Shown here piece after piece: positions 1 to 64,000 of a stretch of 64,000 nt of DNA. The stretch lies in contig NZ_JAOTIF010000001.1 in assembly GCF_025628885.1 (NCBI RefSeq), positions 558,001-622,000 of the forward strand, given 5' to 3'. Position 1 is the stretch's first letter; each line of letters opens with the position of its first letter. This DNA is from Paraflavisolibacter caeni. GTDB lineage: Bacteria; Bacteroidota; Bacteroidia; Chitinophagales; Chitinophagaceae. The notes below the pieces were generated by a model. The model searched no databases. It saw only the letters and a program-made list of their open reading frames with translations, and was not told the DNA's origin. Both the position numbers and the translations under genes were made by a program.

Positions 1-659
1 TCCTGAATTATATCCATACAGGCGAGGAATTAGATATTGAGCTTTCGAGCGAATTCATCTTGTTCGTTTCTACCCTGATGCGTATTAAAGCAAAAATGTT
101 GCTGCCCCGCAAGGAACTGGATGAACAGGGCAATGAAATTGACCCCAGGCAGGAATTGGTTGATAAGATCCTGGAGTATAAAAAGTTCAAGGAAGCTGCT
201 ATCAGGATGGCAGAACTTGAGGCCGAAAGGATCTTGATGGCAAAAAGGGGCAACATTCAGAAAGAAATGATAGAAATAGGAGAGCAGGCCGGGGAGGGTA
301 CTGAAATACAGACAATTACACTCTTCAAGTTGATGAAAGCTTTTGAGCGTGTGATGCAAAAGTATGAGGACCGCTTCAATAAGCCCGTACACACCGTGGT
401 GCAGTACAATTACACAATGGAGCACACCAAAGCAGACATGATCTCGATTGCACAGCGTGAGCGTAGCTTGTCCTTTGAAAAGGTTTTTGAAGTAGTCGAA
501 AATCGCGTGCATGCCATTTTCGTATTCCTGTCTATGCTGGAGTTAGTACAACAGAAATACTTGCGTATTATGATAGGAGATGGGCGTAATAACTTTCTTT
601 TGGAGTACAATGAAACGGAAGAAGGTCTGACAGACGAGGAGCATATGCATTTATTATAA
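1..659 (+). CDS. scpA: Segregation and condensation protein A, 5' end missing
   Basis: This is the kleisin subunit of the SMC-ScpAB condensin, which compacts and segregates the chromosome. The reading frame is open from base 3, so the gene begins before the window. About 218 codons are present, starting with residues LNYIHTGEELDIE. The stretch SEFILFVSTLMRIKAKMLLP matches the conserved kleisin block of ScpA, in which a helix precedes KxKMLLP. The C-terminal part (around LSFEKVFEVVENR and FVFLSMLELVQQKYL) fits the winged-helix domain that binds the SMC head. The middle linker is charged, as in the family. No scpB or smc is visible here, and the next gene (dxs) is convergent. Confidence 0.9.
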   Translation, partial: LNYIHTGEELDIELSSEFILFVSTLMRIKAKMLLPRKELDEQGNEIDPRQELVDKILEYKKFKEAAIRMAELEAERILMAKRGNIQKEMIEIGEQAGEGTEIQTITLFKLMKAFERVMQKYEDRFNKPVHTVVQYNYTMEHTKADMISIAQRERSLSFEKVFEVVENRVHAIFVFLSMLELVQQKYLRIMIGDGRNNFLLEYNETEEGLTDEEHMHLL

Positions 660-1143
660 ATGTTGTTTACCTCCATTTTTGGAGATTTTAACCATCTTTT
701 TTGGATTTCGCCGATCATTTTTCCGCTTTCGTCGATGTTAAAACGTTTTTTGAACGATTAATAGGTGGGTGTTGGAGGTGTTTGGATAGATTTGTTATAT
801 CATCCTTTGAAAGACAATACTATCCAAATAATCTTTAGAAAAACATTTGCATCCAATATCCTGAAAAAGCTAAGCCACTATCCTATACCACTTGAATATT
901 TAGGGTACAGCACTAACTGTCTTATAAAAGCGAGTTTTTACAACTCGCTTTTATCATTTATTGCTCTCTTCTTCAGTTATACTAATATTTCAATATTCTA
1001 GTATCAGAAGCAAATAGAGGATCAAGTTAAATGAAGAACAATACCGGCATTTACTTGCAGCCTACAGTAGGGCACAACCGTATTCCCCTTCGTTGCAAAA
1101 CCTCTAAAAAGAATCACTTCATGAAACTGTAAGCATTCATGAA
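660..1143. other. Intergenic gap between scpA and dxs
   Basis: The gap lies between two convergent genes. An open frame of 78 codons (765-1001, +) runs through it, but it has no recognisable family and overlaps the hairpin at 924-954. I do not call it a gene. No RNA gene was recognised. Confidence 0.5.
924..954. terminator. Hairpin, probable bidirectional terminator
   Basis: A perfect 13-bp stem (ATAAAAGCGAGTT at 924-936, its complement at 942-954) closes a 5-nt loop. The outer stem is A/T-rich on both sides, so it can act on either strand. It lies between the 3' ends of scpA (+) and dxs (-). Confidence 0.6.
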
Positions 1144-3075
1144 TCATCCCACTATTGTCATTCCTACCCGCTCTTTCATCATCTCTCTCACTGCATCCGC
1201 AATTCCCTGCGCATCATAACCACACTCACGGTGCAGTTCTTTCAACGTACCATGTTCTACAATACGATCCGGAATTCCTAAAATACGTACATCATTTTTA
1301 TAGCCATGTTGTTGCATGAATTCCAACACCGCACTGCCAAAGCCGCCAACTACAGAGCCATCTTCTACTGTAATAATCTTATCGTATTTGGCCAGCGCTT
1401 CATGTAGCAATTCTTCATCCAGTGGCTTTGCAAAACGCATATCATAATGGGCAGGTGTGATGTTATCAGTCCTGAGGTCCCGGATAGCGGCTGCTGCAAA
1501 ATTCCCAGGGTGGCCAAACGAAAGAATGGCTATATCTTTTCCATCCCTTAATTTTCTTCCTTTACCAATGGTGACAGTTTCGAATGGCTTCCTCCAGTCT
1601 GAAAGCACACCCTCGCCTCTTGGGTAACGAATCACAATGGGAAGTTCTGTACTGTCCAATTGAGCGGTGTACATCAGGTTGCGCAGTTCTGCCTCATTCA
1701 TCGGTGCCGAAATGATCATATTCGGAATGCAGCGGAAATATGGTATATCATAAGCGCCATGATGGGTGGGGCCATCTTCTCCAACCAATCCTGCTCTATC
1801 CAGGCAGAAAACGACCGGTAACTTCTGAATGGCCACATCATGCACAGCCTGGTCAAACGCCCGTTGCATAAAAGACGAGTAAATATTGCAGAATACCTTC
1901 ATGCCTTGGGTCGCCATACCGGCACTAAGCGTCACCGCATGTTGCTCACAAATACCTACATCGAAAGCACGATCAGGCATCTTTTCCATCATGAATTTCA
2001 ACGAAGAGCCGCTAGGCATGGCTGGGGTAATGCCAAAGATCTTACTATTCTGTTCTGCCAGTTCTATAATAGTGTGCCCGAAAACATCCTGGTATTTAGG
2101 AGGTTGGGGTAAGTCGTACTTCTTTTTGTAGATCTCGCCGGTAATTTTGTCAAACAAGCCGGGGGCATGCCATTTGGTTTGATCCTTTTCAGCCAGTGCA
2201 TAACCTTTGCCCTTTACAGTCAGCACATGCAAAAGCTTAGGCCCTGGAATATTTCTTAAATCAGCTAAAGTATCCGTAAGTTTAGTGATGTTATGGCCGT
2301 CAATAGGGCCAAAATAGCGTAGGTTCAGCGATTCAAACATGTTGCTGCTCCTGCTCACCATACCTTTTATGCCTGCCTCCAGCTTTGAAGCCATTTCACG
2401 GGTAAAGTTTTTTCCTACAGGCAGTTTGCCCAGCAACTTCCATACATCATCACGAAACTTGTTATACGCATGAGAGGTGGTAATATCGGTAAGGTATTCT
2501 TTCAGGGCACCCACGTTGGGGTCGATGCTCATGCAGTTGTCGTTCAAAATGATCAGAACATCGCTATCTGCAACCCCTGCATGGTTCAGGGCTTCAAAGG
2601 CCATACCGGCTGTCATAGCGCCATCGCCAATAACAGCAACTGATTTCCTATCCTTCTCTCCCTTATACTTTGCTGCCATAGCCATACCCAGGGCCGCAGA
2701 AATAGAGGTGGAAGAATGGCCAACTCCAAAGGTGTCATACTCGCTTTCACTGCGTTTTGGGAAACCGCTGATGCCGCCGTATTTGCGGTTGGTCTCGAAA
2801 AATTGCTGGCGGCCGGTGAGTATTTTATGACCGTAAGCCTGGTGTCCTACGTCCCATACCAGCTGATCATACGGAGTATTGTAAACGTAATGTAAGGCAA
2901 CTGTAAGCTCCACAACACCAAGACTGGCCGCAAAATGTCCTCCGTGAACGCTCACGACGTCAATAATATATTGACGAAGTTCGTCGCATACTTGGTACAA
3001 CTTGTCCTGTGGAATCTTTTTTAAGTCATCGGGACTCTGTATTGTTCTTAACAACGCCCCTGGTTCTATGTGCAT
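1144..3075 (-). CDS. dxs: 1-deoxy-D-xylulose-5-phosphate synthase
   Basis: This enzyme condenses pyruvate and glyceraldehyde 3-phosphate into DXP. That is the entry step of the MEP isoprenoid pathway and also feeds thiamine and pyridoxal synthesis. It is 643 aa, the usual length. The thiamine-diphosphate motif is clear: GDG at residues 150-152 and the closing NDN at 178-180. The conserved WDVGHQAYGHKILTGR lies near 74-89. The transketolase-like second half carries CEQHAVTLSAG, with the catalytic Glu, and DRAGLVGEDGPTHHG, with substrate-binding residues. The start ATG at 3075 gives MHIEPGALL, a normal N-terminus. It stands alone, convergent with scpA. Confidence 0.97.
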   Translation of the reverse strand: MHIEPGALLRTIQSPDDLKKIPQDKLYQVCDELRQYIIDVVSVHGGHFAASLGVVELTVALHYVYNTPYDQLVWDVGHQAYGHKILTGRQQFFETNRKYGGISGFPKRSESEYDTFGVGHSSTSISAALGMAMAAKYKGEKDRKSVAVIGDGAMTAGMAFEALNHAGVADSDVLIILNDNCMSIDPNVGALKEYLTDITTSHAYNKFRDDVWKLLGKLPVGKNFTREMASKLEAGIKGMVSRSSNMFESLNLRYFGPIDGHNITKLTDTLADLRNIPGPKLLHVLTVKGKGYALAEKDQTKWHAPGLFDKITGEIYKKKYDLPQPPKYQDVFGHTIIELAEQNSKIFGITPAMPSGSSLKFMMEKMPDRAFDVGICEQHAVTLSAGMATQGMKVFCNIYSSFMQRAFDQAVHDVAIQKLPVVFCLDRAGLVGEDGPTHHGAYDIPYFRCIPNMIISAPMNEAELRNLMYTAQLDSTELPIVIRYPRGEGVLSDWRKPFETVTIGKGRKLRDGKDIAILSFGHPGNFAAAAIRDLRTDNITPAHYDMRFAKPLDEELLHEALAKYDKIITVEDGSVVGGFGSAVLEFMQQHGYKNDVRILGIPDRIVEHGTLKELHRECGYDAQGIADAVREMMKERVGMTIVG

Positions 3076-3281
3076 GCCCGCTATTTAAGGGGTAAAAATA
3101 ATCCATTATTTCATCTTGCTGAAAAGTTCACTGCTTCACCTGCCTACTATTAACACTTATCTTTAATCTGTACCGCCCTTTATTACCGATTCATCTTCTC
3201 TTCCCACCAATTCACTTAAACCTTCAATTCCCTAATCAGCAATCTTCTACCAACCTCCCTTCAGTCAGAAGCCGTCCTTCA

Positions 3282-4817
3282 TCAATCTTTAACAAACCGC
3301 AACGAAATTGGTTTAAAATTGTCGACGGAATAAATAAAAACTTGGTAAAACCCCTTAGATAAATGATGAACGGGCAGCGTAAAATTGTATTGATTACTCC
3401 CAATATGCAAATCACCTTGTTCCACCAGGCTATTTTGAAGATTGTAAATTTTATAGCTTAACTGGGAGGGCAATGGTGTTCCGGGTTGTATTGTGATAGA
3501 TCCTTTAGCCGGATTAGGCCACAACTTGCTGGCAGTAACAGAAATGGAAGAATGCGTGCTGATAATGCCCGAATAAATAACGTTTCCGTTTTTTAAAGTA
3601 ATACGTAGCCTGAAAAACCTGGCTTCTGAAGCCGGTATGACAGCTGAAAATGTTTGTGTGCCAGACGAACGGTCGTCGATAGTCTGATGAAAGGCAGTCG
3701 TAAACCCACTGTTATGATTACTCTGCTCCAATAGGATAGTACGAACAGATTCCACTTCACTGATCGCCCAGGAAAAACTTTGCTTGTTATCCTCTGTCTT
3801 CAGGTGTTTGAAAGACAATATATGCACCGGTAAAACAGTACTGCACTCCAGGATTTGAAAATCAAAAGTTTTTGAATTGCAGGCCTGCGGAGTAAATAAC
3901 GTAATCCGGTAGTTACCGGCCTTTAAATCGTTAATATCAATTCTGCTTGGGGTGTTGTCTACACCACTGGTATACTGGTCGGAAGATGAGAATAATTGAT
4001 TGTTGTCTGCATCATAAGCCAGGGTGTAATTCATAGGGAATATGTCCGTATAGCTTGTGGCAATGACATTGATGGAAATAGCGCCTTTACTGTTATTGCA
4101 CTCCATCGAATTGGTAATTGTTAATTCATAGGATATGGAGGCAGCATCGCCAAGCGAATAATTAGGGGCATTTGCACTTTGGGTAGATTCCTTGATCCAT
4201 TTGCAATCACCGTCAATAATACGGGCAAACGAGTTGCCGCGGCCGGTCGATTGTCCAACGGCTGTTTCATATGGAATATTTATCAAGTCCAGGTCAAAGC
4301 TCCTTGAAGTGCAATTTCCATTGAGTGTGGAGGTTTGGATAAATGCAGACGCCTCGGTTGCTGATGGATCACGTACAAGGGCATCTACCACATTGAGATT
4401 CGGATCCAATAAAACCACCTGCTCATTTCCATTGCCCCCATCAGTAAAAAGACCATCATTGTTTGTTGGTATAGTGCCGCTGGTACAATTACAGGTAGTC
4501 CAATTGAGACTAACATGGACCGCACTGTCTAAATTACCGCAGCCCTTGGGTAATATGTCTTGCCCGGATATAAGATAATACTGGCCAGGTTGTAAAATTG
4601 TGTTAGAGGGAATGGTAATGGAAAAGTCTCCTTCTGTTAAAATGTAGCACCCTATGTTTACAGGTCCTGGTCCGAAATTATACAACTCAACAAATTCGGT
4701 TGTTGTATTGCAGCCACTACTTGCCCAGGGTAAATATTCATTAATAACAACACGGCCCTGCCCGAAAGAGCAGAATTGAAACAAAATCAATAGGGCTAGG
4801 ATTAGGAACTTTTTCAC
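3282..4817 (-). CDS. Secreted lamin-tail-domain protein with type IX sorting domain
   Basis: This is a predicted exported protein of 511 aa starting at GTG (4817). A signal peptide (MKKFLILALLILFQFCSFGQ) comes first. Residues of about 21-130 form a lamin-tail domain (VVINEYLPWASS, then TEFVELYNFGPGPVNIGCYIL), a fold often found on secreted bacterial enzymes and adhesins. The middle has no catalytic motif that I recognise. The last 80 residues (LWPNPAKGSITIQPG to LRFVKD) look like a type A C-terminal sorting domain of the type IX secretion system, so the protein is probably anchored on or released from the cell surface. Its function is unknown; adhesion or display is a guess. It reads away from the sensor kinase gene. 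Confidence 0.8.
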   Translation of the reverse strand: MKKFLILALLILFQFCSFGQGRVVINEYLPWASSGCNTTTEFVELYNFGPGPVNIGCYILTEGDFSITIPSNTILQPGQYYLISGQDILPKGCGNLDSAVHVSLNWTTCNCTSGTIPTNNDGLFTDGGNGNEQVVLLDPNLNVVDALVRDPSATEASAFIQTSTLNGNCTSRSFDLDLINIPYETAVGQSTGRGNSFARIIDGDCKWIKESTQSANAPNYSLGDAASISYELTITNSMECNNSKGAISINVIATSYTDIFPMNYTLAYDADNNQLFSSSDQYTSGVDNTPSRIDINDLKAGNYRITLFTPQACNSKTFDFQILECSTVLPVHILSFKHLKTEDNKQSFSWAISEVESVRTILLEQSNHNSGFTTAFHQTIDDRSSGTQTFSAVIPASEARFFRLRITLKNGNVIYSGIISTHSSISVTASKLWPNPAKGSITIQPGTPLPSQLSYKIYNLQNSLVEQGDLHIGSNQYNFTLPVHHLSKGFYQVFIYSVDNFKPISLRFVKD

Positions 4818-4991
4818 GTTACGGGTTTAGCCGGGCTCTAAATTAATGAATTACAATTAGCGAAATAACATATTAAATCATAATAGATATATTTTGCCGT
4901 CTTGTTATTTTATTCTAATAAGTGTTTGCACTGATGAGGTGTGGAAATTTTCCTTTTAAATCAGATATTCCCCGTTGGTATATTTATACGC

Positions 4992-5022
4992 TTTGATGCC
5001 ATGCACTGAAAAAGTAGCTTTG
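4992..5022 (+). promoter_or_regulatory. Bacteroidota-type promoter for the LytTR kinase gene
   Basis: TTTG (4992-4995), a 19-bp spacer and TAGCTTTG (5015-5022) match the Bacteroidota sigma consensus (TTTG, 19-21 bp, TAnnTTTG) exactly. The predicted transcription start falls at about 5026-5029, on the ATG at 5027, so the mRNA would be leaderless or nearly so. Confidence 0.6.
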
Positions 5023-5026
5023 CTAT

Positions 5027-6067
5027 ATGAAGCCATCTAATGCCCGTTATTGGACTTTTCAATTCGTTGGGTGGGGTGTATATGCTCTGATTAGCATCTT
5101 TTTCGCCATTTTATTTGACCAATTGAGCCGGGAAACTATTTTCCGTGTCCTTTTCTTTGTAGAAATAGGTATTATCTTCTCTCATTTGATGCGGATGATC
5201 ATCCGCCGCTCATCAATTTTATTGAGAAGCCTCCAGCAGCAGGTAATTATCTTCATTATTCTGACGATTACATTTGCTATCCTGATGGCTATGATCCAAA
5301 CACCATTCGAACAGGTGTGCGATCTGTGGCTAACCATCAGGAATAAAAAAGCGGCCTTTCATAAGCTGTTCTTTTACAATTTCAGTACAGGTGTTTCCTT
5401 GTTGTTTATCTGGAACCTTATCTACTTCATGTACCATTATATCATGAAAAGCCGGAAGCAGCAAATGGATACCCTGCAATTGGAAGCCATGGTAAAGGAA
5501 CTGGAACTGAAAACGATCAAGGCGCACATTAACCCTCATTTTATATTCAATGCCTTGAACAGTATCCGCGCCCTGATTGATGAAAATCCGGAACGGGCAA
5601 GGAGAGCAGTTACTGAATTGAGCAATATTTTACGAAGCAGCTTGAAAACAGAGAAAGGGGAAACTGTTAGTCTGAACGAAGAGCTGAAAATAGTAAAAGA
5701 CTACCTGGCCTTGGAAAATATGCGCTTCGAAGACCGGCTGAAAGTGGTCTATGACGTCGAAGATAGAACCTTGGAAAAACAAGTGCCGCCAATGATGTTG
5801 CAGACCCTGGTAGAAAATGCGATTAAGCATGGAATCAGCAAACAGGTTCAGGGTGGTATGGTGAAGATCATTTCCGGAATAAAAGATAATTACCATCTGT
5901 TGGCTGTACAAAACACAGGGCATTTGAATGGGGGTGCAAATCGTGCCGGTTTCGGGTTTTCTAGTACCCAGGACAGACTGCAACTGCTTTTTGGAAATAA
6001 AGCCAGTTTTGAAATTAGGCAGCTAAACGAACAATTAGTAGAAGCAAAGGTGATGATACCTGCTTAA
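5027..6067 (+). CDS. LytTR-system sensor histidine kinase
   Basis: This is a membrane kinase of the LytS/YehU type (His_kinase family PF06580), 346 aa. Four hydrophobic segments fall at about residues 8-30, 38-58, 74-95 and 115-140, followed by a short coiled coil. The phospho-acceptor motif HINPHFIFNALNSIR contains His171, and the ATPase N-box MLQTLVENAIKHGISK lies near residue 265. The C-terminus keeps a G-box-like GFGFSSTQDRLQLLFG. No extracellular sensor domain is visible, so any signal is probably sensed within the membrane. The adjacent gene 65 bp downstream encodes its likely partner regulator. Confidence 0.92.
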   Translation: MKPSNARYWTFQFVGWGVYALISIFFAILFDQLSRETIFRVLFFVEIGIIFSHLMRMIIRRSSILLRSLQQQVIIFIILTITFAILMAMIQTPFEQVCDLWLTIRNKKAAFHKLFFYNFSTGVSLLFIWNLIYFMYHYIMKSRKQQMDTLQLEAMVKELELKTIKAHINPHFIFNALNSIRALIDENPERARRAVTELSNILRSSLKTEKGETVSLNEELKIVKDYLALENMRFEDRLKVVYDVEDRTLEKQVPPMMLQTLVENAIKHGISKQVQGGMVKIISGIKDNYHLLAVQNTGHLNGGANRAGFGFSSTQDRLQLLFGNKASFEIRQLNEQLVEAKVMIPA

Positions 6068-6132
6068 AATAATAAATCTTCAACTGTAAAGCTTAATTCC
6101 ATACTCCAAACAATAAATTATAAATTCATCCA

Positions 6133-6864
6133 ATGAAAGCAATAATTATTGACGACGAACGTCTGGCAAGAACAGAATTGCGAAAACTGCTGCAGGATTT
6201 CCCGGAAATAGAGATCGTGGATGAAGCGGCTAATGCTGATGAGGGGCTTTCCAAAATCGAAAACCTGAACCCTGACCTGATTTTTTTGGATATCCAGATG
6301 CCTGGCAAAACTGGATTCGATCTGCTCAACGAATTGGATCGCGCTCCTCATGTGATCTTCACAACTGCATATGATGAATTTGCCTTAAAAGCATTTGAAG
6401 TAAATGCTTTGGATTACCTGTTAAAACCCATAGAACCCAAACGTCTGGCTGATGCTATTCACAAGTTGAATGCCGCAGAAAATAGTAACAGCAATAATAC
6501 AACTGCCACTGATGCCAACAGGAGCTTGCTTACTGAACATGACCAGGTTTTTGTAAAGGATGGCGAACGCTGCTGGTTTGTTAAATTAAGCGACATCCGC
6601 CTGTTTGAAAGCGTTGGGAACTATGCAAAAGTGTTCTTTGGCAATAATAAACCACTGATATTAAAATCACTGAATGCCTTGGAAGAGCGCCTGGACGAAA
6701 AAGTATTTTTCCGCGCCAATCGAAAGCATATTGTGAATATGCGAATGATTGATAAAATAGAGCCCTATTTTAACGGGGGCTTACTTCTGGAGTTAAAAGG
6801 GGGAGAAAAAATTGAAGTAAGCCGCAGGCAGACTGTGAAATTTAAAGAAATGATGAGCCTGTAA
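6133..6864 (+). CDS. LytTR-family response regulator
   Basis: This 243-aa cytoplasmic regulator is the likely partner of the kinase just upstream. The receiver domain (1-120) has the acidic pair in IIIDDERLAR, the phospho-acceptor Asp53 in FLDIQMPGKTG, and the conserved Lys in YLLKPIEP. A flexible Asn/Thr-rich linker (residues 115-130) leads to a LytTR DNA-binding domain (DQVFVKDGERCWFVKLSDI through FFRANRKHIVNMRMIDKI to the end). LytTR domains bind direct repeats upstream of targets; no target can be named from this window. The following peptidase is 49 bp downstream on the same strand and may be co-transcribed. Confidence 0.93.
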   Translation: MKAIIIDDERLARTELRKLLQDFPEIEIVDEAANADEGLSKIENLNPDLIFLDIQMPGKTGFDLLNELDRAPHVIFTTAYDEFALKAFEVNALDYLLKPIEPKRLADAIHKLNAAENSNSNNTTATDANRSLLTEHDQVFVKDGERCWFVKLSDIRLFESVGNYAKVFFGNNKPLILKSLNALEERLDEKVFFRANRKHIVNMRMIDKIEPYFNGGLLLELKGGEKIEVSRRQTVKFKEMMSL

Positions 6865-6913
6865 AAACGGCTGCAATATTCCAATATCCTAATTTTCAAT
6901 ATCATTATAAGCC

Positions 6914-7873
6914 ATGCTAAAAGCAGCCATTTCCTTTTTACTCATTTCCTTTCACTTCATTGCTAGTGCTCAGGCAAAAAGTATTGTATTTGAAGCAAAA
7001 GAGGCCGAAAAGATCATCAAGGTCCTGGCTGCAGACAGTATGCAGGGTAGAAAAGCTGGAACCCAAGGCTGTGAAAAGGCAGCCCTCTTTATCGCTTCAG
7101 AATTTCAACACATTGGATTGCAACCCATAGCAGGTGGCCAGTTTTTGCAAACATTCAACCTGAAACCTGGACAATCTTTATCTGGCGAAGGTCCAAAATT
7201 GAATAATGTTGTTGGCATTCTGCCGGGTAAAACAAAGCCCGGGGAGTTTGTCATTTTCTCTGCACATTTCGATCATTTGGGTGTTGGGGTCCCGGAAAAT
7301 GGCGATAGCATCTATAACGGAGCCAACGATGATGCCGCAGGCACCACTGCTGTGATCATGCTGGCACAGTATTTCAAGCAATTAGCAAACAACGATCGTA
7401 CATTGGTCTTTGCTGCCTTCACCGCTGAAGAAATTGGAGGTTTTGGTTCCCAGTACTTTTCTAAGCAATTCGATCCGGCCAAGGTAGTTGCTATGTTTAA
7501 TATAGAGATGATTGGCACTACATCTAAGTGGGGTAAGAACACTGCCTACATTACCGGTTTTGAAAAAACTGACATGGGTAAGATCATGCAGAAAAATCTG
7601 AAGGGAACAGCTTTCTCTTTTTACCCTGATCCTTACCCGGAACAGCAATTATTTTATCGCTCCGACAATGCAACTCTAGCAAGGCTGGGTGTTCCTGCGC
7701 ATACAATTTCAACAGCCAAAATGGATGATGAAAAATATTACCATTCTGTAGAAGATGAAGTTGAAACCCTGGACTTGAATAACATGGTGCAGATCATTAA
7801 AGCCATAGCAGAGAGTAGCAGAACCATTATTGCAGGAAATGATACCCCTACCCGCGTTCCTGCGCTTAAATGA
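6914..7873 (+). CDS. Secreted M28-family zinc metallopeptidase
   Basis: This is a predicted periplasmic or secreted aminopeptidase-like enzyme of 319 aa. A signal peptide (MLKAAISFLLISFHFIASAQA) precedes a single M28 domain. The metal ligands are visible in order: His in SAHFDHLG, Asp in NGANDDAAGT, the catalytic Glu pair in FTAEEIGGFGS, then NIEMIG, where many relatives have Asp, and the final His in YYHSVEDEVETLD. The substrate is unknown; peptides or peptidoglycan fragments are typical. It follows the LytTR regulator closely, so it may belong to the same transcript. Its last 8 bases overlap the end of the convergent GGGP synthase gene. Confidence 0.88.
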   Translation: MLKAAISFLLISFHFIASAQAKSIVFEAKEAEKIIKVLAADSMQGRKAGTQGCEKAALFIASEFQHIGLQPIAGGQFLQTFNLKPGQSLSGEGPKLNNVVGILPGKTKPGEFVIFSAHFDHLGVGVPENGDSIYNGANDDAAGTTAVIMLAQYFKQLANNDRTLVFAAFTAEEIGGFGSQYFSKQFDPAKVVAMFNIEMIGTTSKWGKNTAYITGFEKTDMGKIMQKNLKGTAFSFYPDPYPEQQLFYRSDNATLARLGVPAHTISTAKMDDEKYYHSVEDEVETLDLNNMVQIIKAIAESSRTIIAGNDTPTRVPALK

Positions 7874-8612
7874 CAACCTTAGCCTGCACCGCTGCTGCCA
7901 TTTCTTTAATGAGTAGAATGTCTTTTTCAATGGCATTGCCTACAACAATAACATCTGCGCCTGCTTTGCAATTGAGATACGCTTTTTCTGCATCACGGAT
8001 ACCCCCGCCAACAATTAGTGGTACATCGATGTTTTTTGCAACAGCTGAAATCATTTCTTCAGAAATGGCTTTTTTAGCACCGCTGCCAGCATCCATATAA
8101 ATCAGTTTCATGCCCAGCATCTCGCCCGCCATAGCCGTACATAAAGCAATATCGCTTTTATCAGAAGGAATAGGAGTCGCATTGCTGATATAAGAAACCG
8201 TAGTAGGCGCTCCGCCATCAACAACCATATAACCTGTAGAAATTATCTCCAACCCACTCTTTTTTACAAAAGGAGCAGAGATAACATGTTGCCCGATCAA
8301 TAATTCAGGATTTCTGCCAGAAATGAGAGATAAATATAACAAGGCATCGGCATGCCTGCTGATTTGTGAAGGACTGCCTGGGAACAGGACTACAGGAATA
8401 TTACATTGTTTTTTTATTTCTAAAACAATTTCATCGAGCTGATTGGAAATCACAAGGCTGCCACCTACAAAAAAATAGTCAGCACCTGATTCCAAGGCTA
8501 AATCAATTACAGCATGTAATGAAGATTTCCCTGTTTTGTCCGGGTCTATTAAAATGGCAAAAGACTTTTGTCCGCTCTTTTTCTTTTCCAGTAACGATTG
8601 ATAAACAGTCAT
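7866..8612 (-). CDS. Geranylgeranylglyceryl-phosphate synthase family protein
   Basis: This TIM-barrel prenyltransferase of about 248 aa belongs to the GGGP synthase/PcrB family. It joins a polyprenyl diphosphate to sn-glycerol-1-phosphate, an ether-lipid reaction known from archaea and also present in Bacteroidota. Visible motifs are FAILIDPDKTGKSSLHAV at the N-terminus, YFFVGGSLVISNQLDE, the substrate loop STGYMVVDGGAPTTVSYI, YMDAGSGAKKAI and the phosphate-binding PLIVGGGIRDAEKAY with ADVIVVGNAIEKD. I chose the ATG at 8612 (MTVYQSLL) over the TTG two codons upstream. The 3' end overlaps the convergent peptidase by 8 bp. Confidence 0.9.
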   Translation of the reverse strand: MTVYQSLLEKKKSGQKSFAILIDPDKTGKSSLHAVIDLALESGADYFFVGGSLVISNQLDEIVLEIKKQCNIPVVLFPGSPSQISRHADALLYLSLISGRNPELLIGQHVISAPFVKKSGLEIISTGYMVVDGGAPTTVSYISNATPIPSDKSDIALCTAMAGEMLGMKLIYMDAGSGAKKAISEEMISAVAKNIDVPLIVGGGIRDAEKAYLNCKAGADVIVVGNAIEKDILLIKEMAAAVQAKVVI

Positions 8613-9066
8613 CCACAAGGGTTATGTTGCTGCAAAAATGCAAAAAAGTTTTTGGAATCCGGGATGGTTAAAAAGGACTGGTACAATTGATGCTGCCAAA
8701 TAGATCATTTTGGAGTCTTTTTTTGATCTTTTTCATGTATAGAAAATCGTCACCGCTAACAAAGAATTATGATATAATGTAACGGGTGATTGCATGGATT
8801 TTTAACATAAATACTACCGCTTCTTTTAAATATTTTTCACAGAAAAAACGTATATTAAAGGACTTTCTGGTAGTTAAAAATTATTTTCCTGACTACCAAA
8901 AAAAAATATCCTCAAATATTCCAAAAGGAGGTGCATAAATTCTGAAAATCACTACCAGCTTGCTTTTTACGATTTGTTCACCTGATTTATGCACACGTGT
9001 GCATATCTATGGCCCTGTATTTTCACTTAGTAAAAATATTTTCGTTCTCCCGCAAAACTTTTGAGG
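8613..9066. other. Long gap upstream of the ribonucleotide reductase gene
   Basis: This AT-rich divergent intergenic region of about 450 bp holds the control signals for nrdJ and the GGGP synthase gene. It contains the palindrome listed separately. GTGCATAAAT at 8931-8940 is complementary to 8985-8994, and TGGTAGT (8868-8874) is complementary to ACTACCA (8892-8898). No cobalamin riboswitch core and no clear promoter were found. Confidence 0.5.
8988..9005. promoter_or_regulatory. 18-bp perfect palindrome, candidate operator
   Basis: TATGCACACGTGTGCATA is a perfect palindrome that ends 61 bp before the nrdJ start. Its left arm can also pair with GTGCATAAAT at 8931-8940. It looks like a dimeric repressor site, but the protein is unknown and the sequence does not resemble the NrdR box as I know it. 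Confidence 0.45.
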
Positions 9067-12000
9067 ATGGAAATGAATCTCTTTCAAGACTTATTTGATA
9101 GTCCAAACAACTTTGAAAACGCTAAGGATTCAGAGAATCCAGTGAAGAATGTCGAAAACTCAGCAAAAGCTGCTGAAAGTTTAGCTCCAAAAGCTGATAC
9201 TATCGCAGAGATTAAAGCTGAAACAACTGCACAGAATATTGAGACTCCTAAGGAAAAGGAGCCTCCGAAAGAAAAGAAAACTAAACTCAACAATATGGCC
9301 AGTGCAAAGAAAACCACGACCAAAGGATTAACCTTCCAACGCAAATTCACCAAAGAAGGTACTTCTGTATTTGATCTCTTCGAGTACGACTACCGCACTT
9401 CTGTCATCCGCAATCCAAGCGGAGAGGTTGTGTTTGAAATGAATAATGTGGAAGTTCCTAAGGGCTGGAGCCAAATTGCTACGGACATTCTTGCCCAGAA
9501 ATACTTCCGTAAAGCGGGCGTGCCTCAGCCGGATGGTACTACCGGGCGTGAAACTTCGGTAAAGCAAGTTGCTCACCGCATGGCTAACTGCTGGAGAGTT
9601 TGGGGTGAAAAATATGGCTACTTCGCCAGTGCAAAGGACGCAGAGGTTTTCTACGAAGAATTGGTATATAGCATCCTTGGCCAGATGTGTGTACCCAATT
9701 CTCCACAGTGGTTCAACACAGGATTGCACGAGAGCTATGGGATTACAGGGAAGCCTCAGGGACACTATTATGTTGACCCTAAAGACGGTAAGTTGAAGAA
9801 TTCTACTTCAGCTTATGAAAGACCACAACCTCACGCTTGCTTTATCCTGAGTGTTGATGACGACTTAGTTTCTGATGGCGGTATCATGGACCTGTGGGTT
9901 CGTGAAGCCAGAATATTTAAATACGGATCTGGTGTTGGTACAAACTTTTCTAACCTTCGCGCTGAAGGTGAAAAACTGAGTGGGGGCGGCACTTCTTCAG
10001 GCTTAATGAGTTTCCTGAAAATTGGTGACCGCGCTGCTGGCGCTATCAAAAGCGGCGGAACCACACGTCGTGCAGCCAAGATGGTTTGCCTCGACCTGGA
10101 CCACCCAGAGATCGTTCAGTTTGTTAACTGGAAAGTAGAAGAGGAAAAGAAAGTAGCTGCTTTGATTGCTGCTGGTTACCCTAGCGACTACGAAGGTGAA
10201 GCTTACCGTACAGTGAGTGGCCAAAATTCTAACAACTCAGTACGCATCCCTAATTCCTTCTTCGAAAAATTGGAAAAAGGAGAGGACTGGGAACTAACCG
10301 CACGTACCGACGGCCGCGTTATGAAGAAAGTTCCATCCCGTGAACTGTGGAACCAGATCGCTTATGCAGCCTGGCGTTGTGCGGATCCCGGTACCCAATA
10401 CAATACAACCATCAATGAATGGCATACCTGCCCAGCTGGTGGCGAAATCAGGGCCTCTAACCCTTGCAGTGAGTACATGTTCCTCGATAATACTGCTTGT
10501 AACCTGGCTTCAGCCAACCTGATGAAGTTCTTTGATACTGAAAAGAACATCTTCGACGTAGAAGGCTTTGAATATACCTGCCGTTTATGGACAACCGTTC
10601 TGGAAATTTCTGTGTTGATGGCTCAATTCCCTTCTAAAGAAGTGGCTCAATTAAGCTATGAATACAGAACGCTTGGTTTGGGATATGCCAACCTCGGTAC
10701 CATGCTGATGGTAAGCGGTATTCCTTACGACAGTGAAAAAGCCCGCGCTATTGCCGGTGCCATTACAGCCATCATGACAGGTACGGCTTATAAAACTTCA
10801 GCTGAAATGGCGAAGAACTTGGGTGCTTTCGTGCGCTATGAAGAAAATAAAGCTTCGATGCTGAAGGTAATGCACAATCACCGTTTGGCCGCCTATGATG
10901 CAGATGAATACGAAGACCTGAGCATTAAGCCTCAGGGCCTGAAAGCAAAATATTGCCCTGACTATTTACTGAAAGCTGCTTGCAAAGCTTGGGATGAAGC
11001 TGTTGAACTGGGTGAAAAATATGGTTACAGGAATGCTCAGGCAACTGTAATCGCTCCTACAGGCACTATTGGTCTGGTAATGGATTGCGATACCACCGGT
11101 GTAGAACCAGACTTTGCATTGGTGAAATTTAAAAAATTATCAGGTGGTGGTTACTTCAAGATCATCAACCAGTCAGTTCCTGTGGCCTTGAAAAACCTGG
11201 GCTATGACCAAAAACAAACAGACGCCATTATTAAATATGCCGTAGGTAGCGGTACTTTCTCTGGCGCGCCTTACATCAATCACCAGACATTGAGCGAAAA
11301 AGGATTCATTGAATCTGAGATTAAAAAGTTGGACGCAGCTGTTGCTTCTGCTTTCGAGATCGGCTTTGTATTCAATGTATATACATTAGGCGAAGAATGT
11401 CTGAAACGTTTAGGCTTTGCTCCGGAACAATACTACGACTTTGGTTGGAGTCTTCTCGAAGCACTTGGCTTCACCGATGAACAAATCGATGCAGCTAATG
11501 ACTTCGTATGTGGTACCATGACAGTTGAAGGTGCTCCATATCTGAAGCCCGAACACCTGCCTGTATTTGACTGTGCAAATAAATGCGGTAAGAAAGGTGA
11601 GCGCTATATCCATGCACACGGCCATATCCGTATGATGGGTGCTACACAACCTTTCATCAGCGGTGCGATCTCAAAGACAATCAACTTGCCGCACGAAGCA
11701 ACAATTGAAGAAATTGAAGATGCTTACATGTTAAGCTGGAAATTGGGCTTAAAAGCGTGTGCGCTTTACCGTGACGGTTCTAAATTGTCTCAGCCTTTGA
11801 GCAATAAGAGTGATAAAAAGAAGAAAGAAGGGGAAAATGGCAAGGACGAAGAGGCGCAGGTAATGGAAGCTGACCTGGGTATTATCGACATGGGCAAGCT
11901 GACCATTGAAGAATTACTGGATGAAGTGCAGAAACGAGTACAGGCATCTCCTGATACACAGCTGAAACGTCAGTTGGCTATGATCGTTGAAAGACGTGCG

Positions 12001-12624
12001 CTGCCTGCAAAACGTAGAGGCTTTACACAAAAAGCTAAGATCAACGGCCAGGCAGTATTCCTGCGCACTGGTGAATATGCCGATGGTACTGTGGGTGAGA
12101 TCTTCATTGATATGGCAAAAGAGGGGGCTACAATGCGTAGTATGTTAAACTGTTTTGCGATCTCAATTTCGATAGGTCTCCAATATGGAGTTCCATTAGA
12201 AGAATTTGTAGAGAAATTTGTTTTCACTAAATTTGATCCAGCAGGCTTTGTTGAGCATCCAAACATTAAGTCAACAACTTCGATTGTTGACTTCATATTC
12301 AGAGTTCTCGGTTATGAATACTTGAATAGAACCGACCTGGTTCACGTTCTTGATAAACCGGAAGTAATGAATACTGGTGAAGACGATTGGGACGAACCGG
12401 TTAGTCAACCAGAGTTGTCAAGTGTTCGGGTTGTTGCTCCTCAAAGCGTAAAAACTCAAAAAGTCGCTGTTAAAGATGAAAATGCTGGCCTAGGTGCTGT
12501 AAACGTTGCCGCCCGCAGCATGCAAAGCGACGCTCCTGCTTGTAATACCTGTGGTCATATTACTGTAAGAAGTGGTACTTGCTATAAGTGCCTGAACTGT
12601 GGTAATAGCATGGGTTGCAGCTAA
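9067..12624 (+). CDS. nrdJ: Adenosylcobalamin-dependent ribonucleotide reductase (class II)
   Basis: This enzyme reduces ribonucleotides to deoxyribonucleotides with a B12-derived radical, so DNA precursors can be made with or without oxygen. It is about 1185 aa. Residues of about 1-90 form a low-complexity Lys/Glu/Ala-rich extension. The catalytic barrel follows, with FKYGSGVGTNFSNLR, SGGTTRRAAKM, SNPCSEYMFLDNTACNLAS and VIAPTGTIGLVMDCDTTG. The C-terminus carries Cys pairs (CNTCGHITVRSGTCYKCLNC), the zinc-ribbon-like tail of bacterial class II enzymes that can also re-reduce the active site. I chose the ATG at 9067; a TTG lies two codons before it and another ATG at 9073. No intein is seen. 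A strong terminator follows. Confidence 0.95.
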   Translation: MEMNLFQDLFDSPNNFENAKDSENPVKNVENSAKAAESLAPKADTIAEIKAETTAQNIETPKEKEPPKEKKTKLNNMASAKKTTTKGLTFQRKFTKEGTSVFDLFEYDYRTSVIRNPSGEVVFEMNNVEVPKGWSQIATDILAQKYFRKAGVPQPDGTTGRETSVKQVAHRMANCWRVWGEKYGYFASAKDAEVFYEELVYSILGQMCVPNSPQWFNTGLHESYGITGKPQGHYYVDPKDGKLKNSTSAYERPQPHACFILSVDDDLVSDGGIMDLWVREARIFKYGSGVGTNFSNLRAEGEKLSGGGTSSGLMSFLKIGDRAAGAIKSGGTTRRAAKMVCLDLDHPEIVQFVNWKVEEEKKVAALIAAGYPSDYEGEAYRTVSGQNSNNSVRIPNSFFEKLEKGEDWELTARTDGRVMKKVPSRELWNQIAYAAWRCADPGTQYNTTINEWHTCPAGGEIRASNPCSEYMFLDNTACNLASANLMKFFDTEKNIFDVEGFEYTCRLWTTVLEISVLMAQFPSKEVAQLSYEYRTLGLGYANLGTMLMVSGIPYDSEKARAIAGAITAIMTGTAYKTSAEMAKNLGAFVRYEENKASMLKVMHNHRLAAYDADEYEDLSIKPQGLKAKYCPDYLLKAACKAWDEAVELGEKYGYRNAQATVIAPTGTIGLVMDCDTTGVEPDFALVKFKKLSGGGYFKIINQSVPVALKNLGYDQKQTDAIIKYAVGSGTFSGAPYINHQTLSEKGFIESEIKKLDAAVASAFEIGFVFNVYTLGEECLKRLGFAPEQYYDFGWSLLEALGFTDEQIDAANDFVCGTMTVEGAPYLKPEHLPVFDCANKCGKKGERYIHAHGHIRMMGATQPFISGAISKTINLPHEATIEEIEDAYMLSWKLGLKACALYRDGSKLSQPLSNKSDKKKKEGENGKDEEAQVMEADLGIIDMGKLTIEELLDEVQKRVQASPDTQLKRQLAMIVERRALPAKRRGFTQKAKINGQAVFLRTGEYADGTVGEIFIDMAKEGATMRSMLNCFAISISIGLQYGVPLEEFVEKFVFTKFDPAGFVEHPNIKSTTSIVDFIFRVLGYEYLNRTDLVHVLDKPEVMNTGEDDWDEPVSQPELSSVRVVAPQSVKTQKVAVKDENAGLGAVNVAARSMQSDAPACNTCGHITVRSGTCYKCLNCGNSMGCS

Positions 12625-12664
12625 AGAGAGTTTACATTTCTGGAGAAACCAAATGTACCCAAAT

Positions 12665-12694
12665 AAAAATCCCGTTAGCAACGGGATTTTTTTT
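12665..12694 (+). terminator. Intrinsic terminator of nrdJ
   Basis: A 12-bp stem (AAAAATCCCGTT at 12665-12676, complement at 12680-12691) closes a 3-nt loop and runs into eight T residues. It lies 40 bp after the nrdJ stop. Confidence 0.9.
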
Positions 12695-12750
12695 GTTTAA
12701 AAAAAGAATATAAAATTTAGCTTAAATATTAAACAGATTCAATAAGTCTC

Positions 12751-12945
12751 TTACTTATTTCCAAAAATACTCTCTACTGCGCCCTGCAGCATTGGATACT
12801 TTTCTACAACAAAATCCTTAAGTGTTTCAAGCACATTATTCGCTTGCTCATCTGACAGCCCAGCCCTTTCTTTTAATCTGTCTACCAATTCATTTACCTG
12901 GCCTTCAGCCTTTCCTTTGTTCATACCAAACATGTTGTCAAACAT
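12751..12945 (-). CDS. Small hypothetical helical protein (64 aa)
   Basis: I do not recognise a named family. The protein is MFDNMFGMNKGKAE... with a charged helical body (VNELVDRLKERAGLSDEQ) and a C-terminal VEKYPMLQGAVESIFGNK. It has no signal peptide, membrane segment or cysteine. The composition looks like a genuine soluble helical protein, and no other reading frame competes. It sits 38 bp downstream of clpX on the same strand, so it may be the last gene of that transcript. Confidence 0.65.
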   Translation of the reverse strand: MFDNMFGMNKGKAEGQVNELVDRLKERAGLSDEQANNVLETLKDFVVEKYPMLQGAVESIFGNK

Positions 12946-12983
12946 AAATTCTGATTTTAATGATTAAGATGTTTATCTCCCGA

Positions 12984-14225
12984 CTATGCTACCTTTAGCA
13001 AACTCAGTTTGCTCTTATCAAACTTACGGGTGGCATAATCAATATCTACAGTAAAGAACTTTTCTTTTGAAGAAGGAAGTTCAAACATGGCATCGGTTAA
13101 AATGCCTTCACATATACTTCTTAAACCCCTCGCTCCAAGCTTGTATTCCATAGCTTTTTCAACCATGAAGTCAAGCACTTCATTTTCAATCGTTAATTGG
13201 ATGCCTTCTAGCTCAAACAGTCGGACATATTGCTTGATCAATGCATTCTTAGGCTCTGTGAGGATCGACCTTAATGTGATCGCATCTAATGGATCCAGGT
13301 GAGTAACCACAGGAAGACGTCCCAATAGTTCGGGTATCAGGCCAAACGCTTTCAGGTCCTGTGCATTTACAAAACGGAGCAGGTTTTTCTTCATGTTCTC
13401 CTGCAACTGCTTGTCTACATTAAAACCAATCGTATTCGTTTGTACACGACGGGCAATGATCTTATCAATGCCGTCGAAAGCACCGCCGCAAATGAATAAA
13501 ATATTCTGTGTATTGATCTTGATTAGCTTCTGTTCAGGATGCTTACGGCCTCCTTGTGGTGGCACCAATACATCGGTGCCTTCCAGAAGCTTCAGCATGC
13601 CCTGCTGAACACCTTCTCCGCTCACATCGCGGGTGATCGAAGGATTATCTCCTTTGCGTGCTATTTTGTCAATTTCGTCGATGTACACAATGCCGCGTTC
13701 TGCAGCTGCTACATCATAGTTACAAACCTGCAGCAGACGGGTTAAAATGCTTTCCACATCTTCACCTACATAACCTGCTTCGGTAAACACAGTAGCATCA
13801 ACAATAGCAAATGGTACATTCAGCAGTTTCGCGATTGTCTTGGCCAGTAAAGTTTTACCTGTACCGGTTTCCCCAACCATTACAATATTACTCTTGTCAA
13901 TTTCAATCTCGTGGCTCGAATTCTCGGCTGTTTTATATTGTAAACGTTTATAATGGTTATAAACTGCCACAGCTAAAACCTTTTTAGCCTCATCTTGCCC
14001 AATTACATACTCATCCAGAAACTTCTTGATTTCAATAGGTTTCTTTACGGTGAGCTTAAAAGAAGAAGGTGCCTTTTCGTCACGGATCATCAGCTCCTGG
14101 TCAATGATTTCACGGGCGTGCTCTACACAATTTTCGCAAATGTGCCCTTCCTGGCCCGCAATGAGGATTTTGACCTCATCCCGGCTTCGGCCACAAAAGG
14201 AACAGTGTAATAAGTTTTTAGCCAT
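12984..14225 (-). CDS. clpX: ATP-dependent protease ATPase subunit ClpX
   Basis: This AAA+ unfoldase feeds substrates, including ssrA-tagged ones, into ClpP. It is 413 aa, full length. The N-terminal zinc-binding domain has Cys8, Cys11, Cys30 and Cys33. Walker A is GETGTGKT at residues 118-125, and Walker B lies in [13 protein letters not shown]. The pore and substrate loop [11 protein letters not shown] and the ClpP-docking IGF loop ([11 protein letters not shown]) are present. The sensor-2 region ([13 protein letters not shown]) is near the end. Two clpP genes and tig lie upstream on the same strand, but a terminator separates clpX from the nearest clpP. Confidence 0.97.
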
Positions 14226-14297
14226 TAACAGTTGATTAATTTATTTATATAGAAGGCTTATTTAATAAGAACGCTGCTTAAAGCATTCTGCAAAATT

Positions 14298-14329
14298 AAA
14301 AAACCGTTGGCTCAGGACAACGGTTTTTT
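14298..14329 (-). terminator. Intrinsic terminator between clpP and clpX
   Basis: A 12-bp stem (AAAAAACCGTTG at 14298-14309, complement at 14318-14329) closes an 8-nt loop. A/T runs flank it on both strands. It would end the clpP transcript before clpX. Confidence 0.8.
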
Positions 14330-14447
14330 AAAGGATTTAAGAAAGAATTAGTCTGTTTATGAATGATTTATTAAGTCAAAGTGTTTATTATGTTTGATCT
14401 TTCATAACAAGATCTTTACATTTTCTTTACACTTCTCTTCAATTTCC

Positions 14448-14489
14448 ACTCATCAATAACTAATAATCAATCATCTATCATCAGTCATC
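14448..14489. repeat. 7-bp-period array next to a clpP stop codon
   Basis: Six consecutive heptamers with no indel: actcatc, aataact, aataatc, aatcatc, tatcatc, agtcatc. The consensus is AATCATC (GATGATT on the clpP strand). The array ends 4 bp from the clpP stop codon. Confidence 0.75.
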
Positions 14490-14493
14490 TCTC

Positions 14494-15177
14494 CTAATAC
14501 AGCTTGTCTATAATCTTATCCACAATACCATACTCGATGGACTTCTGCGCATCCATCCAATAGTCGCGGTTAAAGTCTTTCATAACCTTCTCAAACGTCT
14601 GACCTGTGTTATCAGCCAGAATACGGGCCCCCATTTCTTTGGTGCGTTTGATCTGTTCCGCATGGATTTCCATATCAGCACTCACACCTTGGATATGGCC
14701 GCCCAGTGAAGGCTGGTGGATCATAACCTCTCCGTTTGGAAATATAAACCTGCGCCCTTTAGTGCCTCCACTCAGTAAGATACTTCCCATAGATGCTGCC
14801 AATCCCATACAGATGGTACTTACAGGCGATTTGATCATGCGCATGGTATCATAGATCACCATGCCGCTGGTAACTGAGCCGCCAGGGCTACTGATGAAAA
14901 ACTTGATCTCTTCTCCTGACTTATCAGCTTCCAACAACATCAGTTTGGTTACGATGTCCTTAGCCGATTTGTCATCAACTATGCCCCATAAATAAATGCT
15001 GCGGGTTTGGAAAAAGTACTTTTCCAGTCTCTTGTACAGCATCTGGGTGTCCATTTGGGCACGTTCTTCTCTTTCTTCCTCTGTCTCAGGTTCTTCCGGA
15101 GTTCCTGGTTCCGGGCTTGGCTGAGGTTGTGGTTGCATCAGTGGTAAGCGGCTATATATGTCGTCTTTTAAAAACAT
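14494..15177 (-). CDS. clpP: ATP-dependent Clp protease proteolytic subunit, second paralogue
   Basis: This 227-aa serine peptidase subunit of the Clp protease has a complete catalytic triad: Ser129 (GLAASMGSILL), His154 (VMIHQPSLGG) and Asp205 (FNRDYWMDA). Residues 13-45 are an unusual Pro/Glu-rich insertion (around PEPGTPEEPETEEE) absent from its neighbour, and they lie where ClpP normally forms its axial gate. It is encoded 135 bp downstream of another clpP on the same strand. Both paralogues keep the triad, so a mixed two-ring ClpP1P2 particle, as in some other bacteria, is possible but inferred. Confidence 0.95.
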   Translation of the reverse strand: MFLKDDIYSRLPLMQPQPQPSPEPGTPEEPETEEEREERAQMDTQMLYKRLEKYFFQTRSIYLWGIVDDKSAKDIVTKLMLLEADKSGEEIKFFISSPGGSVTSGMVIYDTMRMIKSPVSTICMGLAASMGSILLSGGTKGRRFIFPNGEVMIHQPSLGGHIQGVSADMEIHAEQIKRTKEMGARILADNTGQTFEKVMKDFNRDYWMDAQKSIEYGIVDKIIDKLY

Positions 15178-15291
15178 CTTTTGTCAAATTTTAAATATAA
15201 GAACTTGATTATCTACCTATTCGAATCTTATTAAAATCCAATCCCATTTCTCATCATTTTCCCAATTCTTCATCCGGTCCCTTTCCAAATA

Positions 15292-15312
15292 ATTCGTCAT
15301 TCGTCTTTCAAA
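15292..15312. repeat. 7-bp-period array next to a clpP stop codon
   Basis: Two identical heptamers ATTCGTC (15292-15305) and a third related unit run up to the stop codon of the clpP gene at 15313. The pyrimidine-rich sequence back to about 15225 seems to follow the same phase more loosely. Confidence 0.55.
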
Positions 15313-16017
15313 TCATCCCTTCAACTCTGCTTTCTTCTCTTTCCTCGCGTTTACCAGCAACACTTCATCAACAAAGCCATATTCCTTAGCTTGCTCAGAA
15401 GTAAGCCAATAGTCACGGTCGAAATCATCTTCTATCTGTTCTATCGATCTGCCGGTATGACGGTTCACTATTTCATAAAGTTCTTTCTTCAACTTACGGA
15501 TCTCGTTCACAGTAATTTCAATATCACTGGCCTGGCCGCCAATCGCACCACTAGGTTGGTGCATCATGATCCGTGAGTGTTTCAATGCAGCACGCTTTCC
15601 CTTTGTCCCAGCTCCAAGAAGTACACACGACATGGAAGCTGCTACTCCAATACAAATCGTTGAAATATCAGGGGATACAAACTGCATCGTATCATAAATG
15701 CCCAAACCGGCATATACACTTCCACCCGGCGAATTGATGTACATATTAATATCACGGGTGCGGTCGGAAGAATCTAAAAACAAAAGTTGCGCTGTTACTA
15801 TATTACCTACCTCGTCACTGATGGGATAGCCAAGGAAGATGATGCGGTCCATCATCAAACGGCTGTATACATCCATAACAGCTACGTTCATGGGCCTCTC
15901 TTCAATGATGTTCGGTGTTAAGGCAGTTACCATGTGCTTGGAGTAACTGTTAAGGGTATTACTTGACATGCCGAGGTGCTTCACGGCATACTTTTCAAAT
16001 TCTGATTGAAAACTCAT
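15313..16017 (-). CDS. clpP: ATP-dependent Clp protease proteolytic subunit, first paralogue
   Basis: This 234-aa ClpP has Ser128 (GVAASMSCVLL), His153 (MMHQPSGAIGG) and Asp202 (FDRDYWLTSEQA), so it should be active. The short N-terminal region MSFQSEFEKYAVKHLG could be a propeptide or extension. The ring-contact helix and handle (EITVNEIRKLKKELYEIVN) are normal. It lies between tig upstream and the second clpP downstream, all on the minus strand, a tig-clpP-clpP-clpX order like the E. coli tig-clpP-clpX cluster. A terminator follows tig, so transcription probably restarts here. Confidence 0.96.
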   Translation of the reverse strand: MSFQSEFEKYAVKHLGMSSNTLNSYSKHMVTALTPNIIEERPMNVAVMDVYSRLMMDRIIFLGYPISDEVGNIVTAQLLFLDSSDRTRDINMYINSPGGSVYAGLGIYDTMQFVSPDISTICIGVAASMSCVLLGAGTKGKRAALKHSRIMMHQPSGAIGGQASDIEITVNEIRKLKKELYEIVNRHTGRSIEQIEDDFDRDYWLTSEQAKEYGFVDEVLLVNARKEKKAELKG

Positions 16018-16332
16018 ATCGTCTAGTGTTAATGATAAAGCAATTTAAGTGTTTGTGTCATACCAAATACTGTGCTATATAAAAAATGCGACAAAAGGGC
16101 AGAGCACAAAAAGAGGCAAGAGCTTCTTTACCATGAAAGATATTCGATAAAAAGTAGAAAAGGAAATGTATTCTTTAATAAGATGCTTCTTTACAGCCAA
16201 GGACTCAAAAAAAATGGAGAACTGAGCGATCAGTTCTCCATTCTATAAACTATATAAATTAATAATAATTCTTATTCTATTTCCTCCCTCTCGCTCTTCA
16301 TTAATTCGTTATTCAAATCATTCATCATTCCA
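16018..16332. other. Gap between clpP and tig
   Basis: This 315-bp gap holds the tig terminator (16207-16242), a 7-bp-period stretch next to the tig stop, and presumably the clpP promoter, which I could not pin down. No gene is seen. Confidence 0.6.
16207..16242 (-). terminator. Intrinsic terminator of tig
   Basis: A 12-bp stem (AATGGAGAACTG at 16213-16224, complement at 16231-16242) closes a 6-nt loop. On the minus strand it is followed by a run of Ts, so it ends the tig transcript. Confidence 0.85.
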
Positions 16333-16336
16333 TTAA
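16302..16336. repeat. 7-bp-period array running into the tig stop codon
   Basis: Heptamers taattcg, ttattca, aatcatt, catcatt, ccattaa follow each other without indels. On the tig strand they read GAATGAT-like words that begin at the stop codon, directly after the His-rich tail. Confidence 0.55.
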
Positions 16337-17703
16337 TGATGATGATGCTGATGCTCTTCATTCATCTTAATGAACTCTTCCTTGCTAATCGGTTGCTCAG
16401 TAGCATTCACCTTAGTTTCAGCCCATTCAAACAACCTTTGAGTTTGAAGACGGTTGAATGCATCTTCAACATATTTCCTGTCTTTCATCATACGGTCGAT
16501 GTAGTCACGAACCCAATCCTGCTCTTCATCAAGGGCGCTCGCACCCATGTATCCAAGTAATTGTTGCTTGGCAAAATCGCGCACATCTTCCTGTGTAACC
16601 TTGATATCATTTTCCTGGATCAATTTGTCTGTGATCAGGCTCCACTTCAACTGGTTGATGAATGCAGGGAACTCGTGCTCTACTTGTTCATCAGTTTTAG
16701 GCTGGTTGTTCTCTCCTTGCGTTTTGATCCAGCGTTTCAGGAAGTCTTCAGGGAAGGACACTTGTGTGTTATCCAGCAATACGTGGTACAACGTATGGTG
16801 CAATTGATTGCGGGTTTCAGAATCCCATTGTGCCTGAAGCCCTTCTTTTACTTTATTGCGGAAAGCTTCCTCTGTTTTGATTTCTTCAGCAGGGAACAAT
16901 TGAGCAAAGAATTCTTCATTCAACTCACGTGGTTCTACAAGACCAACTTTTGTAATGATCAATTTAAAATTCTTTCCTGTTGCACTGTCCAGGCCAAGAT
17001 CATTTACGATCCACTCTTTTTCTTTATCACCGAAAACTTCTTCCAGGTTTACTTGCAATACGTCATCATTCTTCTTTCCCATAAGGTTGGGGCGGAATTC
17101 TTCTTTGAAGTATTTTACAAGCAGGGAATTATCTTTTCTGATGCCACCTTCAATTTCGTTGCCCTCTGCGTCGGTTTCCACAAAAGTTACATTCAGCACG
17201 TTCTCATCGCTGTTAACAGACTCAGGTTCAGTCATATTACCAAAGCGGGTGCGCAGGCGCTCCACTTCTTCATTCAGCATTTCGTCTGTGATCTCCACTT
17301 TGTAGCGGGTAGGGGTCTGTTGAGACAGTTCCGGAGTTTTTACCTCAGGCTTCATGCCCACTTCGAAAGTGAAAGTATAATTGATTGGATTGTTGACATC
17401 CAGTTGTCCAATGTTGAGATCTACAGGCAGTGGCTGTGCAAAAATGTCAAGCTTCTCTGCGTCAATGTATTTGAAAATTTCACGATCCACTACACGCAGC
17501 ACTTCATCAGTGAACAGGGAAGGACCATACATTTTTTTGATAAGGCCGGTAGGAACCATGCCTTTTCTGAAGCCAGGAATATTGGCTTTCTTGCTATAAT
17601 CTTTTAATGATTTCTCAAAAGAAGGCAGATAATCTTCTTTATTGATAGTAACACTTAAATGCTTGTGTAAAGGAGCAACCTCTTGCTGAGTTACTGTAGC
17701 CAT
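16333..17703 (-). CDS. tig: Trigger factor chaperone with His-rich tail
   Basis: This ribosome-associated chaperone meets nascent chains at the exit tunnel. It is 456 aa. The N-terminal ribosome-binding domain contains the signature IPGFRKGMVPTGLIKKMYG (the conserved GFRxGxxP). The middle region (about 160-260) occupies the PPIase position but is divergent. The C-terminal helical cradle follows (FRNKVKEGLQAQWDS onward). The protein ends MNEEHQHHHH, a natural His-rich tail. It lies upstream of clpP on the same strand, as in the classical tig-clpP-clpX cluster. Its own terminator follows 90 bp after the stop. Confidence 0.94.
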   Translation of the reverse strand: MATVTQQEVAPLHKHLSVTINKEDYLPSFEKSLKDYSKKANIPGFRKGMVPTGLIKKMYGPSLFTDEVLRVVDREIFKYIDAEKLDIFAQPLPVDLNIGQLDVNNPINYTFTFEVGMKPEVKTPELSQQTPTRYKVEITDEMLNEEVERLRTRFGNMTEPESVNSDENVLNVTFVETDAEGNEIEGGIRKDNSLLVKYFKEEFRPNLMGKKNDDVLQVNLEEVFGDKEKEWIVNDLGLDSATGKNFKLIITKVGLVEPRELNEEFFAQLFPAEEIKTEEAFRNKVKEGLQAQWDSETRNQLHHTLYHVLLDNTQVSFPEDFLKRWIKTQGENNQPKTDEQVEHEFPAFINQLKWSLITDKLIQENDIKVTQEDVRDFAKQQLLGYMGASALDEEQDWVRDYIDRMMKDRKYVEDAFNRLQTQRLFEWAETKVNATEQPISKEEFIKMNEEHQHHHH

Positions 17704-17908
17704 AAATTTCTATTGTTGTATAGTTGTAATAACGAACAAGGAACAAAAAATAAAGAACTTAAATGAAGGTTCACTTTTCACGCTTCAATGTCCATCATTT
17801 TATATTGAACATTGAATGTAGACCTCCTAATACGGATCAGGAGCATTTTGAACATTTTCTTCACTTCATTAATCTTTATTCCTTGTTCCTTTTCGACATT
17901 CGTCCTGT

Positions 17909-17989
17909 GCGGATGGAGGGACTCGAACCCCCATGCCTCGCGGCGTTAGATCCTAAGTCTAATGCGTCTACCAATTTCGCCACATCCGC
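17909..17989 (-). tRNA. tRNA-Leu (anticodon UAG)
   Basis: This 81-nt class II tRNA has acceptor arms GCGGATG and CATCCGC that pair fully. The anticodon stem TTAGA/TCTAA closes the loop CTTAGGA, giving anticodon TAG for CUA codons. A long variable arm (CGCCGCGAGGC) and the TTCGAGT T-loop are present. The 3' CCA is not encoded. Confidence 0.95.
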
Positions 17990-18047
17990 ATTACTGATTT
18001 GAAGTTCTTAGCTATTCGTGCTCTTCGATATTTTAATTGAAATAATT

Positions 18048-18089
18048 CGACTTTGAACACTGAACTTTGAACCTTCAATTCTCAATCGG
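18048..18089. repeat. 7-bp-period array upstream of the Rel/SpoT gene
   Basis: Six heptamers with no indel: cgacttt, gaacact, gaacttt, gaacctt, caattct, caatcgg. It lies between the tRNA-Leu gene and the ppGpp enzyme gene. Confidence 0.65.
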
Positions 18090-18176
18090 GTTGCAAATGT
18101 AGGGGTTTTTACACAAGTTGTTAATCCTTTTTCTTGTTAAAAAAAACAGTTAATAAAAAACCTAAATTCGTGACGT

Positions 18177-20417
18177 ATGGAGACTGTCGCGCAAAAGCCT
18201 AAATATAATTTGAATGAAGAGCAGGAAAAGAAACTGATCCTGAGGGAGTATCGTGCCCTGCAGCGTGCCCTGAAGTCCCGTGCTAAGTCCGGCGACCGGA
18301 AATTGATACGTCATGCTTTTGAAATGGCCGCCGATGCGCACAAAAGTATGCGTCGCAAAAGTGGCGAGCCTTATATCCTGCATCCGCTGGCTGTAGCTCG
18401 AATTTGTGTGGAAGAAATCGGTTTGGGTATCCGTTCTACTATTTGCTCCCTTTTACACGATACTGTAGAAGATACTGATATATCCCTCGATGATATTCAA
18501 CGCGAGTTTGGTAGCGAGATCGCTAAAATTGTGGACGGCTTGACCAAGATTTCGAACGTAATTGATGTCAATGCCTCACAACAAGCCGAAAATTTTAAAA
18601 AGATTCTCTTAACCCTTACGGATGATCCAAGGGTTATTTTGATAAAACTGGCCGACCGCCTGCACAATATGCGCACGCTCGATAGCATGAAGCATGAAAA
18701 GCAGTTGAAGATTTCTTCCGAAACCGTTTATGTATATGCTCCCCTGGCACACCGCATGGGGTTGTATAATATGAAGACGGAAATGGAAGACCTGGCCATG
18801 AAGTACCTGGAGCCGGATACCTATAAGGAAATCGCCCGTAAGCTGGCCGAGACCAAAAGGGAGAGGACCCGCTACATCAACGAATTTATCAAGCCCCTCA
18901 AGGATAGCCTGGATAAGGAAGAGATGAATTTCGAAATATACGGGCGCCCGAAAAGCATCCATTCCATCTGGAATAAAATGAAAAAGAAAGGCGTGTCCTT
19001 CGAAGAAGTATACGACCTCTTCGCTATCCGTATTATTTTGAATTCTCCTCAGGAAAAAGAAAAAGAGGACTGCTGGAAGGTGTATTCGATGATTACAGAC
19101 CAATACAACCCTTCTCCTGAGCGTCTGCGCGACTGGTTGAGCAATCCAAAGAGCAATGGTTATGAGGCGTTGCATACGACTGTAATGGGCCCACAGGGCA
19201 AGTGGGTAGAAGTGCAGATCCGGACAAGACGTATGAATGAAATCGCCGAAAAAGGACTTGCCGCTCACTGGAAATACAAAGAAGGTACCCACAACGAAAA
19301 CCGTTTTGATAAATGGTTTACCCAGATCCGGGAAGTCATCACCAACCAGGATGTTGACTCTGTCGACTTTCTGCAGGACTTCAAGCGTAGCTTCCTTGCC
19401 GAGGAAATTTATGTCTACACTCCTAAGGGCGACGTCAAAATGCTGCCCATCGGTGCTACCGCGCTCGACTTTGCATTTTTAGTGCACAGTGAGGTCGGAG
19501 CTAAATGTATCGGTGCTAAGGTTAACCACAAGCTGGTGCCTATCAGCCACAAACTGCGCAGCGGTGACCAGGTGGAGATCATTTCTTCCAACAAGCAAAA
19601 GCCTTCCGAAGACTGGTTGAATTTCGTGGTAACCGCCAAGGCTCGTACCAAGATTAAGGACGCCCTGAAGGAAGAAAAGAAGGCAGTGGCCGAGGAAGGA
19701 AAATATACACTCCAGCGCAAGCTCGAGGGGATAGGAGCTACCTTCAATCACCATAATATCGATGAGCTGATCAGCTGGTATAAAGTAAACTCCGGTCTCG
19801 AACTTTATTACCAGATCGCAATAAAAAATATCGATCTCAAAGACTTAAAGGAATTCAAGGTCATTGGCGATAGGCTGGAAGCACCTAAGCCAGTAGTGAA
19901 ACATATCGAACCTAAATCGGAAATTATCCATCCGGCCCTTCCAAAGAAGGATGCTGAACTGGTGATCTTTGGCGAAAGCAGCGATAAGATCATGTACAAC
20001 TTGGCCAATTGTTGCAAACCCATCCCAGGCGATGATGTATTTGGCTTTGTAACCACAGGCAAAGGCTTGACCATTCACCGCACCTCCTGTCCCAATGCTA
20101 CCAAGCTGATGTCCAACTACGGGCACCGCATTGTCAAAACGAAGTGGGCTAAGAACAAGGAAATATCATTCCTCACCGGCCTTAGGATTGTTGGTATGGA
20201 TGACGTTGGTATCATTAACAAAATTACCAATGTGATCAGTGGAGATATGGGCCTCAATATTTCCGCCCTGACGATTGAATCAAAAGAAGGTATTTTCTCG
20301 GGTAGTATCAAGCTATTTGTTCATGACAAAGAAGAACTGGATGAACTGGTAATCAGCCTCAAAGACCTGAAAGGCATCCACTCTGTCGACCGCTTCGATG
20401 CAGAAGCAAACGCTTAA
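18177..20417 (+). CDS. Bifunctional (p)ppGpp synthetase/hydrolase (Rel/SpoT)
   Basis: This 746-aa enzyme controls the stringent response by making and degrading (p)ppGpp. The hydrolase HD domain is intact, with His55 and His94-Asp95 in LLHDTVED. The synthetase domain has YGRPKSIHSIWNKM and EVYDLFAIRII. The TGS domain (EEIYVYTPKGDVKMLPIGA) lies near residue 410, followed by a helical and zinc-finger-like region (NLANCCKPIPGDDVFGFVT). A C-terminal ACT domain (LRIVGMDDVGIINKI) occupies about 665-746. Both activities should be present because both active sites are conserved. It is monocistronic, with a terminator 50 bp after the stop. Confidence 0.96.
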   Translation: METVAQKPKYNLNEEQEKKLILREYRALQRALKSRAKSGDRKLIRHAFEMAADAHKSMRRKSGEPYILHPLAVARICVEEIGLGIRSTICSLLHDTVEDTDISLDDIQREFGSEIAKIVDGLTKISNVIDVNASQQAENFKKILLTLTDDPRVILIKLADRLHNMRTLDSMKHEKQLKISSETVYVYAPLAHRMGLYNMKTEMEDLAMKYLEPDTYKEIARKLAETKRERTRYINEFIKPLKDSLDKEEMNFEIYGRPKSIHSIWNKMKKKGVSFEEVYDLFAIRIILNSPQEKEKEDCWKVYSMITDQYNPSPERLRDWLSNPKSNGYEALHTTVMGPQGKWVEVQIRTRRMNEIAEKGLAAHWKYKEGTHNENRFDKWFTQIREVITNQDVDSVDFLQDFKRSFLAEEIYVYTPKGDVKMLPIGATALDFAFLVHSEVGAKCIGAKVNHKLVPISHKLRSGDQVEIISSNKQKPSEDWLNFVVTAKARTKIKDALKEEKKAVAEEGKYTLQRKLEGIGATFNHHNIDELISWYKVNSGLELYYQIAIKNIDLKDLKEFKVIGDRLEAPKPVVKHIEPKSEIIHPALPKKDAELVIFGESSDKIMYNLANCCKPIPGDDVFGFVTTGKGLTIHRTSCPNATKLMSNYGHRIVKTKWAKNKEISFLTGLRIVGMDDVGIINKITNVISGDMGLNISALTIESKEGIFSGSIKLFVHDKEELDELVISLKDLKGIHSVDRFDAEANA

Positions 20418-20467
20418 ATGATTAATAGAAAAATAAAAGTTCAATCAAGTCTATCTCATAACAATTC

Positions 20468-20500
20468 AACCCCATCTTACAACAATCGGATGGGGTTTAT
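20468..20500 (+). terminator. Intrinsic terminator after the Rel/SpoT gene
   Basis: A 9-bp stem (AACCCCATC at 20468-20476, complement at 20489-20497) closes a 12-nt loop and is followed by a short T-rich tract. Confidence 0.75.
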
Positions 20501-20590
20501 TATTTCAATAGTCAAAACCATCTCCTTCAGGCAAATCTGACCGCTTTTGCCTGTTTATCCTCCTAAAATCAACTCATCCTTCGTAGATCA

Positions 20591-20700
20591 AGTATACCTG
20601 AAGCATACCATCAGTATACCTAAAGTAGGGCTACAGTATTCCTGCTGTATCCCTGGAGTATAGTTGAAGCATACCTGAAGCATACTAACAGCATACCTGA
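20591..20700. repeat. 11-bp-period array A1, ten units
   Basis: Ten consecutive 11-mers with no insertion or deletion; the consensus is AGYATACCTGA. Three units read AGYATACCTGA exactly (20591, 20668, 20690), and others differ at 1-6 positions (for example agtagggctac at 20624). The last unit runs into the 31-bp block shared with 30136-30166. No gene overlaps it. Confidence 0.85.
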
Positions 20701-20723
20701 AGCACGAAACAGATTTTGACCCC
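20693..20723 (+). repeat. 31-bp dispersed repeat, copy 1
   Basis: This 31-bp block is identical to the reverse complement of 30136-30166. It begins inside an 11-mer unit (ATACCTGA) and ends in a run of Cs. Confidence 0.9.
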
Positions 20724-20754
20724 CTAATCCCCAACTCATCCCTGAACCATACTT

Positions 20755-20864
20755 ACTCCCTACCTACTCCGTACCTAAGCCGTACCATAGCCGTACATCA
20801 GCCGTATCTAAGCCGATGCTACTTCGACTATCCTTCGACCATCTTTCGACTCTGCTTCGATCTG
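20755..20864. repeat. 11-bp-period array A2, ten units
   Basis: Ten consecutive 11-mers with no indel. The first six follow a CCGTACCT-type word (actccgtacct, aagccgtacca, tagccgtacat). The last four switch to a TTCGAC-type word (acttcgactat, ccttcgaccat, ctttcgactct). The period stays at 11 across the change. It is one base out of phase with array A1. Confidence 0.85.
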
Positions 20865-20964
20865 AATTGAGCAAATGCTCATAAATAAGGGGAAAACAAC
20901 CTACAGGCAGAACGCCCAAAAAGCCCTGAACGGAGTCAAGGGAACTGCGCCTAAAGGTACAAAA

Positions 20965-21115
20965 CCAACCCCCACCCTCCAAGTTTTGAACCCCCTCCCT
21001 TTACACTTCCTTTTATTCGTTATTCCCAACGTTACCTGGTTCTTCCCAAACTTTGAACTTCAACCCGCTAACTTCACCCTCAAAACTGAGATTTCCCCTA
21101 CTTTTGCCACTCAAT
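20965..21115. repeat. 7-bp-period array before purA
   Basis: This pyrimidine-rich heptamer array is clearest at 21045-21093: cccaaac, tttgaac, ttcaacc, cgctaac, ttcaccc, tcaaaac, tgagatt, with AAC at the end of most units. It extends loosely back to about 20965. It occupies the purA leader and shows that the open frame upstream of the purA start is not coding. Confidence 0.65.
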
Positions 21116-21129
21116 TTAATAACTCCTCT

Positions 21130-22398
21130 ATGGTTGATGTTATACTGGGTCTTCAATGGGGCGATGAAGGCAAGGGTAAAATAGTAGATTATTTCGCATC
21201 TCAATACGATGTAATTGCTCGTTTCCAGGGCGGTCCTAATGCTGGTCACACGCTTTATGTGGGTGACAAAAAGATAGTGCTTCACCAGATTCCTTCTGGT
21301 GTATTCCACCAGGGTACTGTAAATCTGATCGGAAATGGTGTGGTATTGGATCCGGTAACCCTCCGTCGCGAGGCTGAAACCGTAGCAGCTTTCGGTGTTG
21401 ACCTCCGCAAGAACCTTTTTATTTCTGAGCGCACCAATTTGATCCTGCCTACACACCGTGCATTGGATAAAGCTGCTGAAATGGCTAAAGGCAATGAAAA
21501 GATCGGTTCTACTTTAAAAGGTATTGGACCTGCCTATATGGATAAAACGGGCCGTAACGCTTTGCGTGTAGGTGACTTGTTGCATAAAAGCTTTACAACG
21601 TCTTATATCAAGCTGCGCCTGAAGCACCAAAAGCTTCTGGACAATTACAACTTTACAGAAGATCTTACTGCCTGGGAAGAAGAATTCCTGGATGCTATTG
21701 AATTCTTGCGCAGCCTGAATATTGTAAACGGCGAATACTTTATCAATAATAAGATCAGCGAGGGCAAAAAAGTACTGGCCGAAGGTGCACAAGGAAGCAT
21801 GCTGGATATCGACTTCGGTACTTTCCCGTTTGTAACTTCTTCCAACACAATTTCTGCCGGAGTGTGCAATGGATTAGGTGTTGCCCCACAGAAAATCAAA
21901 GAAGTTTTCGGTGTATCCAAAGCATATTGTACAAGGGTAGGTAGCGGTCCTTTCCCAACAGAATTGGAAGATGAAACTGGTGAGCAATTGCGCAAGATTG
22001 GTCATGAGTTTGGTGCTACTACCGGAAGACCTCGTCGTTGCGGTTGGATGGATCTGGTAGCCCTGCAATATGCCTGCATGATCAATGGCGTTACTCAGGT
22101 GATCATGACCAAAGCTGACGTTCTTGATGCTTTTAGCGACCTGTCTGTTTGTACATCTTATAAGATCAACGGGAAAGAAGATACTCAGGTGCCATTCCAA
22201 ATGACCTGGAACAAAATCGAACCTGTTTACCAAAGCTTTAAGGGCTGGAATACTGATACAACAGGAATCAAAGAGTCTAATGCTCTGCCTCAGGAAATGA
22301 AGAATTATGTCGCTTTCTTAAATGAAAAATTGGGAGTGCCCATTAGCTACATCTCCAATGGACCTGGTCGTGATCAGTTAATTAAAGTAAATAAATAA
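21130..22398 (+). CDS. purA: Adenylosuccinate synthetase
   Basis: This 422-aa enzyme links IMP and aspartate, using GTP, in the first committed step of AMP synthesis. The GTP-binding signature GLQWGDEGKGK lies at residues 7-17, followed by RFQGGPNAGHT. Other signatures are KGIGPAYMDKTGR, LAEGAQGSMLDIDFGTFPFVTSS and the C-terminal ISNGPGRDQLI. I chose the ATG at 21130 (MVDVILGLQWG), which matches the family N-terminus. The frame stays open to 20875, but that part is repeat array and would add 85 unrelated residues. Confidence 0.96.
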   Translation: MVDVILGLQWGDEGKGKIVDYFASQYDVIARFQGGPNAGHTLYVGDKKIVLHQIPSGVFHQGTVNLIGNGVVLDPVTLRREAETVAAFGVDLRKNLFISERTNLILPTHRALDKAAEMAKGNEKIGSTLKGIGPAYMDKTGRNALRVGDLLHKSFTTSYIKLRLKHQKLLDNYNFTEDLTAWEEEFLDAIEFLRSLNIVNGEYFINNKISEGKKVLAEGAQGSMLDIDFGTFPFVTSSNTISAGVCNGLGVAPQKIKEVFGVSKAYCTRVGSGPFPTELEDETGEQLRKIGHEFGATTGRPRRCGWMDLVALQYACMINGVTQVIMTKADVLDAFSDLSVCTSYKINGKEDTQVPFQMTWNKIEPVYQSFKGWNTDTTGIKESNALPQEMKNYVAFLNEKLGVPISYISNGPGRDQLIKVNK

Positions 22399-22570
22399 TA
22401 TGATGAATCTGTAGCTTGAAATTGAGAATTTGGAAATAAATTTGCAAGCTTCAGAAACCAGATTACCAAAAACTGATTTCAAAGTCTTTTAGAGGCAACA
22501 AAAAAATGTTTTTGAAAATTTGGCTAATTAAAAACTTCGCTGAAATTTTACACCGCTTAATGTTACGAAT

Positions 22571-22963
22571 ATGTCGATACTAACTGTAGAACCAATGTTT
22601 GAAGAAAGCACATTGCTGGATACTTTAATAGCACAGGCCAAAGGAAGAGCCCCCAAAAAGAAAGTAGAAGATGATGAAGCTTCTATTGAAGAAGAAGTAG
22701 CTCCAAAGAAGTCCGCTACAAAGGCTCCTGCAAAGGATGAAGACGAGGATGATTTTGATGATGAAGAAGATATGGATATAGATGATGAAGAAGATGATTG
22801 GGATCCGGACTTCGAAGAGTTTGATCTGCCTAAATCTAAAAAAGGCGGTGGCAAGAAAGGGGAAGAAGAGGAGGAGGATGTTAAGTTCGAAGATGATGAA
22901 GACTTCAAAGACATGGATCTGTTTAACGACTCGGGCTTTGATGACGAAGACGAAGACTTTTAA
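22571..22963 (+). CDS. Highly acidic low-complexity protein (130 aa)
   Basis: Function unknown. The N-terminus (MSILTVEPMFEESTLLDTLI) is ordinary and could form a helix. Then come a short Lys-rich stretch (GRAPKKK) and about 100 residues dominated by Asp and Glu with interspersed Lys and Gly, ending FNDSGFDDEDEDF. There is no signal peptide, Cys or membrane segment. Such acidic tails usually bind basic proteins or ions, but that is inference. It sits between purA and the pabB-like gene on the same strand, and the only terminator-like hairpin after it lies on the start of pabB. A Ser-rich frame on the opposite strand is its shadow. Confidence 0.65.
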   Translation: MSILTVEPMFEESTLLDTLIAQAKGRAPKKKVEDDEASIEEEVAPKKSATKAPAKDEDEDDFDDEEDMDIDDEEDDWDPDFEEFDLPKSKKGGGKKGEEEEEDVKFEDDEDFKDMDLFNDSGFDDEDEDF

Positions 22964-23032
22964 TTCATTATTTAATTAAATATCCTGGCTAAGAGAAGCT
23001 ATTCAGTTAGTGATGTAGTGCAGGTAAAAACA

Positions 23033-23069
23033 AAAATGTTGAACTGGGCTAATCAGTTCAACATTTTTT
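23033..23069 (+). terminator. Terminator-like hairpin covering the pabB start codon
   Basis: A perfect 13-bp stem (AAAATGTTGAACT at 23033-23045, complement at 23055-23067) closes a 9-nt loop and runs into TTTTTT. The ATG of the downstream gene (23036-23038) lies inside the left arm. It may end the upstream transcript, attenuate, or hide the start codon. Confidence 0.7.
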
Positions 23070-24277
23070 GTTATTTGGATAACCTGCATTATAATTTCCA
23101 GCCACATTATTACGAATGTTTATTGGCTGTTGGCGTCCGTGCATTGATAAGCTCGGATACAAGCGATGTATCTGAACTTGACCACTTCCTGGCAATGCAA
23201 AATGACTGGAGTTGCGGTCACATTGCCTACAACCTGAAATCAAGTCTGCATGGCTTAAGCAATAACAAGCCCGACTCATTACATTTCCCTGATTTTTTCT
23301 TTTTTGTTCCTGAAGTAATCCTGACGATCAATGGCAATGAGCTTTGTATTGAAGCTACATCTCCGGAAGAAGTATACTTACAAATCATGCAGCAAGAAGA
23401 GCATGCAATACAGCCACATGCTAATTTAAATATCCAGCAACGTATCACCAGGGCTGAATACTTGCAAACCATCAGGAAACTGCAGCAACATATTTTGAGA
23501 GGTGATTGTTATGAGATCAACTTCTGCCAGGAGTTCTATGCAGAAAAAGCTATCATAGAACCTCTTTCTATCTATCAAAAACTCATTGCTGTTTCTCCTA
23601 CACCTTTTTCCGCTTTATATCGACTGAATGATAAATACCTTATTTGTGCCAGCCCTGAACGATACATCGCCAAAGAAGGAACAAAAATTCTTTCACAGCC
23701 AATGAAAGGCACTGCAAAAAGAAATCTGGATGATGAAGCAGAAGACAGGCGATTAAAAGAAGAGTTGCTGGCTAGCTCTAAGGAGCGGGCTGAAAACGTA
23801 ATGGTGGTAGACTTAGTACGCAATGACCTCTCAAAGATTTGCAAGGGTGCTACAGTAAAAGTGGATGAATTGTATGGAATTTATACCTTTCCTCAAGTGC
23901 ATCAGATGGTTTCCACTGTAAGCGGAGAATTGGATGGCAATGTTCCATTTTCTGCCATACTCCCTGCTACTTTTCCAATGGGCTCTATGACTGGCGCACC
24001 AAAGTACCGCGTAATGCAACTGATAGATCAATACGAGCCTTCCAACAGAGGCATTTTCTCCGGTTCAGTTGGTTATATTGATCCTAATGGCAACTTTGAT
24101 TTCAACGTGGTGATCAGGAGTATTATGTATAATGCCTCGAACCAATACCTGTCTTACCAGGTTGGATCTGGTATTACTTTTTACTCTGATGCAGAAAAAG
24201 AGTGGGAAGAATGTATGCTCAAAGCGGAAGCGATAAAGAGAGTGCTGGGTGCCGAGTTAACGATTCTTCATGGATGA
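23036..24277 (+). CDS. pabB: Aminodeoxychorismate synthase component I-like (chorismate-binding enzyme)
   Basis: This chorismate-utilising enzyme of 413 aa most likely makes 4-amino-4-deoxychorismate for folate. The catalytic domain is complete, with the signatures ASPERYIAKEG, QPMKGTAKR, ENVMVVDLVRNDLSKIC, FPQVHQMVSTVSG, FPMGSMTGAPKYRVMQLI and RGIFSGSVGYIDPNGNFDFNVVIRS. The PIKGT-type lysine motif (PMKGT here) favours PabB over anthranilate synthase. The ATG at 23036 gives MLNWANQFN. An ATG six codons earlier is also in frame but lies in the leader. The first eleven codons coincide with the terminator-like hairpin. The next Met is about 50 residues on, so no good downstream start exists. Confidence 0.88.
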   Translation: MLNWANQFNIFCYLDNLHYNFQPHYYECLLAVGVRALISSDTSDVSELDHFLAMQNDWSCGHIAYNLKSSLHGLSNNKPDSLHFPDFFFFVPEVILTINGNELCIEATSPEEVYLQIMQQEEHAIQPHANLNIQQRITRAEYLQTIRKLQQHILRGDCYEINFCQEFYAEKAIIEPLSIYQKLIAVSPTPFSALYRLNDKYLICASPERYIAKEGTKILSQPMKGTAKRNLDDEAEDRRLKEELLASSKERAENVMVVDLVRNDLSKICKGATVKVDELYGIYTFPQVHQMVSTVSGELDGNVPFSAILPATFPMGSMTGAPKYRVMQLIDQYEPSNRGIFSGSVGYIDPNGNFDFNVVIRSIMYNASNQYLSYQVGSGITFYSDAEKEWEECMLKAEAIKRVLGAELTILHG

Positions 24278-24312
24278 TTACTAATCATATTGACCCGGCC
24301 TAAAACAATAAA

Positions 24313-25335
24313 TTACCTGCCGTCCATTGTTAGCATTAAACGAATAGATTGCTCCAGTATTTGTGGTTTATTTGCCTGGAACAATAACATTTTATCTGAA
24401 GGTAAACGCATGTCATAACTTCCATTAGCTGACAGTAACTTATCAAAGTTTGGATTCAGGCGGTTGAATGCCACCAGGTCTATTTGAATCACTTGTGCAA
24501 TAATCAGGGAATTGTATTTACCGCTTACATTCATTGTTTCAGATTTGTCATCATCAGCCGCAGGCTTAAGCGCCTCATTCAGCATGAAGTTTTCCCTTTC
24601 CTTTTTTGTCAGCGTAGTAACCCCACCATCACCTTCCATAATATAGTGAGTGGCAATAAACTTCTTTACATGGTTTCTGGATTCCTCCGGCAGGTAGTAT
24701 TGCAGATCCCAGAAGTTGCGGCTGCCGCTTCGGCGCATTGCTGAATATACATTTCCTGGACCTCCATTATAAGCTGCAATCACCAGGAGCCAATCACCAA
24801 ATAGCCCATACAACTGGGTCAAATAACGGGCAGCAGCATGTGTACTTTTGAAAAAGTCAGTACGTTCGTCGTTTAAAGAATTTACTCTTAATCCCATGTT
24901 GCGTGCCGTTTCAGGCATAAACTGCCAGGGCCCAACTGCACCGGCCCATGAAACTGCATAAGAATGAAGATTGGATTCAATAACAGATAGATATTTTAAC
25001 TCATTTGGTAAGCCGTGTTGTGTCAGAATGCCGTTCATCAGGTCGAAGTAAGGCTTACCCCAGCCTTTCATGTCATATAAGTGGGCACTATAGCGGTTCA
25101 TATAATCCTGAACAAAGTTTAGTGCCAGGGGATTCAGTTTATTGACATTTAAGCCCTTTGCCGTAGTTCTGACAAACAGGTCTTTGAATCCTTCTTTGGG
25201 ATCAGCAGGTATCACCCCCTTAATTAGTGAGTCGTGCAGGATGTAGTTTGCTTCGCCTCCTTGCCAGGTTTTAGCTGCAGTATCTTTAATGAAAGACCCG
25301 GTGAGGAATATGGCTAACAATAAAACTTTCTGCAT
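24313..25335 (-). CDS. Lytic transglycosylase (SLT domain, MltD-like)
   Basis: This predicted periplasmic or envelope enzyme of 340 aa would cleave peptidoglycan glycan strands to 1,6-anhydro ends. The start is the ATG at 25335, two codons inside the longest frame. A signal peptide (MQKVLLLAIFLTGSFIKD) precedes the domain. The SLT/GH23 signatures are the catalytic Glu in LKYLSVIESNLHSYAVS, then WAGAVGPWQFMPETARNMGL, and VIAAYNGGPGNVYSAM with its conserved N-G-G-P. The region after residue 250 has no recognised LysM. It is convergent with pabB and may be co-transcribed with gatA, 28 bp upstream. Confidence 0.9.
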   Translation of the reverse strand: MQKVLLLAIFLTGSFIKDTAAKTWQGGEANYILHDSLIKGVIPADPKEGFKDLFVRTTAKGLNVNKLNPLALNFVQDYMNRYSAHLYDMKGWGKPYFDLMNGILTQHGLPNELKYLSVIESNLHSYAVSWAGAVGPWQFMPETARNMGLRVNSLNDERTDFFKSTHAAARYLTQLYGLFGDWLLVIAAYNGGPGNVYSAMRRSGSRNFWDLQYYLPEESRNHVKKFIATHYIMEGDGGVTTLTKKERENFMLNEALKPAADDDKSETMNVSGKYNSLIIAQVIQIDLVAFNRLNPNFDKLLSANGSYDMRLPSDKMLLFQANKPQILEQSIRLMLTMDGR

Positions 25336-25363
25336 TACCAATTTTTTAATGAGGCACTTACTT

Positions 25364-26788
25364 TCACTTCATTAACAGATGCGAAAAGCGTAGCAAAGAT
25401 ACTTCATCAAATCGATTTGCCATTGCCTGAACACCAAAAGGAAGTGTATTGGAATGGTTAAAAAGTGGCAAACTGACGGCCGGAATGCCGGCAAGGTTGG
25501 CAAAAACAGTGAAAATGTCTCCCATGTACATAGCCAGCGGGTCCTTGATCTTTTCACCTGATTTGTAGGCTGTTGTAGGGGAGGTGGGGGCCAGAATAAT
25601 ATCAAAGTCCCTGAAGATTTCCTCTGTTTGCTGTTGTAAAAGGCGCCTTACCTGCTGAGCTTTGGTGAAGTAAGCATCGTAATAACCTGCGCTAAGCACA
25701 AATGTTCCCAGCATAATACGACGTTTTACTTCCTTTCCAAAGCCTGCTGAACGGTTCTGCTTATAAAAGTCCGTGAGCTCGCCGAATGATTTCTTCTCCT
25801 GGTACCCATAGCGAACTCCGTCGAAACGGGATAAGTTGGAAGATGCCTCTGCCGTGGTCAGGATATAATAGGTCGGAACAATATATTCCGTCAGTTTGAA
25901 ATGGACTGGTTCTACCTGGTGGCCCTTTTCTTTCAGGGATGTGAGCAGGTTCTGCAGTTGTGAAGATATTTCAGGGTCTACCGAAGGATGCTCCAGCCAC
26001 TCCGGAAAATAGGCGATTCGGTATTTGCGATCGCTTTCAATTGAAACCGAGCTGTATGGACCTACTTCTTTTACTGAAACTGTGCTATCAAACTCATCTT
26101 TTCCGGCAATTACCTCCAGGATCAAGGCTGCATCTTCTACATTGCTGGCCAGAACTCCAATCTGGTCAAAAGAAGAAGCGTAAGCGATCAGCCCATGACG
26201 GGACACCCGTCCATAAGTAGGCTTTACACCAACAATGCCGCAGAAATCAGCTGGTAAGCGCACTGAACCACCTGTGTCTGTACCTAAGGAAGCCATACAC
26301 AATCCGGCTTTCACGGCTGCCGCGCTACCGCCTGAAGAGCCTCCCGGAACTACATCATTCTGAACAGGGTTCAGTGCCGGTCCGTAGGCCGAGTTTTCGT
26401 TGGTAGAACCCATACCAAACTCGTCGCAGTTTTGCCGGCCAATAATGATGGCTCCTTCATTGAGCAGTCTCTGTACCGCTGTAGAAGAATAAAGAGAAGT
26501 GAAATCTTTCAGGATGTTTGATGCCGCAGTAACATGATGGTTTTTGTAGCAAATAACATCTTTGATTCCTATAACCACTCCATGAAGTTTGCCTTTTTCA
26601 GCATTTGCTGGTAAGGCGTCTAACTCCGCAGCTCTTTTCAATGCCTCTTCACCAAAAACTTCCACAAAAGCATTCAGGTGCTTCTGTTGTTCGATATTTT
26701 CTAAATAATGCTTTACAGCTTGTACGCAGGTAACTGCTCCGGTCTTTAGTTGCGACTGATATTGCGGGATAGATGTATAGGAAAACAA
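25364..26788 (-). CDS. gatA: Asp/Glu-tRNA amidotransferase subunit A
   Basis: This subunit of GatCAB hydrolyses glutamine and supplies ammonia to convert Glu-tRNA(Gln) or Asp-tRNA(Asn) to the amidated form. It is 474 aa. The amidase triad is complete: Lys76 (GVVIGIKDV), cis-Ser151 (PGGSSGGSAAAVKAG) and Ser175 (LGTDTGGSVRLPADFCG). The frame has no ATG near the N-terminus, and TTG at 26788 (MFSYTSIPQYQ) is the only plausible start. gatB and gatC are not in the window. It follows tatA on the minus strand after a terminator. Confidence 0.95.
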   Translation of the reverse strand: MFSYTSIPQYQSQLKTGAVTCVQAVKHYLENIEQQKHLNAFVEVFGEEALKRAAELDALPANAEKGKLHGVVIGIKDVICYKNHHVTAASNILKDFTSLYSSTAVQRLLNEGAIIIGRQNCDEFGMGSTNENSAYGPALNPVQNDVVPGGSSGGSAAAVKAGLCMASLGTDTGGSVRLPADFCGIVGVKPTYGRVSRHGLIAYASSFDQIGVLASNVEDAALILEVIAGKDEFDSTVSVKEVGPYSSVSIESDRKYRIAYFPEWLEHPSVDPEISSQLQNLLTSLKEKGHQVEPVHFKLTEYIVPTYYILTTAEASSNLSRFDGVRYGYQEKKSFGELTDFYKQNRSAGFGKEVKRRIMLGTFVLSAGYYDAYFTKAQQVRRLLQQQTEEIFRDFDIILAPTSPTTAYKSGEKIKDPLAMYMGDIFTVFANLAGIPAVSLPLFNHSNTLPFGVQAMANRFDEVSLLRFSHLLMK

Positions 26789-26835
26789 AGTGATATATTA
26801 AGCAGTGAACAGTTAAGAATGTATTTTAAAATAAA

Positions 26836-26877
26836 TGTCGTTTAGTTAGGCTTTGCGAGAAACATAACTAAACGACA
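26836..26877 (-). terminator. Intrinsic terminator between tatA and gatA
   Basis: A 13-bp stem (TGTCGTTTAGTTA at 26836-26848, complement at 26865-26877) closes a 16-nt loop, with a T-rich tract on the minus strand. It ends the tatA transcript. Confidence 0.7.
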
Positions 26878-26895
26878 CTGGAATTCTATAATAAT

Positions 26896-27096
26896 TTATG
26901 CTTGTTTCGGCGGTGCCTCCTGGGTATCTTTTACATTGATGCCATCTTCTATTTCTTTACGGATATTGTTTTTGGCATCATTGAATTCACGCATACCTTT
27001 CCCTAAACCACGCATGAGTTCAGGTATTTTTTTACCACCAAATAACAATAACACGGCTGCCAGGATTAGTAAGATTTCACTTCCGCCAAGGCTCAT
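26896..27096 (-). CDS. tatA: Twin-arginine translocase subunit TatA/E, copy 1
   Basis: This 66-aa pore-forming subunit of the Tat system exports folded proteins. One N-terminal membrane helix ([20 protein letters not shown]) carries the FGGKKIPEL hinge, followed by the amphipathic helix [17 protein letters not shown] and a polar tail. It is very similar to the gene at 27274-27477. Each copy is followed by its own terminator, so they are probably separately transcribed. tatC is not in the window. Confidence 0.93.
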
Positions 27097-27172
27097 AAAT
27101 AAAGGATTTGAAAAGATGAAAACATTTTTTTAACAGGAAGCAAGTTACAGACTCATTTGTTTATAAAAGCAA

Positions 27173-27197
27173 AAAGCGGAAGATTTTCTTCCGCTTT
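27173..27197 (-). terminator. Intrinsic terminator of tatA copy 2
   Basis: An 11-bp stem (AAAGCGGAAGA, complement TCTTCCGCTTT) closes a 3-nt loop and is followed by Ts on the minus strand. The same stem sequence occurs again at 27566-27591. Confidence 0.85.
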
Positions 27198-27273
27198 AAT
27201 AAATATTAACAAGCGCTTAGTCGGTTGTATAAGCTGCTAATGCCCTCTTCACTTAACATCCCAATGTTGGATA

Positions 27274-27477
27274 TTAAGGTTGCGTAGTAGAAGACGTTGT
27301 TTGTCTTTCTTTTTCATTCATGCCTTCTTCCAGTTCCTTGCGCACATTGCTTTTGGCATCATTGAATTCACGGATACCTTTACCAAGGCCACGCATCAGT
27401 TCGGGTATTTTTTTGCCACCAAATAACAGGAGTACAACCAGGAGGATAAGCAGAATTTCGTTCCAACCAAGGCTCAT
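27274..27477 (-). CDS. tatA: Twin-arginine translocase subunit TatA/E, copy 2
   Basis: This 67-aa TatA-like subunit has the same layout as the neighbour: [20 protein letters not shown], then [19 protein letters not shown] and a polar tail ending in TTSSTTQP. The two copies are almost identical through the membrane and amphipathic helices and diverge only at the C-terminus, which points to tandem duplication. It lies between rplS and the other tatA, bounded by terminators with the same stem sequence. Confidence 0.92.
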
Positions 27478-27565
27478 AAATTATAAATTTATTTGTAAAG
27501 AGATGATTACAAAGTTATAAAAATAATAAGGAGCAATGTACAATCAGTTTGATTGCTAAAAACAA

Positions 27566-27591
27566 AAAGCGGAAGATAGTTCTTCCGCTTT
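27566..27591 (-). terminator. Intrinsic terminator of rplS
   Basis: An 11-bp stem identical to that at 27173-27197, with a 4-nt loop and Ts on the minus strand. It lies 20 bp after the rplS stop. Confidence 0.85.
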
Positions 27592-27610
27592 CAAAAATAT
27601 TAACAAAGGC

Positions 27611-27985
27611 TTAAGCTGTAGCTGCTGCCACTGTAGCTCTCTTTTTCTCTTTAATCCTTGCGCTCTTACCGCTGCGTTCACGTTGGTAGAAAAGTTTAGC
27701 ACGACGCACACGACCTGATTTATTCAACTCGATAGAGTCGATATTAGGAGAAAAGAAAGGGAATAATCTTTCAACACCAATACCGTCAGAGATTTTACGC
27801 ACAGTAAAGGTAGCTGTAGAACCCTGGCCTTGTACTTTGATTACATCGCCTTTGAAGGATTGGATTCTTTCTTTGCTTCCTTCAATAATTTTATAATTAA
27901 CAGTAATGTTATCGCCTGCTTTAAACTTCGGAAATACTTTTTTACCGGTTAACTGCTCGTGAACATATTGCACCGCGGAGTTCAT
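27611..27985 (-). CDS. rplS: 50S ribosomal protein L19
   Basis: L19 sits at the interface of the two ribosomal subunits. The protein is 124 aa from the ATG at 27985 ([11 protein letters not shown]), which matches the family start; a TTG eight codons earlier is less likely. Signatures are [22 protein letters not shown] in two steps, [30 protein letters not shown] and the basic [20 protein letters not shown] near the end. The tail [11 protein letters not shown] is slightly longer than usual. Confidence 0.95.
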
Positions 27986-28280
27986 AACATGAAATTTTAA
28001 GGACGGCAAAGGTAAGGGGAAAGATTGATATTACGATAGGTGAAGTTGAAAAAAATGTGAATAATGAAAAGATAAATGTAAAAGATAGAATTTAAAACGG
28101 ACGAGGGGGAGCAGGATTCTACTTAGGAATTTGGAAAAGTGCAGGAGGCAAAGGGAGGTGAATTGGTGTTAAAATGACTCTGGGCGGGGATGGCAATGGT
28201 TGAAGGCTGTGATGAGGATGGTAAATAAAATAGGGGAGGTCTCTGATGACCGGAGGGATGCGGGGTTGTATATAATTCGT
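27986..28280. other. Gap between rplS and rny terminator
   Basis: This purine-rich (+ strand) region of about 300 bp has no gene or RNA that I recognise. Its words (ggaggt, gatgagg, gggatgg) resemble the 7-bp arrays elsewhere but the phase is not clean. It should carry the rplS promoter. Confidence 0.4.
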
Positions 28281-28325
28281 AAATAAGAAGCCCTTAGCTC
28301 ATTTCAAGCTAAGGGCTTCTTATTT
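28281..28325 (-). terminator. Strong intrinsic terminator of rny
   Basis: A perfect 19-bp stem (28281-28299 with 28307-28325; core AAGCCCTTAGCT) closes a 7-nt loop. It lies 11 bp beyond the rny stop. Confidence 0.85.
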
Positions 28326-28335
28326 ATAAGGGTCT

Positions 28336-29901
28336 TTATTTAGCTACGTTCACTGCTCGTTTTTCCCTGATCACAGTTACCTTAATTTGGCCGGGATAGG
28401 TCATTTCGGTCTGGATCTTCTGGGCAATTTCAAATGAAAGGCGTTCACTTTCCTGGTCAGAAACTTTGTCTGCCTCTACAATGACACGCAACTCGCGGCC
28501 GGCCTGAATGGCGTAGGCTTTTTCCACTCCATTGTATTTAGTAGCCAGGTTTTCCAGTTCTTTAATGCGCTGGAGGTACTGCTGCATGATCTCGCGGCGG
28601 GCACCAGGGCGTGCACCACTAATGGCGTCACAGGCCTGGACGATAGGAGAGATGACATACTGCATTTCCATTTCGTCGTGGTGGGCGCCGATGGCGTTTA
28701 CAATTGCAGGGTTTTCACCATACTTCTCGGCCAGTTTAGCTCCCAACAAGGCATGGCTTAATTCTGTTTCTTCATCAGGAACTTTACCAATATCGTGCAG
28801 TAGACCAGCCCTTTTAGCCAGCTTGGGGTTCAAGCCGAGCTCAGAAGCCATTACGGCACAAAGATTGGCCACTTCACGGCTGTGCATCAACAGGTTTTGG
28901 CCATAAGAGGAGCGGAAACGCATTTTACCAACCATGCGCACCAGTTCTTTGTGAAGACCGTGGATGCCTAACTCGATCACAGTGCGTTCGCCAATATCCA
29001 TCACCTGCTCTTCCAGTTGGCGGCGGGTTTTTTCTACCACTTCTTCGATACGGGCAGGGTGAATACGGCCGTCAGCCACAAGACGCTGCAAGCTTAAACG
29101 GGCGATTTCACGACGCAGGGGATCAAAGCAGGAGAGGACAATGGCCTCCGGAGTATCATCTACGATCAGGTCAACACCAGTGGCTGCTTCAATAGCGCGG
29201 ATGTTGCGACCCTCACGGCCAATGATCTGGCCTTTGATCTCGTCGCTTTCCAGGTTAAATACGGTGATGGCATTTTCGATTGCCTGTTCAGCGGCTGTGC
29301 GTTGAATGCTTTGGATAATAATTTTGCGAGCTTCTTTGTTGGCCTTTTGCTTTGCTTCGTCTACGATATCCTGCTGTAAAGCGAGGGCTTGGGAGTGGGC
29401 TTCCTGTTTCAGACTTTCAACCAATTGAGCCTTTGCTTCCTCGGCTGTTAAGCCAGAGATCTTTTCCAAACGACGGGTTTGCTCTTCCTGATGCTTGTCC
29501 AGTTCTGCCTGTTTCAGGCTTACCACTTCAATCTGCTTGTTCAGGTTTTGCTTGATCGCTTCGTTTTCTTTGATCTGCTTGTCCAACTGGTCTGCTTTCT
29601 GATTCAAGGAAGATTCTTTCTGGCGGATGCGGTTCTCACTTTCGCTCAGTTTGCGGTTCCGTTCTGTAACCTCTCTTTCATGCTCCACTTTAAGTTGTAC
29701 GAACTTTTCTTTAGCGGCCAATTCTTTTTCTTTTCTAGTAGTTTCCGCTCTTAACTCGGCTTCCCTGATGATGTTTTGGGCATGCTGTTCGGCCTCTTCG
29801 ACCCTTTGCCGGGTATCTTTTGCAAAGATGAATTTGCCGGCTATAATTCCGGCAACCAAGGCAACAATCGCAACAATTATAGACAGAATAATTGAGTCCA
29901 T
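28336..29901 (-). CDS. rny: Ribonuclease Y
   Basis: This membrane-anchored endoribonuclease starts mRNA decay. It is 521 aa. A single N-terminal membrane helix ([19 protein letters not shown]) comes first, then a long coiled coil (residues of about 30-200, rich in Glu, Lys and Gln). The KH domain has [18 protein letters not shown]. The HD phosphodiesterase domain has [14 protein letters not shown] and the metal-binding HD in [15 protein letters not shown], then IGAHHDEME. Length and order are typical. It is on the same strand as zapA, but 732 bp of repeat-rich DNA separates them, so it probably has its own promoter. Confidence 0.96.
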
Positions 29902-30135
29902 TTAATCGGTTTTGAAAAATTGTTTGTTCTTATATAGTTAAAAATAATACATACTGCTGAAAAGCAGTAGGTTGGCGAAGATACAAAGTCTGTTCAATGA
30001 TAGGAAAGGAATTCATACCCTAGAGCATAAAGAGGGGCGTCCTGGTGCCTGAACGGAATTGTTGCTGCACTTTAAGAGGGGAGATATTGGATATTGGGAT
30101 AATAGGATGTAGGGGTATAAGTTAGGGTTAAGAGA

Positions 30136-30166
30136 GGGGTCAAAATCTGTTTCGTGCTTCAGGTAT
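30136..30166 (-). repeat. 31-bp dispersed repeat, copy 2
   Basis: This block is the exact reverse complement of 20693-20723. It passes directly into the 11-bp array that follows. Confidence 0.9.
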
Positions 30167-30378
30167 ACTGTAAGTATGCTTCAGCTATACTGAAGGTATG
30201 GGTGGGTTGGATAAGGGGATAGTAGGGCGTAGGTATATGGTAGATACGGGGTTGATCCGGAGTAGTAGAGGAGTGGTCGAGGAGGATGTAGTTAGCATGT
30301 ACGGCTAATGTTTACTATAACTCTACTATAAGTTTACTATAACTTTACTGTAAGTTTTCTATAAGATTACTATAAGGC
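30159..30378. repeat. 11-bp-period array B1, twenty units
   Basis: Twenty 11-bp units can be laid end to end without an indel. The first four (tcaggtatact, gtaagtatgct, tcagctatact, gaaggtatggg) are the reverse complement of the AGYATACCTGA type. A degenerate middle keeps GTAG/GTAT-like words in phase. The last six (30312-30377) follow TTACTATAAST, for example ttactataact, ctactataagt, ttactataact. Confidence 0.82.
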
Positions 30379-30385
30379 ATATTAG

Positions 30386-30490
30386 GAATGACGAATGGAG
30401 GGAGGGAAGATGATAGAAGGTAGGTGGTAGATGAGAGATGATAGAGGGTAGAGAGGATTTAAGTTTTTGAGGTTTGGGGTTTGGAGTGAA
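30386..30490. repeat. 7-bp-period array after the 11-bp array
   Basis: Fifteen heptamers without an indel: gaatgac, gaatgga, gggaggg, aagatga, tagaagg, taggtgg, tagatga, gagatga, tagaggg, tagagag, gatttaa, gtttttg, aggtttg, gggtttg, gagtgaa. The word changes from TAGANGG-like to GGTTTG-like without losing the period. Confidence 0.75.
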
Positions 30491-30554
30491 GGGAATTTAG
30501 GGATGCTGAAGTAATTAAATATTAGATGGATAGCTCAGATAAGGCTTTATAGGC

Positions 30555-30598
30555 TCAGGTATGCCTTAGATACGGAGTAGGTACGGCGGAGCAACAAA
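30555..30598. repeat. 11-bp-period array B2, short
   Basis: Units tcaggtatgcc, ttagatacgga, gtaggtacggc and a decayed ggagcaacaaa. Their reverse complements (gccgtacctac, tccgtatctaa, ggcatacctga) match both word types found at 20591-20864. Confidence 0.7.
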
Positions 30599-30633
30599 GG
30601 ATGGTGGGGGTGAGTTTATGAGGTTTGGTAAAA

Positions 30634-30930
30634 TTATTCTTTGTCTTCAAGGGCGTCGTCGATCATGCGCTCGAGGGTTTGGAGGCGGCTGCTCACATTG
30701 TCGAGGTTTACCTGGTTGGAGATAGCTGCGTTTTGTTCGGTAGCAAACCAAACGAGGACCATGGCAATATAATCCTGGAGGTCTTTGCCGGCAAACTGGG
30801 TTTTGTATTCTACTATTTTATCGTTGATGGTTTTTACGGTTTTGCGTACTACCTCTTCGTCTTTGGGGTGAATTTTTACTCTATAGGTGCGATCGCCTAT
30901 GACTAAGTTGGTGGGTATGAGATTGTTCAT
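30634..30930 (-). CDS. zapA: Cell division protein ZapA-like
   Basis: This 98-aa protein of the ZapA family binds and bundles FtsZ at the division septum. The N-terminal beta part (TNLVIGDRTYRVKIHPKDEE) and the long coiled-coil helix (VRKTVKTINDKIVEYKTQ, then QDYIAMVLVWFATEQN and VSSRLQTLERMIDDALE) fit the fold. It lies between the coiled-coil gene and rny in the usual Bacteroidota order behind pheT. The coiled-coil gene ends 45 bp upstream, so the two are probably co-transcribed. Confidence 0.85.
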   Translation of the reverse strand: MNNLIPTNLVIGDRTYRVKIHPKDEEVVRKTVKTINDKIVEYKTQFAGKDLQDYIAMVLVWFATEQNAAISNQVNLDNVSSRLQTLERMIDDALEDKE

Positions 30931-30975
30931 ATTGTACTATTGTAATAATATTATAATAAGGGGCGTGAAATGGGA

Positions 30976-31368
30976 TTATTGGCTTAGAAAAGCTATGCAT
31001 TTGTCGATTTCCCGGATGTATTGATTCAAAGTTTTCTCAAATTGCTTTTTGTCTTTTTCGGCCATATCTCCTGAGCCCAGCTTCAGAACGGTGATGCGGT
31101 GCTCCACTTCCATGATCTTTTTTTCGTAGGAAACCTGTTTTTTACGGCTTTCTTCCAGTTCCTGCCTGAGTTGTTCGTTTTCCTTCTGCAAGCGGTTTTG
31201 CTTCCTGGCTAATTGCTGCAGCTTTCCGCTGATTATATTGAATTGAGCATCTACGCCACCAGATTCGGAGGTGGTGTCTCCCTGATTGTTTTCTTCAGTC
31301 ACTCGTTTTGGAGGAACGGGGCCTGAAGGGGAGCTTTTATATTCTTCGTTATTTGAAGTTTCATTCAT
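30976..31368 (-). CDS. Coiled-coil protein, ZapB-like (hypothetical)
   Basis: The frame runs back to 31476, but MNETSNNEEYKSS at 31368 is the likelier start, giving 130 aa. A disordered Pro/Ser/Asn-rich N-terminus (about 45 residues) is followed by a coiled coil (ISGKLQQLARKQNRLQKENE onward) and a C-terminal helix ending YIREIDKCIAFLSQ. Family assignment rests on the coiled coil and on its position between pheT and zapA. A partner role with ZapA in division is inferred, not shown. Confidence 0.7.
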   Translation of the reverse strand: MNETSNNEEYKSSPSGPVPPKRVTEENNQGDTTSESGGVDAQFNIISGKLQQLARKQNRLQKENEQLRQELEESRKKQVSYEKKIMEVEHRITVLKLGSGDMAEKDKKQFEKTLNQYIREIDKCIAFLSQ

Positions 31369-31452
31369 TAGTTTGCTCTTACTATATTCTAAAACTAATT
31401 TGAAAAAGTGTTTTCCAGGGCGCCTGAAAATAAAAGGATTGATTATAAAACG

Positions 31453-31498
31453 GAGGCTTGTCAAAGGAGCGATCAATCGTATTCCTATGGCAAGCCTC
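31453..31498 (-). terminator. Weak hairpin downstream of pheT
   Basis: An 8-bp stem (GAGGCTTG at 31453-31460, CAAGCCTC at 31491-31498) surrounds a 30-nt loop that can itself pair. No T run follows, so read-through into the next genes is likely. Confidence 0.3.
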
Positions 31499-31509
31499 TG
31501 CCTGGTTAA

Positions 31510-33933
31510 TTATTTCCTGATCTCTGCGCCGAGTTCTTTTTCGAGCGTTGTCATTATTTTATTCATCCAGGAGTCGATTTCCTTGTCGGTGAGGGTTTTC
31601 TCCTCATCGAGGAAGGTGAAATTGACGGCCATGGATTTTTTGCCGGCACCGAGTTTCTCACTTTCAAACACATCGAACAGCTGGATGTGCTGCAGCTTGT
31701 TGAGACGTAACTTGTCCAACTGACCTTTGATGGCTTCGTACTTCAAGTCTTTTGGAACTACGATGGCCAGGTCTCTTTCTACTGCAGGGAACTTGGATAT
31801 TTCTGTGTAGCTGATCTTCTTTTTCAAAGACAGGTTTACCAACACGTCCCAGTTGATGTCCGCATAGAAAACAGTCTGCTTGATGTCGAACTTGTGTGCT
31901 GTTTTGCCGGATATCTTACCCATTTCTACCAGCCTGGTACCGTTTGCTGAACCAGTAATGGCTAATTCCAAACTATTTGTGCTTCCCCCGGTGGCGAAGG
32001 AAACCGTAACACCGGCAGCCCGGAATACTGCTTCCACGATTCCTTTCAGGTAGTAGATGTCGGCGGGTTTGCCCTTTCCTTTCCAATGGTTTTCAACCAT
32101 GGCACCTGTCAAATAGATACAGAAATGGGAGGTTTCTTCATATTTGCCCACTTCTGCGGATTTGTACGTTTTACCCCACTCAAAGAACTTGAGGTCGTTG
32201 TTTTTCCTGTTCTGGTTGAAGGCGATGACTTCCAAAGCTGTAGGCAGCATGGCGGGACGCATTACATCCAGTTCGATACTAAGGTTGTTGAGCAGTTTTA
32301 CGGTTTGGCTCAGTTCCAGCTCTGTAAAATATTTAGAATTGGTAATGGAGTTGGTCAGGATCTCGTTGAAGCCGTTACCCACCAATATACCCGCTATCTT
32401 TTCTTTCAGTTGGTCAGCACCTTTGTTTTCTTCAATTGCAGGTGTGATGGTAATAGAGGTTGGGATGGTCACATTATCCAGACCATCGATCCGCAGAATC
32501 TCTTCCACCAGGTCGGCCTGGATGCTGATGTCGTGTTTGTGATAAGGAACTTCCAGGAACAGGGCGTCGATATCTTCACGAAGAATGGTGAATCCCAGGC
32601 TTTGCAGGATATTCCTGATCGTTTGCGGGTGGTAGTTCTTGCCGCTCAACTTTTTCAGGTACTGGAATTTGAAAACGATCTGCTGTTTGGGCTGGGGATC
32701 AGGGTAGATATCTACTATATCGGATGCAATTTCTCCTCCGGCTATTTCTTTCATTAAAGCCGCTGCACGTTTCAACACACTAACCGTATTGGAAATGTCC
32801 ACGCCTTTTTCGAAGCGGGTAGCCGCATCGGTCCGCAGGTTGTGGCGGAAAGAAGTTTTCCTAATGAAAGTAGGATCGAACCAGGCACTTTCCAGGAAGA
32901 TGTTAGTGGTTTTTTCGGACACACCTGAATGCAGGCCGCCGAAAACGCCGGCAATGCACATGCCCTCCTCTGCGTCGCAGATCATCAGGTCTTCGGAGCT
33001 CAGTTTTCTTTCCTTTTCATCCAGGGTAACGAAAGGCGTGCCTTCCGGTAATGTATTTACCACCACTTTGCTGCCTTTGATCTCGTTATAATCGAAGGCG
33101 TGCAGCGGTTGGCCGGTTTCGTGCTGGATGAAATTGGTGATGTCTACTATATTATTAATAGGGCGCAGGCCGATGGCTTTCAATTTGTTTTGCAACCACT
33201 TTGGTGAATCCTGTACCTTGATGTTGCTGATGCAAACGCCAGCGTAACGTTTACAGGCATTCTCATTTTCTACGCTTACACTGATTTTCAGTGACTGATT
33301 GTCCACTTTGAAAGGAGCTGACGGCATTACCGGTCTAGCTTCTTTTTTGTCGTGGTGGGTGATATAGGCGCAAACATCGCGGGCCACGCCCCAATGGCTC
33401 ATGGCGTCCATGCGGTTGGGGGTAAGGCCTATTTCATATATAATATCTGTATAAGGTTTGAAGTACTCTTCGGCTGTTTGGCCCACTTTGGCGTCGGCGT
33501 TCAGGACCATAATACCGGCATGGGAAGTGCCCAGGCCAAGCTCGTCTTCAGCGCAGATCATGCCGTAGCTTTCCACACCGCGGATCTTTGCGATTTTCAT
33601 GGTCAGGGAATCTCCGGCAGTAGGGTGGATAGTGGTGCCTACGGTAGCCACTACTACTTTCTGGCCGGCAGCTACGTTGGGAGCGCCGCAAACGATCTGG
33701 AGGGGTTCTTTTCCGCCTGTAGATACTTTGGTTACGGTCAGTTTGTCGGCATTGGGGTGCTTTTCAGTTTCGAGCACTTCGCCAATGACAAGGCCCTTGA
33801 GTCCTCCCTTTACTTCTTCAAACACTTCCATCTTTTCCACCTCGAGACCAATGGAGGTCAGGATGCGGGAAAGTCGTTCGGGGTCGATCTTAACGGGTAA
33901 ATATTCGCTCAGCCAATTGTAGGAGATGGTCAT
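31510..33933 (-). CDS. pheT: Phenylalanyl-tRNA synthetase beta subunit
   Basis: This 807-aa large subunit of the alpha2-beta2 enzyme charges tRNA-Phe. In order: the N-terminal MTISYNWLSEYLPV; an EMAP-type tRNA-binding OB domain (about 40-150, VIGEVLETEKHPNADKLTV and QIVCGAPNVAAGQKV); the B3/4 editing domain (HETGQPLHAFDYNEI, with the B3 core); the B5 domain (about 400-480); the core fold; and the C-terminal FDX-ACB anticodon domain (SKFPAVERDLAIVVP to LGAEIRK). pheS is not adjacent. It heads the pheT - coiled-coil gene - zapA cluster. Confidence 0.97.
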   Translation of the reverse strand: MTISYNWLSEYLPVKIDPERLSRILTSIGLEVEKMEVFEEVKGGLKGLVIGEVLETEKHPNADKLTVTKVSTGGKEPLQIVCGAPNVAAGQKVVVATVGTTIHPTAGDSLTMKIAKIRGVESYGMICAEDELGLGTSHAGIMVLNADAKVGQTAEEYFKPYTDIIYEIGLTPNRMDAMSHWGVARDVCAYITHHDKKEARPVMPSAPFKVDNQSLKISVSVENENACKRYAGVCISNIKVQDSPKWLQNKLKAIGLRPINNIVDITNFIQHETGQPLHAFDYNEIKGSKVVVNTLPEGTPFVTLDEKERKLSSEDLMICDAEEGMCIAGVFGGLHSGVSEKTTNIFLESAWFDPTFIRKTSFRHNLRTDAATRFEKGVDISNTVSVLKRAAALMKEIAGGEIASDIVDIYPDPQPKQQIVFKFQYLKKLSGKNYHPQTIRNILQSLGFTILREDIDALFLEVPYHKHDISIQADLVEEILRIDGLDNVTIPTSITITPAIEENKGADQLKEKIAGILVGNGFNEILTNSITNSKYFTELELSQTVKLLNNLSIELDVMRPAMLPTALEVIAFNQNRKNNDLKFFEWGKTYKSAEVGKYEETSHFCIYLTGAMVENHWKGKGKPADIYYLKGIVEAVFRAAGVTVSFATGGSTNSLELAITGSANGTRLVEMGKISGKTAHKFDIKQTVFYADINWDVLVNLSLKKKISYTEISKFPAVERDLAIVVPKDLKYEAIKGQLDKLRLNKLQHIQLFDVFESEKLGAGKKSMAVNFTFLDEEKTLTDKEIDSWMNKIMTTLEKELGAEIRK

Positions 33934-34025
33934 TGTATATATTTTCTAAAGGCCGCAAAGATAAACAGGGGAAAGGGAATTTGGGGAGGAAAGATGGTGG
34001 AGGAAGGATGAGAGGTTTAAGAGGG

Positions 34026-34088
34026 GATATTGGGATTTCGGAATTTTGAGGTTTGGAGTTTGAAGTTTGGAGTTTGAGGTTTGGAGTG
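34026..34088. repeat. 7-bp-period array upstream of pheT
   Basis: Nine heptamers without indels. The last six (34047-34088) are tgaggtt, tggagtt, tgaagtt, tggagtt, tgaggtt, tggagtg, consensus TGRRGTT. The three before them (gatattg, ggatttc, ggaattt) are looser. Confidence 0.75.
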
Positions 34089-34153
34089 AAGGGGGGCTGA
34101 GTAGGAGAGTGGTGGGTATCTGGTTTGAAAATTTTAAAAATAATTGAATGGTA

Positions 34154-34185
34154 GGTACCCCTATTTTCAAAACATTGCGTCTTTA
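34154..34185 (+). promoter_or_regulatory. ECF sigma-type promoter upstream of the pectinase gene
   Basis: GGTACCC (34154-34160), a 17-bp spacer, then CGTCTTTA (34178-34185). It matches the promoter-like element before the FecR gene (57089-57120), including most of the spacer. It points toward the giant gene but lies about 720 bp before its ATG. Confidence 0.6.
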
Positions 34186-34908
34186 ATCATTGTGGTGGAG
34201 ACTCAATATAAAATTGGACGAGTTGTGATCACTTCCGTTCATGCTTGAGTTAGTGAAGAGCAAATGATCTGATCATTATTAACTCTAACCGAATACACAA
34301 TTATGAAATTGATTGCTTTTGCCCAGACATCGTTATGCTGGTGTCTTCCGAACCCTATGTCTTATCAAGAGGGAACGAAAATTAAGTTTAAGACAAAGTT
34401 CCCTTTCATTTCACCTTCTTGTTATAATCCATATGCTTACTTAGAAACCTGATCTTAATTCTTCATTTAATATCACAAAATTACCTGTGCATCAATCGCA
34501 TCATCCAGAAGGATTGAATGAATTTGAATTTGCAATTCTTTGAATTCCGGGTCAAAGCTGTTTTATAATAGATGATTAGAGATATGTTCCCGGGATTATT
34601 TGAATGTAATATTTCAAGAAGACCTATTCCTTACAGTTAATCTATGATATTACCTAGGCATAAGGGTTCATCTGTTTATATCCGTTTACAGAATTCGAAC
34701 CATTTGTTTTCTCATTCAATTTTAGCAAGTACTACCAGGCTGTCCATATAGTTTTATTATTCTACAAATTCCTGGATGTGAATCTGAGGATATGCAAAGT
34801 ATTGCCTGTTTTTAAGAGATGGTTGCTATCTGTGTAATCGTGTGCTATTAGAAAGTTTCATTCACCATTTAGTCATCAACGAGTTTTAAATCAAAACCTA
34901 TAGATTGT
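34186..34908 (+). other. Long leader region before the pectinase gene
   Basis: This 720-bp AT-rich region has no convincing gene. A 49-codon frame (34303-34452, MKLIAFAQTSLCW...) has no recognisable family and is not called. AGGGAAC near 34372 can pair with GTTCCCT about 30 bp on. If the ECF-type promoter is real, this is a long 5' leader; alternatively it marks a deleted anti-sigma gene. Confidence 0.4.
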
Positions 34909-37900
34909 ATGTTTTACACACGCAGTAAGCTGCTATTGTTTTATTTATTGATTGTGCTGGGCCTATTCAGGGCGAGCACAATCAATGCGCAACAGATTGC
35001 CTTCCCCGGAGCGGAGGGGTCTGGTATGTATACCACCGGGGGTAGGGGGACACCCTCTACGCCCACCACCGTTTTTGAGGTCACCAACCTCAGTGATGAC
35101 GGACTGCCCGGCAGTTTGCGCTATGCCCTCACAGCCCCGGCTACCTACCGCACCGTGGTGTTCCGGGTATCAGGCACCATCCACCTGAATTCCAAATTGA
35201 GCATTAAGGCCAATACCACGATAGCTGGTCAAACCGCTCCTGGTGATGGTATTTGTGTAGCCGACCACCCTGTCTCCATCAGTGGCGACCATGTCATTGT
35301 ACGTTATATGCGCTTCCGAATGGGGGACAAAAACCAAAAGAAGCTGGATGCCAATGGCAACCCGGTGGATGGCAGTGGAGGCGATGATGCCTTTGGTGCC
35401 CTGGGGTCCAATAATCTTATCATCGACCACTGCTCGGTGAGCTGGAGCTCGGACGAGGCCCTGACCATTTATAGGGGGGACAACCTCACCATCCAGTGGT
35501 GTATGGTTTCTGAGCCCCTGAACTACTCCTACCACTTTGAAACCGGGGATGTGGACTATGAGCAGCATGGCTATGGGGGTATCTGGGGGGCCAAGAGAGG
35601 CACGATGCACCACAACCTCATTGCCCACTGTAGAAACCGCAACCCCCGCTTTGCCGGTATCAGCACTTACAGCCCCAACACGGTAGGGGTGGAGAATGTG
35701 GATTTCCGCAATAACGTTATTTACAACTGGGGTATCAATAACGTGTATGGGGGTGATGGGGGCAATTACAATGTGGTGAACAACTATTACAAGTATGGCC
35801 CCAATACCAGCAGTGGGGTGCGCTACCGGATTTGTAATCCCAGTTATGGTACCTCTACTCCTTATGGCAAGTGGTTTGTGGAGGGCAACTATGTAGATGG
35901 TTCTGCTGCCTATACTGCGGACAACTGGTCCGGGGGTGTAGTGCCGCAGGGCGGGTCTGCAGATCTGGCTACCGTGCGGTCTTACAGTGCTTTTGAATTA
36001 GGGTATCCTGTGACCACGCAATCGGCTACGGATGCTTATGAATCGGTATTGCAGGGTTCGGGTTGTTCCCTGCCTAATCGAGATACCTTGGACCAAAGGA
36101 TTGTAAACAATGTGCGCAACCGCACGGGGCGCATCATTGATGTGCAAGGTGGATATCCCCATGGAACGCCATATGAGCAGACGGTGACGGCCTGGCCCAA
36201 CCTGAATGCTACGGCGGCTCCAGTGGATAGTGACCATGATGGTATGCCTGACAGCTGGGAAACTGCCAATGGCTTAAATCTCAATAGTTCCGATGACCGG
36301 GGTATTGTCGCTGCAAATGGTTTCACTAATTTGGAAAATTACCTGAACAGCCTTACCAATCCGGTTGTCAATACCGATCCGGTGATATATGCCAATCCAA
36401 GTTTCAGCAGTTTTGCACAAACAACTGGCGCTCCTTCTGCCGTGCAGACGTTTATTGTTTCCGGTGCACATCTTACCGGTAATATCACCATTTCGGCGCC
36501 AGCCAATTACCAAGTATCTACTGATGGCATCAACTGGAGCAATAGTGTAAGTTTAACAGCCAATGAAGGAGCTGTTTCTTCCACTACGATCAGTGTGCGC
36601 CTGAATGCAGCGGCTACCGGAGCTTATTCCGGAAATATTGTCGCTTCCGGCGGTGGCGCTCCTACACTTAGTTTTGCAGTGAATGGAACAACGTCGGTGC
36701 CTGCGCCTTTAGTGCAAAGCAAACCAATAGGTGCTTTCCCGGATATGGATGGTGGTTTTGAAAACCAGACTCCAGGTTCTTATGCTACAGTGTCTTCTCA
36801 TACTTCAACGTCTAAATGGGAAGCTTCTTCTAATTTTCAAATACTGAGTAGCGGTGCACGTACAGGTTCTAAAGTAATGCATTGGAATGGCTCCAGTACC
36901 AGTGTTAAATACCTGGTATCACCTGTATTAACATCTCCCACTTTGCAGGCAGGCACCAGTTATGTGGTGCAGTTCTGGTATAAGAAAGCTGCCAGTGCCG
37001 GAGCTGGAAGTTTATCCCTGAGTGGTTATAATAGTATAGTAGGTGGCATGAGTGGCAGCACCGGAACTACCACATCTCAGAAAGATGTGGTGCTGCATAG
37101 TACAGCTTTATCCGACTGGGTAGTTTTCCGCGGTGTAATGACCACCCAAAGTGGCGTAACTGTTACGAATACATTTGGCGGTGTTAAAGTGGAAAATCCG
37201 CAATCCCCGTTTTTTGATATTGACGACTATGTAATTTATCCCGGAAATTCATTTGATGTTACAGCTCCGGATGCCGTAATATCGCCAGCTGCTAACAAAA
37301 GTGTTGATGTCAACAATATTGCTGTTAGCTGGCAAGCTCCTGCCAGTGGCTTTGATGGTGGTGGTTATGTTGTAGTGCGGAGCACTTCTGCGACAGCACC
37401 TGTGCCCAATGCCAATGGTGTTTATGTTGCCGGCAATACGATGGGTTCTGACAATGTCGTTGTCTATACAGGGACAGCTACCAATTTTACCGATGATGGA
37501 AGTGTAGCTGCATTGGCAGCAAGTACGACATACTATTATCATATATTCACAGCAGATAAGGCCTTTAACTATTCGCAGGCTGTATCAGTCCAGAGCACTT
37601 TGAATGTATCAGTACCAACTGTTTCTCTTTCAGGCAGTATCAGTTCGTTTTCCCAGACTGTGGGTACGCCTTCTGCTTCCAAACAGTTTACGGTTACTGG
37701 TAGCAATCTTTCAGGGAATGTACAGGTTACTGTTCCTTCAGGATTTGAATTATCAGATGATGACAATACCTGGAGTACATCATTGAGTTTTGTGCCTAGT
37801 AATAACAGTGTTAACGAAACTGCATTTGTAAGGTTGAATGCTACTGAGGCGGGCTCCTACGGAGGGAATATTTCCACAAGCAGCAATGGTGCGACTGCAG

Positions 37901-40900
37901 CTACGATTGCAGTAAGCGGTGCAACAACTGCTCCTGTGGTTATCTACACGCCAGCCAATGCAGACGCTGTGGTGGCATTGGATGGCAGTGGTCAATATAC
38001 CAGTATCCAGGCTGCTATTAATGCAGCGCCTACAGGACGGACCACTCCATACATTATCTATATCACGAATGGTAAATACGTTGAGAAGGTCAATATTCCA
38101 TCTAATAAACCATTCATACATTTTATAGGAGAAAGTGCTGCCAATACGATCATTAGCTGGGATTCCTATTCCGGTAAAGTAGAAAATGGAGTTACGATTG
38201 GTACCAGCACATCTGCAACTCTTACAGTGAATGCCAGTGACTTTTTCATGATGAGCGTTACTGTTGAAAATGCATCCGGTTATGTAGGAGATGGCCCGCA
38301 AGCGCTTGCTTTGTATGTGGTGGGTGACCGTTGTGCCTTCAAGAATTGCCGTTTCATCAGTGGCCAGGATACGGTGTGGCACAATGGTGATGGCAAAAGG
38401 CACTATTTTAAAGAGTGTTACATTGATGGAAATACTGACTTTATATTCGGTGCTTCGACAGCGGCATTTGATGCCTGTATCATTTACGGAAGGGACCGGG
38501 TTGATGGCAACTCCGGAGGTTACGTTACTGCGGCCAATACGCCGCCCGGACAGACATACGGTGAAGTATTCAGGGATTGCCGAATTCCTAATAACCGCGG
38601 GGTTACCAGTTATTCTTTAGGAAGACCCTGGCAAAATGATCAGGGAAAAGAATCAAAAACCGTGTTTCTTAATACAGTAATGGGTACATCGGTTATGCCT
38701 GCAGGTTGGTCTGTCTGGAATTCCACAACTAATACCTCACTCATTACTTATGCAGAATATAAAAGCAGGAAATACAATGGTGATCCTGTTGATGTTAGTC
38801 AACGTGTTTCCTGGTCGAAGCAATTGACTGATGCAGAAGCTGCGCCTTATTATGTAAATAGCAACCTGTTTGGATCGTGGAATCCATTTACTACTTTCCC
38901 TGCATTAAATGGTTCTGCTACCACTGAATTAGCTGTTTCTAACTTCCGTGCTCAGAGAGGTGCCTCCAATACTACACTTAGCTGGAACTTAAGCTGGCCT
39001 ATGAGTGGTGTGTTATACGAGGTATACCGCAGCACAGACAATGTCAATTTTACAAAGATCAATGAAGTAAACGGAGGAAGCGATGAGATCGTAGCTTTCA
39101 GTGTTACTGATGGTGTGCCTGCAAAAGGAACCATCTATTATTACTATGTAAAAGCTTCTAAAGCTGGCTTAGCATCCCATAACAGTTATGTAGCTATTGT
39201 TGATCCCAGTGTTCCTTTAGATGGTGAATTCAGGACTGCTGGTTCAGGCTTCTGGACCAACGCATCCAGCGGCAATGGTACGAATGCAACTTCCATCTGG
39301 GAAAAATATAGTGCATCATCCAAGTCGTGGGTTTTGCAAGGGTTAGGTGTTCAGCCAAGCAATGTAAATGTTACCATCAGAGCCGGGCATACCGTAATGA
39401 TTGATGGATTAAAGGGCGTGAACAGCCTGTACATTGAAAACGGTGCTGTTCTTAAAAGCAATGGCGGTTATGGGGCAACACCAGGTTCACAAACCCTGCG
39501 CATTGGTGCCGGTTCTGCCGCTAGTGTGATCATCCAGAATGATGGTGTATTTGGAGGTGATGCCAACCCGGATGATCTGATCACCCTGGAATTTAATCCA
39601 GCCTGTGCTTCTGTATTGTGGACAGGTTCGGGTGTATCTAAAATTACCCGCCTGCGTCCGTTACCTGCCAATCCGAATGCACTGAAGGTAATCTTTGACC
39701 AGGATGTGAGTTTATCTTATAACAGCGGATCGTTTACGGCATATTACAATAACAGCAGTAATACAGTGAACGAGAACGTTACACTGACGATCAATCCCGG
39801 AAAAACCGTTAAGCTGACCCATCCTTCAGGATCATTCAGTCCAACAGGAACCAGCACGGCAAATCCTGGTGGTAATTATACTTATAATATCAATGGTACA
39901 CTAGATCTGAGTGCAACTACAACTACATCCAACCTGGTTGCCTATTCAACCAATGCTTCATCGGTTGTATCACTGAATATAGGTTCAGGAGGAACTTTAA
40001 AACTGGGGACCGGATTCAATACTGTGAACAGTGCACCTTCAGCATCCAACAACGGTAAAGTATTGTTGACGATAGCTGATGGAGGATTGGTGGATGCTAC
40101 GAAAACTTCCAACCTGAACCTGGGAGGGAATTATTTCATAACCTCAGAAAATGGAAGTTTGAAAAGAGCGGTAGGAACAACAGCTGTAACCTTCCCTATC
40201 GGTACTTCATCCAGCAGTTATAACCCGGTTGTATTAACCAACAGTGGTACTGTCGATAATTTCGCTGTAAATGTTAAAAATGCCTTTGACCATCCCGTTA
40301 CTGATGCAAGTAAAGTAGTGAATAAACAATGGGAAATCAGTGAGGATGTTGAAGGCGGAAGCAATGTGACTGCCAAGTTCGGATGGCAGGCTGCTGATCA
40401 GGCTAGTGGATTTGATCTTGCGCAATTATTAGCAGTTATGAAGTATGCAGGAAGCAACTGGAACATCACGGCTGCAACACCTGGTGGAAGCGGAACGACT
40501 GCGGATCCGTATACAGCAACAGTTTCCGGAATCAGCTCGTTTTCTTCATTTGGTGTTACCAATTATTCCAAAGCCGGGGCTGCTATTCATCTGGAAGGTG
40601 GCAATTTTACCTATGATGGGCAGTCACATGCGGCTGCAGGTTTTGCTTATGGTACAGGTGGTGAAGCAGACAAGCTAAGCCCTGAAGTGAGCTTTGCTTA
40701 TACAGATGCCAAGGGACAAGTTTTAGAAGGTGCTCCTGAAAGTGCCGGAACCTATTCCGTTACGGCGTCCTTTGCAGGAAACAGTTACTATCTTCCGGTT
40801 TCTGCTACAGCTACGATTACTATTGGTCAAAGGCCATTGACCATTACTGCTGCTGACCAGACTATGGAATGTGGTAGTGTTATGGAGCTGGGTACTACAG

Positions 40901-42000
40901 CATTTATTGCAGATGGACTTGTATCTGGTGATGCCGTTAACCAGGTTGCATTCAATAGCACTGGAGGAGGCGTTGGTACTTATCCTATAGTTCCCAATAA
41001 TGCCTTAGGTACAGGCCTTTCCAACTATCGCATTACTTATGTCAATGGTTCTTTGGTGGTGAAGGATGTGACCAAGCCTGTGATTACGAATATACCTACT
41101 GTGCCCACACAGTGTTATCATACCAGCGGCACTTATGCTATTCCTCAATTGACAGCAACGGATCAGTGCAGCGCGGTAAACATCAGCTATACCATCAGTG
41201 GAGCAACTACCAGAAGTGGAAGCGGCGCTGATGCCAGTGGTAGCTTTGGTGTGGGCACTAGTACCATCAACTGGGTAGTTGATGATGGCCATGGAAATGA
41301 AAGCACTGCTCAGACCACAATTGTGGTGAATGCTCCTTTGACCGTTAGCATTCCTGATGTATATGCTATGAATCCAGCTGTGGATGAACAGAACACCATC
41401 TACCTTGGCTATGGACCTACATTGCTTCATATTAATACTGTAGCTGGTGGTGGCACTTCGCCTTACACTTACTTGTGGAATAACGGACAGACCAATCAGT
41501 CTATTTCCGTGAGTGCTGCAGGTACCTATACTGTTACAGTAAAGGATGCTTACCAGTGTGTTGCTTCTACCTCTATTGTGATCAATACTTTAGATGTAAG
41601 CTGTGGTAAGGACAACAGCAAAGTGAAGGTTTGCCACAACGGCAAAGAGATCTGCATTTCTTCAGAAGATGTGCAGGATCATTTGGCTCATGGCGACCGG
41701 CTGGGCGGATGCAATGCTATAGCTTCTGTGGTTTCTTCCCATAACGTTGGTGAAGAGTCAACTGCTTACCAGGTTAAGGTTTATCCTAATCCTGTAGCGC
41801 ATCACATCAACATCAATGTAAGCAAGTTACAGGCGGGTGCTTCGCTGCAAGTGTATAACGCCAGTGGTGCAATGGTGCTTTCACAACGGTTAACCAACAG
41901 CTCGTACAGTATACCTGCTAAAGGGTTAAAGGCTGGTATTTACTATGTGGTGGTAAGAAATGGTGAGCGGATCACTACTCACAAAATTGTAAAACAATAA
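34909..42000 (+). CDS. Giant secreted pectate lyase-pectin methylesterase fusion with T9SS sorting domain
   Basis: This 2363-aa surface or secreted protein carries two pectinases. A signal peptide (LLLFYLLIVLGLFRASTINA) is followed by a PL1-type pectate lyase (about 27-430; AFPGAEGSGMYTTGGRG, IIDHCSVSWSSDEALTIY). A Ca-binding, dockerin-like segment follows (DSDHDGMPDSWE, 440-485). Then come an Ig-like module (493-597), a carbohydrate-binding-like module (608-781), FN3 (784-897) and a second Ig-like module. The CE8 pectin methylesterase (about 1017-1335) has GPQALAL, GQDTVWHNGDGKRH, DFIFG and GRPW. The rest is FN3, a beta-rich stalk, MBG and HYR domains, a Cys-rich VCHNGKEICISSED motif and a type A sorting domain (VKVYPNPVAHHI). 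It would de-esterify and cleave pectin in one polypeptide. A terminator follows. Confidence 0.9.
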   Translation: MFYTRSKLLLFYLLIVLGLFRASTINAQQIAFPGAEGSGMYTTGGRGTPSTPTTVFEVTNLSDDGLPGSLRYALTAPATYRTVVFRVSGTIHLNSKLSIKANTTIAGQTAPGDGICVADHPVSISGDHVIVRYMRFRMGDKNQKKLDANGNPVDGSGGDDAFGALGSNNLIIDHCSVSWSSDEALTIYRGDNLTIQWCMVSEPLNYSYHFETGDVDYEQHGYGGIWGAKRGTMHHNLIAHCRNRNPRFAGISTYSPNTVGVENVDFRNNVIYNWGINNVYGGDGGNYNVVNNYYKYGPNTSSGVRYRICNPSYGTSTPYGKWFVEGNYVDGSAAYTADNWSGGVVPQGGSADLATVRSYSAFELGYPVTTQSATDAYESVLQGSGCSLPNRDTLDQRIVNNVRNRTGRIIDVQGGYPHGTPYEQTVTAWPNLNATAAPVDSDHDGMPDSWETANGLNLNSSDDRGIVAANGFTNLENYLNSLTNPVVNTDPVIYANPSFSSFAQTTGAPSAVQTFIVSGAHLTGNITISAPANYQVSTDGINWSNSVSLTANEGAVSSTTISVRLNAAATGAYSGNIVASGGGAPTLSFAVNGTTSVPAPLVQSKPIGAFPDMDGGFENQTPGSYATVSSHTSTSKWEASSNFQILSSGARTGSKVMHWNGSSTSVKYLVSPVLTSPTLQAGTSYVVQFWYKKAASAGAGSLSLSGYNSIVGGMSGSTGTTTSQKDVVLHSTALSDWVVFRGVMTTQSGVTVTNTFGGVKVENPQSPFFDIDDYVIYPGNSFDVTAPDAVISPAANKSVDVNNIAVSWQAPASGFDGGGYVVVRSTSATAPVPNANGVYVAGNTMGSDNVVVYTGTATNFTDDGSVAALAASTTYYYHIFTADKAFNYSQAVSVQSTLNVSVPTVSLSGSISSFSQTVGTPSASKQFTVTGSNLSGNVQVTVPSGFELSDDDNTWSTSLSFVPSNNSVNETAFVRLNATEAGSYGGNISTSSNGATAATIAVSGATTAPVVIYTPANADAVVALDGSGQYTSIQAAINAAPTGRTTPYIIYITNGKYVEKVNIPSNKPFIHFIGESAANTIISWDSYSGKVENGVTIGTSTSATLTVNASDFFMMSVTVENASGYVGDGPQALALYVVGDRCAFKNCRFISGQDTVWHNGDGKRHYFKECYIDGNTDFIFGASTAAFDACIIYGRDRVDGNSGGYVTAANTPPGQTYGEVFRDCRIPNNRGVTSYSLGRPWQNDQGKESKTVFLNTVMGTSVMPAGWSVWNSTTNTSLITYAEYKSRKYNGDPVDVSQRVSWSKQLTDAEAAPYYVNSNLFGSWNPFTTFPALNGSATTELAVSNFRAQRGASNTTLSWNLSWPMSGVLYEVYRSTDNVNFTKINEVNGGSDEIVAFSVTDGVPAKGTIYYYYVKASKAGLASHNSYVAIVDPSVPLDGEFRTAGSGFWTNASSGNGTNATSIWEKYSASSKSWVLQGLGVQPSNVNVTIRAGHTVMIDGLKGVNSLYIENGAVLKSNGGYGATPGSQTLRIGAGSAASVIIQNDGVFGGDANPDDLITLEFNPACASVLWTGSGVSKITRLRPLPANPNALKVIFDQDVSLSYNSGSFTAYYNNSSNTVNENVTLTINPGKTVKLTHPSGSFSPTGTSTANPGGNYTYNINGTLDLSATTTTSNLVAYSTNASSVVSLNIGSGGTLKLGTGFNTVNSAPSASNNGKVLLTIADGGLVDATKTSNLNLGGNYFITSENGSLKRAVGTTAVTFPIGTSSSSYNPVVLTNSGTVDNFAVNVKNAFDHPVTDASKVVNKQWEISEDVEGGSNVTAKFGWQAADQASGFDLAQLLAVMKYAGSNWNITAATPGGSGTTADPYTATVSGISSFSSFGVTNYSKAGAAIHLEGGNFTYDGQSHAAAGFAYGTGGEADKLSPEVSFAYTDAKGQVLEGAPESAGTYSVTASFAGNSYYLPVSATATITIGQRPLTITAADQTMECGSVMELGTTAFIADGLVSGDAVNQVAFNSTGGGVGTYPIVPNNALGTGLSNYRITYVNGSLVVKDVTKPVITNIPTVPTQCYHTSGTYAIPQLTATDQCSAVNISYTISGATTRSGSGADASGSFGVGTSTINWVVDDGHGNESTAQTTIVVNAPLTVSIPDVYAMNPAVDEQNTIYLGYGPTLLHINTVAGGGTSPYTYLWNNGQTNQSISVSAAGTYTVTVKDAYQCVASTSIVINTLDVSCGKDNSKVKVCHNGKEICISSEDVQDHLAHGDRLGGCNAIASVVSSHNVGEESTAYQVKVYPNPVAHHININVSKLQAGASLQVYNASGAMVLSQRLTNSSYSIPAKGLKAGIYYVVVRNGERITTHKIVKQ

Positions 42001-42037
42001 TTTGTTTTAGCAATTATAAGTTCAGCAATGAATGACG

Positions 42038-42071
42038 ACGGAAAGGGTGCAAGCCCTTTCCGTTTGTTTTT
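42038..42071 (+). terminator. Intrinsic terminator of the pectinase gene
   Basis: A 10-bp stem (ACGGAAAGGG at 42038-42047, complement at 42054-42063) closes a 6-nt loop and is followed by TTGTTTTTTT. Confidence 0.88.
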
Positions 42072-42193
42072 TTAGAGGTCGGAAAGCCTGCAAAAAACTA
42101 ACAATTCCTTACCTCTTTCCGGCATACTTATTTCTGTTATAACAGTGTATTTCGGGATAAAATATTAGCTGAAATACAAAGGAGTAGTAAACC

Positions 42194-42655
42194 GTGAAAA
42201 AGTGCATACTTACCATTCTTATTTCACTTCTGACCATAGCAACTTTTGCCCAAAGAGGCCGTCATGTACCTCTTGGCAGGGAAGAACAGCTGGATCAAAA
42301 ATACACCAGTGGACTTTTCAGCACTGTTGATGGAACCTACTTTGACCTGGTGAATGACAATAATGCCATTGGGGCCAATAGCTACTTTAATGTACTGGAT
42401 TGGTTGCAAGGCAGGGTGGCTGGCCTCCAGGTATATACCAACAGAAACATCCGCATTCCTTATCTGCGCAACCAACCCGCTGCCATCTTTGTTGATGAAA
42501 TCCGTGTAGATGCCGGCTTCCTCAATATGTTGCCTGTGCATGACATTGCCATGATCAAGGTTATAAAAAGCCCGTTTTTGGGAGGATGGGGTGCGCCTGG
42601 CGGTGCCATTGCCATTTATACCAAGGATGGTGATGAAGGAGAAGAAGTGGAATAG
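42194..42655 (+). CDS. Stand-alone TonB plug-domain protein
   Basis: This 153-aa exported protein starts at GTG (42194), directly preceded by an in-frame stop one codon up. A signal peptide (MKKCILTILISLLTIATFA) leads to a region like the plug of TonB-dependent receptors: LDWLQGRVAGLQVYTN, then AAIFVDEIRVDAGFLNML, HDIAMIKVIKS and APGGAIAIYTKDGDE. The beta-barrel is absent, and the gene ends normally rather than by frameshift. The role is unknown; scaffold or partner functions are guesses. It lies between the pectinase and the lipase-maturation-like gene and may be co-transcribed with the latter (81 bp gap). Confidence 0.75.
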   Translation: MKKCILTILISLLTIATFAQRGRHVPLGREEQLDQKYTSGLFSTVDGTYFDLVNDNNAIGANSYFNVLDWLQGRVAGLQVYTNRNIRIPYLRNQPAAIFVDEIRVDAGFLNMLPVHDIAMIKVIKSPFLGGWGAPGGAIAIYTKDGDEGEEVE

Positions 42656-42736
42656 CTGGCCAATGCAAGACAGGTGCTGAATGACATTCAAAGCCCGGCA
42701 GGAGCAGAAAAGAGGCATAAGCATTAACTTTAATAA

Positions 42737-44236
42737 GTGAAAAGTGAAAGGAACTGGCTGACCCGATTTCTGATCCTTCGGATGGTTGGAGTCATCTATG
42801 GGGTAGCTTTCCTTGTGGCTGTGCGGCAGATCCTTCCTTTGATCGGCTCTAAGGGCCTGACTCCTGTAGGGCCTTACCTGAAGCGGGTGAGTCGTGTATT
42901 GGGCTCTCAAAGAGCCGCCATCAGGCGCTTGCCTTCACTTTTCTGGTACCGGCATTCTGACAAAGCTCTTTTAACAGTATCCTGGACCGGATTGGTGCTT
43001 TCCTGCGTGGTCATTGCAGGATATGCCAATGTCCCACTGCTGATCGCGCTCTGGGTTCTTTATCTATCTATTGTTCATGTAGGGCAGGAGTGGTATGGAT
43101 ACGGCTGGGAGAGCCAACTTACAGAGACCGGATTCCTAGCTATTTTTCTATGTCCCTTACTTGACATGCATCCATTTCCCCGTAACGCACCGCCCTTGCC
43201 CATCATCGTTCTGTTCCGGTGGCTGATCTTTCGCATCATGCTTGGTTCAGGGTTGATCAAGATCCGCGGGAATGTGGTATGGCGTGAAGGCACCGCCCTC
43301 TATTACCACTTCGAGACCCAGCCCATTCCCAATCCCCTGAGCCGGTGGTTTCATTTCCTGCCACGTCCAGTTCTGAAAATGGGCGTGTGGTTCAATCACC
43401 TGGCCGAACTGGGTGCGCCATGGTTTGTGTTCTGGCCACGTCTAGCAAGGCAGGTTGCGGGGGCAGTGATCGTAATCTTCCAGGGCAGTATTATCCTTAG
43501 CGGCAACCTCTCAATCTTAAACTGGCTGACGATCATCCCTGGCCTGGCCTGTATGGACGATGGCTTCTGGGCAAAGGTGCTGCCCCGCTGGCTTGTCCGC
43601 AAGGCACAGATTGCTACTGTCCAAGCCAGGGTATCCATTCCTCAGCAAGTAACCGCTTATATAGTAATGGCAGTGGTTGGCTTTCTGAGTTATCGTCCTG
43701 TCAAGAACCTAGCCTCCAGGCGGCAGGTCATGAACACCTCCTTCAACCCGCTGCGCCTTGTCAATACCTATGGGGCCTTCGGAACAGTGGGAAAGGAACG
43801 TTTCAATGTGGTGTTTGAGGGAACAAGCGACGAGTATCCCAGCGACAGAGCCGACTGGAAACCCTATATCTACAAAGGCTTACCAGTCGCCCTGGACAAG
43901 CGGCCACCCCAGATAGCGCCCTACCAGTTGCGCCTTGACTGGCAGATGTGGTTCGCCGCTATGGGGTCGCCTAACAGGTATCCCTGGACGCTGCATCTAG
44001 TATGGAAGCTCCTTCATAATGATCCTGGTGCTGTGGGTTTGTTTGCTGTCAATCCCTTCCCTGACAAGCCACCGCGCTATATCCGGGCAGTGCTGTATCA
44101 TTACTGCTTTGCACCTCCGGGTAATCCCGAGGGCCTTTGGTGGGACCGTGAGCCAATCGAACTCTGGCTTCCAGCTATGTCCGCTGATGATCCGCGCTTG
44201 CTCGGTTATTTGAAAATTGAAGGATGGGTTGTGTAA
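42737..44236 (+). CDS. Lipase maturation factor family membrane protein
   Basis: This 499-aa multi-pass protein starts at GTG (42737), since an in-frame stop lies just before it. It resembles the lipase maturation factor family (vertebrate LMF1 relatives; the bacterial role is unknown). Several membrane segments run through residues of about 12-320. The conserved core is RWLIFRIMLGSGLIKIRG, then REGTALYYHFETQPIPNPLS and WFHFLPRPVLKMGVWFNHLAELGAP in pieces. The soluble C-terminal domain (FNPLRLVNTYGAFGTVGKER onward) matches the family. Its GC content looks higher than the neighbours, which may indicate transfer. Its link to the sugar locus is unclear. Confidence 0.85.
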   Translation: MKSERNWLTRFLILRMVGVIYGVAFLVAVRQILPLIGSKGLTPVGPYLKRVSRVLGSQRAAIRRLPSLFWYRHSDKALLTVSWTGLVLSCVVIAGYANVPLLIALWVLYLSIVHVGQEWYGYGWESQLTETGFLAIFLCPLLDMHPFPRNAPPLPIIVLFRWLIFRIMLGSGLIKIRGNVVWREGTALYYHFETQPIPNPLSRWFHFLPRPVLKMGVWFNHLAELGAPWFVFWPRLARQVAGAVIVIFQGSIILSGNLSILNWLTIIPGLACMDDGFWAKVLPRWLVRKAQIATVQARVSIPQQVTAYIVMAVVGFLSYRPVKNLASRRQVMNTSFNPLRLVNTYGAFGTVGKERFNVVFEGTSDEYPSDRADWKPYIYKGLPVALDKRPPQIAPYQLRLDWQMWFAAMGSPNRYPWTLHLVWKLLHNDPGAVGLFAVNPFPDKPPRYIRAVLYHYCFAPPGNPEGLWWDREPIELWLPAMSADDPRLLGYLKIEGWVV

Positions 44237-44240
44237 GAGG

Positions 44241-45128
44241 TTATTGAAACATACTAAACGAGTGGTTTTGCTGTCTATATTGACCAGGCGTCAGACTGGT
44301 AACCTTTTTAAAGATTCTTGAGAAATGGGGCAGGCTTTCAAATCCTGTTTCTTCTGCTATTTCAGAGTAGGACTTATTGGTAGTTGTAATTATGTACTGT
44401 GCTCTTTCAATCCTCTTTTCCTGAACGTATGCATGAGGTCTCTCTCCAGTATATTGTAGGAATAACCTTGAAAAATAATCCAGGTTCTGGTTCGCCCTTT
44501 TTGCCAAATTCACAACTGTAAGGTCCTTATCTAAATTGAGCTGTATATAGCTTATTGCCTCTAAGATTTTTGAGGGAATGGAAGCCGCATTTTTTTGTTT
44601 GAATTTCTCTGAATCTAAGAACCTGGAGAGCAATTGTAAAATAATCCCCTGGGTTTCCAAGTATACAGCATCACGCTGCATGTTATTTAATTCCTGATAC
44701 TCTTTGTAATAGACATTCTTCTCGTATACTTTGGGGTTGTCTGAACGGTTGATACCCCTGCCAGGGTTTATTTGCAGTATCCTTTTAAAGTTAGCAATAT
44801 CTATATCATTTGCCTGTACTTGCATCAGCGTCCGGTTGTTGGAGAATAAAGAGATACCATCGGGCGATTCTTCAAATAAATGAAGAAAATATTGGCTTAG
44901 CGTAGCTGAACATTTCAAATTACATAAAGTGAAACTTGGGATTATGTAAAGGTATCCGGCTTCTAGTTTTATAGTTTCTTTCGAGCTTAATATAAAGCCT
45001 TCTCCTTCATCAATATAATATATACGGTAATAAGGGCTTATTACATTGGTATAATTCCATTTATGATTTAATCGTACATGGTCTACATGCAATAAAGAGA
45101 ATGAGTGGTTTAACCATCTTCTGCTCAT
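44241..45128 (-). CDS. AraC-family transcriptional regulator
   Basis: This 295-aa regulator has an N-terminal cupin-like sensing half (YYRIYYIDEGEGFILSS, EAGYLYIIPSFTL). The C-terminal double helix-turn-helix has VNLAKRANQNLDYFSRLFLQ and SYSEIAEETGFESLPHFSRI ending KVTSLTPGQYRQ. AraC proteins of this layout usually respond to a sugar. It is divergent from the mutarotase and transporter remnant 200 bp away, so it probably once regulated that fucose/rhamnose operon. It ends 5 bp from the convergent lipase-maturation-like gene. Confidence 0.92.
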   Translation of the reverse strand: MSRRWLNHSFSLLHVDHVRLNHKWNYTNVISPYYRIYYIDEGEGFILSSKETIKLEAGYLYIIPSFTLCNLKCSATLSQYFLHLFEESPDGISLFSNNRTLMQVQANDIDIANFKRILQINPGRGINRSDNPKVYEKNVYYKEYQELNNMQRDAVYLETQGIILQLLSRFLDSEKFKQKNAASIPSKILEAISYIQLNLDKDLTVVNLAKRANQNLDYFSRLFLQYTGERPHAYVQEKRIERAQYIITTTNKSYSEIAEETGFESLPHFSRIFKKVTSLTPGQYRQQNHSFSMFQ

Positions 45129-45231
45129 AATTAATTTCTCTGGTAAACAAATTTATAAAAATAGTCGGATTCAGATAAAAGAAAGTCTAATACAGATAAC
45201 AGTTCCGGTGTGCACCATAGTTAACTTTGAT

Positions 45232-45239
45232 CATACAAT
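45232..45239 (+). promoter_or_regulatory. Candidate -7 promoter element before the mutarotase gene
   Basis: TAACTTTG matches the TAnnTTTG element of Bacteroidota promoters and lies 95 bp before the gene. No good TTTG is found 19-21 bp upstream, so the call is weak. Confidence 0.3.
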
Positions 45240-45334
45240 TGTAAACCTTTTGTTTATTAATAAACGAGCAGGATATTCTAATAAAAAAAACTGGGTTGTA
45301 TTCATGAACAACAGGCCAGTATATCAAGTTGCGT

Positions 45335-45664
45335 ATGAAAAAACATTGTCTAGCCCTGGATCTTAATGAAGATCCTGCTCTTATTGCTGAATATGAAGCC
45401 TGGCATCAAATGGTCTGGCCTGAAGTGAAAGAAAGTATTATAGATAGCGGCATACTGAATATGGAGATTTTCCGGACTGGCAACCGGCTGTTTATGATCA
45501 TGGAAACAGATGAGTCATTTTCGTTTGAGCGGAAATCTGTAATGGATGAGGCTAATGAAAAGGTGCAGGAATGGGAGCGTCTCATGTGGAAATTTCAGCA
45601 ACCACTTCCCTGGGCGAAGGCAGGGGAAAAGTGGATTTTGATGGATAAGATATTCCAGTTATAG
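45335..45664 (+). CDS. L-rhamnose/L-fucose mutarotase family protein
   Basis: This 109-aa enzyme of the RhaM-like family interconverts the anomers of a 6-deoxy sugar so that later enzymes can use it. Signatures are YEAWHQMVWPEVKESI (active-site His), GILNMEIFRTGNRLFMIME and the Trp-rich C-terminus LMWKFQQPLPWAK. I chose the ATG at 45335 over the TTG two codons before. Whether it prefers rhamnose or fucose cannot be told from sequence; the neighbouring fucose-transporter remnants favour fucose. Confidence 0.87.
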   Translation: MKKHCLALDLNEDPALIAEYEAWHQMVWPEVKESIIDSGILNMEIFRTGNRLFMIMETDESFSFERKSVMDEANEKVQEWERLMWKFQQPLPWAKAGEKWILMDKIFQL

Positions 45665-45699
45665 GAGCAGCAAGTAAAAGTGGGATGAGGGGCTGTTTG

Positions 45700-45894
45700 A
45701 ATGCATATTCAATGAAAACAGCGAAAACGAGCTTTGCCATCATTCTGATTACTTCTCTTTTCTTCTTATGGGGCTTTGCTTTGAACCTGAATCCTATCTT
45801 GATTCCGCATTTAAAGAAAGCCTGCCAGTTGAGTGATGCCCAATCAGCCTTCATTGATTCGGCTTCTTATATTGCTTATTTCTTGTTGGCTATT
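45700..45894 (+). repeat. 195-bp direct repeat, left copy
   Basis: This copy is identical to 51024-51218 except for one base (T at 45886, C at the matching site). It covers the fucP leader (AATGCATATTCA) and the first 61 codons. The copies lie about 5.3 kb apart and flank SusC/SusD. Confidence 0.95.
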
Positions 45895-46128
45895 CCGGCC
45901 GGTAAATTCATGAACCGTTTTGGTTACAAGGGCGGTATTATCCTTGGCCTTCTCTTATTTGCATTTGGAGCCTTTTTGTTTTATCCAGCAGCTGCAACAA
46001 GGTCTTATGCATTTTTTCTCAGTGCCTTATTTATTATAGCTAGCGGGCTGGCTTATTGGGAAAAAATATTGTTACAAAAACACATCAAATCTATTTGGCG
46101 GTTACGAAAGTTAAATTGTAGTAAATAG
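45712..46128 (+). pseudogene. Truncated FucP-like fucose transporter (first copy)
   Basis: About 115 codons of a fucose:H+ symporter-like MFS protein survive from MKTAKTSFAII. The N-terminal MFS features are clear: SLFFLWGFALNLNPILIPHL, then AGKFMNRFGYKGGIILGLLL. The similarity stops after FIIASGLA (about 46057), where full transporters continue with helix 4 or so. The rest (YWEKILLQKH... to the stop at 46128) is unrelated. FucP proteins are normally around 400-440 aa, so this cannot be a working transporter. It follows the mutarotase directly, as in a fucose operon. Confidence 0.85.
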
Positions 46129-46266
46129 TAAGATTTTCATATGGCAAACAATCCAAAACGTTCCTGTTTCTACAGGGATGTTCTTTCAAAAGAAATCTAA
46201 AACTATCCACCTCATTTAACTAAGCAGCCTTTTGGTGCCATCTTTTCTTAAATTTAAAAAATAGTC

Positions 46267-49200
46267 ATGAAAAATTGCTTGCAAACCTGGAGGAAACCTT
46301 TCTTCTACAAAAAGGGAATTATACGTTCCCGAAAAAGCCTTAGGCCTTATCTTCTTATAGCTTTTAGTTTCTTATCATCCATTTTGTATGCCCAGCACAT
46401 AATAAAAGGTCGGGTGACTGCCGGGGATTCAATTTTAACAGGTGCTACCATTCAAGTAAAAGGAACCCAAACAGCTACGCAAACAGATGCGAACGGTAAT
46501 TTTACAATTAGTGCCCCACCAAATGCTACGCTCTTAATTAGCTCAGTTGGTTATGGAAATGAGGAAGTGGCCATAGGGAATAGGACAGCTTTAAATATTC
46601 AATTGCAATCTACTACCCAAAAATTGAGTGAAGTAGTTGTGGTAGGGTATGGTACGCAGGTTAAAAGAAAACTAACAAGTGCTGCAGTTAGTATTTCGGG
46701 AGAGGAATTGAATAAGCGGGTTGCGACCAATCCTGTTACTTTACTTCAGGGTCAATTGCCTGGATTGCAAGTAATACAAGGATCGGGAGAGCCAGGTAAT
46801 GAAGGGGTGAGTTTGCGGATCCGGGGTGTTAGCACATTTAGTGGTGCTGGTAATGACCCTTTAGTGATTATAGACGGTTTGCCGGGCAATTTGACTGTAT
46901 TGAATCCAAATGATATTGAATCTGTTACTGTATTAAAAGATGCTGCTTCTGCAGCTATTTATGGGTCAAGAGGTGCCAACGGTGTAATAGTTGTGAAAAC
47001 AAAGAAGGGAAAAGGAGCTTTCTCTCTTCAATATAATTACAATTTAGGCATTTCAAATCCCACCAGCCTTCCTGATGTCATTAGCAATTCTGCAGAATAT
47101 ATGGAATTGTCAAATGAGGCATACAGAAACTCAGGCCGCCAGCCATTATATACACAGGCGCAAATTGATTTATATAGAAATGCAACTGACAGGGTTAAGT
47201 ATCCCAACCATAAGTGGCTGGATGATCTTTTTCAAACAGCCTATACCCATAATCATTATTTAAATCTTAGCGGTGGTAAGGAAAATACTAGTTATAGTCT
47301 GGGTCTTGGATATACTGATCAACCAGGAACGATGATAGGATTTGAGTATAAGAAATATACCATGGATCTTGGTTTATCATCAAAAGTTAATAAGCGTATA
47401 ACAATTGGTACGAATCTGCAAGCTCGTTACGGTGACAGGAAATACCCACCCCAAGGTTCGGGTGATATGTTCCTCTCTACACTTGCTCAATCACCACTTT
47501 ATCCACCAAAGTCACCTGATGGTAAGTGGATCAAAAGAGCTTACCCAAATGAGCAGGGAAATAAAAACACTGTGGCATTAGTGGGCGAAGATGTTAGGGT
47601 AAGATCAGATGATTATTATTTGCAGGGTAACCTTTCTATGGATATAGAAATTTTAAAGGGATTAACCTGGGAAAACAGGGCTGGATTGAATTATAATTCA
47701 TTTAAATCAAATGATTTCAGGCCGGTCGTGCAAACTTATTTTTATAACGATATGAGTTCGGCAGGACTATTGGATGTTGGAACACCTGGATTGAATGTGG
47801 GAAGAGGTGATAATATTTACACTGTTTATTATAGCCAATTAAGCTATAAGAAGATGCTGGGCGATCATAATGTTTCTGCCTTTGGCGGCTTCCAGCAGGA
47901 ACATAACCAGGCCAGCAATCTTAATGCCGGTCGCACCCAGTTTACAACCAACCTTTTAAGAGAGTTGAATGCAGGGCCAACTAATGGAATGACCAACAAT
48001 GGTACCTCTTCTGAATGGGCAATCCGTTCTCTGTACGGAAATGTGAATTACGATTTCCAGGATAAATATCTTTTAGGTTCTAGTATCCGCTATGATGGAA
48101 CATCCCGTTTACCAGAAGATACCAGGTGGGGTTTATTTTATTCATTTTCGGGAGGATGGAGAATTTCAAAAGAATCCTTTTTACAAGATGTACGTTGGTT
48201 GAATGATTTAAAAATCAGGGGTTCCTGGGGCCAGCTGGGCAACCAGAATATCGGTACTTATCCTTACCAGCCTACCCTCAGTAACAGGGACTATGTGTTT
48301 GGAGGCACAATATCACCGGGTTATTCTGCAAGTACATTGGTTGATCCCGGCTTAACATGGGAAACCACCAGGGTCATTGATATAGGAATGGATCTTACTG
48401 CATTTAATAATAAATTCTCTTTAACGGCAGATTGGTTCAACAAATACACCTTTGATATATTGAGAACTTCTCAAGTGCCACTTTGGTTGGGTTTAAATGC
48501 GCCTACCATCAATGATGGTGCAGTTAGAAACAAAGGATTAGAATTTTCCGCACAATTCAGAGATAGAATCATTAATGACTTTTCTTATAATGTTGGCGTT
48601 AACTTCCAGACGTACAAAAACACATTGGAAGAATATGGTAAAACCGAAATTGGTAATACAACCATTAGGGAAGAAGGGCACCCGCTGGATGAATATTATT
48701 TGTATGTTTGGGATGGTATCTTCCAAAGCCAGGAAGAAATTGATAAATCACCCAAGCAACCAGTGACACCAACACCAGGTGATTTAAAAATAAAAGATAT
48801 AAGCGGAGATGGAATAATCGATGACAAAGATCGTACTTATATAAGCGGTAAATATCCTTCTTACCAGTATGCAGTCAATCTTGGAGCCAATTGGAGGAAT
48901 GTTGATTTCAGCGCCCAGTTATACGGATCGGAAGGCCAAAAAACTTATGTCACCGGCTGGGGTATAGAACCTTTCAGGCAAGGATCTGTTCCTACTACTG
49001 ATTGGAGAAACAGGTGGACACCAACCAATCCAACCAATTCAATGCCAAAAATATATGTAGCAGATAGTTATGCACCGGTTCAGAATTATCGTTCTACTTA
49101 TTTTTTGAAAGATGCATCTTTTTTAAGGCTGAAGAATATCCAGGTAGGTTATACGCTACCTACTGGTTTGGTTGCTAAAGCTGGAATGAAATCAGCAAGA

Positions 49201-49335
49201 ATATATTTTTCTGCCGATAACGTAAAAACGTTTAGTAAATATCCAGGCCTTGACCCAGAAAGAGGAGGGGATGGTAACTATGTAACCTACCCGCAAATCA
49301 GGACTTTTATTTTTGGTGCCAATGTTCAGTTTTAA
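46267..49335 (+). CDS. SusC/RagA-type TonB-dependent outer-membrane transporter
   Basis: This 1022-aa outer-membrane receptor imports oligosaccharides with its SusD partner. The N-terminal signal region (SLRPYLLIAFSFLSSILYA) is followed by a CarboxypepD-regulatory-like domain (IIKGRVTAGDSILTGATI). Next are the TonB box region (LSEVVVVGYGTQ) and the plug (LLQGQLPGLQVIQGSG, LVIIDGLPGN, ESVTVLKDAASAAIYGSRG). The barrel runs to a C-terminal Phe (FGANVQF). It has no N-terminal STN signalling domain, so it is not expected to signal through a FecR anti-sigma factor. susD follows 21 bp downstream. Confidence 0.96.
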   Translation: MKNCLQTWRKPFFYKKGIIRSRKSLRPYLLIAFSFLSSILYAQHIIKGRVTAGDSILTGATIQVKGTQTATQTDANGNFTISAPPNATLLISSVGYGNEEVAIGNRTALNIQLQSTTQKLSEVVVVGYGTQVKRKLTSAAVSISGEELNKRVATNPVTLLQGQLPGLQVIQGSGEPGNEGVSLRIRGVSTFSGAGNDPLVIIDGLPGNLTVLNPNDIESVTVLKDAASAAIYGSRGANGVIVVKTKKGKGAFSLQYNYNLGISNPTSLPDVISNSAEYMELSNEAYRNSGRQPLYTQAQIDLYRNATDRVKYPNHKWLDDLFQTAYTHNHYLNLSGGKENTSYSLGLGYTDQPGTMIGFEYKKYTMDLGLSSKVNKRITIGTNLQARYGDRKYPPQGSGDMFLSTLAQSPLYPPKSPDGKWIKRAYPNEQGNKNTVALVGEDVRVRSDDYYLQGNLSMDIEILKGLTWENRAGLNYNSFKSNDFRPVVQTYFYNDMSSAGLLDVGTPGLNVGRGDNIYTVYYSQLSYKKMLGDHNVSAFGGFQQEHNQASNLNAGRTQFTTNLLRELNAGPTNGMTNNGTSSEWAIRSLYGNVNYDFQDKYLLGSSIRYDGTSRLPEDTRWGLFYSFSGGWRISKESFLQDVRWLNDLKIRGSWGQLGNQNIGTYPYQPTLSNRDYVFGGTISPGYSASTLVDPGLTWETTRVIDIGMDLTAFNNKFSLTADWFNKYTFDILRTSQVPLWLGLNAPTINDGAVRNKGLEFSAQFRDRIINDFSYNVGVNFQTYKNTLEEYGKTEIGNTTIREEGHPLDEYYLYVWDGIFQSQEEIDKSPKQPVTPTPGDLKIKDISGDGIIDDKDRTYISGKYPSYQYAVNLGANWRNVDFSAQLYGSEGQKTYVTGWGIEPFRQGSVPTTDWRNRWTPTNPTNSMPKIYVADSYAPVQNYRSTYFLKDASFLRLKNIQVGYTLPTGLVAKAGMKSARIYFSADNVKTFSKYPGLDPERGGDGNYVTYPQIRTFIFGANVQF

Positions 49336-49356
49336 CGACCTCTTAAATTGTGTAAT

Positions 49357-50856
49357 ATGAAATCTTATTCAAAATATATCATACACTATTGTTTCATTGC
49401 TTCTTTGTTTTTTAGCTCCTGTAAAAAGGACTTGTTAGATGTGACTCCTCCAGATCAATTATCTACTACTGTTTTTTGGAAGACAGAAGCAGACGCAGAC
49501 CTGGCATTAACAGGTTTATACAATTACCTATATGCTAGCGGTGGAGGTTATGCAACTTCGCAATACACAATCGTGTCTTGGGATAATTACAGTGACGATT
49601 CTTATGGCCAATATAATTATGGTGGTGGTACATCTGCGCTTAGATCGGGTATTACGCCTTCATCAAGCGAATTTGTAGCGAACTATTATGTCAATAATTA
49701 TCGTGCTATTGCAGCTATCAATTCATTTCTTGCCAATGTTGGTAAAGTGCTTTCGGGGAATAAATTAACAGCTTATAAGGGTGAAGCCTATTTTCTAAGG
49801 GCCTTCAACTACTTTTGGCTTGCACAATTGTATGGAAATGTACCTATTGTTAAGGATGATCCGTTTGGGATGGATTATAAAAATGGATTAGCTAAATCAG
49901 AAAGAGCTGATGTACTTAAGTTCATAGAAAGCGACCTGGATTCAGCCATTGCCGCCTTGCCAAATACAACTTATAGTTCGGGTCATGCAGTAAAAAGCAC
50001 TGCACAAGGTTATAAAGTAAGGGTGTTGCTTTTTGAAAAAAAATATGCAGAAGCGGCTGCTCTTGCCAAGCAAATTATTACTGACAATTTTTATTCTTTG
50101 AATCCCAATTATGCATCTAATTTTTATAAGCCAGATCAGAACAATAGTAAAGAAATTATGTTTTCTGTGAAATACCTGCTTCCCAATATCCAGCACCAGG
50201 ATGTTGCTATTGCGGTTCACTTGCAAAGATGGAAAGGTGAGCTGGGTACCAAGGATCTCATCAACGAATATGAGGCTGGAGATCCGCGAAAGACCATGAC
50301 GTTTTTCATGCCCGGTGATACCAAAGCTGAAGGGTGGCCATTTACTGGCGATCTTTCAGTAGCCACTCCAGGAAAAGACAGTTGGATAGAAGGTTATTAT
50401 GCTGTAAAAAAATGGTTGACACCTGGCTTGGTGAATCCAGATTATGGTGCTTTGGATGATAATGATTATGTCTTGTTACGTTTTGCAGACATCAAGCTGA
50501 TGTATGCTGAAGCTCAAAATGAAGCAGTGGGACCGGATGCCTCTGTCTATCAGCAGGTTAATGAAGTTAGAGCCAGGCCAGGTGTTAATATGCCGCCACT
50601 ACCGCAAGGTTTGTCAAAAGATCAAATGAGGGAACGTATAAGACATGAAAGAAGGGTGGAATTTGCTATGGAAGGCTTACGTTATTTTGATTTGAGACGA
50701 TGGGGCATAGCAGAACAAAAGTTAAATGGCTTCATTCCCAATCCGTTGGCTCCTACTGTTAAAACAAAATATGAGAGTAAGTATGAGTTCTGGCCTATTC
50801 CTCAAACTGAAGTTGATCGAAATAAACCAGTACTCGTTCAAAACCCTGGTTATTAA
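49357..50856 (+). CDS. SusD/RagB-type glycan-binding lipoprotein
   Basis: This 499-aa surface lipoprotein caps the SusC barrel and binds glycan. The ATG at 49357 is preferred over the TTG three codons upstream. The lipobox is in SLFFSSCKKDLLD, with the lipidated Cys. SusD features are the TPR-like helices (YKGEAYFLRAFNYFWLAQLY, GNVPIVKDDPFG) and the C-terminal signatures LRFADIKLMYAEAQNE, RERIRHERRVEFAMEGLRYF and DLRRWG. The binding specificity cannot be read directly. A long hairpin follows 64 bp after the stop. Confidence 0.95.
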   Translation: MKSYSKYIIHYCFIASLFFSSCKKDLLDVTPPDQLSTTVFWKTEADADLALTGLYNYLYASGGGYATSQYTIVSWDNYSDDSYGQYNYGGGTSALRSGITPSSSEFVANYYVNNYRAIAAINSFLANVGKVLSGNKLTAYKGEAYFLRAFNYFWLAQLYGNVPIVKDDPFGMDYKNGLAKSERADVLKFIESDLDSAIAALPNTTYSSGHAVKSTAQGYKVRVLLFEKKYAEAAALAKQIITDNFYSLNPNYASNFYKPDQNNSKEIMFSVKYLLPNIQHQDVAIAVHLQRWKGELGTKDLINEYEAGDPRKTMTFFMPGDTKAEGWPFTGDLSVATPGKDSWIEGYYAVKKWLTPGLVNPDYGALDDNDYVLLRFADIKLMYAEAQNEAVGPDASVYQQVNEVRARPGVNMPPLPQGLSKDQMRERIRHERRVEFAMEGLRYFDLRRWGIAEQKLNGFIPNPLAPTVKTKYESKYEFWPIPQTEVDRNKPVLVQNPGY

Positions 50857-50919
50857 ATCGGTTTTGATTCTGATTCGGATATTACAGGAACGTAGTAAAG
50901 TACAATGTATTTAGATTGA

Positions 50920-50976
50920 TACCATTTTAAGTTAGGTTAGTAATGTTTTTAAGTTACTACCTAATTTAAAATGGTA
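50920..50976. repeat. Long AT-rich inverted repeat after susD
   Basis: Arms 50920-50943 and 50954-50976 are complementary over 23 positions with one mismatch and one bulge, around a 10-nt loop; the outer ends are TACCATTTTAA and TTAAAATGGTA. It may end the susCD transcript or mark an old insertion edge. Confidence 0.65.
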
Positions 50977-51023
50977 GTATTCTGCCAAGGCAAAAAAGCA
51001 TATTATACAGTTGTTCATTTATT

Positions 51024-51218
51024 AATGCATATTCAATGAAAACAGCGAAAACGAGCTTTGCCATCATTCTGATTACTTCTCTTTTCTTCTTATGGGGCTT
51101 TGCTTTGAACCTGAATCCTATCTTGATTCCGCATTTAAAGAAAGCCTGCCAGTTGAGTGATGCCCAATCAGCCTTCATTGATTCGGCTTCTTATATTGCT
51201 TATTTCTTGCTGGCTATT
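51024..51218 (+). repeat. 195-bp direct repeat, right copy
   Basis: This copy matches 45700-45894 at 194 of 195 positions. It ends exactly where the sequence switches to an alcohol dehydrogenase tail. Confidence 0.95.
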
Positions 51219-51224
51219 TCATAA
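51036..51224 (+). pseudogene. Truncated FucP-like fragment (second copy)
   Basis: The first 61 codons of the FucP-like transporter (MKTAKTSFAIIL to FLLAI) are followed immediately by a stop (TAA, 51222-51224). The encoded residues are the same as in the first copy. The frame ends because it fuses to foreign sequence at about 51218. Confidence 0.88.
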
Positions 51225-51423
51225 AAGAGAGGCCACCTTAATGAGCAGCCGCAATGCAACAAGAGAAGACTTTCAACATGTGATTGCTTCTATGAAGAGT
51301 AAAGAAGTAGATCCGACACCTTATATTACACACAGGGTTTTGTTTGATAAGGTGAAAGATGAATTTGAACAGTGGTTAAATCCAGCCAATGGAGTTATTA
51401 AAGCAATGATTGAAATCGGCTGA
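51217..51423 (+). pseudogene. C-terminal remnant of a zinc-type alcohol dehydrogenase
   Basis: In the frame that ends at 51423 the sequence reads FHKREATLMSSRNATRED, then VIASMKSKEVDPTPYITHRV and WLNPANGVIKAMIEIG. This matches the C-terminus of medium-chain zinc-binding dehydrogenases of the sorbitol/galactonate type that occur in sugar catabolic operons. Only about 68 of the usual 340 or so residues remain. Both catalytic zinc and cofactor parts are missing. The junction with the FucP fragment is seamless (one base shared). Confidence 0.8.
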
Positions 51424-51467
51424 TCAAGAATAATTTCTTCAATTTTTTAAAAATAAAACGATATAAA

Positions 51468-53075
51468 ATGCCTATCTCAAGAAGAAACATTTTAAAGAGC
51501 CTTGCCATAGGGGTTCCTGCTTTGCAACTGAATCCTGCTCTTGCATTAAGCAATACGGGTACCAAAGTTCCTACTGAACTTTTGCCTATAGATAAGGGAC
51601 AATTTGAAGGGACAAGGGCTTCCTTAAGGAGTTACCAGATTCCGGATTGGTTCCGCGATGCAAAGTTTGGCATCTGGGCGCACTGGGGCCCACAATCGGC
51701 TGTTGAAGCTGGCGACTGGTATGCCCGTAACATGTATATCCAAGGTAATAAACAATACGAACACCATGTGAAAACTTATGGTCATCCATCCAAGTTTGGA
51801 TTCAAGGATACCATACCTGCCTGGAAAGCTGAAAAGTTTGATGCCGATTACCTGCTTGGTTTATATAAAAAAGCTGGTGCTAAATATTTTATGACTATGG
51901 GTGTGCACCATGATAATTTTGACTTGTGGAACTCTAAACATAACCGCTGGAATTCTGTGAATATGGGACCAAAGAAAGATATAGTGGGCCTCTTTAAAAA
52001 AGCAGCACAGAAGCATGGTTTAAAATTTGGTATCAGTGATCATTTATGGGTTACCTATAAATGGTTTTCATCCAGTAAAGGGAGTGATAAAGATGGTCCA
52101 TTGGCAGGAGTTCCTTATGATGGTGCAGATCCAAAGAATTTTGACTATTATGGCCGGTGCGAAGAAGTGTTTAATCGCAAGCTTGATTGGGATGAAAATG
52201 GTATTCCTGAAAGTTGGAAGAGGCATTGGTTCGATAGGATAAAAGACCTGGTTGATCAATATGAACCAGATCTTTTGTATTGTGATGGTCATATGCCTTT
52301 TGAAGAACATGGCTTAAGCATATTAGCGCATTTGTATAATAAAAGCGCTAATAAAAATGGCGAAAAAACACAGGCGGTATATACCAGTAAGAGACCCGAA
52401 GATTCGGCTCCGGGAACTGGCATTTGCGTATTTGACGTAGAGCGTGGTGTAGTGGAGAGCATCTGGCCGCAGCCATGGCAAACCGATACCTGTATTGGAG
52501 ACTGGCATTACAATAGGGAAAGAGTAGGTCGTTATAAATCAACAAAAACAGTAGTTGACCTGTTGGTAGATATTGTAAGCCGTAATGGAAACCTGATGCT
52601 CAACTTCCCGTTACCAGCAAGCGGTATGCTGGATAACGATGAATTAACGGTTCTGGATGGGATAACAAAATGGATGGCAGTAAACAGCGAAGGCATTTAT
52701 GCAACAAGGCCTTGGAAGATCTATGGAGAGGGTCCGCAATCACAGATAACCAAAAATGAAAAAGAAGTGAATTCGGCCCAGCAATTTAATGAAAGAAACC
52801 GCAAACAATTTACACATGAAGATGTCCGGTTTACTACTAAAGGCAAGGACTTGTACGCTTTCTTTATGGGCTGGCCAGAAGGGCAGCAAGTCGTGATCAG
52901 ACCTTTGTCTACGAACAGCGAGCAGAAAGTGGGCAGGATTGATAATGTTGAATTACTCGGCCATGGAAAGGTTCAATTCACAAGGGATAATGAAGGTTTA
53001 AAAGTAATATTACCTGCTCAAAAGCCATGTGAAAATGCTTATACTTTAAAGGTTACCGGTGTTGATCTTATATAG
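51468..53075 (+). CDS. GH29 alpha-L-fucosidase with Tat-like signal
   Basis: This 535-aa exo-fucosidase removes terminal alpha-linked L-fucose. The N-terminus PISRRNILKSLAIGVPALQL has a twin-arginine motif and hydrophobic stretch, which suggests Tat export of the folded enzyme. The GH29 core shows FGIWAHWGPQSAVEAG, the substrate-binding VHHDNFDLWNSK and the nucleophile Asp273 in PDLLYCDGHMPFEEHG. A beta-sandwich domain closes the C-terminus. It follows the dehydrogenase remnant by 44 bp. A second GH29 gene lies 92 bp downstream and is likely co-transcribed. Confidence 0.93.
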   Translation: MPISRRNILKSLAIGVPALQLNPALALSNTGTKVPTELLPIDKGQFEGTRASLRSYQIPDWFRDAKFGIWAHWGPQSAVEAGDWYARNMYIQGNKQYEHHVKTYGHPSKFGFKDTIPAWKAEKFDADYLLGLYKKAGAKYFMTMGVHHDNFDLWNSKHNRWNSVNMGPKKDIVGLFKKAAQKHGLKFGISDHLWVTYKWFSSSKGSDKDGPLAGVPYDGADPKNFDYYGRCEEVFNRKLDWDENGIPESWKRHWFDRIKDLVDQYEPDLLYCDGHMPFEEHGLSILAHLYNKSANKNGEKTQAVYTSKRPEDSAPGTGICVFDVERGVVESIWPQPWQTDTCIGDWHYNRERVGRYKSTKTVVDLLVDIVSRNGNLMLNFPLPASGMLDNDELTVLDGITKWMAVNSEGIYATRPWKIYGEGPQSQITKNEKEVNSAQQFNERNRKQFTHEDVRFTTKGKDLYAFFMGWPEGQQVVIRPLSTNSEQKVGRIDNVELLGHGKVQFTRDNEGLKVILPAQKPCENAYTLKVTGVDLI

Positions 53076-53167
53076 TTCATACAAAGATTAATATTCCGAA
53101 GTCTAACAAAGAAATGACCAGGACAAACATGTCAACCTATATCATCAGAAATTGATATCTATCTCTT

Positions 53168-54856
53168 ATGACAAAACGATTCATGCATTTACTCTTTGGC
53201 GCTTCTGTTTTCATGTTCCAACATACTTTACCTGCAGAAGCTCAAATAAAGGCGACCTCTAAAGAAACGCTACCCGCCGCGAAGTCCGGCATGCCGCAAC
53301 ACGATCCTCCGATTACAAGGCCACTCAACACAGCAATAGGCGAAGCTGGAAATGATTACGGTTTCGATATGGCGCCGGAAACAACACTTAAGGTAGTAGA
53401 GGGGGCAGTAAAAAAGATTCCATCTAAACTTCCGCCTGGACCTTTTAAGCCATCTTGGAAATCCCTGCAAGCCAATTATCAAGTGCCCTCATGGTTTGTG
53501 GGAGCAAAGTTTGGTTTGTTTATGCACTGGGGGTTGTATTCAGTACCTGCTTATAAAAGTGAATGGTACGAAAAGCACATGTATGGCAATAAGGATATGA
53601 TTGCCTGGCATAGCGAACATTTCGGGCCGCAGGACAAATTCGGTTACAAGGATTTCATACCGTTATTTAACCAGGAAAAATTTGATGCAGATGCGTGGGC
53701 GGAACTATTCAAAAAATCGGGGGCAAAGTTTGTAATTCCAACTGCTCAGCATCACGATAATTTTGCCATGTGGGATAGCAAGGTTACGCCTTACAATGCC
53801 AAACAAATGGGGCCAAAACGTGACCTCATTGGCGAACTATGCAAAGCAGTGCGTAAACAGGGCCTTAAATTCGGGGTATCTAATCATGGGATAGAAAACT
53901 TCCAGTTCATCAATCCCCCTGCTGACATGCTGGAACAGATGAAAGCGGAAAAAGCTGACCTTTTCGACCCGAACTGGATAGGCTTTTACAACGTAGCTGA
54001 TCGAAGCGATACGGCTTGCCAGAATTTTTTAGTTAACTGGTTTGAGCGCAATGTAGAACTGATTGATAAATACCAGCCCGATATGTTATGGTTCGACAAT
54101 GGTATTGACCAGCGTTACCTTGACCCTTTAAAGCTTCAGATAGCAGCTTACTATTACAACCGTGCAAAACAATGGGGTAAGGAAGTTTCGATAAGCACTA
54201 AAAAAGCGGCCTTTGCACCTGCAGGCACCAATATTACAACCATCGGCTCCATTCTTGATTTTGAAGGAAGAATCCCGCCGGGCATACGCACAGGGGTTTG
54301 GCAGGTAGACAGTAAGATCGGTTCTACCTGGGGATATACCAGTGATATGGGTGTGGCAAGTGCGGCATCGATTATTGGAACGTTAGTAGATATTGTAAGT
54401 AAGAACGGCACTCTTCTTCTCAATCTTTCACCAAAAGCAGACGGTGTCATTCCCCAGGAACAGCAGGAAACTTTGCTCGATATTGGTAAATGGCTTGATG
54501 TGAATGGCGATGCCATCTACGGTACGCATAACTGGATTCAATTTGGCGAGGATGGGCCGCATAAGATCCGCTTTACTGTTAAAGGAGATGCGCTCTATGC
54601 CATCATCGTTGGTAAATGGCCCGGTGCTTCAATACTTATCTCATCTCTTGCACAAGGTCAGTCGCTTCAAGGTAAGATCACCTCCGTTACTATGCTGGGC
54701 TCAAAAGGTCAGCTTACCTTCAGTCAGAATGCTACTGGTTTAAAGGTAAATTTACCATCCGTCCCACCTTGTGATGCTGCTTATGTTTTAAAAATTACTG
54801 GACTAAAAATGAATTCACCCACATGGACAGCAACCGGAAACCCTATAAATAAATAA
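53168..54856 (+). CDS. GH29 alpha-L-fucosidase
   Basis: This 562-aa second GH29 enzyme has an ordinary signal peptide (HLLFGASVFMFQHTLPAEA) and a linker of about 80 residues before the catalytic domain. Core motifs are FGLFMHWGLYSVPAYKSEWY, AQHHDNFAMWDSK and the nucleophile Asp310 in PDMLWFDNGID. SKNGTLLLNLSPKADGVI and a C-terminal beta domain follow. It differs clearly from the preceding GH29, so the pair probably handles different fucosyl linkages. The signal types differ too (Sec here, Tat-like there). Confidence 0.94.
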   Translation: MTKRFMHLLFGASVFMFQHTLPAEAQIKATSKETLPAAKSGMPQHDPPITRPLNTAIGEAGNDYGFDMAPETTLKVVEGAVKKIPSKLPPGPFKPSWKSLQANYQVPSWFVGAKFGLFMHWGLYSVPAYKSEWYEKHMYGNKDMIAWHSEHFGPQDKFGYKDFIPLFNQEKFDADAWAELFKKSGAKFVIPTAQHHDNFAMWDSKVTPYNAKQMGPKRDLIGELCKAVRKQGLKFGVSNHGIENFQFINPPADMLEQMKAEKADLFDPNWIGFYNVADRSDTACQNFLVNWFERNVELIDKYQPDMLWFDNGIDQRYLDPLKLQIAAYYYNRAKQWGKEVSISTKKAAFAPAGTNITTIGSILDFEGRIPPGIRTGVWQVDSKIGSTWGYTSDMGVASAASIIGTLVDIVSKNGTLLLNLSPKADGVIPQEQQETLLDIGKWLDVNGDAIYGTHNWIQFGEDGPHKIRFTVKGDALYAIIVGKWPGASILISSLAQGQSLQGKITSVTMLGSKGQLTFSQNATGLKVNLPSVPPCDAAYVLKITGLKMNSPTWTATGNPINK

Positions 54857-54863
54857 CTATCGC

Positions 54864-54890
54864 TGGTGTCAAAACAGTTGATCGACACCA
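54864..54890 (+). terminator. Weak hairpin after the second GH29 gene
   Basis: A 7-bp stem (TGGTGTC at 54864-54870, GACACCA at 54884-54890) closes a 13-nt loop, with no clear T run. It lies 8 bp after the stop. Confidence 0.3.
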
Positions 54891-55018
54891 TCTATGCTAA
54901 AGCATATATTTATTAATTCAACTGTTGGATCTTAGACATAAACCAGATCCTACCCGCAGTACAGCGGTAGGAGGCGCTCAACGTCCAATGGACAGCAGCG
55001 GTTATAGAAAAGAATATT

Positions 55019-56170
55019 TCATGATGCGCTATTAGGAGTTCCATTAAACCAACGGGCTTCTCTACTGGAACCAAATTGATGTTTGTCTTCAACAAGATCA
55101 ACAGAGGCTTCTGTGTAGATACCAAAAGGTGAAGGACCTGAAAAGAAATCAACATATACTTTCCCCACCTGGCCACCTCCAAATTCTACATAGCACGTGC
55201 CATCTCCTTTATAAGGTAATGGTTGTTCTCCATCCCTAAATTCTTTAACAATGGATGCCGCAGCAATTTTTGCAGCCCCTTCTGCAAACACGCCGGCTTT
55301 AGGTGTACCTACGCTGTTTACATCGCCAATAGCATATACATTAGGATATTGGGTTTTAAGATTTGTCCGGTCAACAGGGATCCATCCATTCACCGTCATA
55401 CCGCTTTTCTCAACCACTTCCGGAACACAATGTTTGGGAATTCCCAAAAACAAATCAAAAGGCATTTCAGTTTCATCATCAAGAATTGCAACCTTATGCG
55501 ATGGATCAATGGCCTTAATAAAATGTTTGGGAATGAAATTGATATTGCGTTCCGCAAAAGCTTTCAGTAATGCTTTTGATGTATCCGGGGATGGGGGAAT
55601 TGGCAATCCAAAGGGCATGACAATACTAATTTCACATTCATTGCGGATACCACGCTGGGTAAGATAATCATGCATGAGCAGAGCTGCTTCACTTGGCGCA
55701 GGAGGACACTTGAAAGGGGCAGAGCACACTCCTACAATTACCTTACCCTTTGAAAAGGTAGGCAGTGCATTTCTTAAACGTTCTGCACCTGCAAAAGAAT
55801 AAAATTCATTCCCACCTTCTGCAAGTCCTGTTGTTGCCGCAATATCGTAATCCGCACCCAACGCAATTACCAATACATCGGCTTCGTATGTGCCATGCTG
55901 TGTTGTTACAATTTTTGCTACAGGGTCTATGAAAGTTATGGTGTCCCGGATAAATTTTACACCAAGTTTCCGGATGTTGTTGTAATAGAGTCGTACATCT
56001 TCAGGTGCTTTTTGACCGAACATGACATCTAACTTTGAGAATCCGAAAAAGAATGAATCATTTCTATCTATTAGGGTAAGATCGAGCTGATCTCCCATTT
56101 TTTCAGAAAGAATGGTGCTGAGTTCAAGACCTCCGAATCCGGCACCTAAAACCACGACACGTAGTTTCAT
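55019..56170 (-). CDS. NAD(P)/FAD-dependent oxidoreductase (sulfide:quinone reductase-like)
   Basis: This 383-aa pyridine-nucleotide-disulfide-type flavoprotein starts RVVVLGAGFGGLELSTIL, the FAD-binding GxGxxG. A second Rossmann region follows (GKVIVGVCSAPFKCPPAPSE), then the FAD-contact motif PNVYAIGDVNSVGTPKAGVF. The Cys pair in CSAPFKCPP and the overall layout resemble sulfide:quinone reductases and type II NADH dehydrogenases, which act at the membrane with quinones. The true substrate is unknown. It is transcribed away from the ECF sigma gene and has no evident link to the sugar locus. Confidence 0.82.
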   Translation of the reverse strand: MKLRVVVLGAGFGGLELSTILSEKMGDQLDLTLIDRNDSFFFGFSKLDVMFGQKAPEDVRLYYNNIRKLGVKFIRDTITFIDPVAKIVTTQHGTYEADVLVIALGADYDIAATTGLAEGGNEFYSFAGAERLRNALPTFSKGKVIVGVCSAPFKCPPAPSEAALLMHDYLTQRGIRNECEISIVMPFGLPIPPSPDTSKALLKAFAERNINFIPKHFIKAIDPSHKVAILDDETEMPFDLFLGIPKHCVPEVVEKSGMTVNGWIPVDRTNLKTQYPNVYAIGDVNSVGTPKAGVFAEGAAKIAAASIVKEFRDGEQPLPYKGDGTCYVEFGGGQVGKVYVDFFSGPSPFGIYTEASVDLVEDKHQFGSSREARWFNGTPNSAS

Positions 56171-56470
56171 ATGAATATTTTTTAGAGCGGTTATAGATCT
56201 GATCTATCATTTAAATGTAATCCAAACAAAAATGTAATCAAAGCAATTTGGGGTTCGCTATTTGATTCTCAGGCTCTTAGGTGTGTAATGAAGATGATAA
56301 CTACTATATTAATGAAAAATGGTACTATTTTAATTATTGTTGGTAGTGCTATTGAGTAAGTGGCCTTAAAATCGTATTATAAATTGAGTGTTGTCATTCA
56401 ATTAAGTGTTCATTTGCTTAATTTTGAAAGCCCTGGTAAATTTTCCGGGAAGCGGCCAATCAGGATTCAT

Positions 56471-57073
56471 ATGGATAAGAACGCTTTAAGCGATGACAGA
56501 CTCTTGTTGCAGCAAATTGCAGAGGGCCATGAAAAAGCCTTTGCGGTCCTGGTGAGCCGTTATTGGAACAATATTTATGGTCAGGCTCTTACCTATTTGA
56601 AGTCATCCCATCAGGCACAGGATATTGTACAGGAAGTATTTATAAAGATTTGGGAAAAACGGGAGACGCTTCCTCAAATTGAGCGTTTTGATTCTTTTTT
56701 GTTTATCACGGCCCGAAACCACATTATTAGCGAACTAAGGAAGAAGTTAGCTAATCCGCTTGATCCGGATGTTGTGGATGTTTATAAGGAAGAGCGAGTT
56801 GTTCCTGACCAGCAGCTTTCTTTCAAACAGTTGCAACAACATTTGAAGACGGCCGTTGAATTGTTGCCCCAGCAACAGAAAACAGCTTTTTTATTAAGTA
56901 GGGATGAAGGGCTTTCTTATGAAGCGATTGCAGCGCAGATGAATCTGTCGAGGGAGACGGTAAAAAAACATATTGGCAGGTCATTGAATTTCCTAAGGAC
57001 ATACATGCGAACACATGCTGAGGTAAACCTTACCATATTTTTTATCATTTTACTAAACTCGGTTAAGTTTTGA
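56471..57073 (+). CDS. ECF-family RNA polymerase sigma factor
   Basis: This 200-aa extracytoplasmic-function sigma factor belongs to the type usually paired with FecR in Bacteroidota. The frame is open back to 56360, but the ATG at 56471 (MDKNALSDDRLLLQQ) matches the family. Region 2 reads FAVLVSRYWNNIYGQAL, QAQDIVQEVFIKIWEKR and FDSFLFITARNHIIS. Region 4 reads LLPQQQKTAFLLSRDEGLSY, EAIAAQMNLSRETVKKHI. It is followed 94 bp later by its likely anti-sigma gene, with an ECF-type promoter in between. Confidence 0.94.
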   Translation: MDKNALSDDRLLLQQIAEGHEKAFAVLVSRYWNNIYGQALTYLKSSHQAQDIVQEVFIKIWEKRETLPQIERFDSFLFITARNHIISELRKKLANPLDPDVVDVYKEERVVPDQQLSFKQLQQHLKTAVELLPQQQKTAFLLSRDEGLSYEAIAAQMNLSRETVKKHIGRSLNFLRTYMRTHAEVNLTIFFIILLNSVKF

Positions 57074-57088
57074 AAAAGTCTAAATACA

Positions 57089-57120
57089 GGTACCCCTATT
57101 GTCAATTCAATGCGTCTTTA
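57089..57120 (+). promoter_or_regulatory. ECF sigma-type promoter before the FecR gene
   Basis: GGTACCC (57089-57095), a 17-bp spacer and CGTCTTTA (57113-57120), 48 bp before the FecR ATG. Spacing and CGTC core fit ECF promoters. A close copy lies at 34154-34185. Confidence 0.65.
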
Positions 57121-57167
57121 ATTATATTGAAGATTGCTGTGCCGTTAAGGTCTCAATCTGAAAAAAT

Positions 57168-58349
57168 ATGAATAAGATATCTGTTGAAGCTTTATTGGAA
57201 AAATACTTGTCAGGATCTCTTTCTGAGGAAGAGCGTGTGCAGCTAAACAGGATGCTGGAAGAAAAACAGCACCAGGAGCAATTGGAGGCTATTTTAGATA
57301 AAGAACTGGAGGAACACACATTTGAGTCTGATGAAGACAGTGCGTTATTAGGCCAGATCCAGGAAAATGTACAAAAGGCGATCAGGAGGGAAGAGAAATC
57401 GGCAAAAGTGGTGCGCATGAATTGGCGTCGAATGGCGGTGGCGGCAGTATTCATTTTATTACTTGGTTCAGGGGCTTTTTGGTTGTGGAAATCACAAAAG
57501 ACAAAACAGGAAATCGCTATCAGCACACAACCCAAAGTAAATAAAGATATTGCTCCCGGCAGTAATAAAGCCATATTGCGACTGGCTGATGGAACTGAAA
57601 TTGTGCTGGATAGTGCCAGGAAAGGAACTTTGGCGCAGCAGGATATGGTGAAAATTATAATGCTTGATAACGGTCAAGTATCTTATCATTCTCAGAATGG
57701 CAAGCCGAATGAAATTTTATACAACACGATCACCACGCCTAAAGGTGGGCAGTACCAATTGGTTTTAGCAGATGGAACAAAGGTTTGGCTTAATGCTGCC
57801 TCCAGCCTTCATTTCCCCGCAGCTTTTGCCGGGAAGGAAAGGGTGGTGGAGCTAAAGGGTGAAGGATATTTTGAAGTGGCCAGGAATATTACTATGCCTT
57901 TTCATGTTCGTGTCAACGGGACGGACATACAAGTGTTGGGTACTCATTTTAATATCAATGCCTACAATAATGAATCGGCTATGCTTACCACTTTGCTGGA
58001 GGGAAGTGTAAAAGTTTCTAAAGGCACACAAACCCGTATGTTGAAACCCGGACAGCAGGCTGCGATAGGTAGGGGTGAGCAAATCCTGGTAGAAAATGAT
58101 GTAAACCTTGATGAAGTAATAGCCTGGAAAAATGGCCTGTTTCAATTTCAAAGTGCTGATCTGGAGACCATTCTGCGCCAGGCGTCCAGGTGGTATGATA
58201 TAGAAGTTGAATACAGGGATAAAATTTCGGAGCGGTTTTCCGGACAGATCTCAAGAAATGTAAATATCTCGCAGCTTTTAAAGATACTAGAACTTACAGG
58301 CAAGGTGCAATTTGAAATAGAAGGCAGGAAAATCATCGTGAAATCTTAA
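57168..58349 (+). CDS. FecR-family anti-sigma regulator
   Basis: This 393-aa inner-membrane protein normally holds the ECF sigma factor and releases it on a signal from an outer-membrane receptor. The cytoplasmic N-terminus (1-85, LLEKYLSGSLSEEERVQLN) precedes one membrane helix (about 88-107, MAVAAVFILLLGSGAFWLW). The periplasmic FecR domain follows (TTPKGGQYQLVLADGTKVWL, then NAASSLHFPAAF and VELKGEGYFEVA). The C-terminal DUF4974-like part holds WKNGLFQFQSADLETILRQA. It lies directly upstream of the GH2-GH43-GH95 run and may control it. Confidence 0.95.
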   Translation: MNKISVEALLEKYLSGSLSEEERVQLNRMLEEKQHQEQLEAILDKELEEHTFESDEDSALLGQIQENVQKAIRREEKSAKVVRMNWRRMAVAAVFILLLGSGAFWLWKSQKTKQEIAISTQPKVNKDIAPGSNKAILRLADGTEIVLDSARKGTLAQQDMVKIIMLDNGQVSYHSQNGKPNEILYNTITTPKGGQYQLVLADGTKVWLNAASSLHFPAAFAGKERVVELKGEGYFEVARNITMPFHVRVNGTDIQVLGTHFNINAYNNESAMLTTLLEGSVKVSKGTQTRMLKPGQQAAIGRGEQILVENDVNLDEVIAWKNGLFQFQSADLETILRQASRWYDIEVEYRDKISERFSGQISRNVNISQLLKILELTGKVQFEIEGRKIIVKS

Positions 58350-58394
58350 TAAAAACTAAAGCTGCCATTATTAACGCTGCCATAATTTTAAAAT

Positions 58395-61300
58395 ATGATG
58401 TTCCTTAAGAAAATCCAAACCAAAACTATCTGCTTATTGTTATCTTTTATTTCCTTAAACGTCTCTGCACAGCAAGGTAGAATTGTAAAAAATATTTCAG
58501 GAAATAACTGGAAACTGTGGCTGGATACTGCAGCCCAGTGGAAGAATGATGTTTTATACACGCCTCCGGTTGCTATACAAAAGTTACCTGTCAATAAACC
58601 CACTGGTGGGTGGGCTGCACTTCAGAGCGCTAACGGTAAAATGGTTCATCTTCCTGCAACCGTTGAAGAATTTTACTGGGGTAATAACGGTAATCCCTTT
58701 GGTGTATCGGGTAATTATTTGGGTGTTTCCTGGTTTACCACAAAGGTTGCGTTACCTGCAACATTAAAGGGCAAACGCATCACACTCCAGTTTGAATCAG
58801 TACGTTTCAGGGCCGAAGTCTTTGTCAATCAAAAGCTGGTGGGCTATGACCTGGTGAACAGCACACCTTTTGAAGTGGATATTACAGATGCTGTTGTCTA
58901 TGGTAAGGAGAATGAAGTTGCTGTGCGCATCACTGATCCCAATGGGAACTTTGACTGGCGTGATTCTCAAAATTTTATGTGGGGGGCTTACAGGACTCAG
59001 CCTACTCACGGTTTTGGAGGCATTACTGGCAAGGTGCAACTTGTAGCTACGGATAAGGCTTACATCAGCGACATCTTTGTGAAGAATAAGCCTAAGGAGA
59101 ACGAGGTTGATGTAGCTGTTACTACTGAAAATGTTTCAGGTCAACCTGTAAACGGCGCTTTGCTGATACAGATCAAAGAAGCAAAAGGTGCGCAGAAAAT
59201 GGTTTTTCAAAAACAATATAGCGTTCAAAATGTTGCAGACGGAAGCAACACCCAGACTTTTACAATCGCTCTTAATGACGCCAAGCTTTGGAGTGTTGAT
59301 GATCCAAACTTGTATGTACTTACTGCTACTTTAAAAAGCGGCAGTTCTATTGATACTTTAAACAAGCGCTTTGGTTTCCGTTGGTTCGAAGTAAGGGACG
59401 TAGCCGGTGATAAACAATACTATCTTAACGGGAATCGCATTGTACTGCGTACCTCCATTAGCTGGGGCTTCTGGCCAATCAATGGCATTACCCCGTCAGA
59501 TAAATTGGCTAAAAAACAAATTATGGTTGCCAAGAGCATTGGATTAAATATGCTCAATTTCCACCGCACCATTGGTCAGCAGATTGTATTGGACTATGCT
59601 GATGAATTAGGGCTTCTTTACTTTGAAGAACCTGGCGGCAACCAGTATCCTGCAGATCGATTCAATGCTACTGATTCGTTGGGTAAGATGCAGGCAAGTT
59701 ACTACTTCACTGTCCGCAATGAAAAGTTGTTTCGTATGATCCGCCGCGACCGCAATCATCCTTCACTTGTCATTTATAATATGCATAATGAACGTGGTGC
59801 ACAGCCGCAGGAGCAGGACAGGCAACAAATGCTTGCTGCACACAAGTTGGATGAAACCAGGATCATTACATACAATTCCTCTAATGGTGATATCAAGATG
59901 GGACCAGATCCACGCTTCAAACTTCACTTACTTCCTTATGATTTTACATTCAGGGATTATGGTTGGTTTGACCAGCACCATGCAGGAGGGCCTGGTACAT
60001 ATCATGATAACTTATACAGTAGTCCGACCAAATACCTGCGCTATACTGATCATAAAGACGAGATCATTTACTATGGAGAGGAAGGCGCCATTGGTGCTCC
60101 GCCGAGATTGGAACTGATCAGGGATGATATTTTGAAAAGAGGAAAGGATATTGGCTGGGAAAGCGATGCTTACCTGAAGTGGTATGAAGCCTATGACAAT
60201 TTCTTAAAAACAAAAGGTTTCAGCAAGGCATTTCCTTCTGTAGATGCATTGACCAAGGCAATGGGTAATGTAGCTTATTATTACCAGGGCAGGGCTATAG
60301 AAAACATCCGCATCAACAACATTGTTGATGGTTATGCAGTAAATGGCTGGGAAAGCATGAAACTGGAAAACCACTCTGGTATTGTTGATAACTATCGTAA
60401 TCCCAAGGGAGATGTAAACCTGATTGCCCGATATAATCAACCGCTTTATGTGGCAGTGAAGATGAACCGCAAGGTATTGGCTATTGGAGATACTACAGTG
60501 GTAGATCTATTCATCGTGAATGAAAAGGATGTGAAGGGTGACTTCGAACTCAATGTGAAAGCAACTGATGGAGGTGGAAAGGTTGTGTGGAGCAAAACGG
60601 TACCAGTAAAGGTTTCGGGAGGTATTAAATATGGAGAATTACTGACGCAAGGTTTGATGTTTGTTCCATCTTCGGAAGGTTATACAACAATTACAGCTGA
60701 ATTGAAAAGAGGTAATAGAACAGTTGCTACAGGAGATGACCAATTGTTCGCTGTTCGCCTGGATGCTACAGGCGTTCCTGCTATGGGAATGGTTGCTGAT
60801 ACCAGTGGAGTGTTGACCAACTTTTTACAATCTGCAGGTGTCAACAACTTCAAAGAGTTTAAAGACGGAAGACCAGAAGGGAAATACCTGGTGGTTGGAG
60901 CATTCGAGCCTCAGCAAACTGGTAATCCTTTGGTAACAGAAATACTGGAATGGGTAAATGAAGGTAATACTTTGATTGTTGTAGGAAATATTGAGAAGTG
61001 GGCTACTTTCTTAGGTCGTAAGGAAGTAATCGATTATCGCGGTCTGAAAGAGTTGGGTACCACATGGTATGGTGGTAATTACTTTGTAAAGCAGCATCCT
61101 TTATTTGCAGGGTTGCCACAGAATTGTGTGTTTAATTGGGAATACCAATGCTTTGCTACTTACAATAAAAACCGTTTAGGTTTGCGTATTTTCAATGGAG
61201 AAACCATTGTAGGATGCGTGTCCGATCACAAGCAGGAAGTATATTCTGCGTTGAGTGTGATACCACATGGAAGAAGGAAAGTGATCTTGTCTGCCCTGGA

Positions 61301-61526
61301 TCTATTCTCTTGTTTGAAAGATGTGAAGATGGAAAAGAAGGCGGAAGGAGATGGCGAGAATGCTGCCATGACTACTTTCAATACGTCTCAAAAAAATGCT
61401 GCTAACGTGGTAGGACTGCAATTGTTGCTGAATATGTTGAAGTATGCAGAGCAGGCCAAGTCTCTCCCCAGTCCGCCTAAGGCGGATAGCGCCAGCGCTG
61501 CGGAGCCTGTGGCAAACAAACATTAG
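58395..61526 (+). CDS. GH2-family glycoside hydrolase, secreted
   Basis: This 1043-aa periplasmic enzyme has a signal peptide (TICLLLSFISLNVSAQQ). A sugar-binding jelly-roll domain (about 80-220; VSWFTTKVALPATLKGKRIT, FRAEVFVNQKLVGY) and an immunoglobulin-like domain precede the TIM barrel. The likely acid/base is Glu466 in YNMHNERG. The likely nucleophile is in IIYYGEEGAIG (Glu562 or 563). GH2 covers beta-galactosidase, glucuronidase, mannosidase and others; I cannot choose. It starts 45 bp after the FecR stop and is followed by GH43 at 58 bp. Confidence 0.88.
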   Translation: MMFLKKIQTKTICLLLSFISLNVSAQQGRIVKNISGNNWKLWLDTAAQWKNDVLYTPPVAIQKLPVNKPTGGWAALQSANGKMVHLPATVEEFYWGNNGNPFGVSGNYLGVSWFTTKVALPATLKGKRITLQFESVRFRAEVFVNQKLVGYDLVNSTPFEVDITDAVVYGKENEVAVRITDPNGNFDWRDSQNFMWGAYRTQPTHGFGGITGKVQLVATDKAYISDIFVKNKPKENEVDVAVTTENVSGQPVNGALLIQIKEAKGAQKMVFQKQYSVQNVADGSNTQTFTIALNDAKLWSVDDPNLYVLTATLKSGSSIDTLNKRFGFRWFEVRDVAGDKQYYLNGNRIVLRTSISWGFWPINGITPSDKLAKKQIMVAKSIGLNMLNFHRTIGQQIVLDYADELGLLYFEEPGGNQYPADRFNATDSLGKMQASYYFTVRNEKLFRMIRRDRNHPSLVIYNMHNERGAQPQEQDRQQMLAAHKLDETRIITYNSSNGDIKMGPDPRFKLHLLPYDFTFRDYGWFDQHHAGGPGTYHDNLYSSPTKYLRYTDHKDEIIYYGEEGAIGAPPRLELIRDDILKRGKDIGWESDAYLKWYEAYDNFLKTKGFSKAFPSVDALTKAMGNVAYYYQGRAIENIRINNIVDGYAVNGWESMKLENHSGIVDNYRNPKGDVNLIARYNQPLYVAVKMNRKVLAIGDTTVVDLFIVNEKDVKGDFELNVKATDGGGKVVWSKTVPVKVSGGIKYGELLTQGLMFVPSSEGYTTITAELKRGNRTVATGDDQLFAVRLDATGVPAMGMVADTSGVLTNFLQSAGVNNFKEFKDGRPEGKYLVVGAFEPQQTGNPLVTEILEWVNEGNTLIVVGNIEKWATFLGRKEVIDYRGLKELGTTWYGGNYFVKQHPLFAGLPQNCVFNWEYQCFATYNKNRLGLRIFNGETIVGCVSDHKQEVYSALSVIPHGRRKVILSALDLFSCLKDVKMEKKAEGDGENAAMTTFNTSQKNAANVVGLQLLLNMLKYAEQAKSLPSPPKADSASAAEPVANKH

Positions 61527-61584
61527 GGCCATTGGTTATAAACTATAAACAATTCAACTTTTAATTATTACTATAGAACTACTG

Positions 61585-63246
61585 ATGAAAAGAACTTTGT
61601 TTGCTTTTGGTTGTGTAGCTGCTTTGAGTGCAGCAGCACAAAAAGATGGTGGTGTGGCCACTAAAAATGTGGCAGTACAGAAGCCCTTTGTTTCTAAAGT
61701 CTGGGTTTCTGACCTGGGCAATGGTACTTACAAAAACCCGGTGCTTCATGCCGACTATTCTGATCCTGATGTATGCAGGGCTGGAGATGATTATTATATG
61801 ACCTCTTCTTCCTTTGAAGATATTCCTGGTTTACCAATTCTTCATTCTAAGGATATGGTGAACTGGACTTTAATCGGATATGCTCTTAAACGCCAACCAC
61901 CTTTTGAACATTTTTCCAAACCCCAGCATGGGAATGGTGTGTGGGCTCCGGCCATCCGCTACCACAAAGGGGAGTTTTACCTCTATTACCCGGATCCGGA
62001 TTTTGGCATCTATCTTACCAAAGCCAAAAATCCCGCTGGTCCTTGGAGTGAGCCAGTGCTGGTGGAAGGCGGTAAAGGACTCATCGATCCCTGTCCGCTC
62101 TGGGATGATGATGGGCAGGTGTACCTGGTGCATGCCTATGCCGGCAGCAGGGCAAGTATCAAAAGCATTGTGGTGGTTAAAAAAATGAACGCGGAGGGTA
62201 CCAAAACCCTGGATGCGGGTGTGATGGTTTATGACGGTCATGAACTGGACCCTACATTTGAAGGCCCTAAGTTTTACAAGCGTAATGGGTACTACTACAT
62301 CTTTGCTCCGGCAGGAGGTGTTCCTACAGGATGGCAGCTGGTACTGCGCTCAAAAAGCGTGTATGGACCCTATGAAAGAAGGGTAGTGATGGACCAGGGC
62401 TCTTCTCCCATCAATGGACCCCACCAAGGGGCTTGGGTAACTACCCCTACAGGCGAGGACTGGTTCTTCCACTTCCAGGACAAAGAAGCCTATGGCCGGA
62501 TTGTGCACCTGCAACCGATGAAGTGGGTAGGTGACTGGCCAGTGATTGGCGTGGACAAAGATGGAGATGGCAAAGGAGAGCCGGTGCTGACCTACAAAAA
62601 GCCCAATGTGGGCAAGAGTTATCCCATAGCTACTCCTCCGGACAGTGATGAATTTAATGGGACAGTGTTGGGGCTGCAGTGGCAGTGGATGGCCAATCCC
62701 AAGGGCACCTGGGCGTTCTTGAATACAGCCAAAGGAAGCTTAAGGTTGTTTTCAGATAAGGCAGACAGTGCCCGCAATCTTTGGGATATGCCCAATGTGC
62801 TGTTGCAGAAATTTCCCGCAGAGGAGTTCATGGTGACTACGAAGATGATCTTTACCCCTAACAACAAGCTGGAAAATGAAAAGGCGGGACTGACCATCAT
62901 GGGCTTCAGCTATGCCAATGTGGCCTTGAAGAGCAAAAAGGATGGGATTTACCTGGTTTATACATTGGGTAAGGATGCCGAAAGAGGTAAACCTGAAGTG
63001 GAGCAGGAGATAATGAAGATGAAGGATTCCACTGTGTTCTTCAGAGTGAAAGTGAGCAAGGGTGGAAAATGTCGCTTTAGTTATAGTGTGGATGGACAGA
63101 AGTACACAGAAGTGGGCGAGGAGTTCACAGCTGAAGTAGGCAGGTGGATCGGTGCGAAGGTGGGGCTGTTCTGCACCAGGCAGACCCAGATCAATGATGC
63201 AGGTTATGCAGACTTCGACTATTTCAGGGTAGAGCCTATTCAGTAA
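61585..63246 (+). CDS. GH43-family glycoside hydrolase
   Basis: This 553-aa secreted enzyme has a short signal peptide (LFAFGCVAALSAAAQ). The five-bladed propeller catalytic domain shows the three expected acids: Asp in DYSDPDVCRAGDDYYM, Asp in GLIDPCPLWDDDGQVYLV, and Glu in LDPTFEGPKFYKRNGYYY. A C-terminal concanavalin-like domain (from about residue 350, SDEFNGTVLGLQWQWM) is typical of GH43 xylosidases and arabinofuranosidases. The probable role is to remove xylosyl or arabinosyl side chains from plant glycans. It sits in the same run as GH2 and GH95. Confidence 0.92.
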   Translation: MKRTLFAFGCVAALSAAAQKDGGVATKNVAVQKPFVSKVWVSDLGNGTYKNPVLHADYSDPDVCRAGDDYYMTSSSFEDIPGLPILHSKDMVNWTLIGYALKRQPPFEHFSKPQHGNGVWAPAIRYHKGEFYLYYPDPDFGIYLTKAKNPAGPWSEPVLVEGGKGLIDPCPLWDDDGQVYLVHAYAGSRASIKSIVVVKKMNAEGTKTLDAGVMVYDGHELDPTFEGPKFYKRNGYYYIFAPAGGVPTGWQLVLRSKSVYGPYERRVVMDQGSSPINGPHQGAWVTTPTGEDWFFHFQDKEAYGRIVHLQPMKWVGDWPVIGVDKDGDGKGEPVLTYKKPNVGKSYPIATPPDSDEFNGTVLGLQWQWMANPKGTWAFLNTAKGSLRLFSDKADSARNLWDMPNVLLQKFPAEEFMVTTKMIFTPNNKLENEKAGLTIMGFSYANVALKSKKDGIYLVYTLGKDAERGKPEVEQEIMKMKDSTVFFRVKVSKGGKCRFSYSVDGQKYTEVGEEFTAEVGRWIGAKVGLFCTRQTQINDAGYADFDYFRVEPIQ

Positions 63247-63407
63247 TCTTTAAATACAGAAAGCAGCAACATAAAAGTTGTAAATACTAATACATCCGCC
63301 GTTAAAAATAAGGTTGTATTCGAAAATGGGGCAAGCGCAGGAATATTCAATATCAATTAGTATTAGCAAAGAATTCAAAACAGGTTAAGACAATTTATAA
63401 GTTTATC

Positions 63408-64000
63408 ATGATCCGGTCGTATATTCTTGTTTTGCTGCTCATTTATGGGCAAGCGTTTTCGCAAAATAATCAGTTATCCAATTTAAAACTTTGGTATCAA
63501 CAGCCTGCATCGAACTGGAATGAGGCGCTTCCCATTGGTAATGGCCGTTTGGGAGCTATGATCTTTGGCAATGTTGCTCAGGAACAATTGCAGCTCAATG
63601 AAGAAACCGTATGGGCCGGAGAGCCAGGCAACAATGTGGTGGAGGGCCTGTATCCAACCATACAGGAAGTTCGCAAATTGATCTTTGAAGGAAAGTATAA
63701 AGAAGCGCAGGAACAGGCGAACAGCAAAATACCCAGGCAGGTTGCTCCGGATAATAATTATGGCATGCCTTACCAGCCTGTAGGTAATCTCTTTATTCAT
63801 TTTCCTGGCCAGGAAAATGCAACAGACTATTACCGTGATCTGGATATTCAAAATGCCATAGCTACAGTTTCTTACAAAGTTGGTGGGGTGGTCTACAGGC
63901 GTGAAATCTTTTCTTCTTTTCCTGACGGGGTGATCATTGTAAGGCTGACTGCCAGTAAACCTAAAAGCATTAACTGCAACCTGGTGATGAACAGTCCGCA
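63408..64000 (+). CDS. GH95 alpha-L-fucosidase, 3' end outside the window
   Basis: The gene begins at ATG 63408 and is still open at the end of the window, 197 codons in. A signal peptide (SYILVLLLIYGQAFSQ) precedes LWYQQPASNWNEALPIGNG, RLGAMIFGNVAQEQLQLNEE and TVWAGEPGNN, the N-terminal signature of GH95 (1,2-alpha-L-fucosidase or alpha-L-galactosidase). LIFEGKYKEAQEQA and YRREIFSSFPDGVIIVRLT continue the N-terminal beta domain. The catalytic barrel lies beyond the edge. It adds a third fucose-acting enzyme to the locus. Confidence 0.9.
   Translation, partial: MIRSYILVLLLIYGQAFSQNNQLSNLKLWYQQPASNWNEALPIGNGRLGAMIFGNVAQEQLQLNEETVWAGEPGNNVVEGLYPTIQEVRKLIFEGKYKEAQEQANSKIPRQVAPDNNYGMPYQPVGNLFIHFPGQENATDYYRDLDIQNAIATVSYKVGGVVYRREIFSSFPDGVIIVRLTASKPKSINCNLVMNSP

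What the first reader, a model, noticed from the sequence alone, without database searches (positions are those of the whole stretch)
20591..20864. Strict 11-bp-period arrays whose unit sequence changes but period does not
Seen: ten 11-mers of the AGYATACCTGA type (20591-20700) and ten more (20755-20864) that start as CCGTACCT words and switch to TTCGAC words, with no indel inside either block. Units differ by several bases, yet the spacing stays exact. Simple slippage repeats would drift in length as well as sequence. Inference: local amplification followed by substitution under a no-indel constraint, or a protein/RNA that reads an 11-bp ruler (close to one DNA turn, and equal to one A-form RNA turn). 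I know of no named element that fits.
Basis: partly seen in the sequence, partly recalled or inferred. Interest (0 to 1): 0.78.

Follow-up and report, generated by a model that had tools for sequence, protein, structure and literature searches.

The report
Dispersed 11-base arrays resembling protein operators
The two 11-base arrays are real and belong to a repeat scattered through this bacterium's genome, whose arrays elsewhere sit in front of a many-copy gene of unknown function and look like a row of landing sites for a protein that binds once per turn of DNA.

Summary
In detail: 64/99 and 68/99 bases match at lag 11; 0 of 2000 shuffles reach the observed score. The arrays belong to a mosaic intergenic repeat of about 490 bp (20538-21030) between relA/spoT and purA, with 43 places in my slices. 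Between copies, indels in the arrays are mostly whole 11-bp units, so there is no 'no-indel' constraint. Some relatives have 11-bp arrays with other words. In this genome 16 of 17 tested genes of a 22-copy family (MKQ) have such an array upstream, against 20 of 646 other genes. Elsewhere in the class, 11-bp arrays lie in front of a small HTH-like gene that faces another gene (MAKQ): one core three times at spacing 11 in 11 of 48 loci, at nine other spacings in 0, in controls 1 of 1198; but in 0 of the 9 own-genome loci. The layout resembles Cox/Apl/Xis/BldC operators. Best reading: operator-like arrays, gained and lost by whole units, dispersed with or without an amplified gene; the window copy has no such gene. 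Binding is inferred. G017 has arrays but no detected HTH gene. Neutral tandem repeats in a mobile module remain the main rival.

The parts
20538..21030 (.). Whole dispersed mosaic repeat (window copy)
   Evidence: Own-genome blastn pieces begin at about 20538 or 20575 and end at about 20995 or 21025
20538..20590 (.). Head; in other copies a roughly 10-bp-period stretch (GACCGCTTTTGTCCGC) followed by ATCCTTCGT
   Evidence: the same stretch lies before MKQ and MAKQ genes
20591..20700 (.). Array A, ten 11-mers of the type AGYATACCTGA
   Evidence: 64 of 99 at lag 11
20701..20754 (.). Linker with AGCACGAAACAGATTTTG
   Evidence: Shared with other copies
20755..20820 (.). Array B, 11-mers with GCCGTACCTAA
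20821..20864 (.). Array C, 11-mers with CTTCGACYATC; 2 to 7 units in 33 copies
20865..21030 (.). Core, the most conserved part; on the minus strand it holds TAYCTTTA, one base off the Bacteroidetes -7 box TAnnTTTG (recalled)
30114..30376 (.). Second array region: a partial copy (30114-30191) and other 11-bp words (30310-30376)
18177..20417 (+). relA/spoT-family gene (left neighbour)
   Evidence: TIGR00691, E 4e-192
21133..22398 (+). purA (right neighbour); TACTTTTG at 21099 may be its -7 box
   Evidence: NF002223 and TIGR00184 above cut-off; position

Best explanation
[quoted passage not shown] Shown: the repeat is scattered through this genome; array length differs between copies mostly by whole units; in this species an array lies upstream of nearly every tested gene of a 22-copy family; some other genomes have 11-bp arrays with other words; in the class, 11-bp-spaced cores lie just upstream of a small HTH-like gene that faces the MAKQ gene. 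Inferred: a small DNA-binding protein working like Cox, Apl, Xis or BldC binds head to tail, one protomer per unit, and controls the neighbouring genes; gain and loss of whole units keeps the phase while the words drift. The window copy is a solo one: it lies between relA and purA, with no MKQ, MAKQ or HTH gene in the window.
For: Dispersed repeat, 43 places. Unit-sized indels. Period 11 and not 12: strict TACC pattern 71 matches here, 67 in G017, 18, 18 and 10 in G273, G177 and G113; the period-12 pattern gives 1-4 in those genomes. Arrays upstream of 16 of 17 MKQ genes and of 13 of 29 MAKQ genes found by protein search, against 20 of 646 controls. Three cores at spacing 11 before 11 of 48 HTH genes, 0 of 48 at spacings 7-10 and 12-16, controls 1 of 1198. 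Marivirga plasmid: the same gene order, lag 11 the best of lags 5-20 before the HTH gene. Eight of 13 HTH members match the Cox-like PHROG 575 weakly. Published mode: direct repeats one turn apart, cooperative, repressing two facing promoters (PMC7498355, passages).
Against: No binding data. The HTH genes of this genome do not fit: 0 of the 9 own loci are among the 11 with the motif, and G017 has arrays but no HTH hit. Of the window units only A resembles the HTH-linked unit (8 of 11, p 0.011, one of eight units tried); B and C do not. 37 of 48 HTH loci lack the strict motif, and the Marivirga array has only two strict cores. Slices of 80 kb each from G016 and G004 have no true lag-11 array. 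The profile of the HTH gene finds no Cox or Xis structure in the PDB (best E 0.081). In G229 the strict pattern is no more common than its reversed control, 9 against 14.
Confidence: 0.5

Rival explanations
1. Neutral minisatellite: a mobile or recombining intergenic module contains tandem 11-bp repeats that grow and shrink by slippage or unequal exchange, with no binding role. The link with MKQ and MAKQ genes arises because gene and upstream region were amplified together in each lineage.
For: Unit-sized gaps are what slippage gives; copies are mosaic and many are solo; 7-bp arrays are also frequent; homologous units in G003 and in this genome run from the array to beyond the gene, as expected of co-amplification.
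Against: Words differ between species while the period stays 11, and 11-bp-spaced cores stand before HTH genes in several families of the class, where the flanks are not copies of one repeat.
Confidence: 0.3
2. RNA element: the purine-rich strand is transcribed from a promoter in the core and the 11-nt units act in the RNA (one A-form turn).
For: In G229, 11 of 18 loci have TTG-N17-23-TAnnTTTG beside the array, by my reading of the positions; in G017, 17 of 20 array-side genes run with that strand, p 0.003.
Against: In 43 own places the full motif occurs only outside the repeat, in 4 of them; own orientation is 26 of 42, p 0.16; Rfam finds nothing (best E 0.72). No structure or covariation test was made.
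Confidence: 0.07
3. DNA shape: helically phased flexible or curved steps (TA, GTATAC) wrap or bend DNA for a nucleoid protein without base-specific reading.
For: Period close to one turn; many units have TATA or GTAC cores.
Against: Array C and the second G017 array lack such steps; arrays are tied to particular genes.
Confidence: 0.07

Closest known systems
Operators of winged-HTH recombination directionality factors and regulators (phage 186 Apl, P2 Cox, lambda Xis; also BldC and RdfS)
   Same: Direct repeats about one helix turn apart (10-11 bp for Apl, five and seven sites), one between two facing promoters; small HTH protein. Seen in passages of PMC7498355 and PMC11963761.
   Different: Here tens of dispersed copies with changing words; array next to an HTH gene only in part of the loci; similarity of the HTH family to Cox is weak; no binding shown.
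BOX-type interspersed repeats of pneumococcus
   Same: Modular intergenic repeats with a variable number of an inner unit (recalled; only the listing of PMC3049150 was seen).
   Different: No sequence comparison was made; here the inner unit is 11 bp and the full unit stands before an amplified gene.
TAACTGA and other heptamer direct repeats
   Same: Short direct repeats in intergenic DNA, also in some Bacteroidetes (abstract of PMC4679880); 7-bp arrays occur here too.
   Different: Period 7, one fixed word there; here period 11 with several words.
parC centromere of plasmid R1 (ParR sites)
   Same: Clusters of 11-bp direct repeats (recalled).
   Different: Chromosomal, tens of copies; parM and parR were not searched for.

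Membership tests
Cox/Apl/Xis/BldC-type operator array | Direct repeats at one-turn spacing | tested here: met
   Exact 11-bp spacing in the window; 11 of 48 HTH loci at spacing 11, 0 of 48 at nine other spacings
Cox/Apl/Xis/BldC-type operator array | A small HTH gene of this kind beside the array | tested here: inconclusive
   Met at many class loci; not in the window; G017 has no hit; PHROG 575 match weak, 8 of 13 at E up to 0.1; no related structure found
Cox/Apl/Xis/BldC-type operator array | Cooperative head-to-tail binding and bending | not testable with these tools
   Needs protein and DNA
Non-autonomous mobile element (MITE-like) | Dispersed copies with common ends | tested here: inconclusive
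   43 places, but mosaic with several left and right ends
Non-autonomous mobile element (MITE-like) | Terminal inverted repeats and target-site duplication | not tested
   Flanks were printed; no search was run and no close strain with an empty site was at hand
Known structured RNA | Match to an Rfam model | tested here: not met
   20400-21200, only one hit, E 0.72, below its cut-off
parC/ParR segregation site | ParR and ParM genes beside the repeats | not tested
   No search was made

The most novel reading that the evidence does not exclude
An array-and-protein system shared across Bacteroidia: a small HTH protein that builds a helical filament on 11-bp site arrays, whose spacing is fixed but whose words turn over between species, and which has been amplified with lineage-specific gene families into tens of chromosomal places, making a genome-wide network of helix-phased binding arrays.
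Probability: 0.2. Interest if true: 0.85.

Novelty: new variant of a known kind. Interest (0 to 1): 0.6.

Why it matters
If right, a strict 11-bp period in otherwise drifting intergenic DNA is a readable mark of a protein that binds once per helix turn. It would let such operators be found without knowing their words, would tie unnamed many-copy gene families (MKQ, MAKQ) to a candidate regulator, and would offer natural arrays of varied length and word for testing how head-to-tail binding tolerates change.

Tried and rejected
Upstream of purA in ten public loci (L051-L060): no such array seen; in L055 and L056 a relA-like ORF (by eye) ends 87 and 117 bp before purA, against 715 bp here. Recurrent neighbour genes of the 43 places, ORFs of 300 bases or more: clusters of at most 4. 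Variable-gap TACC pattern in 294 family genomes: background too high to read the period; replaced by strict period-11 and period-12 patterns in 14 genomes, most of them picked from that list. Shared genes at arrays between this genome and G017: 7 blastp rows, among them one AtpD-like and one primase-like pair, no common set. Preference for upstream regions: 1 of 42 placed copies is between convergent genes, but only 22 of 193 spacers over 250 bp are convergent, so the bias is modest. MAKQ model: pLDDT 74.6, helical first part and a beta sandwich, no convincing PDB match. MKQ model: pLDDT 43.9, not used. MKQ and MAKQ profiles do not match; the G003/G017 MAKQ set matches the class set over 95 columns, E 6.8e-19. 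Curated families: no accepted Pfam or NCBIfam hit for the MAKQ, MKQ and HTH proteins scanned; one sub-threshold hit of a MAKQ member to a toxin middle domain (E 0.063) is taken as chance. Phage records: no MKQ, MAKQ or HTH match; viral contigs: 401 candidates for MAKQ, none confirmed. Plasmids: one record for MAKQ and HTH, the Marivirga plasmid. Papers: no paper held all terms in the searches for 11-bp tandem repeats with Chitinophaga or Bacteroidetes and intergenic; two wider searches listed 9 papers and 1 paper, none on such arrays by title and abstract start. Open-licence papers only.

Full report
Place. The window is C1:558001-622000 of a 7,014,184-base genome in 89 contigs. The nearest PurA proteins in the species collection are 76-79% identical, most from MAGs named Chitinophagaceae; records of the window's own genome may be left out there. 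The arrays lie in the 715-bp spacer between a relA/spoT-family gene and purA.

The observation. 64 of 99 and 68 of 99 positions match at lag 11. The best 99-base window scores 71; 0 of 2000 shuffles reach it, best 51. Units are in register.

A dispersed repeat. The spacer gives 70 matches in the own genome at E up to 10, the weakest of them chance. In the window and 40 own slices, most of them chosen around these matches (822,641 bases), blastn gives 60 pieces, merged to 43 places, two of them in the window. Module order on the plus strand: head, array A, linker, array B, array C, core; copies are full, partial or solo. The 493-bp repeat matches 3 of 18 genus genomes and 4 of 294 family genomes, this genome counted in both; the others are short pieces of 33-50 bp. 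Of the six loci behind those pieces five have a lag-11 group; the G016 one has only about three units and is below the threshold.

How arrays change. In 33 copies array C has 2 to 7 units: 4 in 12, 5 in 10, 3 in 7, 7 in 2, 6 in 1 and 2 in 1. Pairwise gaps in the array part: 11 in 447 cases, 22 in 81, 1 in 65, 4 in 50; in the core: 1 in 590, 2 in 118, 3 in 87. Pairs are not independent and the core has homopolymer runs, so I read only that array indels are mostly unit-sized.

Other genomes. In unselected own slices lags 7 and 11 and their multiples stand out. Of the relatives sliced, G017, G229 and G088 have lag-11 arrays, but some of those slices were chosen around them; G004 (80 kb) has none, and the one in G016 (80 kb) is a run of N. 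Strict period-11 TACC pattern, 14 chosen genomes: 71 here, 67 in G017, 18 in G273, 18 in G177, 10 in G113, 9 in G229, 1 in G240, 0 in the other seven; reversed control 0-5 except G229 (14) and G088 (10), so G229 shows no excess by this pattern. Period-12 pattern: 1-4 except G191 (16). Words differ: TACCTGAAGCATACC here, TACCTAGTCTGTACC in G017. G229 has a dispersed family of its own with arrays, 18 matches.

Genes at arrays. In 8 of 20 G017 array loci a neighbour belongs to one family, here called MAKQ. A protein search finds 31 matches in G017, 13 in G003 and 6 here; 8 of 18 genus genomes have it. Over 45 MAKQ or MKQ genes, lag 11 reaches 26/44 in the 700 bp upstream of 26; lag 10 in 12, lag 7 in 15, lag 12 in 0; among 646 other genes lag 11 in 20, lag 10 in 2, lag 7 in 34, lag 12 in 7. 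Many of the 45 were found through arrays; of 29 MAKQ genes found by protein search, 13 have an array, by my recount, p 3e-11. A second family here, MKQ (about 200 aa, first 140 conserved, end variable), has 26 matches in this genome, 22 of them near full length. Of 18 loci held, one lacks upstream sequence; of the other 17, 16 have an array, and the last (L404) scores 25 at lag 11 and 27 at lag 12. From the array side: of 20 further own loci, 19 have the pattern and 16 of these have an MKQ gene, two of them cut short, starting 133-149 bp from the pattern. L022 (the same place as L401) has core, arrays C, B, A and head directly before its MKQ gene, with another linker than the window. MKQ, MAKQ and HTH queries find nothing in the window at E up to 0.1, so the window copy is solo.

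The class-wide locus. The MAKQ profile matches 39 of 295 class genomes. In 28 of 29 loci a gene start was found; 8 have lag 11 at 26/44 or more within 700 bp upstream, lag 12 in 1; two of the 8 (L319, L322) have other words and places. Facing MAKQ there is often a 62-68 aa HTH-like gene, and the best lag-11 stretch falls close to its start, for instance L302, L315, L305, L301, L303 and L294; in L299 and L304, where the best array is far from MAKQ, it lies at the start of the HTH gene. In this genome's L266, L273 and L275 it lies at the other end of the HTH gene. The HTH profile matches 42 of 395 class genomes and 7 of 18 genus genomes, with 9 matches here and none in G017. Over 48 loci [GC][CT]AT[AG] occurs three times at spacing 11 in 11, at spacings 7-10 and 12-16 in 0; controls 1 of 1198; none of the 11 is from this genome, of 9 own loci tested. 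The motif was first seen in part of these loci, so the other spacings are the fair control. By lag score alone: 19/33 or more in 15 of 48, controls 3.6% of 1180.

A named example. The Marivirga plasmid NZ_CP129969.1 has the HTH gene (WP_302123281.1), MAKQ (not annotated), a DUF5675 protein and a small protein like the one after MAKQ here. Before the HTH gene lag 11 is the best of lags 5-20 (18/33); only two strict cores stand in row, the third unit begins TTATG.

Mechanism. Eight of 13 HTH members match PHROG 575, Cox-like excisionase and repressor, at E up to 0.1, best 0.0016, over some 23 residues; no structure in the PDB is matched. Apl of phage 186 binds five and seven direct repeats with 10-11 bp spacing, cooperatively, and represses two facing promoters; the mode is given for Xis and others (PMC7498355, passages). 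RdfS, Cox and BldC form filaments on DNA (PMC11963761, passages). The class locus would fit this. That the window arrays are read so is inference: unit A resembles the HTH-linked unit (8 of 11, p 0.011, one of eight tried), B and C do not.

Verdict. The arrays are real and part of something wider: an 11-bp spacing kept while words change, tied to particular genes. I think operator-like arrays likeliest (0.5); neutral unit repeats in a co-amplified module are the main rival (0.3).

Noticed in passing
window 14450-14490, 30402-30452, 34041-34087: 7-bp-period arrays; lag 7 is the second period in excess in own intergenic DNA, and 7-mers often follow the core of the repeat.
   Followed up: partly
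L265, L278-L288 (G003): Upstream of MAKQ genes a roughly 10-bp-period stretch (CGGTCAAATCGGCCAAAAG) and, in several, a near-palindromic 11-bp array; MAKQ units there end in a 7-bp array.
   Followed up: partly
L154 and L152 (G088): Dyad-symmetric 11-bp array around TTCGGATCGATCCGAA.
   Followed up: no
L409 (Marivirga plasmid) and L266, L273, L275: Conserved order HTH, MAKQ, small membrane protein; function unknown.
   Followed up: partly
A3 and A4 proteins: MKQ in this genome and MAKQ in G017 have a conserved first part and a variable end.
   Followed up: no
L195-L212 (G229): Promoter-like TTG-N17-23-TAnnTTTG beside the arrays in 11 of 18 loci, by my reading.
   Followed up: partly
L055: Record titled Williamsia sp. 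has a PurA 73% identical to this Bacteroidota one and a relA-like gene beside it; the title is probably wrong.
   Followed up: no
window 20400-21130: Strong negative GC skew over the spacer, down to -0.46.
   Followed up: no
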